Below are positions 1-64,000 of a stretch of 64,000 nucleotides of DNA, one piece after another. Each line of letters opens with the position of its first letter. Within the stretch, counting starts at the first letter, position 1. The position numbers and the translations under genes are program-made. Source of the stretch: Lewinella sp. LCG006 (GTDB lineage: Bacteria > Bacteroidota > Bacteroidia > Chitinophagales > Saprospiraceae); the NCBI RefSeq assembly GCF_040784935.1, contig NZ_CP160680.1, positions 6,801,802-6,865,801 of the forward strand, read 5' to 3'. Under the pieces are notes generated by a model that was not told the DNA's origin, ran no database searches, and saw nothing but the letters and a program-made list of their open reading frames with translations.

Positions 1-897
1 GATATCCGCCGACTGCCAGGTGCGGCTAACGTCCCAATCTACGACAATAGCATTTTTGGCGTTTTCGGCTTCCATGCGCGAAGTGGCTACTACGCCTACG
101 AAATCGGGTTCTTTGACAATCTTCACGACGCCGGGCATACCCTCAGCTTTGCTGGTATCAGCCCCTTTGTACGTAGCTCCAATTAAGGAAGACCGCACGA
201 CGGCCCCGTAAAGCATATCCGGCATGATGGCATCCATACCAAAGATAGGTGCACCAAATACCTTATCCGCCAAATCTACCCGAGGAATGGGCTGGCCCAC
301 GTATTTATAGTCCTTAATATCTTTAAGAGGAGGCACATCAGGGATTTCCCACTCCTGTACGCCGGCTGCAACCTCGCCGTAGGTCATCTCTTTACCACCG
401 CCTGAAATAACACCATTGTTCAGTTGCAAAGTAGCGACATTGGTATTCAGTGCTTTGGCCGCTTCGTTTTTAAGCATTTCACGCATTGTCGCGGCCAATT
501 CGCGCAAGGGCATCCACAAACTGGAAACGGAGGTACTACCACCGGTGGATAAGCCATCAATATTACCGGTATCGCTAGCGGCATGCACCACCTTGATACG
601 GTCGATAGCTACTTCCAGCTCATCAGCAGCTATTTGCGCCAAGCTCGTAAAGGTCCCCTGGCCCATCTCTACCTTAGGTGAATACAGAATGATCTGGTTT
701 TCAGCCGTCACCTCAAACCAAAGCGGGGGCGTTTTGGTATCCCCTAAATAGGAGGCATCCAATGTATTGGCCATATCGGCAATGCTGCGCCGCCAGATGG
801 AACGTGTCAGATAACCCGTGCCTAAAATCACGCCAACGCCCACAGCACCACGTACCAGGAACTTGCGTCGCGAAAAACCTTTTTTCTCTTTGCTCAT
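1..897 (-). CDS. Molybdopterin-binding large subunit of an isoquinoline 1-oxidoreductase/xanthine dehydrogenase-type hydroxylase (3' end outside window)
   Basis: This is the N-terminal 299 residues of a large catalytic subunit; the reading frame is still open at base 1. The start is the ATG at 895-897 and the protein begins MSKEKKGFSRRKFLVRG. The SRRKFL core followed by a hydrophobic stretch is a Tat-type signal, as expected for a periplasmic, membrane-anchored molybdoenzyme. Further in are VEMGQG and GGSTSV segments, both typical of the aldehyde oxidase/xanthine dehydrogenase large-subunit family (IorB/CoxL-like). The 2Fe-2S subunit ends two bases upstream, so the subunits are co-transcribed. 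The family hydroxylates N-heterocycles or oxidises aldehydes using a molybdenum cofactor. The actual substrate cannot be read from this fragment. Confidence 0.9.
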   Translation of the reverse strand, partial: MSKEKKGFSRRKFLVRGAVGVGVILGTGYLTRSIWRRSIADMANTLDASYLGDTKTPPLWFEVTAENQIILYSPKVEMGQGTFTSLAQIAADELEVAIDRIKVVHAASDTGNIDGLSTGGSTSVSSLWMPLRELAATMREMLKNEAAKALNTNVATLQLNNGVISGGGKEMTYGEVAAGVQEWEIPDVPPLKDIKDYKYVGQPIPRVDLADKVFGAPIFGMDAIMPDMLYGAVVRSSLIGATYKGADTSKAEGMPGVVKIVKEPDFVGVVATSRMEAENAKNAIVVDWDVSRTWQSADI

Positions 898-899
898 GG

Positions 900-1376
900 T
901 TACGAATTTTGGGTATTAACATGATGCAGTTCTGCGGCCCGGTGGATGGCTTTGCGCATGCGATAGTAGGTCCCACAGCGACAAATATTAACGATGTTGG
1001 CGTCAATGTCCTCATCGGTAGGATTGGGGATTTTCTCCAACATAGCGGCGGTAGCCATCATGAATCCTGGCTGACAATAACCACACTGTGGAACCACTTC
1101 TTCCATCCATGCCTGCTGCACAGGATGTGGATGGTCGGCGTTGCCCAAACCTTCGATGGTGGTAATGTCTTTGCCTTCCGCATATTTCACTGCGTAGGAA
1201 CAAGAGCGAATGGCTTCCCCATCAACGTGGAGCGTACAAGCGCCACATGCGGCTTTCCCACAACCAAACTTGGTCCCCTTGAGGTCGAGTACATCGCGGA
1301 CCACCCACAACAAAGGCGTATTTTCATCAACATCTACCGATTGGGGTACTCCGTTGATTTGAAAGGATATCTTCAT
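900..1376 (-). CDS. 2Fe-2S subunit of the molybdenum hydroxylase (IorA/CoxS-like)
   Basis: A 158-residue electron-transfer subunit. The N-terminal plant-type ferredoxin fold carries GCGKAACGACTL (around residues 38-49). The C-terminal four-helix 2Fe-2S domain carries CGYCQPG and a later CRCGTY. These eight cysteines are the two-cluster signature of isoquinoline 1-oxidoreductase alpha subunits and CO/xanthine dehydrogenase small subunits, and the length is normal. It sits between the cytochrome gene (23 bp upstream) and the large subunit (2 bp downstream). It presumably passes electrons from the molybdenum site to the cytochrome. Confidence 0.93.
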   Translation of the reverse strand: MKISFQINGVPQSVDVDENTPLLWVVRDVLDLKGTKFGCGKAACGACTLHVDGEAIRSCSYAVKYAEGKDITTIEGLGNADHPHPVQQAWMEEVVPQCGYCQPGFMMATAAMLEKIPNPTDEDIDANIVNICRCGTYYRMRKAIHRAAELHHVNTQNS

Positions 1377-1399
1377 GATTATTTGTTTTTAGCAATAAC

Positions 1400-2026
1400 T
1401 TATTCAGCGGGGATATAGGCACCGGTGGCAGCCCATTTCTTAACCGCGGCGATGTATTCCTCTTTGGGCACCGGTGGTTTTTCCCGGGGTGTTCCATTGG
1501 CATCTACACCAGGTTCCCATGCCCAGAGTACGAGTTCGTGCTCAGTGAGGTGTTTTACTGTTTCCTCCAGGTTACGTCCACCATTGATGGCAGGATTTAA
1601 AATTGATTTAGCGATTTCTACCCGATTTAGACCTTCCCAAGCCATGCTGAGAGGAGCCAGACTCCATTCCGGCGCACCGGGAACACCAGAATATGGATTG
1701 TTCTCGTGCTGGTGGCAAGTTTCACATTGAAGTGCGGCTACACCATGATTGTCGGGTCCTCGGCGCACCCCGAAATTATGAACGTGGCTATCTTCCCCTT
1801 GATGGGGCCGATCACCGGCTGGATGGCAATTGACACACCGCTTGTGGGTGAGCACCTTCATCATGGTATTAAATGCCGCTAAGGAGGTGTCTTGATCTCC
1901 TGGGGTCAAGGTTACTGCAAGTGTTTCAGATAGCTCTTCCTCTCCTTTTTCGCTGTAGCCGAAGCCTATACTTACGCTACCAATCAAGACCATAATTAAA
2001 AGAATAGGTAACAAGGTCTTTTTCAT
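1400..2026 (-). CDS. Signal-peptide-bearing c-type cytochrome, electron acceptor of the molybdenum hydroxylase
   Basis: 208 residues beginning MKKTLLPILLIMVLIGSVSIG, a clear signal peptide, so it is exported. Two CxxCH haem-binding motifs are visible, CVNCH and CETCH, about 46 residues apart, giving a dihaem protein with several further histidines and methionines as possible axial ligands. It is the first of three closely spaced genes ending in the large subunit. In Bacteroidota such cytochromes accompany isoquinoline 1-oxidoreductase-type enzymes and probably link them to the respiratory chain. That link is inferred from gene order. Confidence 0.85.
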   Translation of the reverse strand: MKKTLLPILLIMVLIGSVSIGFGYSEKGEEELSETLAVTLTPGDQDTSLAAFNTMMKVLTHKRCVNCHPAGDRPHQGEDSHVHNFGVRRGPDNHGVAALQCETCHQHENNPYSGVPGAPEWSLAPLSMAWEGLNRVEIAKSILNPAINGGRNLEETVKHLTEHELVLWAWEPGVDANGTPREKPPVPKEEYIAAVKKWAATGAYIPAE

Positions 2027-2082
2027 AAATAGGATTTAGTCATTTAATAATTTAGTGAAGCGGCTGCCGGCCAAAAGCACTA

Positions 2083-2601
2083 CTAGATGTATTTTTTTAA
2101 TAAAAAGTCTCGAAACAACAAGGGGTCGTTTAGACTGCCTTGCAATAAGCCAATCGAAACGCTGTCAATGAGTTGCATCAGAAGCTCCGTCTCCTGTTCG
2201 GGGTCTTCTTTCCCTAATTCCGTAAATACGGCCAATAATTTGTCGCGCAGTAGTTGCTCCTTTTTTTTAGGATCGTAATCAATGCTCCATTTCATCTGAA
2301 AAATTAAACGCCAGAAATTGTATGCCTCCTGCGGCACCTCAAAAGGCATCTCAATACACTTACGGATTACTTCCTGGGGATTTTTTTCAGTGACAATTGG
2401 TGCGACAAGCAAAGCAACTTGATCCTCTGCTTCTTTGAGTAAGGCATCCAACAAGCCCTGCTTGTTTCCAAAGTGCTTAAACAATAGCCCTTCCGAAACC
2501 GCTGCTTTTTTGGCAATGGCATTGGTAGAAGTAGCCGCGTATCCTTGCTTGGCAAACAAGGCTAAAGCGGCTTCCAGAATACGTTCTTTTTTTGAAACCA
2601 A
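2083..2601 (-). CDS. TetR/AcrR-family transcriptional regulator
   Basis: 172 residues with an N-terminal helix-turn-helix (KERILEAALALFAKQGYAAT, then STNAIAKKA and LLFKHFGNKQGLLDALL), the standard TetR DNA-binding layout. The C-terminal helical ligand domain is unassigned. No ATG precedes the conserved start, so the apparent initiation codon is TTG at 2599-2601. The hydroxylase operon starts 56 bp downstream on the same strand, so this regulator may lead that operon or control it. A short palindrome just upstream (2617-2632) is a possible autoregulatory operator. The inducer is unknown. Confidence 0.88.
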   Translation of the reverse strand: MVSKKERILEAALALFAKQGYAATSTNAIAKKAAVSEGLLFKHFGNKQGLLDALLKEAEDQVALLVAPIVTEKNPQEVIRKCIEMPFEVPQEAYNFWRLIFQMKWSIDYDPKKKEQLLRDKLLAVFTELGKEDPEQETELLMQLIDSVSIGLLQGSLNDPLLFRDFLLKKYI

Positions 2602-2616
2602 GAAAAAAGTGATTAA

Positions 2617-2632
2617 TTACTCACTAAAGTAA
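2617..2632. promoter_or_regulatory. Possible TetR operator
   Basis: TTACTcactaaAGTAA is an interrupted palindrome 15 bp upstream of the TetR start. Read on the minus strand it overlaps a TACTTTAG, close to the Bacteroidota -7 box TAnnTTTG, so repressor binding would block the gene's own promoter. Short and unproven. Confidence 0.35.
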
Positions 2633-2675
2633 GCGATGTTAATTAGAATAGCAATTTTTTGGACAAAAAACAGGT

Positions 2676-2761
2676 AAAAGGAAGGTCTCCTGCATAAACT
2701 ATAGCACTTCAAGGCAGGATTGGTAAATTCTGCCTTGAAGTACTACAAAGACCTTCCTTTT
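2676..2761 (-). terminator. Nested two-stem hairpin downstream of the patatin gene
   Basis: A perfect 13-bp outer stem (2676-2688 with 2749-2761) encloses a second perfect 12-bp stem (2706-2717 with 2730-2741). It lies 12 bp beyond the patatin stop codon and ahead of the TetR promoter. It most likely terminates transcription of the patatin gene. Confidence 0.7.
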
Positions 2762-2772
2762 ATAATCGTTGC

Positions 2773-4500
2773 TCAATTCCCTTTTATAAAATCAAAGGCA
2801 TCCGCATTAGAATGCACATTGTAATACTGCAACTCATAAAGCAGCTTGGCCATCGCCGGAGAAAGCTCAACAATGAAAGGTAGTTTTTCGGGGAATTCGG
2901 TTTTGTATTGAGGAAAATCGGGGAATTCTCCTCTGCTACATTCGTCAATCTCTCGCTGGATTTCTTCATTGAGCTTTTCTTTCCATTCGGGAACAAGTTC
3001 GTTATAAAACCAAAGAATTTCCACCTCTTTTGCCTTAATGCCCCACCATTTGTTGGGAATAGTTGTCGTTTTGGTATATGCCTTCACTGTTTTTCCATCC
3101 TGGATACAGCGCTTAAATTGGTCAAAAACATCATAAAAATCTTCCTTTGAAAAAACATGATTTCTGGTGTGATTGCCAAAAGTAAAATCCCCGAAAAGGG
3201 AATAAAAATCGTAATCTATCACTTGCGTATTGGATACAGGCTCTCCTTCTTTATGCGTTATATCGATAGGCGTATCGGTATTCACAAATACGACGAGCCT
3301 GTCAACATCTCGCTGGAGTAAACTCAGCACTCCGAAATTTTCCAAACTTCCCCCATCGCCAAAACCGTACTCCCGGGCTAGTGTGTTCGTTTTTCCTGGA
3401 GCCCAATATTCTTCACGAGGGATGATAGAACCCAAGGCCAATAGGTCTGTAATGATTTCATCTCTTTCACTTTGGGCAATTGTAACAGCGTAAGCAGCAC
3501 TGCTCGTACCCACCGCGTCCGCAAGTCGGAAACGATGACGCTCTGACAATCTAACTTCCGCTAAGGAAAAGCCCTTGTCCGTCACCGTTGGCGTTCGAAT
3601 AGGGGCCGATCCACCCATGGCGAAAGGCTCAATGAATCCGCCGCCAACAGGGAACTTGTCTGTCAAGTTTCCCGTAAAACCTTCTGCTTCATTGAACTTG
3701 GCGGAACCAACGCCCAAAGGAGAATAGTTCATGACACTCAGTGGTGCTGGTACTTTAATTGGAAAATCAATCGGAGGGCTGATGATACACGAATTCATTA
3801 CCAAATAAGGGCGATGAGCATCTTCCTTTTGGTTGTGCACCAAGTGGAAATCATTTTCTGACAATTTCAAGCGGGGCGCCCGGTTTAAGATGCTCCTCAC
3901 AGAATTTTCATCATAAGAAAAGTACCGCCTGGCCCGGTCGCCATACAATCCAAAAGGTTGTAGATAAACCGCACCGATGGCATCAATCCAGATATCATGG
4001 GGTGATTCCTCAAAGCCCAATGTCTCATCATCTGTCCTTAAATTATGTAATAACCTTTTAGTGAGATCAATCGTAACCGGGTGAAAGAGCCATTCTTTAG
4101 GTACTGGCTTTCGTAAGTACTCCATGGTAAGGTTCTCTGCTCCCAGAGGTCTACCCAGCAGCTCTTCGTCATTCTGAGGACCTCCTTCAACAGCTTCATA
4201 ATAAGTAAAAATAGAAGAAGCCCAGGAGCCTCCCGACACCGAAGAAATGTAGCCAAAATGTTGCCACAGATCAAGATCATGGAGTGCCTTCATCTGGCCA
4301 GCAGCACAGGTCATGGCCCGGGTGCCACCACCAGAAAAGCAGACACCCGTCTTTTTCAAATCAAGGGAAGCTTCGGGAAAAGCCAATTGATCGCCCTTAC
4401 TTAAATAGAGATAAGTCTCCGCTTTGCGGGTACAAGAGCACACGAGCGTTGCCACAAACAGGCAAGCAAAGAGCACCCTGAACAAGGTTTGCTTGTACAT
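2773..4500 (-). CDS. Patatin-like phospholipase lipoprotein
   Basis: About 575 residues from the ATG at 4498-4500; a further upstream TTG is possible but places codons ahead of the signal peptide. The N-terminus MYKQTLFRVLFACLFVATLV runs into a lipobox ending in SC, so it should be an outer-membrane or periplasmic lipoprotein. The patatin core is present: oxyanion loop FSGGGTRAM, nucleophile elbow SVSGGSWAS (GxSxG-like, Ser in VSGGS), and the catalytic Asp in FGDGGSLEN. These support a serine acyl hydrolase acting on lipids. It stands alone, followed by a strong hairpin. The long middle part is not recognised beyond the family. Confidence 0.87.
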   Translation of the reverse strand: MYKQTLFRVLFACLFVATLVCSCTRKAETYLYLSKGDQLAFPEASLDLKKTGVCFSGGGTRAMTCAAGQMKALHDLDLWQHFGYISSVSGGSWASSIFTYYEAVEGGPQNDEELLGRPLGAENLTMEYLRKPVPKEWLFHPVTIDLTKRLLHNLRTDDETLGFEESPHDIWIDAIGAVYLQPFGLYGDRARRYFSYDENSVRSILNRAPRLKLSENDFHLVHNQKEDAHRPYLVMNSCIISPPIDFPIKVPAPLSVMNYSPLGVGSAKFNEAEGFTGNLTDKFPVGGGFIEPFAMGGSAPIRTPTVTDKGFSLAEVRLSERHRFRLADAVGTSSAAYAVTIAQSERDEIITDLLALGSIIPREEYWAPGKTNTLAREYGFGDGGSLENFGVLSLLQRDVDRLVVFVNTDTPIDITHKEGEPVSNTQVIDYDFYSLFGDFTFGNHTRNHVFSKEDFYDVFDQFKRCIQDGKTVKAYTKTTTIPNKWWGIKAKEVEILWFYNELVPEWKEKLNEEIQREIDECSRGEFPDFPQYKTEFPEKLPFIVELSPAMAKLLYELQYYNVHSNADAFDFIKGN

Positions 4501-4670
4501 AAGTATATGGGTTTGGTGTACCAAACGACCGGCCAACCTTGGGGTAAGCCAGGTTTGGTAATAGTGAAAAATAAATTAGCTAAGGGAGATAATTTGAAAG
4601 ATACAAAAAGGGAGCGAGATTTAGCAACTCAAGCATTCAGTGGTCCTCATTTCTTTGACTATAGGCCCAA

Positions 4671-4774
4671 ATTTGTGTAAATGCATAAATGTATTTATAC
4701 GAATAGCCCCGTTGGCTAAACACCACACTTGCTACAGCCGGATTTGTGTAAATGCATAAATGTATTTATACGAA
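4671..4774. repeat. 33-bp perfect direct repeat, two copies
   Basis: Positions 4671-4703 and 4742-4774 are identical over 33 bp, separated by 38 bp. Each copy contains the perfect 14-bp palindrome ATAAATGTATTTAT, and an overlapping TGCA core lies just before it. The pair lies between the divergent ends of two genes: patatin starts at 4500, and the HAD gene ends at 4783. It may be a double protein-binding site, a mobile-element scar or a recombination site. No function can be assigned. Confidence 0.8.
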
Positions 4775-4782
4775 CAGCAGCC

Positions 4783-5433
4783 TTAAATCGCCAGCAACTC
4801 CCCAGGTATCATCCCATGATAATTATCCACAAATTTCAAGATATGCGGAAAGTGGGCAAATTCTTCTTCGGCATGGGTGGTGGTAATGATGATAGCTTGA
4901 GCCCCCGCCCGGTAAGCCGCTTCGGCTCCAGTGACGCTGTCTTCAAACACCAGACAATCTTCGGCTGCCAAGCCAATGGACGCTGCTGCTTTGTGAAAAA
5001 TCTCGGGATCAGGTTTTCCTTTACTGACGCTACCTGCATGGAAAACGCCCTCGAAATAAGGTGCCAAAGCTAAATTATCAATCAGAAACTGGGCGTTCTC
5101 CGCTGGCGCAGCCGTGCCGATGGCCATGGGAATATTTGCCGCTTTTGCCTGATCTAGAAAAGCCTGCAAACCATCAATCAATTTCAACTGAGGCAAGAAA
5201 ATCTCGCGGTAAGCGGCCTCTTTTTCTCCCGAAATACGCTCACGATCCGCCGGCGTGAAACGATCCCCAAAAAGACGTTCCAGGATTTCATTATTGACGC
5301 CGTGGATTTTTTCCTTGACTTCCTCAATGGTCATATCCAGCCCTAATTCCGACAACTTGCGTTGCCAGGCTCGGTGGTGAATCATCATGTTGTCGACCAT
5401 TGTGCCGTCCATATCGAAGAGGAAACCTTTCAT
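4783..5433 (-). CDS. HAD-superfamily phosphatase/beta-phosphoglucomutase-like hydrolase
   Basis: 216 residues from the ATG at 5431-5433. Motif I is FDMDGTMVDN at the very N-terminus, motif II lies in AIGTAAPAE, the conserved lysine in SKGKPDPE, and the acidic pair in CLVFEDSVTG. This is subfamily I HAD with an alpha-helical cap, like beta-phosphoglucomutase or YcjU/GPP phosphatases. An upstream in-frame extension exists, but it consists of seven-base repeats and is rejected. Substrate unknown; sugar phosphates are the usual guess for this subgroup. Confidence 0.88.
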   Translation of the reverse strand: MKGFLFDMDGTMVDNMMIHHRAWQRKLSELGLDMTIEEVKEKIHGVNNEILERLFGDRFTPADRERISGEKEAAYREIFLPQLKLIDGLQAFLDQAKAANIPMAIGTAAPAENAQFLIDNLALAPYFEGVFHAGSVSKGKPDPEIFHKAAASIGLAAEDCLVFEDSVTGAEAAYRAGAQAIIITTTHAEEEFAHFPHILKFVDNYHGMIPGELLAI

Positions 5434-5440
5434 TGGTGGA

Positions 5441-5510
5441 TTGTTGATTGTTGATTGTTGATGGTTGTTGGTTGATTGTTGTTGGTTGATCGTTGACCTT
5501 TGACCTTCCC
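5441..5510. repeat. Heptameric ATCAACN low-complexity tract at a gene start
   Basis: On the minus strand this reads as tandem variants of ATCAACA/ATCAACC and ends about 7 bp before the ATG of the HAD gene, so it forms the immediate 5' leader. The same word family occurs at 21380-21400, 21523-21560 and 59131-59163. Confidence 0.8.
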
Positions 5511-5572
5511 TAAATAACGTTGACGACAAATTAACAGAAAAAACAATCATGAACCTATCTTGTTGGTTAAAT

Positions 5573-6016
5573 ATGCGTTACCAATACTCTATACTTCTCT
5601 TTTTTACCCTCTTCCTGATGACGGAATTCCAACTTAATGCCCAGTATTTCGCCCAACACCAATGGCAAGATCGGGTGATCCTGATCTACACACCTGACGC
5701 TGACGAAGACCGCTGGAAAAGCCAATTGGCCATCCTCGCCGCAGACCCCGCTGGATTGGCAGAACGAAAACTCGTGGTTTATCAAATCCGAGAAGGCTAT
5801 TATCGAAAAGGCCTGAAACCTAAGGGAGATTGGATAAAAATGGAAAGCAGTGCTTCCTCACCAAGCATCACTATCCAAGGTTTTGAAATTATACTCATTG
5901 GCCTCGATGGCGGCATAAAATTGCGCCAAAACGAATACCTTTCCTTAGCGGAATTATACGCCTTGATTGATGGCATGCCCATGCGACGAGCGGAATTAAG
6001 ACGCCAGGGAGGTTAA
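5573..6016 (+). CDS. Secreted DUF4174-domain protein
   Basis: About 147 residues from the ATG at 5573 (an in-frame ATG at 5549 would add eight residues). MRYQYSILLFFTLFLMTEFQ is a signal peptide. The rest matches the DUF4174 pattern: a thioredoxin-like strand DRVILIYTPDAD, then an alpha/beta region ending FEIILIGLDGGIKLR and the helix LSLAELYALIDGMPMRR. The family has a thioredoxin-like fold without the CxxC redox pair and has no assigned activity. The following FAD/Fe-S gene begins 57 bp downstream on the same strand. Confidence 0.8.
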   Translation: MRYQYSILLFFTLFLMTEFQLNAQYFAQHQWQDRVILIYTPDADEDRWKSQLAILAADPAGLAERKLVVYQIREGYYRKGLKPKGDWIKMESSASSPSITIQGFEIILIGLDGGIKLRQNEYLSLAELYALIDGMPMRRAELRRQGG

Positions 6017-6072
6017 AGTACTACCCTACTATCGTCACTTTGCGTACCTTTTGGCTTTCAAATATAGCAATT

Positions 6073-9012
6073 ATGGACGCCCTGGAAATACCAACTACCG
6101 CACTCGCCAAACTTTCTGAGCAACTTACTGGCCAGCTGCATTTTGATTCCCTCCAAAGGGTGCTTTACGCAACGGATGCCTCGGTCTACCGAGCGTTGCC
6201 CCAGGCAATAGCGCTACCCGCTACGATAGAGGATTTAAAGCTTTTGGTCCAATTTGCTCAAACCCACGGTACCTCTTTGATTCCTCGCGCAGCAGGCACT
6301 TCCCTGGCTGGGCAGTGTGTTGGCGAAGGGATTGTAGTCGACGTCTCCAAACATTTCACCAGGATACTGGAAGTCAACGCCGAAGAACGTTGGGTACGCG
6401 TACAACCGGGAGTGATCCGCGATGAACTCAATGCCTTTTTGCAAGCTCACGGCTTGTTTTTTTCTCCCATCACTTCGACGGCCAACCGCGCCATGATTGG
6501 GGGGATGGTGGGCAACAACTCCTCCGGCACCACCTCTATCGAATACGGCGTCACCAGAGATAAAGTGATAGCCATGGAGGTACTCCTCGCGGATGGGTCA
6601 AAGACTACTTTCGAGGCACTTACTCCCGCAGCATTGGCCCAAAAATGTACGCTCCCCGGCCTGGAAGGCGACCTTTATCGCCAAATGACCAAAGCATTGC
6701 GTGACCCCGAACAACAAGCCGAAATCAGGCAGCAATTCCCCAAACCAAGTATCCACCGTAGGAATACGGGCTATGCGGTTGATGCCTTATTGGAGACCTC
6801 TGCTTTTACGGACAGTGACACTTCTTTCAATTTCTGTAAACTCCTCTGCGGATCGGAAGGAACGCTCGCCTTTACCACCGAAATAAAACTTCAGCTCGAC
6901 CCCTTACCGCTACCCGATCATGTGGTGGTTGCGGCACACTTTGCGGATCTAGACCAAAGTATGCGCGCTACCCAAATCGCAATGCGCCACCACCCAAGTG
7001 CCTGCGAGTTGATGGACAAAATTATCCTTGACTGTACCAAGGAAAACATCGAATACAACAAACACCGTTTCTTCATTGAAGGCGACCCCGCTACGGTGCT
7101 CATGGTGGAGTTACGTGCCACCAGCTTGGCTGCGGCTCAGGCCGAAGCAGAACTGCTCATCCATGAGTTGAAAGAACAAGGTTTGGGCTACGCCTACCCT
7201 ATCATTCCTGCGTCCCAAACCAAAGCAGTATGGTCATTGCGCAGTGCCGGACTAGGCTTACTTTCCAATATCCCCGGCGATGCCAAAACGGTAGCTTGTA
7301 TTGAGGATACTGCTGTAGATTTGGATGACCTGCCCCAGTATATCCATGAGTTTTCGGAGCTCATGAAAGGTTTTGGGCAACAACCCGTGTATTATGCCCA
7401 CGCCGGAGCGGGTGAGTTGCACCTGCGCCCCATTCTGGATTTAAAGAAAGCCGTGGATGTACAAAAGTTTTATGACATCAGTCTGGCGACTGCGCAGCTG
7501 GTCAAGAAATTTGGTGGCTCCCTGAGCGGGGAGCATGGCGACGGTCGTGTACGGGCTGCCTTCATTCCACTGATGGTAGGGGAAAAGAACTACGCCCTCT
7601 TTCGGGAAATAAAGCAGACCTGGGACCCCATCGGCATCTTCAACCCCGGTAAGATTGTGGATGCTCCGCCGATGAACAGCTCCCTGCGTTATTCCCCAGA
7701 GCAGAAGGATCGCTCCTACCCTACTGTCCTGGATTTCTCCGGGGCTGGTGGCATTCTCCGGGCGGCAGAAAAATGCAATGGATCTGGGGATTGCCGCAAG
7801 CTGCCGCTCTCGGGAGGAACCATGTGCCCCAGCTACCAGGCTACCCGCAACGAAAAAGACACCACCAGAGCCAGGGCCAATACCCTGCGAGAATTCCTTA
7901 CCCAGAGCGAACAAAAAAACGCCTTCAATCATCAGGAAATCAAGGAAGTGATGGACCTCTGTCTTTCCTGTAAAGGCTGCACTTCCGAATGCCCCTCTAA
8001 TGTAGACATGGCGGGGTTGAAGGCGGAATTTTTGCACCAATACTACCAGAGCAATGGTATTCCCCTACGCGCGCGCGCTTTTGCCTACATCAATACCTTC
8101 AACCGATTGGGAAGTTTGTGGCCAGCGTTGTACAATTTATTGCTCAATAATCCGGTCACCTCAGGGTGGAGTAAAAAATTGTTGCAAGTGGCCCCACAAC
8201 GCTCCTTACCAGGAATACATCAGCAAAGTTTGCGCGCCTGGTTAAAAAAAGAGTTCCGACCCAAAGCTCAGCAATATCGCCAGAAGGTCTACTTTTTTTG
8301 TGATGAATTCACCAATTACAATGATACCCCTATTGGCCAAAAGGCTATTCTCTTACTTGATCGGCTGGGATACCAGGTATTGATGATTGATCATCCTGAG
8401 AGCGGGCGGGCAGCGATTTCCAAGGGACTGCTACCCCGCGCGAAGGGGCTGGCCGAGGCGAATGTGCGCTTATTTGCCCCGCTCGTTAAAGAAGAGACAC
8501 CACTTTTGGGGCTGGAACCTTCCGCTATCCTCAGCTTTCGGGATGAATATCCACGATTGGTAGGAGAAAATCTTCGCCAAAATGCCAGAGCACTTGCGCC
8601 TCACTGCTTGTTGATCGACGAGTTTCTGGCCGGTGAAATCCGAGCCGGACGCATCACCGCTGAGGCGTTCAACCGCGAGGAGAAACACATTATGCTGCAT
8701 GGTCACTGTCACCAAAAATCACTGAGTAAGGTGGAAGATTCCGTTTGGCTACTTTCCTTACCGGAAAACTACAATGTGGAGCTTATTCCTTCCGGCTGCT
8801 GCGGTATGGCGGGCAGCTTTGGTTACGAGGCCGAGCATTATGAGGTGAGCCAGCAGGTAGGTGAATTGGTGTTGTTTCCAGCTGTGCGAAAAGCCAATAC
8901 CAGCACCATCATCGCTGCTACGGGCACTAGCTGTCGCCATCAAATTGCGGATGGTACGCAGCGGCAGGCAAAGCATCCGGTAGAAGTGTTGTACGAGGGC
9001 TTGGTGATTTAG
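6073..9012 (+). CDS. FAD-binding and Fe-S-binding fusion oxidoreductase (D-2-hydroxyglutarate/D-lactate dehydrogenase type, YdiJ-like)
   Basis: About 979 residues from the ATG at 6073 (MDALEIP). The N-terminal half is a GlcD-like flavoprotein: RAAGTSLAGQ and GNNSSGT bind FAD, LCGSEGTLAF follows, the C-terminal flavin domain contains AHAGAGELHLRP and SGEHGDGRVR, and it ends WDPIGIFNPGK. The second half is GlcF-like: cysteines in CNGSGDC and GGTMCPS, a ferredoxin motif CLSCKGCTSECPS, and two CCG-type segments (HGHCHQ and SGCCGMAGSFG). Single-chain GlcD-GlcF fusions of this length oxidise D-2-hydroxyacids and pass electrons to a membrane acceptor. Whether the substrate is D-2-hydroxyglutarate, D-lactate or glycolate is not resolved. 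Confidence 0.92.
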   Translation: MDALEIPTTALAKLSEQLTGQLHFDSLQRVLYATDASVYRALPQAIALPATIEDLKLLVQFAQTHGTSLIPRAAGTSLAGQCVGEGIVVDVSKHFTRILEVNAEERWVRVQPGVIRDELNAFLQAHGLFFSPITSTANRAMIGGMVGNNSSGTTSIEYGVTRDKVIAMEVLLADGSKTTFEALTPAALAQKCTLPGLEGDLYRQMTKALRDPEQQAEIRQQFPKPSIHRRNTGYAVDALLETSAFTDSDTSFNFCKLLCGSEGTLAFTTEIKLQLDPLPLPDHVVVAAHFADLDQSMRATQIAMRHHPSACELMDKIILDCTKENIEYNKHRFFIEGDPATVLMVELRATSLAAAQAEAELLIHELKEQGLGYAYPIIPASQTKAVWSLRSAGLGLLSNIPGDAKTVACIEDTAVDLDDLPQYIHEFSELMKGFGQQPVYYAHAGAGELHLRPILDLKKAVDVQKFYDISLATAQLVKKFGGSLSGEHGDGRVRAAFIPLMVGEKNYALFREIKQTWDPIGIFNPGKIVDAPPMNSSLRYSPEQKDRSYPTVLDFSGAGGILRAAEKCNGSGDCRKLPLSGGTMCPSYQATRNEKDTTRARANTLREFLTQSEQKNAFNHQEIKEVMDLCLSCKGCTSECPSNVDMAGLKAEFLHQYYQSNGIPLRARAFAYINTFNRLGSLWPALYNLLLNNPVTSGWSKKLLQVAPQRSLPGIHQQSLRAWLKKEFRPKAQQYRQKVYFFCDEFTNYNDTPIGQKAILLLDRLGYQVLMIDHPESGRAAISKGLLPRAKGLAEANVRLFAPLVKEETPLLGLEPSAILSFRDEYPRLVGENLRQNARALAPHCLLIDEFLAGEIRAGRITAEAFNREEKHIMLHGHCHQKSLSKVEDSVWLLSLPENYNVELIPSGCCGMAGSFGYEAEHYEVSQQVGELVLFPAVRKANTSTIIAATGTSCRHQIADGTQRQAKHPVEVLYEGLVI

Positions 9013-9018
9013 TGAAAC

Positions 9019-9070
9019 AGTGCTCCTTAGGGCATGGTTTCATACCCTGCATGAAGGAGTGGCGGATAGC
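9019..9070. repeat. REP-like hairpin element, inverted copy of one at 51.9 kb
   Basis: Read on the minus strand, this 52-bp stretch matches 51873-51924 at roughly 46 of 52 positions by eye. It folds as a hairpin with the inner core GCAGGGTATGAAACC and outer arms CTCC/GGAG. It lies directly downstream of the FAD/Fe-S gene. Confidence 0.75.
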
Positions 9071-9134
9071 TGATGCAATCGGCAGAAGGTAAGGCCCCAA
9101 AACAAGATTGAAAATTATCCTCTTGCTACAAAGG

Positions 9135-10853
9135 CTACCCCTTCACCACGCGCAATCGTTGCAGCTGGTTTTCCCAACGAATCTCCACCACATAGCAACC
9201 CGTAGGTAGAAAGGTTGTATTGATCAAGTTAGCGGAAGTGGGCAGGCTGTTCCAGCGCAACACTTCTTGTCCTGCCAGGTTGAGTAATCGGTAGCTAGCA
9301 TTGGTAATTCCCTCAGGAAGTTGAATAGTGAATTGGTCACCGTGGGGGTTGGGAAAAACTACAACATCGTCTTGAACAGCATCGTAGGTACCTGTGATCG
9401 CAGGTTGTACGTCCCAAGTTTGGGAGCAGCCGGTGGCATCAGTGATGGTGAGTGTATAACTACTTGCCGGGTTCAAGTTGAGGGCTTCGGGGCCACTTTG
9501 TCCATTGCTCCACGAATACTGGTAAGGCGGCACTCCCCCTTGCACGAGCGCAAAAGCAGTGATCAAATTATTCGCTTGCAGGTCAAAGTAAAATTGGACA
9601 CCGATCGGTGAAGGTTCACGGATGATTACGGAACGGGCTTGCCCACAGCCCGCAGCCGAAAGAACATAGGTGTACTCGCCACCCGCTAGATTGTTGACGG
9701 CCATCCCATTAGCACCATTATTCCACGACAACGCAAAGGGAGGCTGGCCGCCATTGATCTGCAAGTTGACGGCTCCGTCCTGTGCACCGAAGCAACTTAC
9801 ATCCGTCACCGCAGCCGAAATGCTTAGAGGAGGCACATAGGCAATGTTGAAATCCCTGATTCCCTCACAACCATTGCTGTCGGTGACGGTAAGCGCATAC
9901 ATACCCGCTGACATACCCAATAAATAGGAACTGCTCCCTCCGGTAGACCATTGATAGGTATAAGGTGGCGTACCGTTGATGGGTTGGGTAGTCACCAGGA
10001 TCTGACCATCGCCACATCCGTATCCGATTTGAGGATTTGCTAAAAAGGTAGGGCCATCAGCTAAAACCAGTACGGTATCCAAGAGGCAGTTATTGGCATC
10101 GGATATTGTTAGCGGATAGCTCCCCCCGGCAATTGCGGTCAAGCTCGCTCCGCTAGCACCACCAGCCCATACATAATCGTACTCACCTACGCCACCTGTT
10201 ACCTGAACCTGTAAACTACCATTTGAAACACCAGCACAAGTAGGAATGGTAGGATTGGAGACCAACTCCAACGGCGGTGGGCCTTCTATTTCCACAATAC
10301 CTTTTTGGCTACAGCCTTGCTCATCGGTTAAATAAAACAGGTATTCTCCGGTGCAAAGCCCCTCACGAATTGGGCTGGTAATCGGGCTATCCGACCAGGA
10401 GATCGTTAAATCACCGGTGCCGCCACCAAGTTCCATGATGATCTGCCCATCACAAACGGTTGCGCAGGTGAGGTTTTGAACGGAAATATCGGTGACTTGT
10501 ATGGGGGGAGGGTTGACAATATCCACCAAGGTGGTCACCATTTGGCCAGTGGCATCCGTTATTTTCAAGCGGTAAGTATTGGCCTCTAATCCTGTCAAAG
10601 GACCAAAAGTACCAGCCATTGCTTGTGAGCCTGCCGCAAAAACAAAAGGATTTGAAAGCCGCGACCACTCGTAAGTATAGGGAGCTACCCCTCCGCTTAT
10701 TGTCCAGATCAACTCCCCATCAGCATCACCATAACAATTGAGGAAAAAATCATCAGCCGCTACTTCAAGAGGAGCTTCCTGAGCGTAGGTGCCTCTCCCC
10801 CACAGCATGGCCAAAAACAAGATGCTGGTAGCGTAAAATGATAGCGTGTTCAT
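9135..10853 (-). CDS. SprB-repeat cell-surface protein with type IX secretion sorting domain
   Basis: 572 residues. A signal peptide (MNTLSFYATSILFLAMLWG) is followed by about seven tandem units of 70-80 residues. Each unit has the pattern CxGxxDGxxxxxxxGGxxPYxYxWSxG and ends with a Y.L.ITDAxGC-like strand, which is the SprB repeat of gliding-motility adhesins. The C-terminus is a T9SS type A sorting domain: FPNPHGDQFTIQLP, LLNLAGQEV and LPTGCYVVEI, ending RLRVVKG. The protein should cross the outer membrane by the Por/type IX system and be cleaved and attached to the surface. It is far shorter than SprB itself, so a small adhesin is more likely than the motility filament. Confidence 0.92.
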   Translation of the reverse strand: MNTLSFYATSILFLAMLWGRGTYAQEAPLEVAADDFFLNCYGDADGELIWTISGGVAPYTYEWSRLSNPFVFAAGSQAMAGTFGPLTGLEANTYRLKITDATGQMVTTLVDIVNPPPIQVTDISVQNLTCATVCDGQIIMELGGGTGDLTISWSDSPITSPIREGLCTGEYLFYLTDEQGCSQKGIVEIEGPPPLELVSNPTIPTCAGVSNGSLQVQVTGGVGEYDYVWAGGASGASLTAIAGGSYPLTISDANNCLLDTVLVLADGPTFLANPQIGYGCGDGQILVTTQPINGTPPYTYQWSTGGSSSYLLGMSAGMYALTVTDSNGCEGIRDFNIAYVPPLSISAAVTDVSCFGAQDGAVNLQINGGQPPFALSWNNGANGMAVNNLAGGEYTYVLSAAGCGQARSVIIREPSPIGVQFYFDLQANNLITAFALVQGGVPPYQYSWSNGQSGPEALNLNPASSYTLTITDATGCSQTWDVQPAITGTYDAVQDDVVVFPNPHGDQFTIQLPEGITNASYRLLNLAGQEVLRWNSLPTSANLINTTFLPTGCYVVEIRWENQLQRLRVVKG

Positions 10854-11032
10854 GGTCGTGTTTCATTCGTGGTAACGGAATCCCAAATTGCGTCCCATCT
10901 GCAACCAGATCCGTCATATACTTAAGACAAAAATAAGGCTTCGTCTCTATTTACACATCGCACAAACATAATTTGTACCTTTTTCTCCGTTATTAGATGA
11001 CAAAAATCACCTTTCTTAGTCCATTACCAACC

Positions 11033-11040
11033 TATTTTTG
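11033..11040 (+). promoter_or_regulatory. Bacteroidota -7 box of the universal stress gene
   Basis: TATTTTTG matches TAnnTTTG and ends 26 bp before the ATG at 11067, giving a leader of about 20 nt. No convincing TTTG -33 box at the usual spacing. Confidence 0.55.
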
Positions 11041-11066
11041 GGGTATACTCAATCCTTATCTACTTT

Positions 11067-11897
11067 ATGAAAATCTTGTGCCCTACCGATTTTTCTGCTG
11101 TTGCCAACTATGCCTTTGATGCTGCTTGCCTCTTAGCAAAAAAGCTAAAAGCCGAGTTGCATTTGTTTCACAACATCAGTGGTTCCGCTGCATTCACCAG
11201 CGCCTTTGATGACGAAACGTATGCGCCTTACCAACACGCCGTTGTGGCAGCTGCCGAGGAGCAATTGGCCCTCTTAAAAAAAGAGGGGAATGCCCGTAAA
11301 GTAGCTATCGACATCCATCTTAGCAGTGGTGATTTCCTAACAAATATTCAGGAATTGATCGCACAAACACCCTTTGACTTTGTGGTGATGGGATCACACG
11401 GTGCTTCAGGGAAACGCGAATGGCTCATCGGCTCCAATGCCCAGAAAGTGGTTCGGAGAATTCATACCAACATTCTCATTATCAAAGAGCCTTTAACCGA
11501 ACTGCGCCTGGAAAAAGCAGTTTTCGCTACGGGCTTGCTGCCGGATGACCAGAAAGCCTTTCGCAATTTTTTAGACCTCACCGCTATCCTCCAAATCAAA
11601 GAAGTGCATTTACTGAGTATCCATACTTCGGGTATTTTCAATCCGCCACAAATCGTTATGCAGGAGGCACTTAAAGACTTTGCCGCCATTGCCGAAGGTT
11701 ACACCTGTAAGACCCACTACTACGAGGACATTTCGGTAGAAGCAGGTATCCGCCATTTCACCCAAGAGCAACGCATGGATCTGATCGCCATCGCCAATCA
11801 TCCTCGCCACCCACTCCGTCGAATATTTAGTGGCAATACCGTAGAAATGGTAGTGAATCACGCAGAAGTACCCGTATGGAGTGTGGATTATGCTTAA
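11067..11897 (+). CDS. Tandem universal stress protein (UspA family)
   Basis: 276 residues consisting of two Usp domains. The first begins MKILCPTDFSAVANYAFDAA and carries the ATP-binding signature GSHGASGKREWLIGSNAQKV (G-2x-G-9x-G-S/N). The second begins near LEKAVFATGLLP and ends IFSGNTVEMVVNHAEVPVWSV, and its nucleotide motif is degenerate (AIANHPRHPLRRIFSGN). Such tandem proteins are cytoplasmic and linked to stress or energy limitation. It is monocistronic with its own promoter. Confidence 0.92.
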   Translation: MKILCPTDFSAVANYAFDAACLLAKKLKAELHLFHNISGSAAFTSAFDDETYAPYQHAVVAAAEEQLALLKKEGNARKVAIDIHLSSGDFLTNIQELIAQTPFDFVVMGSHGASGKREWLIGSNAQKVVRRIHTNILIIKEPLTELRLEKAVFATGLLPDDQKAFRNFLDLTAILQIKEVHLLSIHTSGIFNPPQIVMQEALKDFAAIAEGYTCKTHYYEDISVEAGIRHFTQEQRMDLIAIANHPRHPLRRIFSGNTVEMVVNHAEVPVWSVDYA

Positions 11898-12117
11898 AAC
11901 AAGTGATTTTAGGATATTTCAGCTATAATTTCGCAAAACCGATTTTTGCTGGCGTCACAGCATGGGCAAAGTCGAAAGATAAGACTAGTTAACCTATAGG
12001 AATTAATTAGTTAAAAAAATAATTTTCCCTGTTTTTGGTCATATATTCACAGTAGCTTAGCTTTTGGTTTTGGCAGGATGGGTCGTTTTGTTGTATCCTA
12101 GCTCCCATAATATCATC

Positions 12118-12125
12118 TAGTTTTG
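12118..12125 (+). promoter_or_regulatory. Bacteroidota -7 box of the outer-membrane protein gene
   Basis: TAGTTTTG fits TAnnTTTG and lies 31 bp before the ATG at 12157. A TTTGTTG around 12087-12093 could serve as -33 but its spacing is slightly long. Confidence 0.5.
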
Positions 12126-12156
12126 CTGACTAACAAACCTATCAAAAATTTTGAAA

Positions 12157-13293
12157 ATGAAAAAAAATCTACTACTTACTATCGTAAGTTTTGCACTTGC
12201 CTATTGTACGACCATGAATGCCCAAGGCTGTGTAGCAATAAGGGGAAACGCTTCTTGTGGGGGTAGTTTTGGCAATACCCTTAATCTCACTAAAGGAGAA
12301 TTTAATGCCCAATCCGGATACCGGCACTTTAAATCATTTCGCCATTTCAGAGGTGATATTGAAGAAGTCAACAGACTAGAGGAACATACCGAAGTCATTA
12401 ACAAATCTACTTTTTTAGATTTTTCGTTGAGTTATGGAATCACCAATAGGCTTTTCGCAAATATTAATTTACCCGTTGTCTTTCATAATCGCTCGTCGAT
12501 GTATGAACACGGAGGTAACCCACCAAATGGCCTGGGCGACCGCCACGAAACTTCTTCCAGAGGACTTTCAGACATGAGACTAGGCGTTGGCTACTGGCTA
12601 TTTGATCCTAACAAACATGATTTCAACTATTCGGTGGGTATTGGCGTCAAATTACCCACTGGAAAATATGATTACACGGATACATTTTATAACCAAGGTG
12701 AAAACCGGGACGAAAATATAGAAGCGGTCGTTGATCAATCTATCCAGCCTGGTGATGGTGGATTAGGGATCACCTTGGATATTCAAGGATATCACCCTTT
12801 GTCCAGTCATTTCGGAATTGGTACCAACCTATATTATTTATTCAATCCACAGGAGACGAACGGTGTACTTACGAGAAACGGTAACAGTGAATTCTCCTGT
12901 CCCGACCAATTTGCGATGAGGCTTGGAGCCTTTTACAATACTTTAGATGGCGTAAATTTATATCTAGGAGGCAGAATAGAGGGCGTTCCTTCAACTGATA
13001 TTTTTGGCGGTAGTGGTGGTTACCGCAGACCAGGCTATGCCATTTCTGCTGAACCTGGCATAGGTTATTCCAAGCAGAATTATTCTGTATTTGCAAGTTT
13101 CCCGTTAGCCCTTTACCGCAACAGGATCCAAAGCTTTGAAGACAAAGAAAGAACCCAGCAGACAGGTGTATACCGCCACGGAGATGCCGCATTTGCGGAT
13201 TACTTAATCAACATTGGTTTTTCTTACCGTTTTGGAGGCCATGCCCATATGGACATGAATATTCCTGCTTTTGAGGATGTCAAGACAAGGTAG
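12157..13293 (+). CDS. Outer-membrane beta-barrel protein, transporter/MetA-pathway-like
   Basis: 378 residues from the ATG at 12157; the TTG two codons earlier is less likely. A signal peptide (KKNLLLTIVSFALAYCTTMN) is followed by a short cysteine-bearing segment (GCVAIRGNASCGG). Then come alternating strands such as DFSLSYGITNRLFANINLPV, LSDMRLGVGYWLF, GIGVKLPTGKYDYTD and ending INIGFSYRFGG. This pattern is that of the Bacteroidota transporter proteins related to the phenol MetA family, which are small barrels of unknown cargo. The two cysteines near the N-terminus may form a disulfide. Function beyond an outer-membrane barrel is not known. Confidence 0.72.
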   Translation: MKKNLLLTIVSFALAYCTTMNAQGCVAIRGNASCGGSFGNTLNLTKGEFNAQSGYRHFKSFRHFRGDIEEVNRLEEHTEVINKSTFLDFSLSYGITNRLFANINLPVVFHNRSSMYEHGGNPPNGLGDRHETSSRGLSDMRLGVGYWLFDPNKHDFNYSVGIGVKLPTGKYDYTDTFYNQGENRDENIEAVVDQSIQPGDGGLGITLDIQGYHPLSSHFGIGTNLYYLFNPQETNGVLTRNGNSEFSCPDQFAMRLGAFYNTLDGVNLYLGGRIEGVPSTDIFGGSGGYRRPGYAISAEPGIGYSKQNYSVFASFPLALYRNRIQSFEDKERTQQTGVYRHGDAAFADYLINIGFSYRFGGHAHMDMNIPAFEDVKTR

Positions 13294-13305
13294 CTTAGTT
13301 TATAT

Positions 13306-13344
13306 GCTGTATTTCTGGAGGCAAATGGTCTCCAGGAATATAGC
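13306..13344. terminator. Bidirectional hairpin between convergent genes
   Basis: A 15-bp imperfect stem (13306-13320 with 13330-13344; GCTGTATTTCTGGAG against CTCCAGGAATATAGC) and a 9-nt loop sit between the ends of the barrel gene and the DUF6090 gene. Confidence 0.65.
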
Positions 13345-13405
13345 CATGAGCACTATTAGCAGAACAAGTCTAACGTATTTTATTGATCTATAAATTCTTC
13401 CCCAT

Positions 13406-14098
13406 TTATTCCGCCAGCTCTTTCTCTACATGGGCTCTCAGTGTGTTTACTTTCTGCGTGGTTTGGGTGTAGAAATACAATATGAAACGGCGATTGGCCT
13501 GAATTTTCCATAAATAGGATAAGACTATCTTTCGCTCACTTTCAGATAGCTCGAAGGGGGTACGCATTCCAATAATGTTCCCCGTTTCGTCAAAAGTAAA
13601 ATTGGGAGCCAGTACATTGTTGATGGCCATGAAATAATTATCCTGGTATTGCATTTCCCGGTATTCCTCCTCAAACTTTTTCAAGGTCTGATAATCATAT
13701 TCGTACAAAGAAATGATTTCAAAACGCAAGGCATCATTCTTCAGCAACTCCAGCCCTTTCGATTTTAAAGCTTCGTACCCCGACACATTTTGGATAGAGA
13801 TAAAATCCCGGGTCAGGCCCAAATAATGGATCATTACCGAGTCGGCATTAACCTCCTGGCCTGAAATTGCTCGTCGCCAATATCTACAAGCCTCAATACC
13901 AGCTTCGTGCCCCTGCACATTGACGTTTATATCCTCAATATCCTTTTCTAAGCCATTGGCTATTTCCACTAAAATTTTATTCTCAATGGTAGCATTGCGC
14001 TGATTATCGTTCCAGTTGTTCAATGCAAAGGCAGCAATGACGGCAACAAAGATGGATAAAAACTCAAAGCCATATTTTTTCCAGTTGGCTCGTTTCAT
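13406..14098 (-). CDS. DUF6090 family membrane-anchored protein
   Basis: 230 residues. The N-terminus MKRANWKKYGFEFLSIFVAV continues as one transmembrane helix into FALNNWNDNQRN, the hallmark of DUF6090. A long charged helical region follows (IENKILVEIANGLEKDIEDI and onward), with a C-terminal region rich in aromatic residues. The family is common and often multicopy in marine Bacteroidota, and no biochemical role is established. The protein is probably held in the inner membrane with the helical part in the periplasm. Confidence 0.8.
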   Translation of the reverse strand: MKRANWKKYGFEFLSIFVAVIAAFALNNWNDNQRNATIENKILVEIANGLEKDIEDINVNVQGHEAGIEACRYWRRAISGQEVNADSVMIHYLGLTRDFISIQNVSGYEALKSKGLELLKNDALRFEIISLYEYDYQTLKKFEEEYREMQYQDNYFMAINNVLAPNFTFDETGNIIGMRTPFELSESERKIVLSYLWKIQANRRFILYFYTQTTQKVNTLRAHVEKELAE

Positions 14099-14124
14099 GG
14101 TGGGTGGGTTGTGATTAGAGAGTG

Positions 14125-14478
14125 TTAAAAGTTGTAGTACATACCATCAGCATCCTCAAAGTACATCTGGAAGCTCAGCTCGTAGCGCCCGCTCGTAAGA
14201 TCCCCGAGTTTCAGAATGCAATCTACTGGCCCGCCATTGGGATAGAACATATTCCCCTTTATTTCCAGGCAGTGGGTGCCAGAAAACGCAGGATCTTCCG
14301 TTACGAAGGGATCTTCCTGTCCTCCCTCATTACCGCTCCAAGTCGTCCAACGTGCTGATTGAGGACCGATGCGATTGTAAGCGTAGGATTCAAAGTCATC
14401 AAAAAATAATGCTTGAGCATTGGCTTCCAGGAAACAAAACCCAAGTAAGGTAAAGCATAAGCGCGCGATGTTTTTCAT
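14125..14478 (-). CDS. Secreted protein fragment, probably 3'-truncated
   Basis: 117 residues. MKNIARLCFTLLGFCFLEAN is a signal peptide. It is followed by LFFDDFESYAYNRIGPQSAR and a beta-sandwich-like region (HCLEIKGN, YELSFQMYFED). In Saprospiria this FFDDFESY...W module is usually the start of a much longer T9SS-secreted protein with a sandwich domain and a sorting signal. Here the chain stops at DADGMYYNF with no C-terminal signal. The 360 bp behind the start is repeat-rich. Truncation is inferred; a short secreted protein remains possible. Confidence 0.5.
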   Translation of the reverse strand: MKNIARLCFTLLGFCFLEANAQALFFDDFESYAYNRIGPQSARWTTWSGNEGGQEDPFVTEDPAFSGTHCLEIKGNMFYPNGGPVDCILKLGDLTSGRYELSFQMYFEDADGMYYNF

Positions 14479-14675
14479 GCTAAATAGTTGGTTTGTTAAA
14501 GGTTAAGTAAGATCGTTTTTAGGGTTGACAAATTAATTAGTTCAAGTCAGATACGCAAGTGCTGTTGCTACTGCACTCCACCTGCTCCATTCGTCCGTCT
14601 CGGCTGATCCGAGAGGGCATATTGCTAATAAGGGACTATATTATCTGCTGCACGCAAAACAAAATTTGGCTAACG

Positions 14676-14829
14676 CTCCGACGTGGGCTACAGCCTATGT
14701 CGGACAGGAGGTTTTATTGCAAAAAAAGATCAACCTCCGATCACGCAATACCGGCAGAGCCGCCACTGCGCCCACTCAGCGCTATTCGTCCATCCGCCTA
14801 AGGCGCACGGCGCATAGCTAATGAGTGGG
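14676..14829. repeat. Cluster of hairpins in a gene-free stretch
   Basis: The region 14479-14845 has no convincing gene. It holds a 13-bp imperfect stem (14677-14689 with 14692-14704, TCCGACGTGGGCT against AGCCTATGTCGGA). It also holds a larger nested palindrome at 14771-14829, with outer arms CCCACTCA/TGAGTGGG and inner arms GCGCTAT/ATAGC and GCCTAAGGC. These look like decayed REP- or MITE-type elements. Confidence 0.6.
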
Positions 14830-14845
14830 GGCACTAATAATAAGA

Positions 14846-15322
14846 TCATAAGCAATTGCTATTTCTACTTCCAATCGGAAAGGTCGCTTTTGGTACATAT
14901 TGTTCAATCCATTGAGACAGGCTAGCATTGAAGAAATACGATTTACCTCTAAACTTACCTAGTTGCCTGCGATTAAGAGTAATTGTTTCCTTCTCTTTAG
15001 ATTCGTATATTATGTCAATTATCATGTAAGGCTCTACATAGTCAAGTTCTTCAAATTCTCTAAAATTTGATTCGTTTAAAGCCATCTTCAAAGAAGATAG
15101 TAAAGTCTCTTGCTTTGAACAAAAAAATGAAATCGACACATCTACTGTATCTCTTACTTCTTTCTCAGATAGCCTTCCTTCTGTTCTGTAATCCCATGGC
15201 AAGTAGTATATTTCAACTAAATCTAAGTCATTTTTTTCCACCTGTTGACCAATACTATTAGTTAAGCAGCTCACCCCTACAACCATCAGAATCAATAATA
15301 TGCAGAAATATGTTTTACTCAT
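14846..15322 (-). CDS. Small lipoprotein, candidate immunity protein for the Rhs tip
   Basis: 158 residues from the ATG at 15320-15322. MSKTYFCILLILMVVGVSC is a lipoprotein signal with the lipobox VGVSC, so the mature protein should sit on a membrane facing the periplasm. The rest is small, acidic and unrecognised (DLVEIYYLPWDYRTEGRLS, then FCSKQETLLSSLKMALNES). Its ATG overlaps the last codons of the Rhs gene by 8 bp, which suggests translational coupling. A small gene overlapping the 3' end of an Rhs C-terminus is where cognate immunity genes sit. The role is inference from position only. Confidence 0.6.
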   Translation of the reverse strand: MSKTYFCILLILMVVGVSCLTNSIGQQVEKNDLDLVEIYYLPWDYRTEGRLSEKEVRDTVDVSISFFCSKQETLLSSLKMALNESNFREFEELDYVEPYMIIDIIYESKEKETITLNRRQLGKFRGKSYFFNASLSQWIEQYVPKATFPIGSRNSNCL

Positions 15323-16706
15323 CGTTTTTAGTTGGTCCAATAGTTGAGAAAGGATTAATCGCCTTATATTTTGTCTTATGGGTATGGCTATTTCGTTTAG
15401 AAAAACCTAGAATATCCGCAGCAGGATTTTCCACATTATCAATGATCCATTTATCCTCATAATTATCAAAAATCCCCGTCTCTTCTTTTTGTTTCTGTTC
15501 GTATCTATCTAAATCCTCTAAGTAGGTTAAGCTTGTAGGGTCAGGTTCGTCTTTAGCTCTACCTTCCGGGTCGTATTGCTGATAATAAGCGTGACCTAAC
15601 TCGTGAAGTAAGCTTAACGCCGGCCCATGCCTCCCAATACCATCACTATGAACTAAACCTCCTTCTGAACTCCAAGATACGCTTCCACCTGCTGACCCAT
15701 TTCGCTCTGTCCACCTTATTTCTCTTACATATATAGTAACATTTGGATCATTTGATAGTCTTGAGATAATTCCGATATTATCAGCACCAGCATTAAGAAT
15801 ACCGTTTAAAGAGATAATAGCAGCATTCACAAAAGAGTTATCAGTTAAATCCATTCCTGCCGAATATACTACATAGCCTGTAGCGGCTATCTTCTCTCCG
15901 TTTTCATCGAGTATGTGATTCCCATTTTCATCTGTACGATAACCACTAACCACGATTCGAATTTCTTTTCCAGTTGGATCAACAAACAAAAGCGGATTAT
16001 CCTTAACATAATGGTAAGGTGACCACACTGGATAAATACGTGCCAACGGATCCACACTCAAAAACCTCCCCAAATCACTATCATAAAACCTGGCTCCTCG
16101 ATAATCGTAGCCTGATTCTATGTCACGCTCGTGGTAAGTTGTCAAATAACGTTCCTGGTCACAAGCAACCCACTCCCGAAGTATTTTACCAAACGGATAA
16201 TAATCCGCCACATATTCCGCCACGTATTCGACCTCTCCCTTACAATCCAGCACCGTATGAAAAACGATGCGGGTGTTGCCGAGGTGATAATAAAGATAGT
16301 AACTTATTTGCAAATCCTGTTCTCCGCCGGTGGTGAACAATTCCGTTTCATTGCCGGGGTTTGTTGGGGTGTCGTCTCCTGGTGGTGGCCCCAAATCGGG
16401 GAGAGGGTCTACCCTCGCAAGACGTTGTTCTTTGCGGTATGCCAGTATTTGATTGATACTGCTGATCGCCGCACTACCGTCCGTAAAGGTCACACGGAAT
16501 TCATCGAGTGGGGTTGCTATACCCGGCACTAAGTGGTTTGGGAATATTATCGCAAAGTCATTTTCTGCTCTGAGAAGGCGAAAAACGTAGGCGAAGCCTA
16601 AGCTTCGGCGAGGCTTTTTAACGCAGTCAGAGTAGGAAAGGACAAGTGAGAATGTCCCAGACCACTTAGTAACGGGTATACCACAATCCTTTGCCGTAAT
16701 CGACAC
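15315..16706 (-). CDS. Orphan Rhs core with C-terminal zinc-peptidase-like (HELGH) domain, 5'-truncated
   Basis: 463 codons from a GTG. Residues about 145-247 form the Rhs-associated core: YHLGNTRIVF, YYPFGKILRE, DYRGARFYDSDLGRFLSVDP, ending FVDPTGK at 243-247. The next 216 residues are the variable tip. It contains HELGHAYYQQYD (368 on), then LTYLEDLDRYE, DKWIIDNVENPAADILG and a basic tail with HTHKTKY. HExxH with a downstream acidic helix resembles the M91/NleD-like zincins seen on Rhs tips. The frame upstream is closed by a TAG seven codons before the GTG, and no secretion signal or YD-repeat shell is present. This is a remnant or a displaced tip cassette. Confidence 0.75.
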   Translation of the reverse strand: MSITAKDCGIPVTKWSGTFSLVLSYSDCVKKPRRSLGFAYVFRLLRAENDFAIIFPNHLVPGIATPLDEFRVTFTDGSAAISSINQILAYRKEQRLARVDPLPDLGPPPGDDTPTNPGNETELFTTGGEQDLQISYYLYYHLGNTRIVFHTVLDCKGEVEYVAEYVADYYPFGKILREWVACDQERYLTTYHERDIESGYDYRGARFYDSDLGRFLSVDPLARIYPVWSPYHYVKDNPLLFVDPTGKEIRIVVSGYRTDENGNHILDENGEKIAATGYVVYSAGMDLTDNSFVNAAIISLNGILNAGADNIGIISRLSNDPNVTIYVREIRWTERNGSAGGSVSWSSEGGLVHSDGIGRHGPALSLLHELGHAYYQQYDPEGRAKDEPDPTSLTYLEDLDRYEQKQKEETGIFDNYEDKWIIDNVENPAADILGFSKRNSHTHKTKYKAINPFSTIGPTKNDE

Positions 16707-16868
16707 AAGAAACAGTTCCTACCAGCAAGGGGCCATTTGTACAGCACCAAGAGCCGCTGCCGCTTTGGCTAAGGCCACTGCCTCCACATATATCGCGTAA
16801 AACAAGGTTCCGTGTTTTCGTCTAGAGAGAGGAAGAAGTCATTAGCATCAGGTTCATCTCCCAAAAGC

Positions 16869-16906
16869 AAAAAGAGCCCACCTCCAACCGGAAGTGAGCT
16901 CTTTTA
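16869..16906 (-). terminator. Terminator of the tRNA-Glu gene
   Basis: The stem AAAAAGAGC(C)/GCTCTTTT (16869-16878 and 16897-16905) has further pairing inside and lies 3 bp past the tRNA 3' end. It ends in a U-run on the minus strand. Confidence 0.7.
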
Positions 16907-16908
16907 AG

Positions 16909-16980
16909 TGACCCGTACGGGATTTGAACCCGTGTTACAAGGATGAAAACCTTGCGTCCTAACCCCTAGACGAACGGGCC
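16909..16980 (-). tRNA. tRNA-Glu (TTC)
   Basis: 72 nt without CCA. On the minus strand the acceptor arm GGCCCGT pairs with ACGGGTC (one G-T), with discriminator A. The anticodon stem is CAAGG/CCTTG with loop TTTTCAT, so the anticodon is TTC. The T-arm ACGGG-TTCAAAT-CCCGT is intact. Confidence 0.95.
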
Positions 16981-17048
16981 TTGACGTGCTTTCACAAAAG
17001 TGAAAATTGTCAATATCTTTTGCGCGTTTAACCTTGCGCTTGGTAGTA

Positions 17049-17120
17049 GTCTTTACGGGACTTAAACCCGTGTTACAAGGATGAGAATTTAGCGTCCTGA
17101 GCCCTGTAAGATCGGATCGC
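17049..17120 (-). pseudogene. Decayed tRNA-Glu copy
   Basis: Read on the minus strand, this shares the stretch CATCCTTGTAACACGGGTT with the tRNA-Glu at 16909-16980, plus AGGACGC of the D-arm. The anticodon stem is broken (CTAAA opposite CCTTG), the acceptor arms no longer pair, and the 5' part is unrelated. It lies between two intact tRNA-Glu genes and probably arose by duplication. Confidence 0.75.
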
Positions 17121-17235
17121 TTTCGATCCTGGCTGCAATGATACTACAATATTTTGATTCTCCAATATTTTTTGTGTTCAAAGTATATCGAAAACAAAAA
17201 TCGTAAAAAAATCAGGCGTATCAATCGCAATTTAG

Positions 17236-17307
17236 CAGCCCGTACGGGACTCGAACCCATGTTTCAGGAATGAAATTCCTGCGTCCTTACCACTAGACGA
17301 ACGGGCT
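17236..17307 (-). tRNA. tRNA-Glu (TTC), second copy
   Basis: 72 nt. The acceptor arm AGCCCGT pairs fully with ACGGGCT. The anticodon stem is CAGGA/TCCTG with loop ATTTCAT, anticodon TTC. The T-arm carries TTCGAGT. It differs from the first copy in the acceptor end and anticodon stem, so the two are diverged isoacceptors. Confidence 0.95.
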
Positions 17308-17588
17308 GATCTCGATGGTAGTTCAAGGTACTTTTACCTTAGCACGTGGCTGCTTTTTCCTAAAGCGATGCAAATATAAAACGTTTATTTTTTTCTACCA
17401 AGCCCTACCAGTAATTTTTCTTCAAAAAAAATCGAGCTCCCTGATTACCAGCCTTATCAATGCTATTTTTTTGTAAATAATTCCCTCCCACCCTGCCTTT
17501 TTTCTTCCTGACACCATCAAAAACCTGAACGTAGCAAGGAAAAACAGCCTCAAGCGACAAATATTATTGTATTTTTTACACTAAGTGA

Positions 17589-17620
17589 TTTGATTATTGG
17601 CCTTTAAGGTGTTATTTTTG
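17589..17620 (+). promoter_or_regulatory. gapA promoter, canonical Bacteroidota type
   Basis: TTTG at 17589-17592, a 20-bp spacer, and TATTTTTG at 17613-17620 match TTTG-N19-21-TAnnTTTG exactly. Transcription should start near 17627, leaving a leader of about 80 nt before the ATG at 17706. Confidence 0.8.
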
Positions 17621-17705
17621 CTCCGCTTTAAAGAAAGATTAGCAACTGGAGCATTCCACTGCCGATCAACACCTTTACATTTTATCCATCAAACTCCGCA
17701 CAAAC

Positions 17706-18707
17706 ATGGCAAAGAGAATTGCTATCAACGGTTTCGGACGCATTGGTCGCCTGACCTTCCGTAACCTCCTTAAGAAAGACGGTATTGAAGTTGTTGCTAT
17801 CAACGACCTGACTGATAACGCCACACTTGCTCATCTCTTGAAGTATGACTCTGCTCAAGGCCCATTCGAGGGTACCGTAGAAGCTACCGATGATGCGCTC
17901 ATCGTAAACGGCAAAAAAATCATTTGCCTTTCTGAGCGTGATCCTGCAGCGCTTCCCTGGGTAGCACACAATATTGATCTTGTACTCGAGTGTACAGGTC
18001 GTTTTGTGACCAAAGACAAAGCCGGCATGCACCTTAGTGCTGGTGCAAAAGACGTATTGCTTTCAGCTCCTGGAAAAGGTGACGGTATCCAGACCATCGT
18101 TTTGGGTGTCAACCACGAAGACCTCGACCGTCGTGCCAATGTATTTTCCAATGCATCTTGTACCACCAACTGTTTGGCTCCTGTCGTAAAGATCGTAAAC
18201 GACAACTGGGGAATCCAGCTGGGGTCTATGACCACGGTTCACGCTTACACTGCTGACCAGAATATCCAGGATGGCCCTCACAGCGACCTTCGTCGTGCAC
18301 GTGCAGCTGCCTACAACATTGTACCTACCAGCACCGGAGCTGCTTCTGCAGTAAAGTTGGTATACCCTGCTATTGGTAGCAAATTGTCTGCTATTGCCGT
18401 ACGTGTGCCCGTCGTTACTGGTTCTATGATCGAACTCAACGTAGTTCTGGACAAAACGCCTGGTAGCGAAGAAGAAGTTAACGCTAAGTTCAAGGAAGCA
18501 GCAGAAGGCCCCATGAAAGGCTACTTGGAGTATACCGAAGATCCCATCGTTTCTGGTGATATCATCCGTAATCCTCACTCTTCTGTTTTTGATTCCTTGA
18601 TGACCAACATCAATGGCAATATGCTCAAAGTTGTTAGCTGGTACGATAATGAAGCAGGTTACTCTGCTCGTTTGGCCGACTTGGCGCACTTGATTTGTAC
18701 TAAGTAA
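17706..18707 (+). CDS. gapA: Glyceraldehyde-3-phosphate dehydrogenase, type I
   Basis: 333 residues, normal for the family. It begins with the NAD-binding motif INGFGRIGRL. The catalytic cysteine is in SNASCTTNC (about residue 151), the phosphate-binding HAYTADQN, RRARAAAYNIVPTSTGAA and WYDNEAGYS segments are all intact, and the catalytic histidine is in TVHAYT. The enzyme converts glyceraldehyde 3-phosphate, NAD and phosphate to 1,3-bisphosphoglycerate in the cytoplasm. The next glycolytic gene, pgk, follows on the same strand, separated by a 275-bp palindromic spacer. A strong promoter precedes it. Confidence 0.98.
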   Translation: MAKRIAINGFGRIGRLTFRNLLKKDGIEVVAINDLTDNATLAHLLKYDSAQGPFEGTVEATDDALIVNGKKIICLSERDPAALPWVAHNIDLVLECTGRFVTKDKAGMHLSAGAKDVLLSAPGKGDGIQTIVLGVNHEDLDRRANVFSNASCTTNCLAPVVKIVNDNWGIQLGSMTTVHAYTADQNIQDGPHSDLRRARAAAYNIVPTSTGAASAVKLVYPAIGSKLSAIAVRVPVVTGSMIELNVVLDKTPGSEEEVNAKFKEAAEGPMKGYLEYTEDPIVSGDIIRNPHSSVFDSLMTNINGNMLKVVSWYDNEAGYSARLADLAHLICTK

Positions 18708-18713
18708 ATTGCT

Positions 18714-18960
18714 GGTATTAGGTACTTAGTACTAGGTATTGGGTATAGGGTTTACTTATGGCAATGATCGTTGTTTATTCCTATGCTTCTCTACCTATCA
18801 AGGATGCTTTACCGAGTGCTATTTGCCTTTTTACTTAAATGCTCACTTTAACCATTATCAGCCCAAGTTCAGACAACGGCAATATAGTGGCTACGTTTTG
18901 GTTAAAGTGAGCCATTCTGTCTTTCTTGTACCAAGTACCTCGTACCCTGTACAAAGTACC
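18714..18960. repeat. Nested palindromic element between gapA and pgk
   Basis: The outer parts are GTAC-rich tracts in opposite orientation (18714-18750 and 18925-18960, built on words such as GGTACTTAG and CCAAGTACC). Inside, 18841-18854 and 18899-18912 form a perfect 14-bp inverted repeat (GCTCACTTTAACCA). There is no gene here. The right tract ends 22 bp before the pgk ATG and is read through in frame, which falsely lengthens the pgk reading frame. Confidence 0.75.
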
Positions 18961-18982
18961 CCACACACAAACTTCCCACTCT

Positions 18983-20182
18983 ATGTTGAATGCTGCAGGT
19001 AAAAGAGCACTGATTCGCGTTGATTTTAATGTCCCTCTGGATAGCGAGTACAACATTACCGATGACACCCGTATCCTTGCGGCGGTACCTACCATCAAGA
19101 AGGTACTGGCTGATGGAGGTTCGGCCATCCTGATGTCTCATCTTGGTCGCCCATTGAAGGAGAAACTACCCGATGGTAGCCTTGATGTACAGAAATTCAC
19201 CCTGCGCCACATCGTCCCCCATCTTTCTGAAGTATTGGGTGTTGATGTTCGCTTTTGTCCTGAGACGGTAGGTCCCAAAGCCCGTGCCCTGGCAGAGAGC
19301 TTGCAGCCCGGCGATGTGATCCTTCTGGAAAATACGCGCTTCGCCGCTGGAGAAGAAAAAGGTGACGAAACTTTTGCCAAGCAATTGGCCGAATTAGGTG
19401 ATGTATATATCAATGATGCTTTTGGTACTGCCCACCGTGCTCACGCTTCTACAGCAGTAATGGCGCAATACTTTGCCCCAGCAGAAAAGTCATTCGGCTT
19501 TTTGATGGACAAAGAAGTGGTGAGTGCCAACAAGGTCCTCCACAACCCGGAGCGCCCCCTGACGGCCATCGTTGGTGGTGCTAAAGTTTCTGATAAAATC
19601 TTATTGCTTGACCGTTTGCTCGACAGTGTTGACAATCTCATCATTGGCGGTGGTATGGCTTATACTTTCGCCAAAGCACAAGGAGGAAATATCGGCAATT
19701 CTATCTGTGAAGTAGATAAAACAGACCTGGCGCTGGAACTCCTTCAAAAAGGTCGCGACAAAGGCGTCAACATCTACCTACCTACTGATAACAAAATTGC
19801 CGACGGCTTCTCCAATGACGCAGCAACCCGTTTTGCGGCGACAGGTTCCATTCCCGATGGCTGGGAAGGACTAGATATCGGCCCCGAGAGTATCGAAGCT
19901 TTCGGAAAAGTAGTACTTGCTTCAAAAACCATCTTGTGGAATGGTCCAATGGGTGTTTTCGAGTTCGAAAACTTCGCCCACGGTACCAAGGCTATGGCGG
20001 AATACGTAGCACAAGCTACCAAAAACGGTGCCTACTCTCTCATCGGTGGCGGTGACTCCGTAGCGGCTGTGAACCAAATGGGTCTGGCTGATGATGTGAG
20101 CCACGCTTCAACGGGTGGTGGTGCTATGCTGGAATACCTCGAAGGTAAAATACTACCGGGGATTGCTGCTATCCAGGAGTAA
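18983..20182 (+). CDS. pgk: Phosphoglycerate kinase
   Basis: 399 residues from the ATG at 18983 ([19 protein letters not shown]). The longer in-frame start at 18926 would add residues encoded by a GTAC repeat and is rejected. Family hallmarks: [31 protein letters not shown], and the C-terminal nucleotide-binding [11 protein letters not shown] and [14 protein letters not shown]. It transfers phosphate from 1,3-bisphosphoglycerate to ADP in the cytoplasm. The pairing with gapA suggests shared expression, although the hairpin-rich spacer may uncouple the two. The N-terminus is a few residues shorter than usual. Confidence 0.96.
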
Positions 20183-20245
20183 GTTCAACGAAAGATTAAT
20201 GTCTTTATAAGGCAAGACCAAGACACACTCTTGCAGTGTAGTCAC

Positions 20246-20285
20246 AGTAGGCAAGTCATCAGGCTTGCCTACTCCATTTTAGGGA
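20246..20285 (+). terminator. Terminator of pgk
   Basis: A perfect 10-bp stem, AGTAGGCAAG (20246-20255) with CTTGCCTACT (20264-20273), has an 8-nt loop and is followed by CCATTTT. Confidence 0.75.
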
Positions 20286-20435
20286 GTCACATTTTTACAC
20301 CTTCAACCCTTTGTTTTCTACTTTCGTTGGCCTAAAACGTTCTTTCGTCGAAATCCACCTTCATTTCGAACATAAAAGGCTGGGGATTGTGTTACTTTTA
20401 CAGTTATCACAAGGTCAAAAGGCTAAACTTATCTT

Positions 20436-21377
20436 ATGCTGCTCTGGAGCATCTTTATCGTATTCATTCTTTTTCTATTAGGATTAGACCTTGGTGTCTT
20501 TAACCGAGACAACCATGTCCCCAGTACACGGGAAGCACTGCGCTGGACGAGCCTTTGGGCAGCCTTAGGCGTAAGTTTTGCGGTTGTCGTCTACTACCTA
20601 TACCAAAATCATTTGGGCACTAGGGAGTTAACGGGTGGTGATGCGGTACTTAAGTACCTAAGCGGTTATCTGGTAGAGCTTTCTTTGAGTATGGATAATG
20701 TCTTTGTGATGGCACTCATATTCAAGTATTTTAAAATCCCACAACAATTTCAACACCGGGTGCTATTCTGGGGTATTCTTGGTGCTTTGGTTTTCAGAGG
20801 TATCATGATTGGGGCTGGCGTCTGGTTACTAGAGCATTTTCAGTGGATGATGTATATTTTTGGAGCCATTCTGATTTATAGTGCCTACAAGATGCTCACC
20901 AGCGATGAAGAAGTCGATCCCAATCGAAATCCAATTATCAAATACGCTAAGAAATTATTTCCTGTCAGTAAACAAATAAATGATGAGTCGTTTTTTGTAC
21001 GCCGCAAGCATATTCTTGCTGCTACCCCACTCTTCATTGCTTTACTGATGGTAGAAACGACTGATATCCTCTTTGCCTTTGATTCTATTCCTGCTATTCT
21101 GGCGATCACTACCGATCCGTTTCTGGTCTTCTCCTCCAACGTTTTTGCCATCTTGGGCCTTCGTTCACTGTATTTCGTGTTGGCTTCCATGATGGATCGC
21201 TTCGAATACATGAAGTACAGTCTGGCGATTATCTTGTTTTTTGTCGCTGCTAAAATGATGCTCCACGAAATTTGGCACCCCGCCGAATGGTTAAGCTTGG
21301 TCGTCATTTTTGTACTCCTGGCAGGTGGCGTTTTCGTCTCTCTTTACCAAACGAGAAAGGAGGAGAAGGTGGGTTAG
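20436..21377 (+). CDS. TerC/Alx-family integral membrane protein
   Basis: 313 residues with about nine hydrophobic helices. Family signatures include the acidic membrane motif SLSMDNVFVMALIF and the second one TTDILFAFDSIPAIL, followed by SSNVFAILGLRSLYF. The loop with DEEVDPNRNPIIKYAKKLFP is the usual cytoplasmic stretch. TerC/Alx proteins export manganese, help load extracytoplasmic metalloenzymes, or are tied to tellurite resistance. Which applies here is not visible. It is a single gene; the next gene converges on it. Confidence 0.92.
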   Translation: MLLWSIFIVFILFLLGLDLGVFNRDNHVPSTREALRWTSLWAALGVSFAVVVYYLYQNHLGTRELTGGDAVLKYLSGYLVELSLSMDNVFVMALIFKYFKIPQQFQHRVLFWGILGALVFRGIMIGAGVWLLEHFQWMMYIFGAILIYSAYKMLTSDEEVDPNRNPIIKYAKKLFPVSKQINDESFFVRRKHILAATPLFIALLMVETTDILFAFDSIPAILAITTDPFLVFSSNVFAILGLRSLYFVLASMMDRFEYMKYSLAIILFFVAAKMMLHEIWHPAEWLSLVVIFVLLAGGVFVSLYQTRKEEKVG

Positions 21378-21379
21378 AT

Positions 21380-21560
21380 GGTTGGTTGGTTGGCTATGCC
21401 AAAATTGGGTGCAACAAATACTTCCGACTTTCATTCTCGCACTCCACCGCACCCCAATCGTACCAACACGATCATACGATCAGACTGCATTCAAAGTCGG
21501 AAGTGAGAAGAGGGAAGTAACAAACCAACCACCTAACCATCAACCAACAACCATCAACTT
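21380..21560. repeat. Nested imperfect palindrome between convergent genes
   Basis: The outer word GGTTGGTTGG (21383-21395) faces CCAACCACC and ATCAACC words at 21523-21556. The inner ACTTCCGACTTTCATTC (21421-21437) faces GCATTCAAAGTCGGAAGT (21488-21505). Shorter pairs (ATTGGGTGC and CACCCCAAT) lie inside. No gene. It combines two of the short-word families seen elsewhere in the window. Confidence 0.65.
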
Positions 21561-21562
21561 GA

Positions 21563-22090
21563 TTACGTCACCCAAAAGAATACCGCAACAGCGATAGCAA
21601 TCACCAACAGTTCCAGCAAATTTCCGTTGTTTTCGCCTTCTACCCTCAGGTGAATCATAGAAATGGTAGAAGCCACCAAGCCACCCGCCGCATAGAACCC
21701 GATAATATTGTATCCAGGCAGGGTGGCGCCATGGTGCCCCAACTCATTCCAGACCCGCAGTGCCAGCAAAAAGAGCAAAATCCCCAGGGCCGCACTGGCA
21801 ACGCCTATGATCAAATGCCAGAAGAATGCTACTCCTTCACGCACCTTGTCGAACGTACGGATCGTAGAAGTAATCACCAACCAAAAAGCTAGCAAACTCA
21901 CCCCCGTACGAGTAGCATTAAGCCAGTTGAGATTATTGGGAAATAGTTTACCCACCAAGATATAAATCACCGTCAGTATAGCTCCCAAGACAATACTTGA
22001 GATCATGACCGTGCGCCAAAGTGCTCTTTTGTCTTCATGATCAAGCCCCACTTCCATGGAGCGATCTGGATTTTTTTTACGTTTTGCCAT
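21563..22090 (-). CDS. Small polytopic membrane protein of unknown function
   Basis: 175 residues. A basic, charged N-terminus (MAKRKKNPDRSMEVGLDHED) precedes about five transmembrane helices: WRTVMISSIVLGAILTVIYI, TGVSLLAFWLVITSTI, FFWHLIIGVASAALGILLFL, IIGFYAAGGLVASTISMIHL and LELLVIAIAVAVFFW. No catalytic motif is seen and I do not recognise the family. It converges with the TerC gene, and its promoter region abuts the 20-bp tandem array, only 10 bp away. Confidence 0.7.
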   Translation of the reverse strand: MAKRKKNPDRSMEVGLDHEDKRALWRTVMISSIVLGAILTVIYILVGKLFPNNLNWLNATRTGVSLLAFWLVITSTIRTFDKVREGVAFFWHLIIGVASAALGILLFLLALRVWNELGHHGATLPGYNIIGFYAAGGLVASTISMIHLRVEGENNGNLLELLVIAIAVAVFFWVT

Positions 22091-22100
22091 TTTTTTTGTT

Positions 22101-22360
22101 TTTTATGCTCGTTCCTCGCGGTATATGCTCGTTCCTCGCGGTATATGCTCGTTCCTCGCGGTATATGCTCGTTCCTCGCGGTATATGCTCGTTCCTCGCG
22201 GTATATGCTCGTTCCTCGCGGTATATGCTCGTTCCTCGCGGTATATGCTCGTTCCTCGCGGTATATGCTCGTTCCTCGCGGTATATGCTCGTTCCTCGCG
22301 GTATATGCTCGTTCCTCGCGGTATATGCTCGTTCCTCGCGGTATATGCTCGTTCCTCGCG
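22101..22360. repeat. 20-bp tandem repeat, 13 units
   Basis: The unit GTATATGCTCGTTCCTCGCG is repeated perfectly 12 times, after a first unit with a changed 5' end (22101-22120). No spacers separate the units, so it is not a CRISPR array. Because 20 is not a multiple of 3 and the unit has no stop in any frame, all six frames stay open. The 70 bp downstream (22361-22430) contain degenerate relatives of the same words (GCTCGTTCC, GCGAGC). Confidence 0.95.
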
Positions 22361-22437
22361 AGCGTAAGCGAGCACCCCCGCGAGTTCCGACACTTCGGAA
22401 CGAACACCCTCGCGAACGCAGTGAGCACCAACAAACA

Positions 22438-23016
22438 CTACTCCCCAAACATTTCCCCCTCCACCAGCTCACAAATCAAATGCCCCACTAGCATATGGCA
22501 TTCCTGAATGCGAGGAGTATCTTGAGAAGGAACAGCAAGTAAATGCTCACAGTATGCTGACAGTTGGCCACCCGTTTGACCGGTAAAGCCAACAACCGTC
22601 ATTTCTTGTTCACGGGCAACTGCTGCTGCTCGCAAGATATTTTGTGAATTACCAGAGGTGGATAAGGCAAACAACACATCGCCCTTTCTTCCCATTGCCT
22701 TTACCATCCGAGCGTAGGTTTCGTCATAACCATAATCATTGCCCACTGCCGTCAGATAGCTCGTATTTACATGAAGAGCTTCCGCGTAGAGTGGTGGGCG
22801 ATCAAAATAGAACCGACCAGAAAATTCCGCCGCTAAATGTTGTGCATCAGCGGCACTTCCTCCGTTTCCACAAAAAAGGAGTTTGCCATCTTGTTTAAAG
22901 CAGTTTACACACAGTGCCGTCAGTTGTTCAATCAGAGCGATTACTCCTTCGTCAGCCAACATCGCTTGCTTAAGTTCAATACTTTTTTGGAAGACTTTTC
23001 TGATGTGTTCTTGCAT
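22438..23016 (-). CDS. gmhA: Sedoheptulose-7-phosphate isomerase, SIS domain
   Basis: 192 residues from the ATG at 23014-23016 (MQEHIRKVFQ), the usual GmhA length; the longer in-frame start overlaps the preceding gene's end and is less likely. SIS-domain motifs: LLFCGNGGSAADAQHLAAEF, FALSTSGNSQNIL and the C-terminal IQECHMLVGHLICELVE with the metal or catalytic histidines. It isomerises sedoheptulose 7-phosphate to D-glycero-manno-heptose 7-phosphate, the first step to the heptose of lipopolysaccharide core. It is last in a five-gene operon with two glycosyltransferases, which fits an envelope-glycan role. Confidence 0.9.
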   Translation of the reverse strand: MQEHIRKVFQKSIELKQAMLADEGVIALIEQLTALCVNCFKQDGKLLFCGNGGSAADAQHLAAEFSGRFYFDRPPLYAEALHVNTSYLTAVGNDYGYDETYARMVKAMGRKGDVLFALSTSGNSQNILRAAAVAREQEMTVVGFTGQTGGQLSAYCEHLLAVPSQDTPRIQECHMLVGHLICELVEGEMFGE

Positions 23017-23048
23017 CTGAGAATGATTAGCTCTGTTTTCTTTGCAAT

Positions 23049-24179
23049 TTAAAACAACTCTTCGAGCGTTGCGGTAAAAACCGTCCACGAAAATTGTTGC
23101 TTCATTCGTGCTACGCCTTCCTTTAGGCTTACCGCCTTTTCGTTTTGATAAAAATCAAGGACTGCATCAGCCAGTTCTGCGGCATCCTGGTCAATGACGT
23201 AACCTGCTTCCCCGTGAGGCACAATTTCCGGCAATCCCCCTACCCTGGTCACAATCATAGGTTTTTCGAAGTGGTAGGCCAATTGGGAAATGCCGCTTTG
23301 TGTTGCTGTCTTGTAAGGCTGTACCACCAAGTCCGCCGCACCGAAATAATACTTTACCTGGTCATTGGCGATGAAGGAAGTGTGCGCCACTACCCGATCT
23401 TCAATGCCCAATGTTGCCATGAGGTTTTCGTAATGCGCTTGGTTGCCATAGTATTCACCTGCCAATATCAGTGTTACCCCCAGCTCCCGAACCCGAGAAT
23501 CGGCCATTGCTTCAAGCAATAATTCCAATCCTTTGTACGCTCGAATGTAGCCAAAAAACAAGAGGTAGCGACCATCTTTGTCCAGTCCCAAATGTTCCCG
23601 AGCTGTTTGCTGTTCGACTTGCTCCCCATAGGTATCATAAATGGGATGAGGGGAGGTCCTGACGGGTGCCGTAGAAAAATCAGCCAATTCTTCTTTCACC
23701 GAAGTAGAAAGCGTCATAAAACCATCACAAGCTCCTGTAAAATAGCGAGACAACACCTGATCTCCCGGACGGCGCTCGTGCGGAATAATGTTGTGCACCA
23801 AGCCAATTCGTTTGGTCTGTTTAGCATCAAACTGCCGGAGGATAGTGCCCAGGCACGGTGCCATAAATGGCATCCAGTAGGCGGCGATGACTACGTCTGG
23901 ATGCAGTTGGCGCAACGCTCTTCCTACTTTCCACCAATTGAGGGGGTTCACCGCGTTGATCTTTCGTGTAATCACCAAGCCTTCCGGTGCGGGATCTTCT
24001 GCATACTGGGTATTGCCAGGAAAGAGGAAATCGGGGTATTGCAAGGTAAAAGTGACCAAACTCACCCGATAGCCAGCAGCTTGTAGGGCGTAAGCCAGGC
24101 GTTCGTTGAAAGCCGCCAAGCCTCCTCGATAGGGATAAGCAGGCCCCAGCAGCAGAATGTGCTTTGAGGAGTTACTCAT
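23049..24179 (-). CDS. Glycosyltransferase family 4
   Basis: 376 residues from the ATG at 24177-24179 (MSNSSKHILLLGPAYPYRGG); it overlaps the preceding gene by 8 bp. The N-terminal Rossmann domain has the GG motif YRGGLAAFNERLAYAL. The C-terminal GT-B domain has LLFFGYIRAYKGLELLLEAM and the acceptor/nucleotide region ADLVVQPYKTATQSGISQLA, followed by KPMIVTRVGGLPEIV. This is a retaining GT4 fold, typically cytoplasmic or membrane-associated and adding sugars in lipopolysaccharide or exopolysaccharide synthesis. Donor and acceptor are not known. Confidence 0.9.
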   Translation of the reverse strand: MSNSSKHILLLGPAYPYRGGLAAFNERLAYALQAAGYRVSLVTFTLQYPDFLFPGNTQYAEDPAPEGLVITRKINAVNPLNWWKVGRALRQLHPDVVIAAYWMPFMAPCLGTILRQFDAKQTKRIGLVHNIIPHERRPGDQVLSRYFTGACDGFMTLSTSVKEELADFSTAPVRTSPHPIYDTYGEQVEQQTAREHLGLDKDGRYLLFFGYIRAYKGLELLLEAMADSRVRELGVTLILAGEYYGNQAHYENLMATLGIEDRVVAHTSFIANDQVKYYFGAADLVVQPYKTATQSGISQLAYHFEKPMIVTRVGGLPEIVPHGEAGYVIDQDAAELADAVLDFYQNEKAVSLKEGVARMKQQFSWTVFTATLEELF

Positions 24180-25128
24180 GCTTGCTTGCTTGACCGATTT
24201 GCTGTTCAATAAGGTAATGGTTGCGATCGGTGGCCGAACGTACAATCAGTTCCGCCAGAAAGCCTGTAAGAAACAGCTGGGTGCCGATAATAGCACAGAT
24301 TAAGCCCAGGTAAAACAAGGGGCGATCGGTGATACCGTAATTCAAATAAATCAGTTTTGAAATACTGAGGTAAGTCAGAATCACGAACCCCAGAAGAAAT
24401 ACCACGGCTCCGATCATCCCGAAAAAGTGCATCGGACGTTTGCGAAAGCGAGAGATAAAAATGACGGATAACAAATCCAATGGCCCCCGAATAAAACGCT
24501 CAATGCCAAACTTGGTTACGCCATATTTACGTTCCTGGTGCTGAACAACCTTTTCGGTAATCTTTTTGAATCCCGCCCATTTGGCCAGCACAGGAATATA
24601 GCGGTGCATCTCGCCGTAAACTTCGATGCTTTTGATGACAGCTTTGCGGTAAGCCTTCAGTCCACAGTTAAAATCGTGAAGTTGAATGCCCGTCATGCGG
24701 CGTACCGTCCAATTGTAGAGTTTACTGGGCAAGTTTTTGGTCAGAACGGGATCATAGCGCTTTTTCTTCCAGCCCGAAACCAGGTCGTAACCTTCCTCAC
24801 GAATCATTGCCACCAGTTCCGGAATTTCATCTGGGCTATCTTGCAAATCGGCATCCATCGTGATGACCACATCCCCTTTGGCAGCATCAAAGCCAACGTA
24901 TAGGCCCGCAGATTTACCGTAGTTGCGCTGAAATTTTATTCCCCGCAGTTCTGGCATTTCCGCCGATAGTTTCTCGATTACCTCCCACGACCTATCCGTA
25001 CTTCCATCGTCCACCATGATGATTTCGTAACGATAAGCTTCCCGATCAGCTACCCGCTTGATCCAGGCCGCCAATTCGGGCAATGACTCTTCTTCGTTGT
25101 ACAGTGGAATAACGACGGATAAATCCAT
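24172..25128 (-). CDS. Family 2 glycosyltransferase with C-terminal membrane helices (polyprenyl-phosphate glycosyltransferase type)
   Basis: 318 residues. The GT-A domain holds DLSVVIPLYNEEESLPELAA, MVDDGSTDRSWE, the DXD-like VITMDADLQDSPDEI, and DFNCGLKAYRK. Two C-terminal transmembrane helices follow (MIGAVVFLLGFVILTYL, FYLGLICAIIGTQLFLTGFL). The layout matches ArnC/GtrB-type enzymes that load a sugar onto undecaprenyl phosphate at the inner membrane. It follows a DUF4199 gene and overlaps the GT4 gene, so translation of the two transferases is coupled. Confidence 0.9.
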   Translation of the reverse strand: MDLSVVIPLYNEEESLPELAAWIKRVADREAYRYEIIMVDDGSTDRSWEVIEKLSAEMPELRGIKFQRNYGKSAGLYVGFDAAKGDVVITMDADLQDSPDEIPELVAMIREEGYDLVSGWKKKRYDPVLTKNLPSKLYNWTVRRMTGIQLHDFNCGLKAYRKAVIKSIEVYGEMHRYIPVLAKWAGFKKITEKVVQHQERKYGVTKFGIERFIRGPLDLLSVIFISRFRKRPMHFFGMIGAVVFLLGFVILTYLSISKLIYLNYGITDRPLFYLGLICAIIGTQLFLTGFLAELIVRSATDRNHYLIEQQIGQASKHE

Positions 25129-25138
25129 GAGCTAATTA

Positions 25139-25603
25139 TTATTTTCTTCGGGAAAGGAGGAAACCAATACCTGTGGCCAACAAAAATCCGGGAATTAAAC
25201 TTTGCGCGTAAGCGAAGAAAGAACTCCCCACCGTTGGCATCACAGCATCTTTAGGATCATACCCCTGAGCCGCCATTAGCTCTCCTTGCAGCTTGACCAA
25301 CTCGGGGTCAAACACAGCAAAAAGCAGGTGATAATAAAAATAGAAAAGAGCGTTGGCCACCACAAAAACCATGAATCCGGGTTGGATATATGATTTCAGC
25401 TCGTTGGCAACAACCTTGCGCTGAGCACTCCACATCGCAAAGATATACACGACGTACGTGCTTAACCAAAGTCCTCGACTAAGCACCAGTTCTTTTTGAA
25501 TAAAATAGACCGAGGCAAATAGTACCACGACCAAGCCACCCGCTATGATCCCCCAGCGAATGCCATCCTGGCGCCACTGTTCCTCCTGTTGTTCATTGGT
25601 CAT
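25139..25603 (-). CDS. DUF4199 membrane protein
   Basis: 154 residues with four predicted helices: GIIAGGLVVVLFASVYFIQ, LWLSTYVVYIFAMW, PGFMVFVVANALFYFYYHLL and FFAYAQSLIPGFLLATGIGF, ending SRRK. This is the DUF4199 arrangement, common in Bacteroidota next to GT2 genes and dihydroorotase, as here. Function unknown; membrane support of lipid-linked sugar transfer is a guess from neighbours. Confidence 0.85.
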   Translation of the reverse strand: MTNEQQEEQWRQDGIRWGIIAGGLVVVLFASVYFIQKELVLSRGLWLSTYVVYIFAMWSAQRKVVANELKSYIQPGFMVFVVANALFYFYYHLLFAVFDPELVKLQGELMAAQGYDPKDAVMPTVGSSFFAYAQSLIPGFLLATGIGFLLSRRK

Positions 25604-25616
25604 AAGTAATTGTTAT

Positions 25617-26882
25617 TTAGGAGGTGACGAACTGATCACCGTTCAAAATACCCAAAGGCTTGCCCGTCAATGTTTGACCAATCAATGGCGAATTTTTCGA
25701 CTTTGAATGGATATCTTGCAGCGTTACTTCACGCAACGTATTGTATTGATAAAAAGTAAGTTGTGCACGGCTACCTACAGTAATACTTGATGGATCTAAT
25801 TGAAAAATTCGGCGTGGACCACTGGTAAACTTGCTGATCAGCTCTTCTTCCGTGAGAAAATCACCCACCCCGTGGCGAGCTGCGGAAAAAGCAGTGGAGA
25901 TCGTTGCCGCGCCAAAGTCAGCATAGGCAAATTCCAGCTGCTTGGCTTCCAACTCCAAGGGCGTATGATTAGAGGAAATGCAGTCGATCGTGCCATCTTT
26001 CAAGCCCTGTAATAAGGCCTGGCGATCTTGCTCTTCCCGCAGCGGAGGGAGCACTTTACAATCGCTATTGAAATTTTCGACGTCCTTGACGGTGAGCAGT
26101 AAGTTGAGCGCAGCTACAGAAGCCGTCACCCGTAGCCCTTGGGCTTTGGCAGCCCGTATTTTCTCCACCCCCACTGCCGTGGAAACATGGCTGACATGGA
26201 GGCGAGAATCGGTATATTCCAACAAGCGCAAGTCACGATCAATCATCAACTCCTCGGCCAAGGAAGGAATGCCTAGCATCCCCAACATGGTACTCACCAT
26301 ACCTTCGTGGAGCTGCCCTTTACCAGCAATGGTCGCTTCCTGGGGCTGGTTCATGATCAGCCCATCAAAGGTCTTCACGTAAAGTAGTGCACGCAATAAC
26401 AGGCCTGCGTGCTGAATGCTATGACTACCGTCTGAAAAAGCAACGGCTCCAGCCGCTCGCATATCCAGCATTTCGGTAATTTCCTTGCCCGCAAGGTCTT
26501 TACTCACCGCTCCGATGGGCAGTAATTCTACCGGTGCAAAACGCGCTTGTTGCAGCAAATAACTCACTCCCGACTTGTCGTGAATAACGGGATGAGCTTC
26601 CGGACGCAGCCCTACCTTGGTGAAACCACCAGCAGCGGCAGCTTTGGTGAGTGAGGTAATATCTTCGCGGTGTTCAAACCCCGGGTCACCGCCGATGGCT
26701 TCGAGATCAACCCACCCAGTAGACACACTTGCTTGCGGTAAGCGGATTTCTTTCTCCTCTCCAAGCTTCAAGTCAGGTCCAATCTCCGCGACTAAGCCAT
26801 TGGCAACCCGAATATCCACTGTCTGTCCGTGCCATTCATTGCCCGGGTCCATGATTTTTACTGCTCGAAAAAGCCACTGCAT
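25617..26882 (-). CDS. Dihydroorotase-like amidohydrolase lacking the usual metal ligands
   Basis: 421 residues with the amidohydrolase/dihydroorotase layout. The region normally holding the HxH metal motif reads WVDLEAIGGDPGFEHREDI (from residue 58), so the two histidines are missing although FEHREDI is kept. The late motif normally TDHAPH reads SSNHTPLE. Other blocks are conserved (AAAAGGFTKVGLRPE, LHVSHVSTAVGVEKI, SKFTSGPRRIF). It heads an operon with DUF4199, GT2, GT4 and gmhA. Bacteroidota often carry this divergent form. It may be inactive, act with a partner as in dihydroorotase/aspartate transcarbamoylase complexes, or use another metal site. No symbol is given because activity is doubtful. 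Confidence 0.8.
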   Translation of the reverse strand: MQWLFRAVKIMDPGNEWHGQTVDIRVANGLVAEIGPDLKLGEEKEIRLPQASVSTGWVDLEAIGGDPGFEHREDITSLTKAAAAGGFTKVGLRPEAHPVIHDKSGVSYLLQQARFAPVELLPIGAVSKDLAGKEITEMLDMRAAGAVAFSDGSHSIQHAGLLLRALLYVKTFDGLIMNQPQEATIAGKGQLHEGMVSTMLGMLGIPSLAEELMIDRDLRLLEYTDSRLHVSHVSTAVGVEKIRAAKAQGLRVTASVAALNLLLTVKDVENFNSDCKVLPPLREEQDRQALLQGLKDGTIDCISSNHTPLELEAKQLEFAYADFGAATISTAFSAARHGVGDFLTEEELISKFTSGPRRIFQLDPSSITVGSRAQLTFYQYNTLREVTLQDIHSKSKNSPLIGQTLTGKPLGILNGDQFVTS

Positions 26883-26948
26883 AAGCGTATCCTAATTTGA
26901 AGGCCAAATTTAGGAATTTTGGAGGAGATAGAAGTAGGTTCTATTGCC

Positions 26949-26956
26949 TAACTTTG
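26949..26956 (+). promoter_or_regulatory. -7-like box immediately before the nuclease gene
   Basis: TAACTTTG matches TAnnTTTG and ends only 4 bp before the ATG at 26961, so transcription would start at or just past the ATG. Either the mRNA is leaderless or the match is accidental. Confidence 0.35.
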
Positions 26957-26960
26957 TCAC

Positions 26961-28202
26961 ATGAAGAAGACCACTGTAATACTCCTCCTCTCCATCAGCT
27001 TGATAGGAGGGCAACTGAATAGTCAAACCCTGGAAAACCAGGTGACTACCCTGGAACAGGAAATTGCCAAATTGGATGCCCAAAAAGCCGCTTTACTGGC
27101 TCAGGTTGAAGACCTGAAACTGCAAATGATCCGACGTGATTTGAAAGCAGTAGGCTTACCGTCAGAGGAGTACGTTGAGCACAGCGCCATGCTATTGGAA
27201 TATGCTGAGCAGCACGAGCAAGCCAAATGGGTGGCCCACATCATTACCCCAGATGTTATTGACGGCAATGTTTTTCGGACCAATGATTTTCGGGAAGATC
27301 CACTCATCACCTCTGGTTCGGCGACGGAGGTCGACTACTTTCTCAAATACTTACAGCCCGATAGCACTTACAAATACGATGGTTTTGGTTACGACCGTGG
27401 ACACCTGGCGCCTTCGGCTGATTTCCGTTGGTCGCAACAGGCCTTATCGGAATCTTACTTTTACAGCAACATGTCGCCCCAGCTTCCTGACTTCAACCGC
27501 GAAGGTTGGGCGGAGTTGGAAGGGCTGTTACGTCGTTATATTGTCGACCATCCCGAGACACAACTCTACGTCGTGACGGGGCCGCTATTGAATGACAACC
27601 TGCCGGTGATTGAACGCAGCGTCAACAAAGTCTCCATTCCACGCGAATTCTTCAAAGTAGTACTGGACCTGAAGACGGGCGACGCCATTGGTTTCTTGAT
27701 GCCTAATGCGACCATCTCCAAGCCCATTTCGGAATATGCCAAATCCATCGACGAGATAGAAGCACTCACCGGATTGGATTTCTTTTCCCTCATCGAGCAG
27801 GAAGAGACGATAGAGAGCCATGTACACCTGGAGCACTGGTTTTCCGACCTCCCTCAAGGCGATGTCGCCCCTATCTACCCTCCTAGCCTACCTCGTGGTC
27901 ATTTCAATACCGAGCAAGCCAAGCAATACATGGGCGAAAACAAGTCCATCACGGTGGTAGGCAAAGTAGTGGGCAGCCGTTATAGCCGTTCTGGCAATCT
28001 GTGGTTTAACCTCGACAAGCAGTTTCCCAACCAGATTTTTTCGGTCTACATCCGCAAAGACGACCTTGTCAACTTCGAAGGTGACCCCAAGGAGTTTTTC
28101 GACGGGCAGGTGATCAAGGTCACCGGTGTCATCCAGGACTTCAGTGGTGTGCCTACGGTGAATGTGGAACGGAGTGGGGAGATTGAGGTGTTTGGGGAGT
28201 GA
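26961..28202 (+). CDS. Secreted DNA/RNA non-specific endonuclease with C-terminal OB-like domain
   Basis: 413 residues. A signal peptide (MKKTTVILLLSISLIGGQLN) is followed by a coiled coil with leucine and isoleucine heptads (LENQVTTLEQEIAKLDAQKA). Next is the beta-beta-alpha metal nuclease core with catalytic DRGHLAPSADF, asparagines in YFYSNMSPQLPDFN and the ETQLYVVTGPLL strand. The C-terminal 90 residues (ITVVGKVVGSRYSRSGNLWF, then VIKVTGVIQDFSG) look like an OB-fold nucleic-acid-binding domain, as in similar Bacteroidota nucleases. The enzyme is likely periplasmic or extracellular and scavenges or degrades nucleic acid. Confidence 0.9.
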   Translation: MKKTTVILLLSISLIGGQLNSQTLENQVTTLEQEIAKLDAQKAALLAQVEDLKLQMIRRDLKAVGLPSEEYVEHSAMLLEYAEQHEQAKWVAHIITPDVIDGNVFRTNDFREDPLITSGSATEVDYFLKYLQPDSTYKYDGFGYDRGHLAPSADFRWSQQALSESYFYSNMSPQLPDFNREGWAELEGLLRRYIVDHPETQLYVVTGPLLNDNLPVIERSVNKVSIPREFFKVVLDLKTGDAIGFLMPNATISKPISEYAKSIDEIEALTGLDFFSLIEQEETIESHVHLEHWFSDLPQGDVAPIYPPSLPRGHFNTEQAKQYMGENKSITVVGKVVGSRYSRSGNLWFNLDKQFPNQIFSVYIRKDDLVNFEGDPKEFFDGQVIKVTGVIQDFSGVPTVNVERSGEIEVFGE

Positions 28203-28210
28203 GGGGGCTT

Positions 28211-28867
28211 CTAGTTTTTTATATACTTACAGTCAGTTTTTATATTCAACAAATCGATAAAATCATCAATTGAATTATCTACTTCAAGACCAATTTTAAA
28301 AGCTGCTTTATTAGTATAATACAAATCGTAATGAGTTAAAGGATGCCTATCCGGTATTCCTTTTTCTTTGGCAACATTAAATCCTTCTAAATCTTTATCA
28401 TATCTAATATATCCATCTTCAAAAAGCATCAACTCCTTCAGAAAACTCCAAAGCTCTTCACTTTCTAGACTATTAGAACTTTCAAAAATAGAATCAGCAA
28501 AACCTAAAACACAATCATCATTAAAGCTATCACAGTTAATAGCTGATTTCGTTTTTGAAATCAGATAAGCATCAACATTAATATTATTTAAGTAATGAAA
28601 ATAAATCCTACCACCTTCCTCGTACAAATTAAATGGAAACACAATTGAATAATATTTATTTTTCGAGCTAAAAAACAATCTACTCATCTTATCAATAACA
28701 AGTTTTATTTCATCATTTGAATTATTTTCACCAATATGAGGATTCGACAAAATATACCTACTGGCCTCTAAAAGGATATTAATAATTTGAATTTTAGACT
28801 TGATTCTCTCTTTAGGAAAAAAGAGATCTTTTGAATAAGAGTCAATTTTATATACAAAAACTTTCAT
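28211..28867 (-). CDS. Unknown AT-rich partner of the SF1 helicase
   Basis: 218 residues, not recognised. It is acidic and rich in Asn, Ile, Asp and Ser with no transmembrane helix or signal. The only hints are a helical N-terminus (IKSKIQIINILLEASRYIL) and DRHPLTHYDLYYTNKAAFKI in the C-terminal third, followed by KIGLEVDNSIDDFIDLL. Its ATG shares one base with the helicase stop codon (28867), so the two are translationally coupled and probably act together. Base composition is markedly more AT-rich than the flanking genes. A possible effector or accessory subunit of a defence-type system, by context only. Confidence 0.6.
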   Translation of the reverse strand: MKVFVYKIDSYSKDLFFPKERIKSKIQIINILLEASRYILSNPHIGENNSNDEIKLVIDKMSRLFFSSKNKYYSIVFPFNLYEEGGRIYFHYLNNINVDAYLISKTKSAINCDSFNDDCVLGFADSIFESSNSLESEELWSFLKELMLFEDGYIRYDKDLEGFNVAKEKGIPDRHPLTHYDLYYTNKAAFKIGLEVDNSIDDFIDLLNIKTDCKYIKN

Positions 28868-30858
28868 TAGCTATAAAATTCTTTATTTGCGACGATAAAT
28901 TTAACAGTTTTATCTTTATCAAATTCCTCGATATCTGTCTGAATAATAGCTTTCTCTAATTTTGACCTAAATCTATTATCAATTTCTAACTCATTAAAAA
29001 TTTCGTTTAAAAATTCTTTATAAGATATATTTTTCTTATTCTGTATTCTCACCAACGTACTTTTTATAGCAATTTTTTCCTCTTCAGAAGGCTCGCTTGT
29101 CCTGATTAAATTTTCGTCATTTATAACTTTCAAACCACTTATTAATGCAGATAACCCTATTTCATTTTGAACCAATAAGTATGACTGAATAAACGACCTT
29201 GTAAGCATTGTGTATAATATATTCCTATATCTATATGTGTTTTTTATACCGGCTGTTATACAAATAACAAATGGAAATTCAAGACCCTTCACATTGTTTG
29301 TATTCGTAATGTAAACTGCATTTTTTGTCTTCGACTTTGTTTCTATAGCTCTATTTACGTTCCACTCCAACTGACTTCTTATGGAGTAACAAAGGCTATC
29401 TATATATTCATAAATAGCCTTATTCCTATCAAGAATAATAATTGCAATATCTTCTGGCATTACAGTTTTGTGTCTTTCCTTAATTGATTTAAGTATTTTT
29501 ATAACATCAATAATTTTAGTTGAGTTTTCAATAACAGTACTTTCGAAATCTTCAAGCATTAGACCCTCAAATCTCCTAATTGGCTCTCTTGATAATTCTA
29601 CTTGGTTATTACCAATTCTGTTAACATTATATCCTATTGCCTTCCAATACAAGTCTTCAAACCAATTGAGTTTTTCCTTCTCAAATAATCCTAGTCCGAT
29701 TGAATGAGCAAACATCAGAGTTCTTGGATCAGTCCTATAACACCTATTTAAAATAACATCAACTTCAAGTTCTGTTTCTAGAGTATTTTCAAAAATATCT
29801 TGAAAAATATCTCCAGCAATATAAATTTTTTTTCTAGTTATTTTATCGCATAAATCAAAAAAAACTTTTGGGAAATCTTGCCTTTCGTCAATAAGAATAT
29901 AGTCAAATGCAAATTCAAAATCCTCATCATCTATTCCATTAATATATTCAAGAGCTAAAGTAAAAATTTTATTATAATTAGTAGAAAAGTCATAACCAAG
30001 GAATGGAAAATTATAAAAACTAGCAATATAACTATAAAGCCCCGAATTCGAGTCTTTACCAGAACCCCAAGCCCTATTGACCCAAAGTTTTGAGTTCCAT
30101 TCAATTTGTTTCTCAACTCTCATAAAATTAAAGAAAGAAGGTATTCTTGATCTAAGTGTATTTGCTAATGCAATATTATGGCAAGTGAAGAAAATTTTCG
30201 GTTCTTCTTCAAGAACATAAAGCTCTTTCAGCTTATGAAGTAGTAACTCTGTTTTTCCTGTTCCAGAAAGACCTTGTATGGAAACTGTTTTATTTGTAAA
30301 TTTTTGATAAATGAATCTGGTTTGATCTCCATCAAACAGAATTATATTTTGCTTAACTTTATCTAAAAGGGTTTCAGGTTCTTTTACACCAACTTTAGTG
30401 ATGTCATTAATACTTCCAACTATCAACGAAATCAATAATTCTCCAACACGTTGGTTATCATCATCTAAGTTGTTTTCTCTAAATATTTGCTCTATAGTTA
30501 AATTATTATTAGGAGTTATCCTATTTATAATTTCACTTTTCCATTCCCTAGGTCTTCCAATATATTCTTTATAAGAATACTTATCAGATATATAACTTAA
30601 GTCTTCTATAAAATCTTCGCAATATTCATTAAACAACGGTGCATTATCAATTAAATCTAGAAATAAAATCCTATACCCAGGCGAAAGAATTACTATAACA
30701 TTTTCTTCATAAGAATAAGAATATTTCTCTCCAAGAGGTGCTGAAATTAAATAAACCTGCTGCTCCGTATTTTGTTCAGCGTAGTTTTTTATTTTTCTAA
30801 TCCAGTCTTTGTTTACGTCATTTTCTTCTATATGACTATAGAATAAGCTATTGTCCAT
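28867..30858 (-). CDS. Superfamily 1 (UvrD/Rep-type) ATPase/helicase in an AT-rich island
   Basis: 663 residues from the ATG at 30856-30858. A roughly 180-residue N-terminal domain of unknown fold includes YSYKEYIGRPREWKSEI. Walker A is GLSGTGKTELL (196-206), Walker B region FDYILIDERQDFP, an arginine-bearing motif VILNRCYRTDPRTL, and late motifs NVKGLEFPFV and LYTMLTRSFIQSYLLV. This is the SF1A helicase fold, with UvrD-like motifs V and VI at the C-terminus. The gene is strikingly AT-rich against its neighbours and is coupled to a small unknown gene. That is typical of horizontally acquired, phage-defence-like pairs. DNA or RNA preference is not visible. Confidence 0.8.
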   Translation of the reverse strand: MDNSLFYSHIEENDVNKDWIRKIKNYAEQNTEQQVYLISAPLGEKYSYSYEENVIVILSPGYRILFLDLIDNAPLFNEYCEDFIEDLSYISDKYSYKEYIGRPREWKSEIINRITPNNNLTIEQIFRENNLDDDNQRVGELLISLIVGSINDITKVGVKEPETLLDKVKQNIILFDGDQTRFIYQKFTNKTVSIQGLSGTGKTELLLHKLKELYVLEEEPKIFFTCHNIALANTLRSRIPSFFNFMRVEKQIEWNSKLWVNRAWGSGKDSNSGLYSYIASFYNFPFLGYDFSTNYNKIFTLALEYINGIDDEDFEFAFDYILIDERQDFPKVFFDLCDKITRKKIYIAGDIFQDIFENTLETELEVDVILNRCYRTDPRTLMFAHSIGLGLFEKEKLNWFEDLYWKAIGYNVNRIGNNQVELSREPIRRFEGLMLEDFESTVIENSTKIIDVIKILKSIKERHKTVMPEDIAIIILDRNKAIYEYIDSLCYSIRSQLEWNVNRAIETKSKTKNAVYITNTNNVKGLEFPFVICITAGIKNTYRYRNILYTMLTRSFIQSYLLVQNEIGLSALISGLKVINDENLIRTSEPSEEEKIAIKSTLVRIQNKKNISYKEFLNEIFNELEIDNRFRSKLEKAIIQTDIEEFDKDKTVKFIVANKEFYS

Positions 30859-31156
30859 GTTCAATATTTAATAAGATAAATATAGTTATTTTACACCTAT
30901 TGGAGGTAACAAAACTTCTACACATCTTAAAATTCACCCTATTATACTCATCTTCGACCAAGTAAGCCTAATGAAATCACCTTGGAATTACTTCTAAGAG
31001 ATGCTTTCATGACCCATAAAAACCTCTCCAGCGGCCAAACGAGGTTAAATATTAGAGGTCTTTCTGCCACGAATTAGTTAAACCTAAGATAAAGTCAAAC
31101 ATAATTAAATCACTCCCTCCCCCGTTCGGTGTCGGTTGTACCTACGTCACTACTTC
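30859..31156. other. Gene-free spacer upstream of the helicase island
   Basis: About 300 bp with no convincing reading frame. Composition changes from AT-rich near 30.9 kb to average by 31.1 kb, marking the island edge. It is A/T-rich just upstream of the helicase start, but I see no clear TAnnTTTG box. No tRNA, IS end or obvious direct repeat was found at the boundary. Confidence 0.5.
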
Positions 31157-31969
31157 TCAAAAAAAACCACCCCTCTCCCATTCCCCATACCAAACAGGCC
31201 AAATCTCAGCTAATCCCTCCGTGGTATACCCGTATTTTTGGGAAAGCGATCGAAAAGCTTGTGACAAGGCTTGTCCATCCGCCAAGGCTTGCAACAACAG
31301 ATACTGTTCCCGATGTAGGTCAAAGAAGGCCAGCTTGTAATCACGGCGCAAGATGGCATAGTAACTTGGTGCAGGACCAGGAAACTCAGGCTCTTCGCCT
31401 TTGGCCACCGACTGGTAAAACCAGCGCACCGGAAACTTGGTCGCCAGGAGGCGTAAGCCAGGAACGAGAGCCAGTTGTTCTGGCGACGTAGCCATGGTAG
31501 CCAGCGGACCATTGTGGTCCACATCGGCATTAAACAGGTGGTTGATTAGCCATTCAAAGCGGGCGAGTTCGATCATGAAGTCAGGCCAATCTTCTTTAAT
31601 AGGTTCATCGCGATCGGGGCGGGTTTCCTCCAGGTAGGTCATGAAGCGATCGCCGAGGTTGGCGAGGCTGTAGCTTTCGGAGGGGTATTTGCGGAGGTAT
31701 TCGTCGGCGAAAGCCTGGAACAATTCCGGGCTTAGCGCATATTCCAAGGCCGTAAACTGTTTCGCCAGACAGTCGCGCAAGCGGGCGGTATAACCATGTT
31801 GATAAATCGCCAGATGTTGTTTCGCGGCCAGGCGTTTGGAAGGCTTGAAAACTTCCTCAATGGAGACACTCCTCCCCTCTCCTACTTTCGCAGCATCATA
31901 ACCTGGATGAAGTAACATCTTCAACATCCACTGTTGGAAATCCGCTAAGGAGAGTGCTGGTTTATCCAC
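31157..31969 (-). CDS. BufC/HvfC-type partner protein of the MNIO enzyme (DUF2063 N-terminal domain)
   Basis: 270 residues from a GTG at 31967-31969, three bases after the MNIO stop codon. The N-terminal part has the DUF2063 (HvfC/BufC) pattern: LADFQQWMLKMLLHP, then LAIYQHGYTARLRDCLAKQF with FTALEYALSPELFQAFADEY and a later FMIELARFEWLINHLF. The C-terminal half is beta-rich (ALVPGLRLLATKFPVRWFYQ) and ends in a small winged-helix-like stretch (ADGQALSQAFRSLSQKYG). In known MNIO systems this partner binds the precursor peptide and is needed for modification by the MNIO enzyme. It is last in the operon. Confidence 0.85.
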   Translation of the reverse strand: MDKPALSLADFQQWMLKMLLHPGYDAAKVGEGRSVSIEEVFKPSKRLAAKQHLAIYQHGYTARLRDCLAKQFTALEYALSPELFQAFADEYLRKYPSESYSLANLGDRFMTYLEETRPDRDEPIKEDWPDFMIELARFEWLINHLFNADVDHNGPLATMATSPEQLALVPGLRLLATKFPVRWFYQSVAKGEEPEFPGPAPSYYAILRRDYKLAFFDLHREQYLLLQALADGQALSQAFRSLSQKYGYTTEGLAEIWPVWYGEWERGGFF

Positions 31970-31972
31970 TTT

Positions 31973-32902
31973 TTAAGCTTCTTTCATTACGTTGGTCATC
32001 AGAAAATCTACCGGATTGGAAACCTCGGCAGCGTGATCAGGTGCTTCTTCCGGCATTTGTAGCTCGGGAAGGGACGATGACATGAAATTTTTGGCTTTCA
32101 TCAATTCTTCATAATACTCTTCGAAAGGAGGAATATTGCCATCCCATTCCAACAGCGTGGAGGTACCACCCGTTTTCTGCCAGGCGAGCTGAAACAACTG
32201 CCAGACATTGTGAGTGACGGCTCGGTCGTGGGTATCTATAATGTAACTCCCGCAGTGCTGGTGCCCAGCCAGGTGCATCTGTACGATGCGCTCGTGAGGG
32301 AGCTGTTCGATATAATGAACGGGGTCAAAATCATTGTTAAAAGCGGAGACGTAAACGTTGTTCACATCAAGGAGTAAGCCACAATTGGTTTCCTCGGCCA
32401 TTGCCCGCAGGAAGGCCCATTCCGGCATGGTAGAATGCTGAAAGCTGGCGTAGGTGCTCGGGTTTTCTAATACCAGCGGTCGCTCCAAATAATCTTGAAC
32501 AATCCGGATGCGTTCGCAGACATGAGCCAAAGACGCTTCGTTGAGCGGCAGCGGCAGTAAATCATGGGAGTTGATAGATAAAACACCCGTCCAACACAAG
32601 TGATCACTCACCCAAACGGGCTGCACCTCTTCGGCGAGGGTCTTCAGGCTTTTAAGGTAGGTAAAATCCAGCGGGTCCGTACTTCCGATAGACATCGACA
32701 CGCCGTGCATTACTACCGGATAGCGCTCGACAATCTGCTTCAATAAATAGCGAGGTCGACCATAAGCATCCATGAAATTTTCGGAGATCACCTCAAACCA
32801 ATCCACCTCCGGCGCGTGCTCCAGAATATGATCAAAATGCTTATTGCGCAAGCCCAGGCCGAGGCCGAGGTCTGGTAGTTGAAGGAGGTTAGTACTCATC
32901 AT
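31973..32902 (-). CDS. MNIO-family (DUF692) multinuclear iron oxidative enzyme, BufB/HvfB-like
   Basis: About 309 residues; the start is one of two adjacent ATGs (32900-32902 or 32897-32899), overlapping the upstream stop as ATGA. TIM-barrel DUF692 hallmarks with metal-ligand segments: [72 protein letters not shown] and LLEWDGNIP. This family binds two or three irons and oxidatively modifies cysteine or asparagine residues of ribosomally made peptides, forming thiooxazoles and related metal-binding groups. The obvious substrate is the cysteine-repeat protein encoded just upstream. Confidence 0.93.
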
Positions 32903-33540
32903 CCCTTTTTCACACAAGCCTCATCCGAATAGTGAGCCTTACTACTATTTTTCATAAAAGCTTCTCTTTTGGCTTTCTTCTCGGCATCCCTCACCTTAGG
33001 ATCAAAGGCAAAAGAACAATAATGCGAACCACTTTGGCCGCAAGACTCGTAATGGTATTGCCCAATCTTTTCGGCAAACTCGGCGGTAGGACCGTAAGCC
33101 TGCCTTGGTGGTGGTGAGCCATATTTTTTCCCGGCTTTATTCATTCGCTCTTCAAAGCGTTTTCTGGCCAGTTGCCATACGCTCAGGCCTTGGTTGGGCC
33201 CATCCACAAAATAGCGGGTAGCCAGGATTGGCGAACCGCAACTCCCTTGGTATTTGCAATCGTTTTCGCCAGGATGGCAAAACTCGGGTGCCGTACCAAA
33301 CAAGCCGCAGCCGCCCTGCCCACGACAGTCATTGACGGTATGGCAAGCATGGACGATCGTGGCACACAAGCCCATGCCAGCACAATCGTTTTGCTTAGTA
33401 AACCCTTGGTTCTTGCAGGAATTGAGGCCCATGCAAACGTGCAGTTCCGGACCTACCGGACTAGGAATATCCGTGGTTACTGCCAATTGACGCTTATTGG
33501 GCTCAGGTGCTATGGTGTTTTTTTTATAGGAATGATCCAT
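32899..33540 (-). CDS. Cysteine-repeat protein, putative substrate of the MNIO enzyme
   Basis: 213 residues with 13 cysteines. Residues about 35-105 contain a recurring motif, N(S/D)CxxxG with a following Cys in three copies: [25 protein letters not shown] and NDCKYQGSC, with VHACHTV and EFCHPGE between them. A spacer follows with [14 protein letters not shown], then [14 protein letters not shown] and a final DEACVKKG. No signal peptide or transmembrane helix is seen, unlike classical bufferin precursors, which are exported. The stop overlaps the MNIO start (ATGA). The spaced NxCxxxG cysteines resemble MNIO-modified copper-binding peptides. The modification itself is inference. Confidence 0.8.
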
Positions 33541-33574
33541 CTTGGTAAAATGATTGACGGGTTATAGGAAAGGG

Positions 33575-35119
33575 TTAAGCATGAGCGGTAGGAAATGGAT
33601 TTCCTTTTATTCCCAGATCTTTATCAATGTCTTTGACACTGTAATCAAGACCAACATCAGGTAAAGCCATATAAGCGACACTCTTTTCATTGCCTTTGCT
33701 GAGCCACCCTTCTACCGTCCATACCTTGGAAAGCTGATCAGCCAGTTCAATGATTTGGGCCTTGGGCCGCATATTGGGCTTTGCCGCAAAGTCGTAGAAC
33801 TCGAAAGTCAGTGCGGCCGAATACATTTTGCCTTTTTTATGGTAAAGCAAGTTCGAAATATTGCCTCCAAAATGACTTAGCAGCCAAATCATGGCCTTGT
33901 GTACGCCGTACATAAAGAGCTGAAACTGCGTCTTGGTGCTTTTTGTCCGATAGCAGGTTTCAATCATCAAAAGGATGTAGGTAAAGATGGCATTTCCCAA
34001 TTCAGATTCCAGCTTTAGTGCAGCCACCGCATTATCGCCCTGCTTGGGGTCTTTGAAGCTGGGTTTGGCATTAGGGCTATCGTAATCGGCCTGCTTGGGG
34101 TCAAGATCCTGGTTGTGAACAAAGAGGGAGAAAAAGTCGAGGCCATAGCCTGCCAGCATCTCCTGGTAATAATACCCCAAACTATACGCTTCATAAAACT
34201 TATCGAAGTGGGCCAGCTCCTTACCACTTGGGGCATCGGCATCTTCCTTATCCATGATGACCTTACCGTCTTTTACGGGAAGCGGGATGGGCATGCCCTT
34301 GTCATCCAGGTGTAGCTTATTGCCATCTTCATGGTTGCCTTCGCCCTGTTCTACGATAATTCCCAATGCTTTCAATGCAGTGTTGCTGTCCACCACTTCC
34401 ACCAGTCCGCCGCTATCATCTTGATTGACGAAATGAGGATTGTGTTCTTTATCGTAATAGACCGTATTGATAGAATTGGAAGAATAGACGCCCATTCGCG
34501 GATTGGGGGTCAGCTGCAAGCGGTCTCCTAAATCATAAGCACCCGCAAAATGATCGTTGATACAGCCTTCAATCATTTCGTAAAACTGCCCGATGGTTTG
34601 ATAATCAATAGCCCTTTCTTCGATCAGTAGGGAGGGATTTTCAAAAGCATTGGGGCTTTCTATCTTTAGGAAGGTTGCCAATTGTCTCAGCGAAAGCGGC
34701 CCCAGGTTAATCGGAAATTCAGGATCGTGACCATCCAACTGAGTAGGGAATTTAAAACCCTCAGATGCGGCAATACCCATCAAGTCCGGCGGCAATCCAC
34801 AGATGGCTTGCTTGACGTTGGAAGCCAGTGCCAAATGCAGCATTTCCTCAATCAATACGCCCATGATCAGCGCTGCCGTTTTGTTGGCATAGATCATGAT
34901 TTCCAGCGTCAGGTCTTGCGCTTGTTTCACCTTGCCGGGCATACGCTCCAGCAGGGTCTTGTACAGTGTTTGCTGATCTGGCAGCCGCTGGATAGAATAA
35001 TACGTAGAAAGGTAAGTAGGGATGGTTGCCAATTCCAAGGTGATGGCTTGCTCCATGGCCTCAGCAAAATTTTCCGGCGTTACGACCGTCGGAATACTAA
35101 ACAGTTTCTTTTTAGGCAT
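33575..35119 (-). CDS. Ferritin-like di-iron protein (VioB/iminophenyl-pyruvate dimer synthase-type domain)
   Basis: 514 residues. The N-terminal half is the ferritin-like domain found in VioB/RebD and in many free-standing proteins: AMEQAITLELATIPTYLSTY and GVLIEEMLHLALASNVKQAI supply the Glu and EExxH ligands for two irons. The middle is variable and acidic (NHEDGNKLHLDDKGMPIPL). The C-terminal half has further helices (LGNAIFTYILLMIETCYRTK, and YGVHKAMIWLLSHFGGNISN). It is first in a four-gene operon behind a well-formed promoter, 34 bp before the cysteine-repeat gene. It might oxidise the same substrate or supply oxidised intermediates or iron to the MNIO enzyme. That role is inference. 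Confidence 0.82.
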   Translation of the reverse strand: MPKKKLFSIPTVVTPENFAEAMEQAITLELATIPTYLSTYYSIQRLPDQQTLYKTLLERMPGKVKQAQDLTLEIMIYANKTAALIMGVLIEEMLHLALASNVKQAICGLPPDLMGIAASEGFKFPTQLDGHDPEFPINLGPLSLRQLATFLKIESPNAFENPSLLIEERAIDYQTIGQFYEMIEGCINDHFAGAYDLGDRLQLTPNPRMGVYSSNSINTVYYDKEHNPHFVNQDDSGGLVEVVDSNTALKALGIIVEQGEGNHEDGNKLHLDDKGMPIPLPVKDGKVIMDKEDADAPSGKELAHFDKFYEAYSLGYYYQEMLAGYGLDFFSLFVHNQDLDPKQADYDSPNAKPSFKDPKQGDNAVAALKLESELGNAIFTYILLMIETCYRTKSTKTQFQLFMYGVHKAMIWLLSHFGGNISNLLYHKKGKMYSAALTFEFYDFAAKPNMRPKAQIIELADQLSKVWTVEGWLSKGNEKSVAYMALPDVGLDYSVKDIDKDLGIKGNPFPTAHA

Positions 35120-35153
35120 GATATGGGTAGGTAGGTTTTCGAAAGGTGTGATT

Positions 35154-35185
35154 TAAAAGTAGTTATTCTTACATCCAAAACCAAA
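35154..35185 (-). promoter_or_regulatory. Promoter of the ferritin-like/MNIO operon
   Basis: On the minus strand, TTTG (35182-35185), a 20-bp spacer, and TACTTTTA (35154-35161) fit TTTG-N20-TAnnTTTG with one mismatch in the last base. Transcription would start near 35147, about 28 bp before the ATG of the ferritin-like gene. Confidence 0.6.
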
Positions 35186-35296
35186 TACACCTATACTATC
35201 TTTTCGCAGTTCAAGTAGTGTAAACAAGAGATCCGTACCATGAGGATAGGAACATCTCTCCTCAAGGAATCAACCGTAGCCCTAGAAATATCTCAC

Positions 35297-36136
35297 CTAA
35301 TTGCCATCCTTCGTACTTTTTTGGTGCGTATTGATCTTTTCTACAGCATCTTTAGTGAGTACCAAGAGGGAATTGGTCTCACAATTCCACAAGTTCAGGT
35401 AATCAGCTGAGACCACACTGTGGGTTTTCCAACCTGCGAATTTTGCGTAAAGCATCAAAGTACAGATATCCGTAGGAGTGATAAACGGTCCAGTTTCTTT
35501 ATTGTGCGTGTGCATTGTTCCCATTATTTCTTGGTCTGAATCTCCGTACGGTATAGAAATAATGTTGTTATGAAGTTTTTCGCGCCTTTTAACTGTATTG
35601 TTGTTGCGCATCGTTAATAAATAGTCATTACCCAAAACAACCACACCATTTTTCTGTGGGCCAGTAAGCACGTAAACTTTCTTTTCACCCTGGCTGATTA
35701 AAGGAATCAAATTCAAATTAGTATTTTCATACACTTTGAAAAGCGTATCGGTACCCATTAAGTCTAAGGCATTGCGGCGCATTTCGTAGAGGTCGTGTTC
35801 CTTGGCAGAAAAATCGCGCTCTTGTAAATTAACATCTGCAGTAGCTAAATCGTAAGTAACATCAAATGTAATGGTCCCGATCACTCCATGGTTATCCGCT
35901 TTTGAAAAGAATACACATCTCGCCAAATCGCCATCGACGTAAGAAAAATAGCCTCCAATATTACCCCGATTTGGATAAGCTTCTAAAAATAGATCAGTGC
36001 CATACCATGATGCCATTTCACAACGATAAAGTAACTTCCCTTCTTCGACAATAGGATCAGTTTGCTTCGAAAATTTTGATTGGGCAGATACCTCCAAAAG
36101 GGTTACCGTTGCAAGGAAAAAAAGTAGCCATTTCAT
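35297..36136 (-). CDS. Secreted protein with a JAMM/MPN-like HxH...TxxD motif
   Basis: 279 residues. MKWLLFFLATVTLLEVSAQS is a signal peptide. The first 140 residues are beta-rich and unassigned. From about residue 160 the chain looks like a JAB/MPN fold: KNGVVVLGNDYLLTMRNNN, then GTMHTHNKETGPFITPTDIC, which has HTH followed by TPTD twelve residues later, close to the zinc-peptidase JAMM signature HxHPx6SxxD. It ends TNSLLVLTKDAVEKI. If real, this is an exported isopeptidase-like metalloprotease. The spacing and the Thr in place of Ser make the call tentative. It is not obviously in an operon. Confidence 0.5.
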   Translation of the reverse strand: MKWLLFFLATVTLLEVSAQSKFSKQTDPIVEEGKLLYRCEMASWYGTDLFLEAYPNRGNIGGYFSYVDGDLARCVFFSKADNHGVIGTITFDVTYDLATADVNLQERDFSAKEHDLYEMRRNALDLMGTDTLFKVYENTNLNLIPLISQGEKKVYVLTGPQKNGVVVLGNDYLLTMRNNNTVKRREKLHNNIISIPYGDSDQEIMGTMHTHNKETGPFITPTDICTLMLYAKFAGWKTHSVVSADYLNLWNCETNSLLVLTKDAVEKINTHQKSTKDGN

Positions 36137-36181
36137 GAGCGCGATCAGTTTATTTTCACCAATATAGGCTTTTTTGTTTTC

Positions 36182-37120
36182 TCAAAAACAATCCAAATCC
36201 TCCCCACTATCCGCCGATGGATCGTAACCCGTAATAAAATTGTGCTGCGAAGCGAACGCACAATTGCTAATATTCATGGGTTCTGCTATGTTCAAGGGGT
36301 CTACACAGGGTACACTACAAATCAGACCACTAACCAAGGATCTTTGTTGATCTGATGAAGTCAACCAAATGGAATAACCATACTGGGCAGCCATAATAGT
36401 ATCTTGATAAACACCATCAAATCCATTCTCTGGCGTAATATCCGTCATATTTGTTTGGTAAAAAACGGTATCGCCGTTGGCGAGATCAAACACCCAAAAA
36501 GTATCTATCCTCAGGATATTAGCATCGGCTGTTACCTGGAAGTAATCATTGACACCATTACCGTCAGGCGTAAAAATGGTAGGAATGAAAAACTTCCCGT
36601 TACCCAGATCAGCTTCCACCGGAGCATCTTGACAGCAAGCGGTAATCGTAGGATCATTAATTAACAAATCGTCTTCCGTTGAGGTGGCAACGAAAGCGAA
36701 AACAGCAATGGTCAAAATAGCGTTCAGTTGCCACTGCTGTTTAAAACCTATCCGCAGACGAAAATCCGCTACGTGTTCCAGCACGTAATAACTCAAGGGC
36801 AGCATCAGAAAGGCTAAATAATCAGAATAGTCCACTACCCTACTAACCGGCCAAATACCTAGTGCATTATAGGCATCAAGCAAGGGTTGAACAAAAGGAG
36901 ATTTCCAGAACAGAAAACCCAGGAAGGTTATGCCAATAGCCTGCCGCGCAGAGACCGGAAAGACAAATCTCAAAAACAAGGGAAAGATAAGCAGGCCAGC
37001 AAAGTCTGATAACTTCCCCGTAAACCAGTTGCCAAACTGCGCTTTGAGAAAATGATCATTGAGTAGCAATAAAATCAGGCCTGAAATAAAGACCGTGTTT
37101 AGCAGAAAGTGCTTTTTCAT
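36182..37120 (-). CDS. Membrane protein with an extracytoplasmic FTPDGNGVND (gliding-motility C-terminal-like) domain
   Basis: 312 residues. The first 160 hold about five hydrophobic helices (FLLNTVFISGLILLLLNDHF, GLLIFPLFLRFVFPV, YLAFLMLPLSYYVLEHV, WQLNAILTIAVFAFVAT). The rest is a beta-sandwich containing the signature IPTIFTPDGNGVNDYFQVTA and a disulfide-prone cysteine set (ACCQD, LICSVPCVDPL, ISNCAF). FTPDGNGVND is the mark of CHU_C-type domains, usually at the C-terminus of T9SS cargo. Fusion to a polytopic N-terminus is unusual and argues for a protein anchored in the inner membrane. Function unknown. Confidence 0.65.
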   Translation of the reverse strand: MKKHFLLNTVFISGLILLLLNDHFLKAQFGNWFTGKLSDFAGLLIFPLFLRFVFPVSARQAIGITFLGFLFWKSPFVQPLLDAYNALGIWPVSRVVDYSDYLAFLMLPLSYYVLEHVADFRLRIGFKQQWQLNAILTIAVFAFVATSTEDDLLINDPTITACCQDAPVEADLGNGKFFIPTIFTPDGNGVNDYFQVTADANILRIDTFWVFDLANGDTVFYQTNMTDITPENGFDGVYQDTIMAAQYGYSIWLTSSDQQRSLVSGLICSVPCVDPLNIAEPMNISNCAFASQHNFITGYDPSADSGEDLDCF

Positions 37121-37303
37121 AACGCGCAGTTTTAGTGGTTTCTTCTTACCAAGAGATGGAGAAAAAATAAGTGTAACAGCTTTCGATTTTTTTCAAATCT
37201 CAAAAGAAAGTCGTTTCTCTTATTTCCGTCAAATCACTAACGTTTGAAACCATTGATCCGCTGCAAAGTCCATTTTTTAATGCTGCGGTGGTGGCGCGTT
37301 ATA

Positions 37304-37547
37304 TTAGACTTGTTCTACTGGGATCATTTAGGGGGCAAATCGCGCCTTATCTTCCCATACTGTGCCTTTTTTAAGTCGTTTAGCTACGGCTAAACTCCTT
37401 AAAAAAGACTTCGCGTGGTCGATAATGCCTACCGAGCAGGCAGGCATCAATTTTAGCTTCGCTGATCGCCTTTGGCTCAGAGTTCCCACCAACTCCGAGC
37501 CGAAGGCGATCACCGTAAGGTAAACTGCCCCAGTAGAACAAGTCTAA
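37304..37547. repeat. MITE-like element with perfect 19-bp terminal inverted repeats
   Basis: Positions 37304-37322 and 37529-37547 are perfect 19-bp inverted repeats (right end CCCAGTAGAACAAGTCTAA), giving a 244-bp non-coding unit. Inside are two more stems: a GTTTAGC/GCTAAAC stem flanked by TTTTTTAAG/CTTAAAAAA, and a GATCGCCTTTGGCTC stem paired with GAGCCGAAGGCGATC. The right end overlaps the stop codon of the mannosyltransferase gene (37544-37546), so the element also supplies that gene's last bases and probably its terminator. Confidence 0.75.
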
Positions 37548-38281
37548 GAGCTACGGTAGCTGGAAAACAAAGACCGCCAACGCATTTGCATGACGCCAAA
37601 TACCGCTTCTTTGATAATACCTTTTGACATTTTTGAAGTGCCCTCTATCCGATCCGTAAAAGTGATGGGAACCTCAATGATTTTGTAACCTAATTGACGG
37701 GTCGCGAATTTCATCTCGATTTGGAAAGCGTAACCGACGAAGCGAATCTTGTCGAAATCAATGGCTTGCAAAACGCGGCGAGTATAGCAAACAAAGCCTG
37801 CGGTTGGGTCCTTGACTGGCATAAAAGTGATCAAACGCACGTACACTGAGGCCCCGTAGCTGAGCAAAACCCGATCCCAGGGCCAATCTTGCAACTGTCC
37901 ACCTTTGACGTAGCGAGAGCCTACCGACATATCCCCTCCTTGCAGCGCACAAGCTTCATAAAGTCGTACCAGGTCATTGGGATTATGACTGAAATCGGCG
38001 TCCATCTCGAAGAAGTATTCGTATTGAGGGCGTTCTAAGCCCCAGCGAAAGCCAGCTATATAAGCTGTGCCTAAACCTAGTTTACCCGTACGCTCTAGTA
38101 TATGCAAGCGGCCAGCAAATTCCTTTTGCTGATCTTTGACCAAGGTTGCCGTCCCATCTGGAGAACCATCATCGACAATCAGGATGTGAAAATCATGGGG
38201 CAGGGAGAATACAGTGTGAATCATTTTCACAATGTTCTCTTTCTCGTTGTAGGTCGGAATGATTACGAGGCAGTCGCTCAA
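37544..38281 (-). CDS. Polyprenol monophosphomannose synthase, DPM1-like GT2
   Basis: 245 residues; initiation appears to be TTG (38279-38281), as there is no upstream ATG in frame. GT-A hallmarks: CLVIIPTYNEKENIVKMI, LIVDDGSPDGTATLVKDQQ, FEMDADFSHNPNDLVRLYEA, VGSRYVKGGQL and PTAGFVCYTRRVL. It lacks C-terminal transmembrane helices, as in soluble DPM1/Ppm1 enzymes, which transfer mannose from GDP-mannose to polyprenyl phosphate at the inner membrane. It is a single gene. Its last six codons run into the terminal repeat of the adjacent MITE-like element. Confidence 0.88.
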   Translation of the reverse strand: MSDCLVIIPTYNEKENIVKMIHTVFSLPHDFHILIVDDGSPDGTATLVKDQQKEFAGRLHILERTGKLGLGTAYIAGFRWGLERPQYEYFFEMDADFSHNPNDLVRLYEACALQGGDMSVGSRYVKGGQLQDWPWDRVLLSYGASVYVRLITFMPVKDPTAGFVCYTRRVLQAIDFDKIRFVGYAFQIEMKFATRQLGYKIIEVPITFTDRIEGTSKMSKGIIKEAVFGVMQMRWRSLFSSYRSS

Positions 38282-38447
38282 GATGTTTGATTCAGTTTAG
38301 ATCGCAAAGATAAATCTTTCTCCGACAAATGCCGTAGCAAGCCATAGCGTAATTAGTAAGACAGTTTAATTTTGCCGTGAAGCTCATCTTTGCATAAGTA
38401 AATTTGTGAAACCTATTCCGATAAGGAAGCATAAAAACCTTTTCCTA

Positions 38448-39254
38448 ATGCAACGTTTTTGTCTACAACTCTTTTTATTGCTCTTCTGTATCAAGGCGCT
38501 ACACGCTCAAGGGCCCATCAATGGCTTTATGCCTAAACCCGGTCAATTAGATGCTGCTTTCACCTACAGTACCGAATCCTATTCGAAGTTTCATAATGAA
38601 AACGGTGATCTAATCGATCGTAATATTGATGCGACCAGTTATAACCTTTTCCTGGAATATGGTCTTGACCCCAAAATGGCATTGATTGTTACAGCCCCTT
38701 ATATCTCTAATGACCTGGATAATCAAGGGTGGCAAGATGGAAGCATTTGGTTGAAATACCGCAATGAAAGAATAGAGCAAAACAAAGGATACCACAACTT
38801 GATCACTTCTATTGGCTTAGGCTTCCCCTTAAGTAGTTATCCCAACGATAATGTCTTTGCTATCGGTCGACGAGCGACAACTTTCCAAGGGCGGTTTCTT
38901 TGGCAATACGACGCCAAATACGGATGGTTTATCAGCGCCCAGTCGGGGATTGATTTCCAGCTAGCTCCTGAGGCACTTGCGGCACTGCCGATCCTGATAC
39001 GTGGCGGTATCGGGACCTCACGTTTTTATGCAGACATCTGGTTGGAGCATTATCAATCGCTCCAAAGCACCGTCTCCGACCCGAATGGAGCCAGTGGAGC
39101 GGGTAGCACCTGGACCCGAACTGGAGGTACGCTTTATGTTCCAGTTACGCCTTGGTTTGGTGTATTTACAGGAGGCGCTCTCGTTTTGAGCGGTAAAAAT
39201 ATTGGCAAATCAGCCCGTTGGAATTTGGGCGCGGTATTTAGAATGAATGGGTAA
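38448..39254 (+). CDS. Outer-membrane beta-barrel (transporter-like) protein
   Basis: 268 residues from the ATG at 38448 (MQRFCLQLFLLLFCIKALHA, a signal peptide); the in-frame start at 38406 would add a basic stretch and is less likely. Repeated amphipathic strands follow (QLDAAFTYSTESYSKF, SYNLFLEYGLDPKMALIVTA, HNLITSIGLGFPLSSYP, TLYVPVTPWFGVFTGGALVL), ending NLGAVFRMNG. It resembles the small transporter-type barrels of Bacteroidota, like the one at 12157-13293 but shorter. Cargo unknown. Confidence 0.7.
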   Translation: MQRFCLQLFLLLFCIKALHAQGPINGFMPKPGQLDAAFTYSTESYSKFHNENGDLIDRNIDATSYNLFLEYGLDPKMALIVTAPYISNDLDNQGWQDGSIWLKYRNERIEQNKGYHNLITSIGLGFPLSSYPNDNVFAIGRRATTFQGRFLWQYDAKYGWFISAQSGIDFQLAPEALAALPILIRGGIGTSRFYADIWLEHYQSLQSTVSDPNGASGAGSTWTRTGGTLYVPVTPWFGVFTGGALVLSGKNIGKSARWNLGAVFRMNG

Positions 39255-39288
39255 GGGGGGAAGGGTTGGAAGGGTGTAAGGTTTTTTA

Positions 39289-39321
39289 AGTCGGAAGTGG
39301 GAAGTGGGAGGTCGGAAGTGC
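39289..39321. repeat. TCGGAAGTG/GGAAGTGG low-complexity tract
   Basis: Words GTCGGAAGTG and GGAAGTGGGA are repeated downstream of the barrel gene. The same words flank the IS on both sides (39421-39431 and 41195-41208, inverted) and recur at 21421-21505 and 59231-59243. Confidence 0.7.
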
Positions 39322-39431
39322 TTAGACACACGAAGACCCATAGGGAAACTTACCTGAATTCATCATTGGAAGTGTTTTAGGTAAGGACGAAAAAACACGC
39401 CACTAGGGTGATACCAATATTTCCGACTTCC

Positions 39432-41194
39432 GACGGTCTTTTCGCGTAAGACGAAAGTGAGTTCACGCCTCCCATGGATGACGATAAATATCTGTTGGCA
39501 ATCGCATCATCTTAAGCAACCTCAGGTGATGTTCTTCGATGCCCTGCAAGTGTACGCTGGCTTTGTGATCATCAGTCATTATGTAGATCATCTGGACGCT
39601 TCGGAACGCGCTTAAGACCAGCGATGTGGTAGGTCGCTCAACTTTGCGGCCGGGATTGCCGGGCACCAGATTGGTAAGATAGCTGTTTTGTTCGCTTTTC
39701 AGTGTTTGGCGGATGGTGTATTGCCACAGATTATAGTACTGTAGAGCCAGCATTAGTATGCGCAACATGGCTTGGATGCGATTTTCTTTTTTCAGGAAGA
39801 TTGGCGTAAGCGAGGTGCATTTGGTCAACAGCAAATGAAAATGCTGCTCGATACGATACTCCTCCCAGTAACAAAGTACCACCTCGCAAGCCGAGAGTCT
39901 ATCCGAAGGAGCGTTAGTGGCCATCACGCGCCATCCGGCCAGTTGCTGTTCGATGTTGTTTTGCTGCTCGTCCAGTGTAAGTTCCACACTGCAAGGTTCG
40001 GCCGGGTCCTGAGATAGTGTGATCTTCCAGCTGTATAGGTGAGCGACTTTGTGCTTGTCCAGTATCTTGTTGATGGTTCGTTCAGCTTCCTCTACCGACT
40101 TGATCGTTTTACGACCTCGGTTGCGCGTGAAGCGCAGTCTGACCTCCTGGCAAGCGGTCTGGCAGCGTTGCTCTAGTTGGGCAACTTGGCGCTTGCGTAG
40201 ATTCAAGCTACATACCCCGAATAGCCTTTGGGTGTGAATCGTGCCGTCAGCGGAGATGATTTCACGTGCGGGCAGCTCTTTAACCAGCGCGATGGCTTGT
40301 GAATCCTTACTTCCCGCCGCCTGACGCATTACGCGTTCGGCGGGCTCTTGTTGTTGCTCAATCCACTCACGGGCTTGCATTAATTCCTCTCGTGAGTATT
40401 GTCGTTGAGCCAATGGGCCCAAGTAGTAGTTGCCGCTGTCAGCAATGAAACACATATTGTACTGATTACACAGCTTGCGGTCTCCCACTACCAGTACTCC
40501 TTTGGACTTGAGACCTTGTTCCCAGGCCTGTTCCAAGGCTGGCACGTAAAGCTTGTCGTCACTGTTTTGCCCTGCTACCACGTTCAGAGCCAGTGGCAGG
40601 TTGGCTTTGTCTATAGCCAGTAGCATCAATTTTACCTGAGGTAGGGCCAAACCCGTGGCATTATGCCCCAACTGAAAAATGCCTTCTGTTTCTCGATGAC
40701 TTTGAGCCGTGGTACTGTCGATACGCACCGTATCAAGGGGACCTTGATCAGTACCGTTGTCCAGATCGTAAAACCGAATTAGCGATTGGTTATGATCGCG
40801 CTGAAAGGACATCCAGCGCTCATCGTCCTTAGACAGGTAGTCCAGCAGACTACCCAAACGGTCATCACTGAGATAAGCAGCCTGAAAATCAGCTTCATCC
40901 AAAAGCCAACTCAACGTGCGCTCCAAGCCCAAAGCCCAGTCTTCTACGTTGTACAGTCGATGATCGTTCTCGCTCAGAATATAGACCAGAAAAGCCTCCA
41001 ATGTCTTGCCAATACTGGTTCCCTGCCACAAATGATGAGTAGGATAGTGCTTGTCCACGCGCTGGGACAAACCGGTCGATTGGAGTAGGCGACTAATCGC
41101 CGGTAGATCGCCTACAGGCTCTGCTTTGATCAGCATACAGTTTTCTTATAAAACGCTTTGCGAACTCACTTTCGTCTTACGCGAAAAGACCGTC
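39432..41194. mobile_element. Complete insertion sequence, IS1634-like (IS4 group)
   Basis: 1763 bp bounded by perfect 33-bp terminal inverted repeats (39432-39464 and 41162-41194; outer end GACGGTCTTTTCGCG). It contains one transposase gene that fills it. Both flanks are the TCGGAAGTG-type tract, so it inserted into low-complexity DNA. A target duplication cannot be fixed because the flanks are themselves repetitive (CC at both edges). Perfect ends and an intact gene suggest a recent insertion. Confidence 0.93.
39463..41136 (-). CDS. IS1634-like DDE transposase
   Basis: 557 residues, normal for the family. The RNase H-like core shows LDTVRIDSTTAQSHRE (first Asp), LVVGDRKLCNQYNMCFIAD (second Asp) and CYWEEYRIEQHFHLLLTK (the YREK-like region with Glu), separated by a long insertion as in IS4/IS1634 transposases. 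The stop codon lies inside the left terminal repeat (39463-39465). It acts on the element's own 33-bp ends. No frameshift or internal stop is seen, so it is probably active. Confidence 0.92.
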   Translation of the reverse strand: MLIKAEPVGDLPAISRLLQSTGLSQRVDKHYPTHHLWQGTSIGKTLEAFLVYILSENDHRLYNVEDWALGLERTLSWLLDEADFQAAYLSDDRLGSLLDYLSKDDERWMSFQRDHNQSLIRFYDLDNGTDQGPLDTVRIDSTTAQSHRETEGIFQLGHNATGLALPQVKLMLLAIDKANLPLALNVVAGQNSDDKLYVPALEQAWEQGLKSKGVLVVGDRKLCNQYNMCFIADSGNYYLGPLAQRQYSREELMQAREWIEQQQEPAERVMRQAAGSKDSQAIALVKELPAREIISADGTIHTQRLFGVCSLNLRKRQVAQLEQRCQTACQEVRLRFTRNRGRKTIKSVEEAERTINKILDKHKVAHLYSWKITLSQDPAEPCSVELTLDEQQNNIEQQLAGWRVMATNAPSDRLSACEVVLCYWEEYRIEQHFHLLLTKCTSLTPIFLKKENRIQAMLRILMLALQYYNLWQYTIRQTLKSEQNSYLTNLVPGNPGRKVERPTTSLVLSAFRSVQMIYIMTDDHKASVHLQGIEEHHLRLLKMMRLPTDIYRHPWEA

Positions 41195-41213
41195 CCACTT
41201 CCGACTTTGAATA

Positions 41214-41585
41214 CTACTCTTCTACCCAGCCTTCTATTGAGAGCCGCTCAGCTTTGCGGTAGCCATTGAAGTAGACTTTGATGCCTTTATTAAAGTATCC
41301 TGTATCATCAGCATCGTACTCGATCACAATATGGCCTAATGAGTCGGGCGCCACGCGTACATCCTCCCATTCGGGGCTGGTACAACCACAGGAAGTGCGC
41401 ACATTATCAATGTACAAAGCATCCGAACCGATATTACGGAAAGTAAAAATGGTCGTCCGTGGTACGCCTCGTTCCAGATCTCCAAAATCATATGTAGTGG
41501 GCACCTGCCAGACAACGGGGGCATTAGGAGCAGGGAAGGAAAACAGGAGGCCACTAAAGGCCATGCTTAAGAGTAAGAATTTCAT
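41214..41585 (-). CDS. Secreted DUF1573 protein
   Basis: 123 residues. MKFLLLSMAFSGLLFSFPAP is a signal peptide. A single immunoglobulin-like DUF1573 domain follows: YDFGDLERGVPRTTIFTFRN, RTSCGCTSPEW with the conserved CGCT, and DADDTGYFNKGIKVYFNG. The family is periplasmic and abundant in Bacteroidota without a firm role. It follows DUF2452 on the same strand at 26 bp, so the two may be co-transcribed. The IS lies just beyond its stop. Confidence 0.88.
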   Translation of the reverse strand: MKFLLLSMAFSGLLFSFPAPNAPVVWQVPTTYDFGDLERGVPRTTIFTFRNIGSDALYIDNVRTSCGCTSPEWEDVRVAPDSLGHIVIEYDADDTGYFNKGIKVYFNGYRKAERLSIEGWVEE

Positions 41586-41611
41586 CTTTAGTAAATGTCA
41601 AAAGTGGCTTT

Positions 41612-42100
41612 TTATTGTCCAAAAGGGGATTCCTCATTGGTACGCAAAACATCCCAGGTATGGTCGGCAAGCATCTTCACTTCGGCAACGAAGGTATAGG
41701 GAGGTTTCTTCCCCCACTCATCGGGGCTAACCATCGAGAGGATGGTCTTGCCGGAAGATTGTCGGTAAAGAAAATAGTTCCTCCCAATAAGCGGTTCGAA
41801 ATTCATGTCCGTCAGATAAATCTCCTCGGAAATACGTACGCGTTCCTGTAGTTTTCTTGCTTGTTGAGCCAACAAATCAATTTGTTCCTTGATCTGTGCT
41901 AGCTGCAAATCAGTCTGCTCATACATAGCAGCTACTGCACGTCCTTTCATTCGCCCCTTGTCCATGGGCTTGATTACTGCTCCACCCACAGTATGAGCAT
42001 ACGGCAGTAAATGAGGGTTCTCTGCTATTTTTTCTGGGTCAATAGGGTTCACCCATTTTGCTTCCTTCACTTGGTCTTGTTTTGCGTGCTCTTTGGCCAT
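41612..42100 (-). CDS. DUF2452 protein
   Basis: 162 residues, cytoplasmic. It starts with WVNPIDPEKIAENPHLLPYA and VGGAVIKPMDKGRMKGRAVA, the DUF2452 signature. A coiled coil follows (QTDLQLAQIKEQIDLLAQQA), then a compact C-terminal domain ending FVAEVKMLADHTWDVL. The role of the family is unknown. It is followed 26 bp later by the DUF1573 gene. Confidence 0.85.
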   Translation of the reverse strand: MAKEHAKQDQVKEAKWVNPIDPEKIAENPHLLPYAHTVGGAVIKPMDKGRMKGRAVAAMYEQTDLQLAQIKEQIDLLAQQARKLQERVRISEEIYLTDMNFEPLIGRNYFLYRQSSGKTILSMVSPDEWGKKPPYTFVAEVKMLADHTWDVLRTNEESPFGQ

Positions 42101-42199
42101 GGTCTTTTTTGAAACTGATCGACTAAATACGGAACAGTAAGGACAAGAGGAGGTTCATTGCCAATGCCTATTCTTCTCAGAAAAACATTGTTCTAATGT

Positions 42200-42412
42200 A
42201 TACAGCGCGACTACCCTCTCAGATAGCCGCGCTGTATGTTTAAGCTGGACTTTAGGCAAAAGTCCGTACAGGGTACTCGGGCTGCTTCGCGCCCTCAGGG
42301 TAAAAGGTAGAGGGATAGCAGACGATTATGCATAATTCCCAGCTTCGATTAAAAAAGCCGATGTTGGAAAATTGATAGGCCGTTTCTACTAGCATTATCA
42401 AATCCCTCTACC
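42200..42412. terminator. Hairpin cluster in a 396-bp gene-free stretch
   Basis: Within 42101-42496 there is no gene. A perfect 10-bp stem at 42200-42209/42228-42237 (ATACAGCGCG with CGCGCTGTAT) probably terminates the coiled-coil gene. Further on, GGTAGAGGGA (42306-42315) pairs with TCCCTCTACC (42403-42412), enclosing smaller stems, which looks like another MITE or REP remnant. Confidence 0.55.
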
Positions 42413-42496
42413 CTATACTCAAAGTGGCGATGCCATCGTCTACGTATCTTTCTACAACTTTCGATAAAATGTCGAAAGTCTAGCTAAGCGATATTT

Positions 42497-43525
42497 CTAC
42501 TTTAGCCTCATGGTTGTACTTCCGGCCAGGAAGCCTTTGTTGTAAACCTCTACCGTGTAATTACCAGAAGAAAACTGCTGACCTGGGTTCCAGATAAACT
42601 CCAGGTTATTTTGGTTGCGATTGTAGCTGATATCATCTTTCAGCGTGTAGCGCATTGATTCCCCAGTGGCTTGGTTGGTAAAAACGCCCGATCCCATTTG
42701 CTCAAGCGCTAAGGTTTCTCCCTGAGGGTTGATAATTCGAACGATGAATTCTTCCTGACCCGGTTCTGTGATTTCATTGACCGATGTGGTGAAAGAAATT
42801 GAAATCCGCTCTACATTGGAAGCATCTTGCCGAGTTACAGGTGTACCACTACGGCGAATCTTCTGCCCAACGGCCTCTAATCCGTTCACTTTAATGACAG
42901 ATGCCTGGTTCACCTTGCGCGACAAACTATTATTGGTAGACGCTAATTGTTGCTTTTCACTTACCAAAAGCGCGCGTTCCTGGCTAAGGCTTTCATTGGT
43001 CTGGAGAGAAGAACTCAAATCCGTTTGCAAATTATCACGCTCTTGGGAAAGTTGCTGGTTTTCATCTGCCAATAAAGCATTTTGCTCTCTGAGTTGATTG
43101 AGTTCAGCCAAATAACCATTCAGTTGTTGTTTCAACTGAGAAATTTCGGCGCGAGCTGCACTGCCATCACCACCTTTGCGGATTAAGCTAGCAATTCTAT
43201 CCTTTGATTCCAGAAGCTCTTGTTGTTGTTGTTCAATCAGGGCATTTAATTCCGCATTGTTGGAACGCATAGATTCCAATTCTGCTTTGGCCTCGTAATA
43301 CTGGTCATTGAGTTCTTCTTGCAGCTTGGTGGATTCATCCAATTGCGTAGTGAGGGTTTCCTGTGCTTTGTCGGCCTGTGTATATTTGAACAGCAGCCAC
43401 GCGTTGACCGCTAACAAAGCTACGATTATCACTGCTGCAATGGCAATCAGTCGCTGCTTGGAATTATCTTGTTTGGGAGGAAGTGGTGGAGGTGTGGGCG
43501 TTGGAGGAGTTGTGTTGGTTGTCAT
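42497..43525 (-). CDS. Membrane-anchored coiled-coil protein with C-terminal beta domain
   Basis: 342 residues. A proline-rich cytoplasmic tail (TTPPTPTPPPLPPKQ) precedes one transmembrane helix (LIAIAAVIIVALLAVNAWLL). A long coiled coil of about 170 residues follows (from QETLTTQLDESTKLQEELND to LSQERALLVSEKQQLASTNN), and then a beta-rich domain (SISFTTSVNEITEPGQEEFI, GNYTVEVYNKGFLAGSTTM). Similar proteins occur widely in Bacteroidota and are often annotated only by the coiled coil. It may scaffold the periplasm or envelope. Function not known. Confidence 0.75.
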   Translation of the reverse strand: MTTNTTPPTPTPPPLPPKQDNSKQRLIAIAAVIIVALLAVNAWLLFKYTQADKAQETLTTQLDESTKLQEELNDQYYEAKAELESMRSNNAELNALIEQQQQELLESKDRIASLIRKGGDGSAARAEISQLKQQLNGYLAELNQLREQNALLADENQQLSQERDNLQTDLSSSLQTNESLSQERALLVSEKQQLASTNNSLSRKVNQASVIKVNGLEAVGQKIRRSGTPVTRQDASNVERISISFTTSVNEITEPGQEEFIVRIINPQGETLALEQMGSGVFTNQATGESMRYTLKDDISYNRNQNNLEFIWNPGQQFSSGNYTVEVYNKGFLAGSTTMRLK

Positions 43526-43660
43526 AACTAGACCTTTTTTAAAATCAAATGTGTAAATTCTCGTGCTTATAACGCAATTAGCCCCTTTTAATTGTATCTT
43601 AAAAAAGCAGTGATTTTTTCCTACTTTAGTGCCTGCTCTACATCAAAACTCCCTCTATTT

Positions 43661-44410
43661 ATGCTCGAACAAATCGATATTGCCAACGTCCTTTTCCTTG
43701 ATATTGAGACGGTCAGCGGACATGCAGCATTCACCGACCTCCATGAAGATCTCCAAGCACTATGGGCGCACAAGGCTCGTTCGGTACTTAAAACCACCGA
43801 CGAAATCAGCGAAGAAGACCTGGCGGCCTCCTATCAGGATCGAGCCGCTATCTTTGCGGAATTTGGAAAAATTGTCTGTATCTCTGTCGGTGCCGTACAT
43901 CGCGACAAAGATAAGCGCTTAAAAGTTCGCTTAAAATCCTTCGCTAGTGCGGATGAAGGCGAAGTACTCAGCGGCTTTGCCGAGCTATTGGCCCAGTACT
44001 ACAACAACCCCATGAAGTATTTCCTTTGCGGACACAACATCAAGGAATTTGATATCCCCTACGTCTGCCGACGCATGATCGTCAACAATATGACTTTCCC
44101 TAAAATGCTCGACATTGCCGGGAAAAAGCCCTGGGAAACCAAGCACCTGCTGGACACCATGGAACTTTGGAAATTTGGGGATCGCAAATCTTATACCTCC
44201 CTCAAGCTACTAGCAGCCACCCTCGGCTTCCCTTCTCCAAAGGATGATATCGACGGCAGCATGGTCGGCCGCGTTTTCTGGGAAGATGATGACATTGATC
44301 GGATCGCTCACTATTGCGAAAAAGATGTTTTGGCTACAGCCCAATTATTCCTACGCTTTCAGCTGGCACCACTGCTGGAGGAAGACCAGATTGATCATGT
44401 GGGGCGGTAA
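43661..44410 (+). CDS. 3'-5' exonuclease of the DnaQ-like superfamily (PolB-exonuclease-like)
   Basis: 249 residues from the ATG at 43661 (MLEQIDIANVLFLDIETVSG). Exonuclease motifs: FLDIETVSG (DxE), FLCGHNIKEFDIPYVCRRM (motif II) and IDRIAHYCEKDVLATAQLFL (YxxxD-type motif III). These place it in the predicted 3'-5' exonuclease family related to the DNA polymerase B proofreading domain (pfam10108-like). It is a cytoplasmic stand-alone nuclease. A TACTTTAG, near the -7 consensus, lies 34 bp upstream. Confidence 0.88.
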   Translation: MLEQIDIANVLFLDIETVSGHAAFTDLHEDLQALWAHKARSVLKTTDEISEEDLAASYQDRAAIFAEFGKIVCISVGAVHRDKDKRLKVRLKSFASADEGEVLSGFAELLAQYYNNPMKYFLCGHNIKEFDIPYVCRRMIVNNMTFPKMLDIAGKKPWETKHLLDTMELWKFGDRKSYTSLKLLAATLGFPSPKDDIDGSMVGRVFWEDDDIDRIAHYCEKDVLATAQLFLRFQLAPLLEEDQIDHVGR

Positions 44411-44430
44411 GCTGATCGCCTAAACAGTAT

Positions 44431-45279
44431 ATGTCGCCAATAATCAATGTTCTACCTATGACTAGATCATGCAATCTCTTCATCTGGATGATGTTTATCT
44501 GGCCCAGTTGGCAGCTCCTTGCGCAAGCTTCAACAACAGACTTTTACCAGATACCTGCACAGCAGTTCAACTATCGTTCAGAAAGCGAGCCAGATATCGC
44601 TAACTCCTTCATAAAGCGACCTAGAGTAATCTCTATCTCACTAACCGATTTTTCTATCAGCAGACAAATTAGCCTGAAAGAATACCGACAATTTGTTGAA
44701 AGTCAGCCATCGGAAATGTACCGCCAACTACGACCTGACACCAGCATCACCCACGCCGAAGCCTACCGTGCTTATTGGGAAACCGATGACTATGACAAGT
44801 ACCCTGCCTTAGGAATCTCCTGGGAAAACGCTATAGCCTACTGCCAATGGAGAACCCTGGAAGAACAGCGCCCTGGTTCCTATTCCTATTATTACACTTT
44901 ACCCACTTATTATCAGTGGATTGGTGCCTTTCGTCAACTGGACAGCAAACGAAAAAAACACGACTTCAACCAGGATTATGCGGATTGGTTACTCCATTCT
45001 TATCCTATCACAGAATATAGCTTTCTGCATGACCTGAATCCAGATCTAGCATATCAAGAAGATACATTAGAACTGCTAAAGCTTCAGCACAGTCTTACCA
45101 TTGGTGCTTCTTATCGTCGACAACTAGCAAATATCAGAGATTACTACCGGCTAAAAATGACAAAAAACCGAGGCTATCCCGATGTGGGTTTCAGGATCGT
45201 AAAGGTAATGCTACCGACATCTGAAGAGGAGCGAACAGCAATAGACAAGTACTTTGTAGCGCTTTGGCAATTGCATTAA
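44431..45279 (+). CDS. Secreted SUMF1/formylglycine-enzyme-like domain protein
   Basis: 282 residues from 44431, or 273 from the ATG at 44458. A hydrophobic signal (FIWMMFIWPSWQLLAQA) is followed by a reduced SUMF1-type domain: DFSISRQISLKEYRQFVESQ, YPALGISWENAIAYCQWRTL, TLPTYYQWIGAFRQ and the closing GYPDVGFRIVKVM. The active-site cysteine pair of true formylglycine enzymes is not seen, so this resembles the non-catalytic GldJ/GldK-type use of the fold. It lies 20 bp after the exonuclease gene and 39 bp before the MORN-like gene. Confidence 0.72.
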   Translation: MSPIINVLPMTRSCNLFIWMMFIWPSWQLLAQASTTDFYQIPAQQFNYRSESEPDIANSFIKRPRVISISLTDFSISRQISLKEYRQFVESQPSEMYRQLRPDTSITHAEAYRAYWETDDYDKYPALGISWENAIAYCQWRTLEEQRPGSYSYYYTLPTYYQWIGAFRQLDSKRKKHDFNQDYADWLLHSYPITEYSFLHDLNPDLAYQEDTLELLKLQHSLTIGASYRRQLANIRDYYRLKMTKNRGYPDVGFRIVKVMLPTSEEERTAIDKYFVALWQLH

Positions 45280-45318
45280 TTTACCACTCCCTCAACGATT
45301 AATAAAACCAAAAGTGTT

Positions 45319-46356
45319 ATGCCTAGAACTATATTTAAGCGTTTCATTTTCATCTTCGTTGGTACGATAAACACGCTCCTTATCACTCCAATCGTTGCAC
45401 AAACACCAGATTCGGCTTTTTACGAATTATCCTTAGCGCCACATCCGTTAAAGTATACCTTTGACTCGCGAACAAGCCTGCTGAGTGGCACTTTCACCCA
45501 ATACTACGAAAATGGCCAGATGAAAGCACAAGGCGAATTGGCCAATGGCTGGAGACTGGGTACCTGGAAAGTATGGAAAGAAAATGGAGAATTATTTCAC
45601 CAGAGAACCTATACCCATCCCTGGAACTATGTTGTTGATTACCCCAAGGCACCTAAAAAAGGCCCCGCAGCACTCTTCAACACGCCCGCTCCTTTGAAAC
45701 GCCAGGACGACCTTATCCCCTATCCTTGGGTCCATGAATCGGAAATATACTGGGAGAAACGACTTTGGTTTGATCTATCCTTAGCCGACAATCCTTTGTT
45801 ATTTGCTGATGACCTTTTGTTTAAGGCTTTGGATGCGGCTATTTTGGAACAGTCAACAACCGTAGCTTATAGTGGAACGGACGACCGTTTCAGGGTTAAA
45901 CTTGAGCAGGAGGAAGCATTACAAACGCTACGTGATCAAAAAACGAATATTGTCGGTTTCCGCCTGAAGACTGTATGGTTTTTCAGTAACTCAACCCAAC
46001 TTTTAGATCGGCGCATCATTGGTCTGGCTCCATTGGTAAAAACCGAAGAGGATACTTCCCAGCCACTGATGTGGTTTTATTACCCCGAAATACGGCAAGC
46101 ACTACAAAAAGTGCCTGTCCAATCCCCAAATCCGCTGTTCCCCATTAAGCACCTTGAAGACCTCTTCCATTATTGGGAATTCAATGGGCTGATCATCAAG
46201 GAATCAAATGTTCATGATCGCGCAATCAGGGATTACTTAAATGGAGAAGCAGCGCTAAAAGCTGAACATCAGCGTATTTTATTATCAATTTATGGGTTTG
46301 AACACAAAGCCTGGATTTTTTTCAATCAAGGGGAAAGTGTTTTCACGGAGCATTAG
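45319..46356 (+). CDS. Secreted MORN-repeat-like protein
   Basis: 345 residues. The signal region FIFIFVGTINTLLITPIVAQ is followed by a short MORN/YwqK-like segment, GTFTQYYENGQMKAQGELAN and WRLGTWKVWKENGELFHQRT (two repeats). The rest, about 230 residues, is unrecognised and contains strands such as VGFRLKTVWFFSNSTQLLDR. In Bacteroidota YwqK-type repeats occur on secreted proteins of unknown role. The previous SUMF1-like gene ends 39 bp upstream on the same strand, so the two may be expressed together. Confidence 0.65.
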   Translation: MPRTIFKRFIFIFVGTINTLLITPIVAQTPDSAFYELSLAPHPLKYTFDSRTSLLSGTFTQYYENGQMKAQGELANGWRLGTWKVWKENGELFHQRTYTHPWNYVVDYPKAPKKGPAALFNTPAPLKRQDDLIPYPWVHESEIYWEKRLWFDLSLADNPLLFADDLLFKALDAAILEQSTTVAYSGTDDRFRVKLEQEEALQTLRDQKTNIVGFRLKTVWFFSNSTQLLDRRIIGLAPLVKTEEDTSQPLMWFYYPEIRQALQKVPVQSPNPLFPIKHLEDLFHYWEFNGLIIKESNVHDRAIRDYLNGEAALKAEHQRILLSIYGFEHKAWIFFNQGESVFTEH

Positions 46357-46410
46357 TGCTTTACCAAGTCAACATTGATACCTTTTTCACTAGAAGCTAC
46401 TTTTACTGTC

Positions 46411-47031
46411 CTACTGTCCTGGCAAAAATATTTGGTCCACCTTAATCGGCCTACTCTCTGCCAAAGGTATCATGGCATTGATAATTCTTACCTCTTTGAA
46501 ATATTTCAAATCAGGTACCCGGATGACGGTGGGGTGCAAACGGCCTTCTTTACACAACTTGGCTCTACGCGTTCCTTTGAGTAGTGGGTGTACGGGGGTC
46601 CACCATTTTTGACCATCGTACAAAGCCAAATTGCCATAGTAAGAGTCGGTAATGTAGTCGTGCCAACTCATAATGATATCATCACAGCCATCGCGGTAGG
46701 TAAAAGCTTCATCCAGGCGTTTACGATCCAGGTATTTATAGCGGTAATTGAAGGGCTCCAAATTGACGACGCGAAGCGTTTTTACCCTACGCTGTGCATA
46801 AGGTTCACAAGAAAAAGAGTGGATCACTTTATCGTAAACAATCCTTATTTTATGGCAACCTGTGTCGGGAAGCGATTGCTGGTCCAGAAAGGTTTTTAAA
46901 TTCAACTGTTGTTTGATCCCAAAAAGCTGGCGACGCGAGTGATTCACCCGCTCCTGATGAAAAGGAAGGAGGTCTAAGGTACCATCTTGAAGGCATATCG
47001 ACTCTAGTAATTGGACCAGCTGTTCCTCCAA
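46411..47031 (-). CDS. pabC: Aminotransferase class IV, aminodeoxychorismate lyase-like
   Basis: 206 residues; the start appears to be TTG (47029-47031), with no ATG in frame upstream. Class IV PLP fold: a short N-terminal region, FHQERVNHSRRQLFG, then KIRIVYDKVIHSFSCEPYAQ, YKYLDRKRLDEAFTYRDGCD with the PLP lysine in YKYLDRKRL, DYITDSYYGNLALYDGQKWW, and PLLKGTRRAKLCKEGRL. It would release pyruvate from 4-amino-4-deoxychorismate to make p-aminobenzoate for folate. pabB lies directly upstream, which supports the call; the protein is shorter than E. coli PabC. Confidence 0.83.
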   Translation of the reverse strand: MEEQLVQLLESICLQDGTLDLLPFHQERVNHSRRQLFGIKQQLNLKTFLDQQSLPDTGCHKIRIVYDKVIHSFSCEPYAQRRVKTLRVVNLEPFNYRYKYLDRKRLDEAFTYRDGCDDIIMSWHDYITDSYYGNLALYDGQKWWTPVHPLLKGTRRAKLCKEGRLHPTVIRVPDLKYFKEVRIINAMIPLAESRPIKVDQIFLPGQ

Positions 47032-47083
47032 AGTGTAAAAGGGATTGGGTGTAGTTTTAAATTACATCAAATATAAGTCAGGA

Positions 47084-48097
47084 TTACGAGAAGGACAAAT
47101 CTACTTTTGCCACCGTTCTCAAAGGGAGGTATACCTTTTCCTTTAATTCCTGGTACTCTTCCTCCCAGGTACTGTAAGCTGTAATTCCACCACCTGACCA
47201 ATAACGCAATCCATCGCGGTGTTTTTCCACAAAACGAATCAACACACAGCTATCCAATTCGTAACCATCCCAAATAGCAGCGATACCGGTATAAAAGCCC
47301 CTTTGCTGTCCTTCGGCTGCTTGAATAATGTTGATTGTTTCCACTTTCGGAGCACCACTTATACTCCCGGCGGGAAGCAGTCGCAGCAATATATCACCGA
47401 GATGACAATGAAAATCGGGTTTCAGCGCACCACCAATCCGCGTACTGGTTTGCCATAGCCCACCTCTGGGTGTGGAGAGGCGTTCCAGATAGCGATAATC
47501 TTCCACCCGTACCTGGCTAGCCACCTGGCTCAAGTCATTACGGATCAAATCAACGATCGTAGCGTGTTCAGCACTTTCTTTGGGATCGGCCAGCAATTGT
47601 TCTCCACGTAGATAAGCGGGTAGCGTCCCCTTCATCGGGTAAGATAAAATACGGCCATCTTTGATTTGTACGAATATTTCTGGCGAGAAAACAGTGAAGT
47701 GATCTTTCCACCACAATTTGTAACGTGCTTGGGTATGGTGATAAATATCTTCCAGCGTCCAGTTGGTCGTAATATCGGTTGGAAAAGTAAGGTTAGTCAG
47801 AAAACTATCACCACGTTTGAGCCCTTCTTGTACCCGTTGAAAAGCATCTTGATAACGTTGTGCGCTGACATAACTAGGCGTCCACTCCAGTGGAGGGCTA
47901 GGTTCAGAAGAAGGAATTACATAATTAGCATGCTGATGAAATTGAAAGCGAAGGACAGAAGGATCAATGTCCGATAAGCGCAAGGCCTGCAGCTGCTGAA
48001 GTTCAAAGTCTGCCAACAGCAGGAAAGGTTCTCTCGTACGCCCCCACTCATTCAGTTGTGCACGTAAACCAGACCAGGGCACTTTGTTTTTCACCAC
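47084..48097 (-). CDS. pabB: Aminodeoxychorismate synthase component I
   Basis: 337 residues from GTG (48095-48097), a compact chorismate-binding enzyme without the extra N-terminal domain. Motifs: FQRVQEGLKRGDSFLTNLTF, ILSYPMKGTLPAYL, EHATIVDLIRNDLSQVAS, LLPAGSISGAPKVETINII and RGFYTGIAAIWDGYELDSCV, ending YWSGGGITAYSTWEEEYQEL. It aminates chorismate to aminodeoxychorismate, the precursor of p-aminobenzoate and folate, with a PabA glutaminase not seen here. The class IV gene follows 52 bp downstream, forming a pabB-pabC unit. Confidence 0.93.
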   Translation of the reverse strand: MVKNKVPWSGLRAQLNEWGRTREPFLLLADFELQQLQALRLSDIDPSVLRFQFHQHANYVIPSSEPSPPLEWTPSYVSAQRYQDAFQRVQEGLKRGDSFLTNLTFPTDITTNWTLEDIYHHTQARYKLWWKDHFTVFSPEIFVQIKDGRILSYPMKGTLPAYLRGEQLLADPKESAEHATIVDLIRNDLSQVASQVRVEDYRYLERLSTPRGGLWQTSTRIGGALKPDFHCHLGDILLRLLPAGSISGAPKVETINIIQAAEGQQRGFYTGIAAIWDGYELDSCVLIRFVEKHRDGLRYWSGGGITAYSTWEEEYQELKEKVYLPLRTVAKVDLSFS

Positions 48098-48154
48098 TAT
48101 TGTAAAAAATTAATGTTCTATTTTTAGACGATCAATATCGCCGCGGCGTCACTC

Positions 48155-48628
48155 CTATACCTTTGGTGGAATATATTTCAAGCTCAGCCAGCCTGGTATA
48201 CAAATTCCATATTCGGAAGTACCTTGCCAGGGTCCTTCAAGGTACCAATCATCGCCTCTTTTCACTTGCCTCAACTGCATGGTTTTGAAACACCAGGACA
48301 AATCGCTTGGTTTACGACTGATGAGCAATTCTTCTTCTTTTAAGTACAAAACGGCTCCTCTTTGCTGCCCGGTAAAGGACAGTACACCGAGTACATTGGG
48401 TGCATAAACATAAGTTCGCCCAGCGTATCGATCGTTTTTAGCCGTCAAGTAGAGTTCAAAATCATATTCTTGACGATATCCTCCTTGCTCTTGGGTGAGT
48501 TTACCCAACCACTGCCCACTACGGGGAGCTTCATCCGACTGAATAGTTCGGGGAATGAACCCTATCAGACACAGCATAAACGAAACTACACAACGCTGCA
48601 ACATACGTGTCAACATTAAGCCTATCAA
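48155..48628 (-). CDS. Small secreted protein of unknown function
   Basis: 157 residues; the start may also be the internal ATG at MLTRML. The signal peptide is CVVSFMLCLIGFIPRTIQSD. The mature part is beta-rich (SGQWLGKLTQEQGGYRQEYD, FELYLTAKNDRYAGRTYVYA, GVLSFTGQQRGAVLYLKEEE), like a small lipocalin-type barrel, ending GIPGWLSL-type strands. I do not recognise the family. It stands alone between pabB and rsmD. Confidence 0.6.
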   Translation of the reverse strand: MIGLMLTRMLQRCVVSFMLCLIGFIPRTIQSDEAPRSGQWLGKLTQEQGGYRQEYDFELYLTAKNDRYAGRTYVYAPNVLGVLSFTGQQRGAVLYLKEEELLISRKPSDLSWCFKTMQLRQVKRGDDWYLEGPWQGTSEYGICIPGWLSLKYIPPKV

Positions 48629-48706
48629 CAGTTATTCAGAACTATTGACAAGTTGATCAGATGGAATAACCTTCCTTCAATGAAGGCCAAAAATTGGGTG
48701 TGTAGT

Positions 48707-49264
48707 TTATTCTTCCTCCGTTACCGGAACGGTAAAAATACTAAAAATGGTGGTCCCGTAGTTACGGACTTGCAGCAAATTGGGATGCTTCTCAAAATTA
48801 TGCTGTGGGTTGTGTTCTAAAACAAGCCAACCACCAGGCTTGAGCAATTGCTGCGCTAAGATGAGATCTGGAATTTCCGGAATATTGGGCAAAGGGTAAG
48901 GAGGACCCGCAAAAATATAATCGTAAGGAGCCTGCTGCTGTTGAATAAACCGGAAGACATCAGCACGGTTGATGTGCATGTAGCTTTCTATATCGAGCTC
49001 TTTGGCAGTGCGTTTCGCGAAAGCTACACAACCAGGAAATTTATCGACATAAGTGACATCACGGCAGCCTCTGGAAATGAATTCATAGCTATGGTTACCC
49101 GTTCCTCCAAAAAGGTCCAGCACCCTTATTTCACTAAAATCAAAAGTATTGTAAAGGATATTAAACAAGCCTTCTTTAGCGTAATCAGTGGTAGGCCGAG
49201 TAGGCCAATTTTTCGCTGGTGGGTTAAAGCGCCTCCCTTTAAATCTTCCTCCTATAATACGCAT
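48707..49264 (-). CDS. rsmD: 16S rRNA (guanine-966-N2)-methyltransferase
   Basis: 185 residues. The S-adenosylmethionine-binding motif is VLDLFGGTGNHSYEFISRG, preceded by MRIIGGRFKGRRFNPP and RPTTDYAKEGLFNIL, the diagnostic RsmD start. The catalytic motif, usually DPPY, here reads FAGPPYPLP (GPPY at residues 120-123). It would methylate G966 of 16S rRNA during assembly of the small subunit. The preceding gene is DUF3822, a frequent RsmD neighbour in Bacteroidota. The Gly in place of the Asp/Asn is unusual. Confidence 0.9.
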   Translation of the reverse strand: MRIIGGRFKGRRFNPPAKNWPTRPTTDYAKEGLFNILYNTFDFSEIRVLDLFGGTGNHSYEFISRGCRDVTYVDKFPGCVAFAKRTAKELDIESYMHINRADVFRFIQQQQAPYDYIFAGPPYPLPNIPEIPDLILAQQLLKPGGWLVLEHNPQHNFEKHPNLLQVRNYGTTIFSIFTVPVTEEE

Positions 49265-49273
49265 ACAAAAAAA

Positions 49274-50098
49274 TTAATGATATTGTTGAAGGCTTAGTAA
49301 GTCGTAAAAAAGATGAACAGCATGTTGCCTGGCTTGAGGCCCCATCATTGAAGTCTCTTTTGAATTCAGAAACGCTACATCGCGTACATAGCGATAAAAC
49401 AAGTTGTAGACCTCTGTCGCCGGTAGTATTTCACCAAAAATTTTTAGTGGAACCTGAGCTGGCTTCCAAGCACATTGCTCGTAAGCGAGTAAAACATAGT
49501 AAAGATAATCTTTCGCGGCATGACAAGTAAAGGCATTACAAAAAAGTAGCCGATCGCGCTCAATACCAATGAGATACAAAAGTCCGTCTCTCACATAAGC
49601 ATACATCTGGGCACGACCTTGCCGACGAGTATACTGAGCCAACTCGTGGAGGATGGGGGTAAGGCCATGATAAAAGCGGCATCCCACAAATACCCGACGC
49701 CATTCACTCAGTTTCTCCTTATCAAGCGCGTATAGCAGGTAAGCACCAAGCTCTGGCAGCGCATCGGCCAGAATAGTATCCGAGTCTTTCAAGTCGGTCA
49801 AATCCGTAAGGATTGTTTGGCGAGCATCACCATTGTAGAGCCTGGCCGGTACCAGTGTAAAACGGGGTCCCAACCACGCCAGGCGAATTTTCTTAAAACC
49901 TGCACTCAACCTTTCATCCGTTTGCCACCAAGTCTCTGACGGAGGATGACTAAAAGCCCTGATGGCCAAAGCCTTTTGCTCAGGGTCTGTAATTAAATAA
50001 CTGGAACTGTCCATCCCGGTAAGGATGGACAGTTCAGATTGAGGCAGACTTTGCTCACGGAAAGTCTCCTCTGTAATATCATAGCGAATTACTCCCAA
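49274..50098 (-). CDS. DUF3822 protein
   Basis: 274 residues with the bacterial DUF3822 layout: an N-terminal half beginning DITEETFREQSLPQSELSIL and a second half starting near FVGCRFYHGLTPILHELAQY, an actin/ASKHA-like duplicated fold. The C-terminal helix TSMMGPQARQHAVHLFYDLL closes it. The family is nearly restricted to Bacteroidota and usually adjoins rsmD, as here (9 bp apart). It overlaps the upstream gene by 10 bp. Function unknown; a link to ribosome or RNA modification is suggested only by the neighbour. Confidence 0.85.
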   Translation of the reverse strand: MGVIRYDITEETFREQSLPQSELSILTGMDSSSYLITDPEQKALAIRAFSHPPSETWWQTDERLSAGFKKIRLAWLGPRFTLVPARLYNGDARQTILTDLTDLKDSDTILADALPELGAYLLYALDKEKLSEWRRVFVGCRFYHGLTPILHELAQYTRRQGRAQMYAYVRDGLLYLIGIERDRLLFCNAFTCHAAKDYLYYVLLAYEQCAWKPAQVPLKIFGEILPATEVYNLFYRYVRDVAFLNSKETSMMGPQARQHAVHLFYDLLSLQQYH

Positions 50099-50742
50099 TT
50101 ACCAGAAAGATTTGGTTTATTCAGATCACCAAATTTGATGATTTTATTAGGGCTGTAATTCTGATCGTACTTAGCAAAACGTGCATCGGCATATTTACCC
50201 ATAAACGTTTTATACGGAGTTCCCACTTCTACAACAGCTACCATGGTCGACTGATAGTCAATGGTATCAGCAGCAATTTGGAAGGTAGCCTGCTCCGTAT
50301 CTTTAAATAAAGGCACATACTTAAGCGACTGTAGGTCGATTCCCAAGGTACGAATCGAGTCGATAGCATTGGTGTAGCTGGTATCATAAGTGATCTCTCC
50401 GGTAAAGTTAGGATCATCCGGATCACCAATGACCGCAATCCGCATAAAGCGTCCGTTGGTCAGCACATCTACCAGGGTGTCAAAGTTAGGAGCGAAATTA
50501 CCGGTAATATCCCGGTACATTTCCTGAGCATCACGAATGAGCTCTAACTTCTCCACAACAATATCTTTGCGGCGCTGTTTCTCAGCGTCAAAAGCGATGG
50601 GTTCTTCGATACTCATATACAGCATGTACGCGAGTGCCGCTGCGATGACTAGAAGAATGACGTTTAATACCAATCTCATTTTCCGGTTTTGTTTTGATGC
50701 AATTATACGTTTTTTAAAGTCAATCTCGGGTAGCTTTCCCAC
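50089..50742 (-). CDS. Membrane-anchored protein of unknown function upstream of DUF3822
   Basis: 217 residues. A basic N-terminus precedes one transmembrane helix (LVLNVILLVIAAALAYMLYM). The soluble part contains a helix VVEKLELIRDAQEMYRDITG with FAPNFDTLVDVLTNGRFMRI, which recalls the N-terminal layout of pseudopilins or of gliding-protein-like anchors. The C-terminus is beta-rich. I do not recognise it firmly. It leads the DUF3822-rsmD unit and overlaps DUF3822 by 10 bp. Confidence 0.65.
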   Translation of the reverse strand: MGKLPEIDFKKRIIASKQNRKMRLVLNVILLVIAAALAYMLYMSIEEPIAFDAEKQRRKDIVVEKLELIRDAQEMYRDITGNFAPNFDTLVDVLTNGRFMRIAVIGDPDDPNFTGEITYDTSYTNAIDSIRTLGIDLQSLKYVPLFKDTEQATFQIAADTIDYQSTMVAVVEVGTPYKTFMGKYADARFAKYDQNYSPNKIIKFGDLNKPNLSGNWE

Positions 50743-50926
50743 ATCCGCTTACTGACCAGCTGCTAAGATGTTAATATCTTGGCACATTACTGTAATTTTT
50801 AACGGATTTTTTCCGGGGAAGCCTTCAGCATCCCGTTTTGAAGCTGCTACTCCAAGACACAAGATGCAAGGAAAAATGGTTTTGGTGGATGACTAGACTC
50901 GAAAATGGATACACAGGCAGAACTAT

Positions 50927-50971
50927 AAAAAAAGTAAGAGGACTGTTACATTACAATCCTCTTACTTTTTT
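50927..50971 (-). terminator. Terminator of the DUF697/SHOCT gene
   Basis: Perfect stem AAAAAAGTAAGAGGA/TCCTCTTACTTTTTT (50928-50942 with 50957-50971), a 14-nt loop and a poly-U end. It starts 3 bp past the stop codon on the minus strand. Confidence 0.85.
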
Positions 50972-50973
50972 CA

Positions 50974-51696
50974 TTACATCCCCGCGATCAATTTGCGTTT
51001 CATTTCCGAAAATTCTTCCTCCGTGATAACGCCTTCGTCTCGCATTTGGGCCAGGCTTTTGAGTTTATCCATGATGGAGGTCTCCTCAGTGTTTTTCGCC
51101 GTCGCAGGTGGCGGATTAGTAACATTTGCTGCGGGTTCCGTCTGGGCCGTTGGTTGGGCTTCAGCAGTTTCCGTTTGTTCTGCTTCTGCTTGCCATTCTT
51201 TGGCTACCTTTTTGCCTTTCTCGAACTTTTCTTTGTAGACTTTTTTCAGTCGTTCCGTGTCAAAATCGAGGATGGTCCCACCGGAATCAAAATGCCGCTT
51301 GAAGACCTCGCCCAAAGCGTAAGTTGAAGCACCGTTGAATACCGAAACAGTGACTCCTCCAATGAGCGTCCCAATTCCTGGCACCAATTTGATCAGACTA
51401 CGGGCACCCGCGCGGGCCAGTGTGCTACTCGTTAGGGAAGTAATGATGGCTTTGCCCTGCGTTTCCGCAAAATCAACATCATATACCCGACTCAATTGTC
51501 GGATCATATCCAACTGTAAAGCACTCACGGCAAAAACATCCGCAATGGGAATCGGGATGAGGAAGCTGGCTCCCATCGACCAAATAACATGATTGCGTAC
51601 GACGGTGTCGGCGTGCTTGGCACGATCACTTTTTCCTGAACTCATAAATGATTCTTTTATCTTCTTGGTAGCAAATTGCTTGATTTGCTTTCGCAT
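50974..51696 (-). CDS. DUF697 membrane protein with C-terminal SHOCT domain
   Basis: 240 residues. Two hydrophobic stretches (VIWSMGASFLIPIPIADVFA, and ARSLIKLVPGIGTLIGGVTV) plus the segment VSALQLDMIRQLSRVYDVDF define DUF697 (YcjF-like). A charged alanine- and glutamate-rich linker follows (EWQAEAEQTETAEAQPTAQ). The protein ends in a SHOCT helix pair, DKLKSLAQMRDEGVITEEEF. DUF697 proteins are inner-membrane and often stress-associated, and SHOCT is thought to be an oligomerisation or anchoring module. Function unknown. It is bounded by a strong hairpin. Confidence 0.8.
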   Translation of the reverse strand: MRKQIKQFATKKIKESFMSSGKSDRAKHADTVVRNHVIWSMGASFLIPIPIADVFAVSALQLDMIRQLSRVYDVDFAETQGKAIITSLTSSTLARAGARSLIKLVPGIGTLIGGVTVSVFNGASTYALGEVFKRHFDSGGTILDFDTERLKKVYKEKFEKGKKVAKEWQAEAEQTETAEAQPTAQTEPAANVTNPPPATAKNTEETSIMDKLKSLAQMRDEGVITEEEFSEMKRKLIAGM

Positions 51697-51832
51697 ACAT
51701 TCGGGTAATTAATTCTCAACAAAGATGCACCTTTCCCCATTGCGATGCCAGAATTCTCGACGATGGAGGGTATTTTAAAGATAAGTGCTCATGAAACGCA
51801 GTCATTCTTACTATGCTTTTTATGGGCCATGC

Positions 51833-51966
51833 CGGTAGTAGCGTTGCGGTGCAAACGCCACTGCGGCACCAGGCTATCCGCTGCTCCTTCATGCAGGGTA
51901 TGAAACCCTGCCCTACGGAGCAGCTGTAGTCGGGGGTGAAACCCGACGCTATGGAGCAGCTACGGT
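51833..51966. repeat. REP-like hairpin array
   Basis: At least three related units in a row, each a stem closed around a (G/A)TGAAAC-type turn: around 51840-51866 (GCGTTGCGGTGCAAACGC), 51873-51924 (CAGGGTATGAAACCCTG inside CTCC/GGAG) and 51925-51965 (TCGGGGGTGAAACCCGA inside GGAGCAGCT direct repeats). The middle unit is the inverted twin of 9019-9070. It lies between the DUF697 gene and the macroglobulin gene. Confidence 0.75.
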
Positions 51967-51972
51967 CCTTTA

Positions 51973-54900
51973 TTACTCCCCTACCTGCAATCGTGTGCCC
52001 TCGCTGTGGCTCACAAACTTTGGCGCATACATGCACTGAATCGTAGACAAACCGCCAGAAAAATCACCTTGGTGGAAAACAACAAGGTCGTATTCCAGCA
52101 CGTATTCTCCGGCAGGGAGCCAGTGAAAGAAGAAATGTGTACCCAAGTCCGTGGTCTGTTGGTAATAGCCTAAGCCCCCCTGATAGCGATAGCTGCTCAA
52201 CTGATCTAGGGGTTCCAGGCCACTGGCACGTAGATCCTTGAGGTGTACATACTCCAGTGCCCGGTCATTGCGCACCACCAGGCGGACAGTGATCCGATCG
52301 CCAGCTTGCGGGGCCTTGGTCAGAGCTTGTAGCACTTCTCCATCGCCATTGTTTACGCGCTGGTACAAGGTGCGTTCTATCCGCAAGGGGTTGTCGGCAT
52401 CTCTGGTCACTGCGTCAATATTGGTAAAATACTGCCAGTACAAGGCACCCCATCCCGGTGCTTTCGAGCGGTTGCGCAGGCGAATGGTAGCCATCGCGGG
52501 TTGTACCTCTTCTTCCGTCCAGCGTACTTGGTAAGCCCCCGTACCCGCTTCGGCATTTTCTTGCGCAGCAGCCACCTTATCCTCGTAAGCCGATTTCGAC
52601 CAATTGGGGAAACTTACTTCAAGTGGTGTGGTCTCGCCCAGCCAATTATCGCCTGTGCTGACCAGCCCGAAGACTGCTGCCGCAGTAGCTTTGGTGGTTT
52701 CCCAGCGGTTGGTTTCTTTGTTGCGTAGTAGCCATATTTTCAATTCAGAAAGGGTCTCTTCGTCGGCATTCATCGCCGCAAAGAGTTCCAACAGTCGGAC
52801 GTGGGTTTCTACATTGTTTTGGTACCAATAGTAACCATTGGACTGTTTCCAGTAGCGTCCCATTTCTTCAGTATGCAAAGACCGCTCCTTTAAGGAAGCG
52901 AAGATCTTATTGGCCAACTCTTCCCGGCTGCTGTATTTTGCGGCCAGGGCGATCAGGGCCTGCTCGTACAAGCTGGCAGCTAGCCAATGCTCCGTCACCT
53001 GCGACCAGCAATATTCGTACATCTCCATTTGCGCTGGTAGCAGGTCAATGTCCAAATTCATACTGCGGGTATAGAGGTAGTGGATAACTTGCGGGCTCGC
53101 CGAATACACTTTATCCTTTTTCTGCGCTTCCTTCAATTCTGAGTACCATTTGTAGGCTTGCTGGTCACAGTAGCGCATGGCGTTTTCCAGGGCATTCCTC
53201 AACTCATAGTTCATCTCTTCGCCGGTAAGCTGCCGCAGATGAGAGAGCTGCTCCACCACGTACTGGGTCATGTACCACTGTTCCGGTCCACCGGGAAACC
53301 AACTAAAAGCACCATTGGGCGACTGCCGGTCTAGCAACTTGCGTTGGGCGACTGCCTGCTCATTGGCCAAGCGATCCAGATCAAAAAGCAGGGCGATGCG
53401 TTCTCTTTGCAGGCTTTCGCTTTTGGCTTCCATCACCCAGGGCGTTTCTTCCAGCAGGGCTGTTTTCAGTTCTTCGTTTTGGAAAAGCGGGCTTTTCAAG
53501 GCCTCCCCATCGTTGCGCCAAGCAGCAAAAACGTCACGAATTTTTGGGTAATCTTTGACCACCTTACTCGCCAGGCTGTTGGCAAACATACGATTGACGA
53601 TCTGCTCCGTACAGTCATAAGGATATTCCTGCAAGTAAGGCAGCGCCTTGATCGCCTCCCAAGCAGGATTGCTGGTGATGTCCAACTGGAAAGCATACTG
53701 ATCAGTGGAGGCATCAGCGTTCTGCAAGCGCTCTAAAGTGAAGGTTTTTGTTTGTTTGGGACGTACAAAAAGCGGCTGGGCCTCCGTAAGTAAAATCCGA
53801 TTGGTCAATACAGGAAGCGCCGCTTCTTCACCATCAGAAAAATTGCCAGCACGGGCAATCACCCGATAGCCCAAAACACCCGCTGCTTTTTTCGGCACCG
53901 TCAACGACCAACTGACCGTTTCAGAAGCACCCGTAGCCAAATTGAAAGAGGTGTTTTTCGCCTTCAGTCCGTAAGCACTGGCAATTCCTTCATTTGTTTG
54001 CACATCAAACAACTCCAGAACAGCTTCCCCGCTGAGCACTTTATCAGAGAGGTTACTCACCTTGGCGGTAAAAGTCATTTGATCTCCTTCTCGTAAAAAA
54101 CGCGGCGCATTGGGCAAGATCATCAATTCCTTTTGCGTCACCACCTCCTCGGTTGAGAGGCTGTAAGCCAAGTCTTTGCTATGACCAAAAAGCTGCAACT
54201 TCCAACGTGTCAGCGATTCCGGTGCCCGGAATTTGAGCACTACTCTCCCTTCGGCATCCGTAGCCAGCTGGGGAAAGAAGAAAGCCGTCTCGCCCAGGTT
54301 AGTCCTTATTTTGGTGGGTGCAGGCCCTTCAGGCAATGCGCTACCTGCGGAGGAAGTTATTGCTTCGTATGGGGCAGGAGGTGGTGGAGGTGGAGGTGAT
54401 GGAGGGGTGTTTTCGGCACTTGATTTAGCCACAGCTGCATCGCTTTCCTCTGCTTCACTAAAAGCCATTGAGCTGCGCATTCTTACCCCCATGGGAGCAC
54501 CGTCCATCATCAGCATAAAGGAAGGCGAACCGTAGCCCGTATTGGTCCAAAGCCTTGGGTAAATCAGGTTCATTTCTTTTTCAACAGGAATAGGTGTGCT
54601 ATTGAAATTGCTGTAATCCTGTAATTGCTGAAAACCTAATGTCTGCCAGTTGCGCAGCACCATCCCGGTAGGATAAGCCGGAAATTGCCAGGAGAAAGGC
54701 GCAATCTGATCCAGGCTGGCGTCGTACATACTCGCCAAGACCTCCGTAGCTATTCTTTCCTTATCTGGCCCATCAATTCGGAGGATAAATTCTTCCTCCG
54801 CATCGGGGTAGATCTTGGAGCGAAAAGTCTCAAAAGTAATATCCAAATCTTTGTTGCTCCAAGGCACCGACCAGTAGGCAGAGGTCTGATAGAAACGGCT

Positions 54901-57900
54901 ATTAGCAACGTAAAAACCACTCCAACTAAGTCCCCCACGGTCTGCTTCTGTCAGTTGGTATTCAATACGCTCACCACCAGAAAGCCAACGTTCCCAATAG
55001 GCATCGGAACGGTTTTGTAAAACTGAAAACACCTTGATATCGCCAGCCTGTTGCCCCAACTGTAAAGCAACCGCTGCGCCGGGCTCGAAATCTCCCTCCG
55101 ATGGTCGGGTATACAGCCACTCCCCTACGGCAAACTCGCCTTTAGACCAGTCGTGTACCTGAAAATCCTGGCTCGTTTGTAAGGTATCGCCCTGTGGTGT
55201 CACCGTTAGTAAGGTCACCCGGTAATGCCCGACTGACCAATCCTTAGCACTGATGGTCAAACTATCACGGCCCGCCAAGGTGAGCGCGGTACTAAATACT
55301 TCAGCACCTTCCGGCCAGTATGCTTTTTCTTCTTTCTTTTCGTAAGTAAACTGGGGAAAATACTTGCGGAAAGTTTTCTCCTTCAGCAATGGTAAATCGG
55401 GTCGGCCCCAATAGCGATCAACGAAAGTACGTGCAGGACTGTCCAGCTTTTTGACGTTGACCATCACCTCTTTTTTTAGCGGAAAGCCGTCAAGGTTTTG
55501 GCAACTTAAATCAAAAACAAGCCCTTCTTGCTTATCGAAAGAGGACGCGAGATTGAGGTTCAACTGGAAAGGGTATTCCGTGAGGCTGATGTCTTTGTTG
55601 GCCATCCTGGTTTCACCAGTACCATCCACAACCTCCACATTTACCTTAAAATAGTAGAGCGGAAAACGGTTCTTCTCTACCGCTTCATCGGGATCGGCAA
55701 AGAAGTCAAAGGCAAATTTCCCTTCGGCATCGGTGGTGGTAGTTCCCGTAGCGAGCGTTTGTGGTTGGTGGTACGAAGGAAAATACCTGCCATAGCCCCG
55801 GTACCAAGGGAATACCACTTCTCGTACGACGGTGTAGCTGACCTTGGCGTCGGCAATAGCTGGCCCGGCATAGGCGGTAGCCACCCCTTCTACCTCGACG
55901 GTATCTCGCAGGCGGGGTTCTGCTTTGAGGTCTGCTATGTCAACTTCAAAGCGGGGGCGTTTGTATTCCTCTACCCGCAGTAATTTTGCGGAGCCATTTC
56001 CCAAACTTGATTTCAGGTACATACTGCCTAGTAATCCACCGGCTGGCAAGGTAAATTGCCCGCTTGCGGAACCGAATTCGTTGGTCTTGAGGGCGATCGT
56101 TGCCACTTCCTGGCTATTCCCATCCAAGAGACTGACCGAAAACTTTGCATTCGGCACAATGGCTGGCACTTCTTTGTCCTGCTGTAAAGCGAGCGCTTTA
56201 AAATAAACGATCTGCCCTGGCCGATACAAACCGCGATCCGTAAAAAACACAGTGTAGGGTGGCGGTTTTTGCTGCCGGTCGTAGCTGTTGCTGTACAACC
56301 AAAAATATTCACTAGGAAACAGGCGATCCGTTTCCGTAATAATTTCCAGTGCTACCCGATCACGAGAAATACCTTTGATGGTTACTTGTCCATCCCGATC
56401 CGATTGGTAGACAGCATGCTGTACCATAGGCTCCTCGTTGCGGTTGCGGCGGTTATTGACCCAGACCTTTACCGTAGCATTTGGCACAGGTTGGCCCGTG
56501 CGGCGATTGACCACAATGACCTTGTAATTGTCCTCCCGATCGGAATGCTGAACGACTGCCAATTCCGACACCCAGAAGTAAATCATAGAGGTAGCCCCTT
56601 CGTCAAAGGAAAAATCAGCCTTGGTGGCAATGGCCAGGCAATACACCCCGGGTTGGAGACCTTGCAAGGCCGTTTCTACGGTATGTACACGAAAATCACC
56701 CGGTTGCGGCAGTTGTTCCGACCATTCCAAGCTAGCTTTTTTACTCAGGATCGCCTGGAGTTTCTGGCGGGTTTTGTTTTGATCATGGTATTCCTCCGAT
56801 GTAATAGGGATGGCTTTCAGGAAAACCTGCTCCACATTATTGTAGCTTAGCTGCACCAGGCCCGGCGTTTGAGGCATTTGCACCGCCTCGATAGTGGTTT
56901 GTAATTCCGGCCTTAATATTCGATTAAGTAAGTTGGTCGCATCACTGGCCGCCTGTTCTTTCGGGAAGCGCGCTCGGATATCGCGTGCGATAGCTACTGC
57001 TTTTTGGTATTCCCAACGCAGCGCTTCAAGTTCGGGCTGATCCGGTTGGTAGGTTTGCCCCTGCTGCTCATGAAAATTCATCATAGCTTTTAGCACCATG
57101 GCCTCCTGGGGCGTTTGCTGGTGCTGTTTTTGCAGACTGTTCAAACTTTTGCGATAAGCATCGTGACGATCTTCTGTATCTAGCTGGCGGTAGATCAGTT
57201 CAAGGCGCGTCAAATCCAGGTCGAGATGTGCTTTGCTATTTGGCCGAATACGTAAAGACCAACTGAGCGCCTCTTGCAAGATGTCCAAAGTGCGGTGAAA
57301 GCTGGTTGCCTTTTCGCTGCTGGGCAATTCGTACGTAACAAAATCTTTTACAGGTCCTAATAAAGCCACATTATCGAGAAGTGGTTCGTAAGCGGGTTCC
57401 CCCAGAAAAGCATCATTGTTCCTAAAATATTGCAGCGCCCGATCCAGCAGTAAATCGTAGATACTGGGACGTAAATCGTCGGCATTTTCGCCGGGAACGA
57501 CCAAGGGGCCATAGGCAGCGAGGTCTTTGTCGCGTAATTCCGTTGCGGTGAGAGAGGATAGATATAATTCAGTGATTCGATTCACGAAATTCTGGGAACT
57601 CCAGGTGGTTTCGTCGTCGGTGGGTGTGGCGTCTGACAGTTCCGTTCGCTGATCAATTTGCCAGCGGTGGTTTTGCCAATAGTTGAGGTATTTCTCGGCC
57701 AGGTAAGACTGATAAATAGCTTTTGCTGGCTGATCGGCATAGGCGGTTAGTTCTTCCAGGATTTGCAGGGCGTTCCATTCTCCCTGTTCTTGCCGTGCTT
57801 CTAATACCAGTTCATACAATAGCACCTTGATTTCATGTGCTTGCCGCAATGGATTGTCATCTTTCATTCCTGCCAGTTCTCCCTTTAATTCGAGGAGTGC

Positions 57901-58080
57901 TACGCCTGCCGATTCTGGTAACCCTTGTTGGTAAAGGGAATCGATGTTTTTCCATTCCCTGGTAAAGGGTTCGTTAGAGAGGATATCCTGAGCCATGAGT
58001 GAGGTGATTGTCAATAATAGCAGTATAGACATTGCAATGCAACGTCTGTACGGAGATGATGATAGGTGGTGAGGCAACAT
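51973..58080 (-). CDS. Alpha-2-macroglobulin family protease trap with thioester motif
   Basis: 2035 residues, or about 2019 if the ATG at 58030-58032 (MSILLLLTITSLMAQD, signal peptide) is used. There is no lipobox, so it is exported but not lipid-anchored. The order is: an N-terminal helical region, macroglobulin MG-type repeats, FFTDRGLYRPGQIVYFKALA and AGGLLGSMYLKSS, a proline run TPPSPPPPPPPAPYEA before the bait-like region, LRFRAPESLTRWKLQLFGHS, and the thioester motif EYPYDCTEQIVNRMF (Cys near residue 1490). Then come the terpenoid-toroid helices of the TED domain and a receptor-like C-terminus. Bacterial A2Ms of this kind trap proteases covalently in the periplasm. No penicillin-binding-protein partner is adjacent, unlike the E. 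coli pair. Confidence 0.92.
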   Translation of the reverse strand: MLPHHLSSSPYRRCIAMSILLLLTITSLMAQDILSNEPFTREWKNIDSLYQQGLPESAGVALLELKGELAGMKDDNPLRQAHEIKVLLYELVLEARQEQGEWNALQILEELTAYADQPAKAIYQSYLAEKYLNYWQNHRWQIDQRTELSDATPTDDETTWSSQNFVNRITELYLSSLTATELRDKDLAAYGPLVVPGENADDLRPSIYDLLLDRALQYFRNNDAFLGEPAYEPLLDNVALLGPVKDFVTYELPSSEKATSFHRTLDILQEALSWSLRIRPNSKAHLDLDLTRLELIYRQLDTEDRHDAYRKSLNSLQKQHQQTPQEAMVLKAMMNFHEQQGQTYQPDQPELEALRWEYQKAVAIARDIRARFPKEQAASDATNLLNRILRPELQTTIEAVQMPQTPGLVQLSYNNVEQVFLKAIPITSEEYHDQNKTRQKLQAILSKKASLEWSEQLPQPGDFRVHTVETALQGLQPGVYCLAIATKADFSFDEGATSMIYFWVSELAVVQHSDREDNYKVIVVNRRTGQPVPNATVKVWVNNRRNRNEEPMVQHAVYQSDRDGQVTIKGISRDRVALEIITETDRLFPSEYFWLYSNSYDRQQKPPPYTVFFTDRGLYRPGQIVYFKALALQQDKEVPAIVPNAKFSVSLLDGNSQEVATIALKTNEFGSASGQFTLPAGGLLGSMYLKSSLGNGSAKLLRVEEYKRPRFEVDIADLKAEPRLRDTVEVEGVATAYAGPAIADAKVSYTVVREVVFPWYRGYGRYFPSYHQPQTLATGTTTTDAEGKFAFDFFADPDEAVEKNRFPLYYFKVNVEVVDGTGETRMANKDISLTEYPFQLNLNLASSFDKQEGLVFDLSCQNLDGFPLKKEVMVNVKKLDSPARTFVDRYWGRPDLPLLKEKTFRKYFPQFTYEKKEEKAYWPEGAEVFSTALTLAGRDSLTISAKDWSVGHYRVTLLTVTPQGDTLQTSQDFQVHDWSKGEFAVGEWLYTRPSEGDFEPGAAVALQLGQQAGDIKVFSVLQNRSDAYWERWLSGGERIEYQLTEADRGGLSWSGFYVANSRFYQTSAYWSVPWSNKDLDITFETFRSKIYPDAEEEFILRIDGPDKERIATEVLASMYDASLDQIAPFSWQFPAYPTGMVLRNWQTLGFQQLQDYSNFNSTPIPVEKEMNLIYPRLWTNTGYGSPSFMLMMDGAPMGVRMRSSMAFSEAEESDAAVAKSSAENTPPSPPPPPPPAPYEAITSSAGSALPEGPAPTKIRTNLGETAFFFPQLATDAEGRVVLKFRAPESLTRWKLQLFGHSKDLAYSLSTEEVVTQKELMILPNAPRFLREGDQMTFTAKVSNLSDKVLSGEAVLELFDVQTNEGIASAYGLKAKNTSFNLATGASETVSWSLTVPKKAAGVLGYRVIARAGNFSDGEEAALPVLTNRILLTEAQPLFVRPKQTKTFTLERLQNADASTDQYAFQLDITSNPAWEAIKALPYLQEYPYDCTEQIVNRMFANSLASKVVKDYPKIRDVFAAWRNDGEALKSPLFQNEELKTALLEETPWVMEAKSESLQRERIALLFDLDRLANEQAVAQRKLLDRQSPNGAFSWFPGGPEQWYMTQYVVEQLSHLRQLTGEEMNYELRNALENAMRYCDQQAYKWYSELKEAQKKDKVYSASPQVIHYLYTRSMNLDIDLLPAQMEMYEYCWSQVTEHWLAASLYEQALIALAAKYSSREELANKIFASLKERSLHTEEMGRYWKQSNGYYWYQNNVETHVRLLELFAAMNADEETLSELKIWLLRNKETNRWETTKATAAAVFGLVSTGDNWLGETTPLEVSFPNWSKSAYEDKVAAAQENAEAGTGAYQVRWTEEEVQPAMATIRLRNRSKAPGWGALYWQYFTNIDAVTRDADNPLRIERTLYQRVNNGDGEVLQALTKAPQAGDRITVRLVVRNDRALEYVHLKDLRASGLEPLDQLSSYRYQGGLGYYQQTTDLGTHFFFHWLPAGEYVLEYDLVVFHQGDFSGGLSTIQCMYAPKFVSHSEGTRLQVGE

Positions 58081-58089
58081 GGTGGTTTT

Positions 58090-59172
58090 TTATTTGAAAC
58101 GCTGAATATCTACAGCAAAGTCTAGTTCCTGATTGAAAGTTAAGTAATCCGCAAAATGTTTGGCCCAGTAGGGCCCCAAGGACGCCCCTTTTGTCCCCAG
58201 TCCATTAAAAATCCCCAGCTGCGGATACTGTGGGTGCAACCCTAAAAAAGGACGACGATCCTTGACGGTTGGGCGAATAGCTGCTCGGTGATCGACCAAA
58301 TCGTACGGCGTAGTAAGCACTTCTTCCAGACGAGCTTGCAAATAGGCCTTTCCAGCTGGTGTAGGTGCTTCGCTGGTAAACTGATTTTCAGAGGTCGAAC
58401 CAACCCAGTACAAATCATCCATAAAAGGGACGATAAAAATACGGTGTTTGAACATCTGTTCCAACTGAGCATCAGGTAGCCGAATCAGGAGTATTTCTCC
58501 TTTGTTGCCGCCGTATGGCAAGTGACCAAACCAGGGATTGAAACGAGCGCGCCAACCCTCGCAAAAGAGGATGCGGTCGGCGGTTAGCTCACCATATTGA
58601 ACATCCTTTTCCCGGATCACCAACTGCTCGGGCACAAAAGCTTCCTCAAGGAAGCAGCCTTCGCTTTTACGTTTTGCCTTCAAAGCGTCTACCAAAACAC
58701 CGATGGTCACTTGCGCCGTGTGGGTCACTTCGAGGTAAGAAAATGCAGGCTCCGTCAGTTCGGGGATATTACCTAAACGGGGCGGCTCGTGATAGTAATC
58801 CTGGTAGGCATCCTCCAGCACACGGGCTTGCCAATTGTTTTCTTCGCCACGATTGAAGAGCGTCCTGACCAGCGGGCGTTCGTGGTAAAAATGAATATCA
58901 AGCTCTTGTTCCAACTGGCGGTACAACTGCTGTGCAAAGGGCACCAGATCATCTATGCGCCATGATTTCACAAAACGACGGCCCGTAATGGGATTGATGA
59001 TGCCCGCTGCTACCTGGGTTGCGGCCTGCTGGTCGGGGGCATCAAGGTAGATGCACGCTTCGCCAGCTTGTTCCAGGAAGTAGCCCAATAATGCACCGGC
59101 GATACCATGGCCGATGATGAGGTTTTTTTTGGTTGATGGTTGTTGGTTGATGGTTGATGGTTTGTGTCTCAA
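58090..59172 (-). CDS. FAD-dependent oxidoreductase (DAO family) with a repeat-derived start
   Basis: 360 residues. Rossmann motif KNLIIGHGIAGALLGYFLEQ, then VAAGIINPITGRRFVKSW, ILFCEGWRARFNPWF and the C-terminal LGIFNGLGTKGASLGPYWAK with FAD-contacting GTKG. The fold is that of glycine/D-amino acid oxidase-type enzymes; the substrate is unknown. The reading frame has no ATG or GTG before the FAD motif: only TTG at 59170-59172. The intervening residues (PSTINQQPSTKK) are encoded by ATCAACC repeats. An ATG at 59233 exists in a different frame, so the repeat may set the reading frame. It is downstream of MmcQ and ahead of the macroglobulin gene. Confidence 0.8.
   Translation of the reverse strand: MRHKPSTINQQPSTKKNLIIGHGIAGALLGYFLEQAGEACIYLDAPDQQAATQVAAGIINPITGRRFVKSWRIDDLVPFAQQLYRQLEQELDIHFYHERPLVRTLFNRGEENNWQARVLEDAYQDYYHEPPRLGNIPELTEPAFSYLEVTHTAQVTIGVLVDALKAKRKSEGCFLEEAFVPEQLVIREKDVQYGELTADRILFCEGWRARFNPWFGHLPYGGNKGEILLIRLPDAQLEQMFKHRIFIVPFMDDLYWVGSTSENQFTSEAPTPAGKAYLQARLEEVLTTPYDLVDHRAAIRPTVKDRRPFLGLHPQYPQLGIFNGLGTKGASLGPYWAKHFADYLTFNQELDFAVDIQRFK
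59131..59163. repeat. Seven-base ATCAACC repeat inside the FAD gene start
   Basis: On the minus strand, CATCAAC occurs as about four consecutive 7-bp units (one variant, CAACAAC), directly before the conserved coding region. Seven is not a multiple of three, so gain or loss of one unit changes frame. Confidence 0.75.
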
Positions 59173-59330
59173 GGTGTGAAAGTGTAAGGGTTGGGATTTT
59201 GCCTAGTGGCAAATATACCTTTATACTTTTCAAAGTCGGAAGTATTTGATGCTACTTGAGGGATGCAACCTTTACACCTTTACACTCACCCAACTTTTAC
59301 ACCTTAATGCACCTACCCAACTTTTACACC

Positions 59331-59699
59331 CTAACCCTCGTTGCGTAATTCTTCCAGTTCCAGCTTCAGCTTTTTGGGCAGGCCTTTGACGACGAGGTCG
59401 TAGCTGTGGTCGATCAATTCAAGCAGGAGTTTTTCGGGGACATCGCCTTCTACCAGGATGGTATTCCAGTGGATTTTACTCATGTGATAACCGGGCTGAA
59501 TATCAGGATATTGCTCGCGTAATTCTACGCCCCAATCCGGGTCACATTTCAGGTTGATTTCAAATACATCTTTGTCTAGTCCGCAGAGAGCGAACATTTT
59601 TCCCATTACTTTAAAAACCAGCGTTGATTCATTGAAAGGGAAGGTTTCTTCAACGCCTGGTTTGGCCATGCAATACGAGTGAAAGGTTTCCAGCGTCAT
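59331..59699 (-). CDS. MmcQ/YjbR family protein
   Basis: 122 residues. Family hallmarks: FHSYCMAKPGVEETFPFNES, LVFKVMGKMFALCGLD, VFEINLKCDPDWGVELREQY, GYHMSKIHWNTILVEGDVPE and LLELIDHSYDLVVKGLPKKL. This is the double-wing YjbR fold, similar to MmcQ, thought to bind DNA, with no confirmed function. Its stop codon is directly preceded by a 16-bp direct repeat (59288-59303 and 59315-59330). The downstream 7-bp repeat tract and the FAD gene follow on the same strand. Confidence 0.88.
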   Translation of the reverse strand: MTLETFHSYCMAKPGVEETFPFNESTLVFKVMGKMFALCGLDKDVFEINLKCDPDWGVELREQYPDIQPGYHMSKIHWNTILVEGDVPEKLLLELIDHSYDLVVKGLPKKLKLELEELRNEG

Positions 59700-59720
59700 G
59701 GTGATTGGTGGTTTAAAATT

Positions 59721-60392
59721 CTAATAATGTTTAGCAAACCAGAGCAACTTTTGCTGACCAGCCTCCTGACAATAACGAGCCAGTGCCTGTACATCCAGGT
59801 GGAAGGCCGTTATGATTTGCTCTTCCTCCGAGTGTTCAGGAATCGCTTGTTCCAGGTAGGGTTTTAGCCAGTCTTGATCCTGGTATTTGATGGCTCGCCA
59901 GAAAAAAGGATAGGCAGTAATCAGTTGCAGCATCTTGTCTACCTCTTCTTTGAGCCCACGAAAACTCGACCATCCTTGCTGTAGCATATCATCTGCGATC
60001 TCATCATCTATTTCTCCCGTTTTCATGGAGGTGGCCAGCTGGTAGGTGCGTAGCATCAAATCTTTATCGGTACGCTCGCCGAGAAATTCCCACTCCTCTT
60101 CGTCGGGGTCATAGCGCATAAATATTGCTGGTTCTTGCTCCAAAACGGGGTGTAAAAGCTCCTCCAGATCAATCTCAAACAAGCGCGCCAATTGGCGCAA
60201 GATAGCCGCTTTGCCCTTCTGTTCAACATCCGTCGCTATCAGGTACATCATCTGAGGAGAAAGTGCTGGCATTTCAAGTCCTTTGACCTCAATAGGATTT
60301 ACAAAGTAAAACGCTTTGTGCATACGTGAATACAAATTTTCGGAAAGATACAAGCTTTTACCCAGCCAGGAAGATGGAATAAGCCTAAACAT
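59721..60392 (-). CDS. Cytoplasmic protein of unknown function
   Basis: 223 residues. Not recognised. The N-terminal half has a helix with AILRQLARLFEIDLEELLHP, and the middle has FMRYDPDEEEWEFLGERTD. The C-terminal half is helical and acidic (YQLATSMKTGEIDDEIADDM, FRGLKEEVDKMLQLITAY). No transmembrane helix or signal. It ends 21 bp before the MmcQ gene on the same strand, so the two could be co-expressed. The tRNA-Arg lies just upstream on the other strand. Confidence 0.6.
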   Translation of the reverse strand: MFRLIPSSWLGKSLYLSENLYSRMHKAFYFVNPIEVKGLEMPALSPQMMYLIATDVEQKGKAAILRQLARLFEIDLEELLHPVLEQEPAIFMRYDPDEEEWEFLGERTDKDLMLRTYQLATSMKTGEIDDEIADDMLQQGWSSFRGLKEEVDKMLQLITAYPFFWRAIKYQDQDWLKPYLEQAIPEHSEEEQIITAFHLDVQALARYCQEAGQQKLLWFAKHY

Positions 60393-60418
60393 CTTATATT
60401 TGCCGTCTACTTTTTTAT

Positions 60419-60490
60419 GGCCTCATAGTTCAAGGGATAGAACAAGCGTTTCCTAAACGCTAGATCCGAGTTCGAATCTCGGTGAGGTCA
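60419..60490 (+). tRNA. tRNA-Arg (CCT)
   Basis: 72 nt. Acceptor GGCCTCA pairs with TGAGGTC (one G-T), discriminator A. The anticodon stem is AGCGT/ACGCT with loop TTCCTAA, so the anticodon is CCT. The T-arm is CCGAG-TTCGAAT-CTCGG. It is followed by a degenerate tandem copy of its own 3' end. Confidence 0.95.
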
Positions 60491-60605
60491 CTACTTTTGA
60501 TAATTCTAGCGAGATGAGAAGTCTATCCCGCGTAATGCAATGGAGCGGGAAGTCTCGGTGGGGCTACAACTTTTTGTAATTCTACCGAGACAAGAAGTTT
60601 ATCCC
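60475..60605. repeat. Degenerate tandem duplication of the tRNA-Arg 3' end
   Basis: 60475-60529 and 60550-60605 align at about four of five positions by eye. Both begin with (A)(A/G)TCTCGGTG(A/G)GG, the T-arm and acceptor end of the tRNA, and run on through TAATTCTA(G/C)CGAGA to AAGT(C/T)TATCCC. The outer copy lacks a full tRNA. This is the kind of scar left by integration or by unequal recombination at a tRNA. Confidence 0.65.
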
Positions 60606-60694
60606 TTGATTGCGCCAGCGCCTATAGTCACTCCATCTCCAAGTTTTGCCTATCTTTGGCAGCGTTACCAACCCATAACTCACTTACTTAAAGC

Positions 60695-62500
60695 ATGAGC
60701 CTTCTGCCGGAGAAGAAATCCATTGCGGTGCTACCTTTTGTCAATATGAGTGCTGATCCTGAGAATGAGTACTTTAGTGATGGAATCACGGAGGAAATCA
60801 TCAATGCACTCACGACTATCGAAGAGTTGAAAGTGATCGCTCGTACTTCCTCCTTTGCTTTTAAGAATAAACATATTGATATCCGAACCATCGGCCAGCA
60901 GCTGGGCGTAAGTACCATTCTAGAAGGGAGTATCCGCAAAGCTAACAATTGGGTAAGAATCACCGCGCAGCTTATCGACACTGCTGATGGGGCACACCTT
61001 TGGGCACAGAATTTCGACCGGGAGATGAACAATATTTTTGCCCTCCAGGATGAAATCAGCTTACTCATCGCCGACCAAATACGAGAAAATTTCGGGCACT
61101 TCAATATCCGGACGATCACCAAAGGGATGCCTACCAAAAACACGGATGCCTACGAAGCGCTCCTCCAAGGTAGCTATTACCTCAAGCGCAAGGATTTTGA
61201 GGATATCAAAAAGGCGCTAGGCTATTTTCAACAAGCCGTAACGCTTGATCCACAGTACGCGCAGGCTTACGCTTATATTGGCGAAACTTATCTACACCAA
61301 GCTGGTTTTGGCATGCTCTCCAACACCGAGGCGCATGGTAAGGCACGAATAGCTGCCAAGAAAGCCCTCAGCATCAACCATCAAGAACCCCTCGCGCACA
61401 AGGTGCTAGCCTATATTCACTTTTTCTTCGATTGGGACTGGGATGCCGCTTTGTTTCAGTACAATAAAGCCATTGAAAATGGCCTACCGAATCAGAATGA
61501 GTTCATTTCCTATTATTACATCTTCATCCAAAAAGACTACGATCGGGCCATCCATGTCGCGCAACAATTGTTGGATACCGATCCGCTACACGTCATTGGG
61601 CATTGGCAATTAGGCTTGTGCTATTTCTTTGCCAAAAGGTTCGAAGAGGCCCTTCAAGCCTTCGATAATGCACTCATGATTGATGGCGATTTTGGGGAGG
61701 CCCAACGATGGCGGGGATTAGTATTGGGCTATCTTGGAAAGTTTGACCAAGCACAACAAGCGATCCATAGAGCATTGGATATTTCAGGTGGTGAAGGTTT
61801 GGCCAAGCTGGACCTCCTCATGGTGAAAATTTTGATGGGTAAGAAAAAGGAAGCTATCACTGAGATTGGCCAAACAAGCTACATTGACCCCATGGATCCG
61901 GCAATGTTATATACTATGCTGGATATGCCCGACGAAGCCACAGCTTGGTTGGAGCGAGGCTACCAGGAGCGTTCCGTAATGTTGGTTACCCTAAAACATC
62001 ACTGGATATGGGACAATATCAGGTCAGACAAACGATTTCAGGCTATTTACGATAGAATGAATTTTACTGATCAAAGTAATTACCGCCCCTCTCCCATCAA
62101 AACCTTGGTGATATCCGAAAAAACGGCTTCCAGTTCGGTGCTAATGACACCGGAAGAAATTGAACAATACCTGATTCCACTCGATCGCAGTATGACGGAA
62201 GAACAATTGTTTCTGGATTCGTCTTTATCCTTGCGGCAACTGGCGGAACATATTGACCTTCATCCCAATAAATTATCGTGGTTGTTGAACGAGCAGGTCG
62301 GCAAAAATTTCAATGAATACATCAATGCTTTCCGACTTAAAGTCTTTAAAACCAAAGCGCTTGACCCCAACAATAGCCACCTGACTTTACTGGGACTTGC
62401 TTATGAAAGCGGCTTCAATTCCAAGACGGTTTTTAATGCATTTTTCAAAAAGGTAGAGGGAATGACTCCGCGTAGATGGGTAAAATCCCAACAGGAATGA
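60695..62500 (+). CDS. TolB-like/TPR/AraC-type regulator
   Basis: 601 residues. The N-terminal domain (SIAVLPFVNMSADPENEYFS, DGITEEIINALTTIEELKVI, HLWAQNFDREMNNIFALQDE) is the TolB/FlgO-like fold seen in adenylate-cyclase-linked proteins. Tetratricopeptide-like helices follow (ALGYFQQAVTLDPQYAQAYA, EEALQAFDNALMIDGDFGEA, and more). The C-terminus is an AraC DNA-binding domain: LSLRQLAEHIDLHPNKLSWL, then YESGFNSKTVFNAFFKKVEG with MTPRRWV. There is no transmembrane helix, so it is a one-component regulator. It overlaps the MFS gene by 4 bp (ATGA) and probably controls it. Confidence 0.88.
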   Translation: MSLLPEKKSIAVLPFVNMSADPENEYFSDGITEEIINALTTIEELKVIARTSSFAFKNKHIDIRTIGQQLGVSTILEGSIRKANNWVRITAQLIDTADGAHLWAQNFDREMNNIFALQDEISLLIADQIRENFGHFNIRTITKGMPTKNTDAYEALLQGSYYLKRKDFEDIKKALGYFQQAVTLDPQYAQAYAYIGETYLHQAGFGMLSNTEAHGKARIAAKKALSINHQEPLAHKVLAYIHFFFDWDWDAALFQYNKAIENGLPNQNEFISYYYIFIQKDYDRAIHVAQQLLDTDPLHVIGHWQLGLCYFFAKRFEEALQAFDNALMIDGDFGEAQRWRGLVLGYLGKFDQAQQAIHRALDISGGEGLAKLDLLMVKILMGKKKEAITEIGQTSYIDPMDPAMLYTMLDMPDEATAWLERGYQERSVMLVTLKHHWIWDNIRSDKRFQAIYDRMNFTDQSNYRPSPIKTLVISEKTASSSVLMTPEEIEQYLIPLDRSMTEEQLFLDSSLSLRQLAEHIDLHPNKLSWLLNEQVGKNFNEYINAFRLKVFKTKALDPNNSHLTLLGLAYESGFNSKTVFNAFFKKVEGMTPRRWVKSQQE

Positions 62501-63741
62501 TAAGTACCATGACTAATAATCTTCCATCCAAATTCACGCCTTACCAACTATTTTTGGTCATTGTCATCCCTTTGATATTATTTACCATTGTGGTAGACTT
62601 TATGCTGCTCTCCGCCTTGAGTGCGATTCTATTACCTGCTCTTGAGGTGACGACACGAGAGTTTGGTTTGCTCGTCTCGGCTTATGCTTTTAGTGCCGGT
62701 ATTTCCGCTTTTGCAGCAGCAGGCTATGCTGATAAATTTGACCGCAAACAGCTCCTCTTGTTTTTCTATTCTGGGTTTATCTTAGGTGTTTTTTTATCTT
62801 CTCTAGCAAATTCTTACACGGCACTTTTCCTTGCCAGAATCATTACGGGTTGTTTTGGAGGAGTAGTTGCTTCGATTTGTTTTGCGATAGTGACTGACAT
62901 CTTTGCGGTAAAGCAACGAGGGCGTGCGATGGGCTTTATCCAGATGGCCTTTGCCGGAGGGCAAATCCTGGGTTTGCCAGCAGGCCTCTACCTGGCAACA
63001 CACCTGCATTGGCATTTGAGCTTTGCAGCGATTTTTTTTCTGGGGCTGACACTCTTGTTCTTGATTTATAAAAAAATGACCCCCGTCGACCAGCATTTAC
63101 TAGATGCGAAAGGTACTCTACCCTTGAAACATATAGCTAAAGCCATTAAAAACAGGAATTATCTACATGTTTTCAGCAACAATGCACTGATCGTTACAGG
63201 GGATGTAGCATTGATGACTTTTGGTTCTGCATTCATCAGCAACAATTTGAATGTTGCCCTTGAAGATTTGCCCCTTATTTATGGAGTCGCCGGGTTAGTA
63301 ACGTTTATTGCAGCACCATTAGTAGGAAAAGTTACCGATCACTATGGGCCTCTAAAAATCTTTATTGCAAGCACCCTGCTTACCCTGATAACAGTAGGCG
63401 TATTCACCCACCTACAGGAAACTCTTTTGTGGCCCCTCATTGGCTTGCACACCTTGCTTTTTGTAGGGATCAATGCCCGAATGATTACTTCTGCATCGCT
63501 AGCCACGGTCATTCCGAAAAAGCAGGAGCGAGGTTCCTTTATGGCCGTAGATGCCGCTTTACAACAAGCAGCGGCGGGGGTGGCTGCCGTAGCAGCAGGG
63601 CTGATTGTCTTCCAATCGGCAGATGGGTTAATACAACGATTCTCCCTACTGGGTGGGCTGGTCATGGTAGTCATGAGTATTACCATAGGATTGATGTACC
63701 GGATACACCTCATCGCAAAAAGTACCGAATCTCATAATTAG
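62497..63741 (+). CDS. MFS transporter (drug/metabolite DHA1-type)
   Basis: About 414 residues from the ATG at 62497, which overlaps the regulator's stop as ATGA; MTNNLPSKF at 62509 is an alternative. Twelve hydrophobic helices are predicted. Family motifs: motif A-like YADKFDRKQLLLFFYSGFIL after helix 2, helix 4 TALFLARIITGCFGGVVASI, and MGFIQMAFAGGQILGLPAGL at helix 5, consistent with 12-TM efflux or uptake carriers of the Bcr/DHA1 class. Substrate unknown. Coupling to the AraC-type regulator suggests induction by the transported compound. Confidence 0.9.
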   Translation: MISTMTNNLPSKFTPYQLFLVIVIPLILFTIVVDFMLLSALSAILLPALEVTTREFGLLVSAYAFSAGISAFAAAGYADKFDRKQLLLFFYSGFILGVFLSSLANSYTALFLARIITGCFGGVVASICFAIVTDIFAVKQRGRAMGFIQMAFAGGQILGLPAGLYLATHLHWHLSFAAIFFLGLTLLFLIYKKMTPVDQHLLDAKGTLPLKHIAKAIKNRNYLHVFSNNALIVTGDVALMTFGSAFISNNLNVALEDLPLIYGVAGLVTFIAAPLVGKVTDHYGPLKIFIASTLLTLITVGVFTHLQETLLWPLIGLHTLLFVGINARMITSASLATVIPKKQERGSFMAVDAALQQAAAGVAAVAAGLIVFQSADGLIQRFSLLGGLVMVVMSITIGLMYRIHLIAKSTESHN

Positions 63742-63829
63742 TCCATAAATATAATCCCGGACGATGGTGGTGATGGCAGCCTCCATCTTTGCGTCAACAA
63801 AAATGCACTGAGCACAAAAATTTGTTGAT

Positions 63830-64000
63830 ATGCAAAACTTAATTCTAAGTCCACTACTCATCCTCTTCTTTGCCCTTTGCGGTTATGGGCAAGAGCTTTC
63901 GCAGACCGTTCGTGGCACCATAATTGACGCCAATACGCGCCAACCCATTATTGGTGCAGAAGTCATCATCATTAACAGTGAGCCACTGCGAGGCGATGTC
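63830..64000 (+). CDS. Start of a carboxypeptidase-regulatory-domain/TonB-receptor-like protein (runs off the window)
   Basis: 57 codons to the window end. MQNLILSPLLILFFALCGYG is a signal peptide; then LSQTVRGTIIDANTRQPIIG starts a carboxypeptidase-like regulatory beta-domain (GxxxDxxTxxPIxGAxV). In Bacteroidota this N-terminus usually belongs to a TonB-dependent or SusC-type outer-membrane receptor. The class cannot be fixed from this fragment. Confidence 0.75.
   Translation, partial: MQNLILSPLLILFFALCGYGQELSQTVRGTIIDANTRQPIIGAEVIIINSEPLRGDV

Follow-up and report, generated by a model that had tools for sequence, protein, structure and literature searches.

The window, a 64,000-nt stretch of the Lewinella sp. 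LCG006 genome (GCF_040784935.1, contig NZ_CP160680.1, 6,801,802-6,865,801), contains four adjacent genes on the minus strand. They encode a ferritin-like protein, a Cys-rich protein, an MNIO and a DUF2063 partner, and are separated by 34, -4 and 3 bp, as the earlier note had described. All positions are window coordinates (Table 1). The MNIO ORF as listed begins with TTG at 32917. The likely start is the in-frame ATG at 32902, which gives an ATGA overlap with the stop of the upstream gene. A single promoter had also been claimed, which our analysis did not support. Seven sigma-70-like sites were found in 31000-35350 on both strands, vs 5.2 +/- 2.3 in shuffled sequences. One such site lies upstream of the first gene at 35224-35195 (9/12 matches), and the Bacteroidota -7 type promoter motif TAnnTTTG is absent from the 178 bases upstream of that gene.

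Table 1. Features of the four-gene locus, in window coordinates.
Feature	Position	Strand	Properties
Ferritin-like protein	33575..35119	-	514 aa; PF12902 111.9 bits vs cut-off 22.3, 5e-32
Cys-rich protein, proposed MNIO substrate	32899..33540	-	213 aa, 13 Cys, no signal peptide by hydropathy
BufA2-like core of Cys-rich protein, residues 36-101	33238..33435	-	contains six invariant Cys
MNIO (DUF692), BufB type	31973..32917	-	PF05114 366 bits vs 25; NF050167 360.7 bits vs 310
DUF2063 partner (BufC/HvfC-like, PME-type 1)	31157..31969	-	270 aa; PF09836 61.9 bits vs 27.2

The earlier note described the first gene product as a di-iron ferritin-like protein. PF12902 membership bears out the ferritin-like assignment, and the residues predicted to form the di-iron site are intact. 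Six Glu/His residues are invariant in 31/31 ferritin-like proteins, the 10 controls included, and E29, E92, H95, E154, E260 and H304 are named here as putative ligands. The AlphaFold model of the protein (pLDDT 76.9, pTM 0.83) gave 3hl1 as the top Foldseek match (E 5.9e-4). This was the sole fold match below E 0.001 and is not a classical ferritin, so iron storage was set aside. VioB membership was rejected using TIGR04492 (12.5 bits vs a cut-off of 1250). The protein has its family, fold (3hl1) and six Glu/His residues in common with other PF12902 proteins, namely the C-terminal part of VioB, CC_0557 (3hl1) and a ferritin-like protein that this genome also encodes, linked to LodA.

The Cys-rich protein contains the four N(S/D)CxxxG units reported earlier (NSCKNQG, NDCAGMG, NDCRGQG and NDCKYQG). 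Six Cys residues, C36, C66, C72, C78, C95 and C101, are invariant in an alignment of 20 loci and are similar to those of the bufferin-2 (BufA2) core. The BufA2 profile NF050166 matched residues 51-76 with 27.6 bits, below the cut-off of 60. A Cys-protein match in G230 (locus L043) is a bufferin-like gene that adjoins an MNIO gene, with no ferritin gene; its product has a hydrophobic N-terminus and scores 42.9 bits, likewise below 60. Judged by hydropathy and not by a signal-peptide predictor, 0/10 separate Cys proteins have a hydrophobic N-terminus. Their highest 11-residue mean hydropathy within the first 60 residues is 0.38-1.37, compared with 2.48 for the L043 protein. A further match, in G353, was dropped because it is interrupted by four stops and neither an MNIO nor a ferritin gene lies alongside.

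MNIO enzymes require iron, and their known products are peptides, mostly metallophores. Residues H71, H106, E151, D184, N187, H215, D228, H230, E257 and D259 are invariant in 30/30 MNIOs. The Cys-rich protein is probably modified by the MNIO. Position 260 is G/S/N/A in 21/21 MNIOs linked to the ferritin-like protein vs F/E in 10/10 unlinked enzymes, with G260 in the window. We equate this position with FonB F250, a residue that affects flanking-residue selectivity in that enzyme (PMC13097082). The partner proteins exceed the PF09836 cut-off in 21/21 loci. With NF050145 (HvfC) the window partner scored 64.7 bits, below the cut-off of 142.

The earlier note proposed a search for the four families in other genomes, and named a lack of co-conservation as evidence against its reading. 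Our survey covered Bacteroidota, and all four parts occur together in 21 distinct loci, with G002 and L003, which are the same Lewinella locus, counted once. Chance neighbourhood was set aside on this basis, and the four genes are supported as a co-conserved unit of Bacteroidota. In a 395-genome class sample, 11/11 MNIOs above the BufB cut-off sit in a ferritin/Cys cluster. The same is true of 5/5 further high-scoring MNIOs found by MNIO alignment, for a total of 16/16 high-scoring enzymes from MNIO queries linked to a predicted di-iron enzyme. For lower-scoring MNIOs, 7 of the 27 class-sample genomes having only such enzymes were inspected, plus 2/4 lower-scoring matches from further searches. 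A scan of genome contigs gave two loci, and plasmid records gave none matching the Cys protein. The ferritin-like and Cys domains form one ORF in 11/21 loci, with an enzyme part of 350-560 aa N-terminal to the core in the fused forms aligned. As a control, PF12902 loci that lack a Cys domain were examined, and the flanking DNA available contained an MNIO in 0/10.

Neighbouring genes point to a small-molecule substrate, since L-amino-acid-oxidase (LAAO)-type and TPP-decarboxylase-type (ketoacid decarboxylase) genes lie upstream of the cluster in four loci (G205, G213, G240 and G844, the last with a further ORF in between). They were not found in the flanks examined of the other 17/21 loci, including the window. 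The window genome does have an LAAO-like gene, far from the operon. Some PF12902 genes without an MNIO adjoin oxidase genes, identified as LodA by profile and as GMC oxidoreductase by annotation; the neighbours at four of the 10 control loci are presumed identities, named by resemblance. Two of the 10 (L123 and L132) have no evident oxidase neighbour. A Pfam scan of 17 flanking proteins (10 + 7) identified no copper family.

Bufferin-2/captophorin clusters (bufA2-B-C; NF050166, NF050167, PF09836) are among the closest known systems and share the gene order precursor-MNIO-DUF2063. The window MNIO, like theirs, exceeds the BufB equivalog cut-off (NF050167), and the core HxCxxxNxCxxxGGC is that of the L043 bufferin-like protein. 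The present system differs in a BufA2 score below the cut-off, in a substrate with no signal peptide by hydropathy, in a long C-terminal extension or fusion to the PF12902 domain, and in the small residue at the MNIO site equated with FonB F250. The putative Adjamnio-I precursors (PMC12452194, Table 2) have 122-293 aa, 8-21 Cys, no signal peptide and a gene before the MNIO, and in these respects the window Cys protein is like them. They are listed there with PME-type 2 partners, unlike the PF09836 (type 1) partners of our 21/21 loci. The two systems may overlap. The word ferritin is absent from the main text of PMC12452194. Other PF12902 proteins differ from the window system in standing without an MNIO or Cys domain (10/10 controls). 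Borosins, and other precursors fused to their modifying enzyme, likewise carry an enzyme and the segment that is modified on a single chain. In the present system the predicted modifier of the Cys core is the MNIO, which is encoded separately.

We give about an even chance to the reading that the system matures a two-part enzyme, in which the MNIO-matured Cys module would stay and work with a di-iron enzyme acting in small-molecule metabolism, and we favour this over a released copper RiPP. The modification, complex, reaction and substrate are inferred as follows. In the cytoplasm, the MNIO and its DUF2063 partner would oxidise cysteines within the BufA2-like core; by analogy with relatives, 5-thiooxazole-type groups are the most likely product. 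The matured module would not be exported. Half of the loci join it covalently to the PF12902 di-iron protein, for which it would act as a metal- or redox-active unit. That protein would then oxidise a small molecule, which in some species may derive from an L-amino acid via an oxidase and a ketoacid decarboxylase. Somewhat short of an even chance is the narrower proposal that the oxidised cysteines form a permanent metal/redox centre of a di-iron oxidase downstream of amino-acid oxidation. We prefer the two-part enzyme because all 16 high-scoring MNIOs from MNIO queries are in ferritin/Cys clusters, with fusions in 11/21 loci and no MNIO in the controls; because the separate Cys proteins lack a hydrophobic N-terminus, though their partners are all PF09836; and because of the position-260 split, the LAAO/decarboxylase genes and the oxidase neighbours of MNIO-less PF12902 genes. 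One protein holding both domains in about half of cases suggests a role for the modified cysteines within the enzyme, and not as a copper-binding peptide that is released. Counted against this explanation are the 17 loci without LAAO/TPP genes, the two controls without an oxidase neighbour, a His219 to Pro change in the MNIO in 8/10 fused loci, and the AlphaFold model of the fusion L041, in which the Cys core is disordered (pLDDT about 30-50), so that no docking onto the di-iron domain is shown. The fusions would fit cis-acting tailoring equally.

Such tailoring belongs to the earlier note's reading, a variant copper or metal RiPP system in which the MNIO and the ferritin-like protein, as a second oxidase, both modify the Cys protein as the final product. 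The co-conservation of the four parts stands; the copper or metal RiPP is weakened by the missing signal peptide, the score below the BufA2 cut-off, the fusions and the upstream metabolic genes. A second tailoring oxidase would make the fusions enzyme plus substrate in cis, and is consistent with co-conservation, intact predicted di-iron residues and a core resembling a RiPP precursor. We consider it a serious rival, though about half as likely as the two-part enzyme, given PF12902 proteins that occur with neither an MNIO nor a Cys domain in 10/10 controls, some beside oxidase genes, the LAAO/decarboxylase-type genes, the absence of an export signal by hydropathy, and the large enzyme part ahead of the core in fused forms. 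Less likely still is a cytosolic bufferin-like buffer or store for metal (copper), with the ferritin-like part handling iron or oxidising bound metal. The BufA2-like core argues for it, as does the finding that growth under excess copper is improved by Buf1, and reportedly by Buf2 according to preliminary data (PMC12452194); the lack of copper families among the 17 flanking proteins scanned, the hydropathy result and the metabolic genes upstream in four loci argue against it. A ferritin-like gene whose sole task is to deliver iron or guard against peroxide, without touching the Cys protein, would suit the iron need of MNIOs, but the domain is fused to the Cys domain and not to the MNIO in 11/21 loci, and we regard this as very improbable.

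Among the open papers listed by our searches, supplements aside, none describes a ferritin-linked MNIO system. PMC12452194 links type 1 partner proteins with signal peptides, and the present system is an exception to this link. It connects MNIOs with a predicted di-iron enzyme that is often fused to the probable MNIO substrate, and the natural fusions offer a simple in-cis system for asking whether MNIOs can mature enzymes. LodB-type and MauG-type enzymes are maturation enzymes for quinone cofactors, and we offer them as a parallel. If the narrower proposal of a permanent metal/redox centre is correct, the MNIO and DUF2063 protein would be an enzyme-maturation pair that makes a protein-bound cofactor, and not the maker of a released natural product.

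The window genome is a single contig of 7.5 Mb. The four genes were assigned by profile scores to the same families as in an earlier note, and its gaps of 34, -4 and 3 bp between consecutive minus-strand genes were recovered. The single promoter that the note placed before the operon found no support above chance level. The Cys-rich protein (213 aa, 13 Cys) produced no Pfam match at E 1, and its sole NCBIfam match, to BufA2 (NF050166), was weak and under the cut-off (27.6 vs 60 bits). The Cys protein of Lewinella cohaerens DSM 23179 is 93% identical to it. A UvrD-type helicase protein of 665 aa is encoded downstream of the operon (window 28867-30864) and was not seen adjoining the cluster in the related locus L003.

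Genes of the four-part operon (window positions) and the second PF12902 site of the window genome
Feature	Position	Strand	Order
Ferritin-like gene	33575-35119	minus	first of four
Cys-rich gene	32899-33540	minus	second of four
MNIO gene	31973-32917	minus	third of four
DUF2063 gene	31157-31969	minus	fourth of four
Second PF12902 / LodA site	G000:C1:4853456-4856596 (L119 4457-7597)

Searches with the Cys protein identified 2/40 genomes among near relatives, including the window genome, 6/296 in a phylum sample, one being the bufferin-like locus L043, and 9/395 in a class sample, one match running through four stops. The Cys protein is rare and patchy by this query, which overlooked three divergent fused loci in the 395-genome class sample. 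Inspection of neighborhoods bore out the co-occurrence that the earlier note had proposed to check, as 21 distinct loci contain a ferritin-like domain, a Cys domain, an MNIO and a DUF2063 partner, the last above the PF09836 cut-off in 21/21. The ferritin-like and Cys proteins are separate in 10/21 loci (the window, L003, L004, L033-L039) and form one ORF in 11/21 (L040, L041, L074-L076, L107-L111, L131). Of the 21 loci, 19 come, by handle, from the window's class; L131 is from a different class of the same phylum, and L004 is a Roseivirga MAG.

The count of 21 is biased because many loci were retrieved by querying with one of the two proteins, Cys or ferritin. An MNIO-query search is the fairer test. 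The BufB profile NF050167 matched 38 genomes of the 395-genome class sample, 11 above the cut-off (351-363 bits, next best 286), and 11/11 of these MNIOs belong to a four-part cluster. Family searches with an MNIO alignment added five high scorers, 5/5 in a four-part cluster, and one further search returned known loci only. Among lower-scoring MNIO loci, a subset of nine was inspected (L077-L083, L112, L113), and neither gene, ferritin or Cys, was found in any of them at E 1e-3 (0/9). L043 is without a ferritin gene; its MNIO scores high by construction, since its sequence is a row of the query alignment A3. In an MNIO tree of 20 enzymes encoded in four-part clusters (linked) and 10 encoded elsewhere (unlinked), the 10 unlinked enzymes group together (support 0.81).

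Ten PF12902 genes without a Cys domain served as a control (L119-L124, L084, L085, L132, L133). No MNIO was found near them (0/10) in the flanking DNA examined, which argues that the Cys domain and MNIO travel together and that the ferritin domain alone brings no MNIO. The second PF12902 gene of the window genome (L119) adjoins, at 57 bp, a gene of the LodA lysine epsilon-oxidase family (by profile). In L085, on a Rhizobium plasmid, the neighbor is an annotated GMC oxidoreductase, and the flavoprotein genes adjoining L121 and L122 are similar to it by eye. In these three loci the PF12902 gene is also next to a small gene of 141-161 aa. In L120, L133, L084 and L124 the PF12902 gene lies beside, or is fused to, a protein or domain of ~650 aa, which may be VioB-N-like. 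Its N-terminus resembles MSYLxxLRLxFAGxFQAxPSTVNND and is common to Bacteroidota and a cyanobacterial plasmid. L123 and L132 (2/10) had no evident oxidase neighbor in the flanks examined. PF12902 genes adjoining lodA-like genes are described in fungi (PMC4417212).

Six cysteines of the Cys protein (C36, C66, C72, C78, C95, C101) are invariant in the 20 aligned loci, which leave out the later-found L131; C42, C53 and C59 occur in 12/20, 17/20 and 12/20. The core consensus is HxCxxxNxC[KRH]xxGGCG ... NxCxxxG[GS]CxxPI, with individual loci deviating outside the Cys positions, and the bufferin-like protein of L043 is similar to it. In the separate Cys proteins of L034, L037 and L039, the N-terminus includes a low-complexity stretch of SNGCGSS type that contributes additional cysteines and is missing from the window protein.

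Ferritin-like residues E29, E92, H95, E154, E260 and H304 are invariant in 21/21 linked and 10/10 unlinked proteins, a putative di-iron site judging from the expected pattern. AlphaFold modeled the window ferritin-like protein with pLDDT 76.9 and pTM 0.83, and 3hl1 (CC_0557) was its only Foldseek match with E < 0.001. In the AlphaFold model of the L041 fusion, most ferritin-part helices are predicted with confidence, and the Cys core is without order.

The MNIOs share ten His/Asp/Glu/Asn residues without exception (30/30). Pro replaces His219 in 8/10 fused loci, and Glu replaces Asp105 in 9/10 unlinked enzymes. Directly after Asp259, the presumed catalytic residue, linked enzymes carry G, S, N or A (21/21) and unlinked enzymes F or E (10/10). 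Aligned through 3bww, the two positions would correspond to FonB Asp249 and Phe250. FonB-D249A leaves the peptide unmodified, and Cys-Lys enzymes are reported with Asp in place of Phe250 (PMC13097082).

MNIO clusters have been surveyed (PMC12452194), and the word 'ferritin' is absent from the main text of that survey. Its adjamnio-I set and the cluster Cys proteins overlap in size and number of Cys, and some of the latter may belong to the set, but the set is given there with type 2 partners, whereas the cluster partners are type 1 (PF09836). The window operon (31157-35119) and the 20 related loci pair a type 1 partner with a putative substrate in which no signal peptide is apparent, contrary to the correlation published for MNIO clusters. 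PMC13419390 and PMC12636315 were also consulted. No paper describing the four-part combination was found among the matches listed, which covered open literature, mostly at title and abstract level, with subscription papers and supplements outside.

Family and gene order make it very likely that the MNIO and its partner act on the Cys core, and the fusions suggest with high probability that the ferritin-like and Cys domains form one working unit. The earlier note suggested MNIO and the ferritin-like protein as two oxidases acting on the Cys protein, which we keep as a less likely reading; that the Cys/ferritin system is a cytosolic metal buffer seems unlikely. We prefer, at about even confidence, the reading in which the Cys module, once matured, would serve the di-iron enzyme rather than the reverse.

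This preference draws in part on the amino-acid-oxidizing genes that accompany four loci. An L-amino-acid-oxidase-type flavoprotein gene and a TPP decarboxylase gene lie upstream of the ferritin-like gene in G205, G213 and G240, and upstream of the fused gene in G844 with a 371-aa ORF between. These 4/21 loci span both separate and fused branches, the flanks compared being unequal in length and some stopping at contig ends. Against PDB, the G205 oxidase matched amine oxidoreductase 8t8a (E 2.6e-220), and the decarboxylase matched indolepyruvate/phenylpyruvate/pyruvate decarboxylases (up to E 3e-70). A THAP4-barrel-like gene (under the Pfam cut-off) is also upstream in G213 and G240, and L004 and G621 have relatives of it close to the cluster. 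The LAAO-like gene of the window genome (43% identity) is far from the operon. Since some PF12902 proteins elsewhere adjoin oxidases as well, and hydropathy reveals no export signal in the Cys protein, we favor a matured Cys module that would serve the di-iron enzyme.
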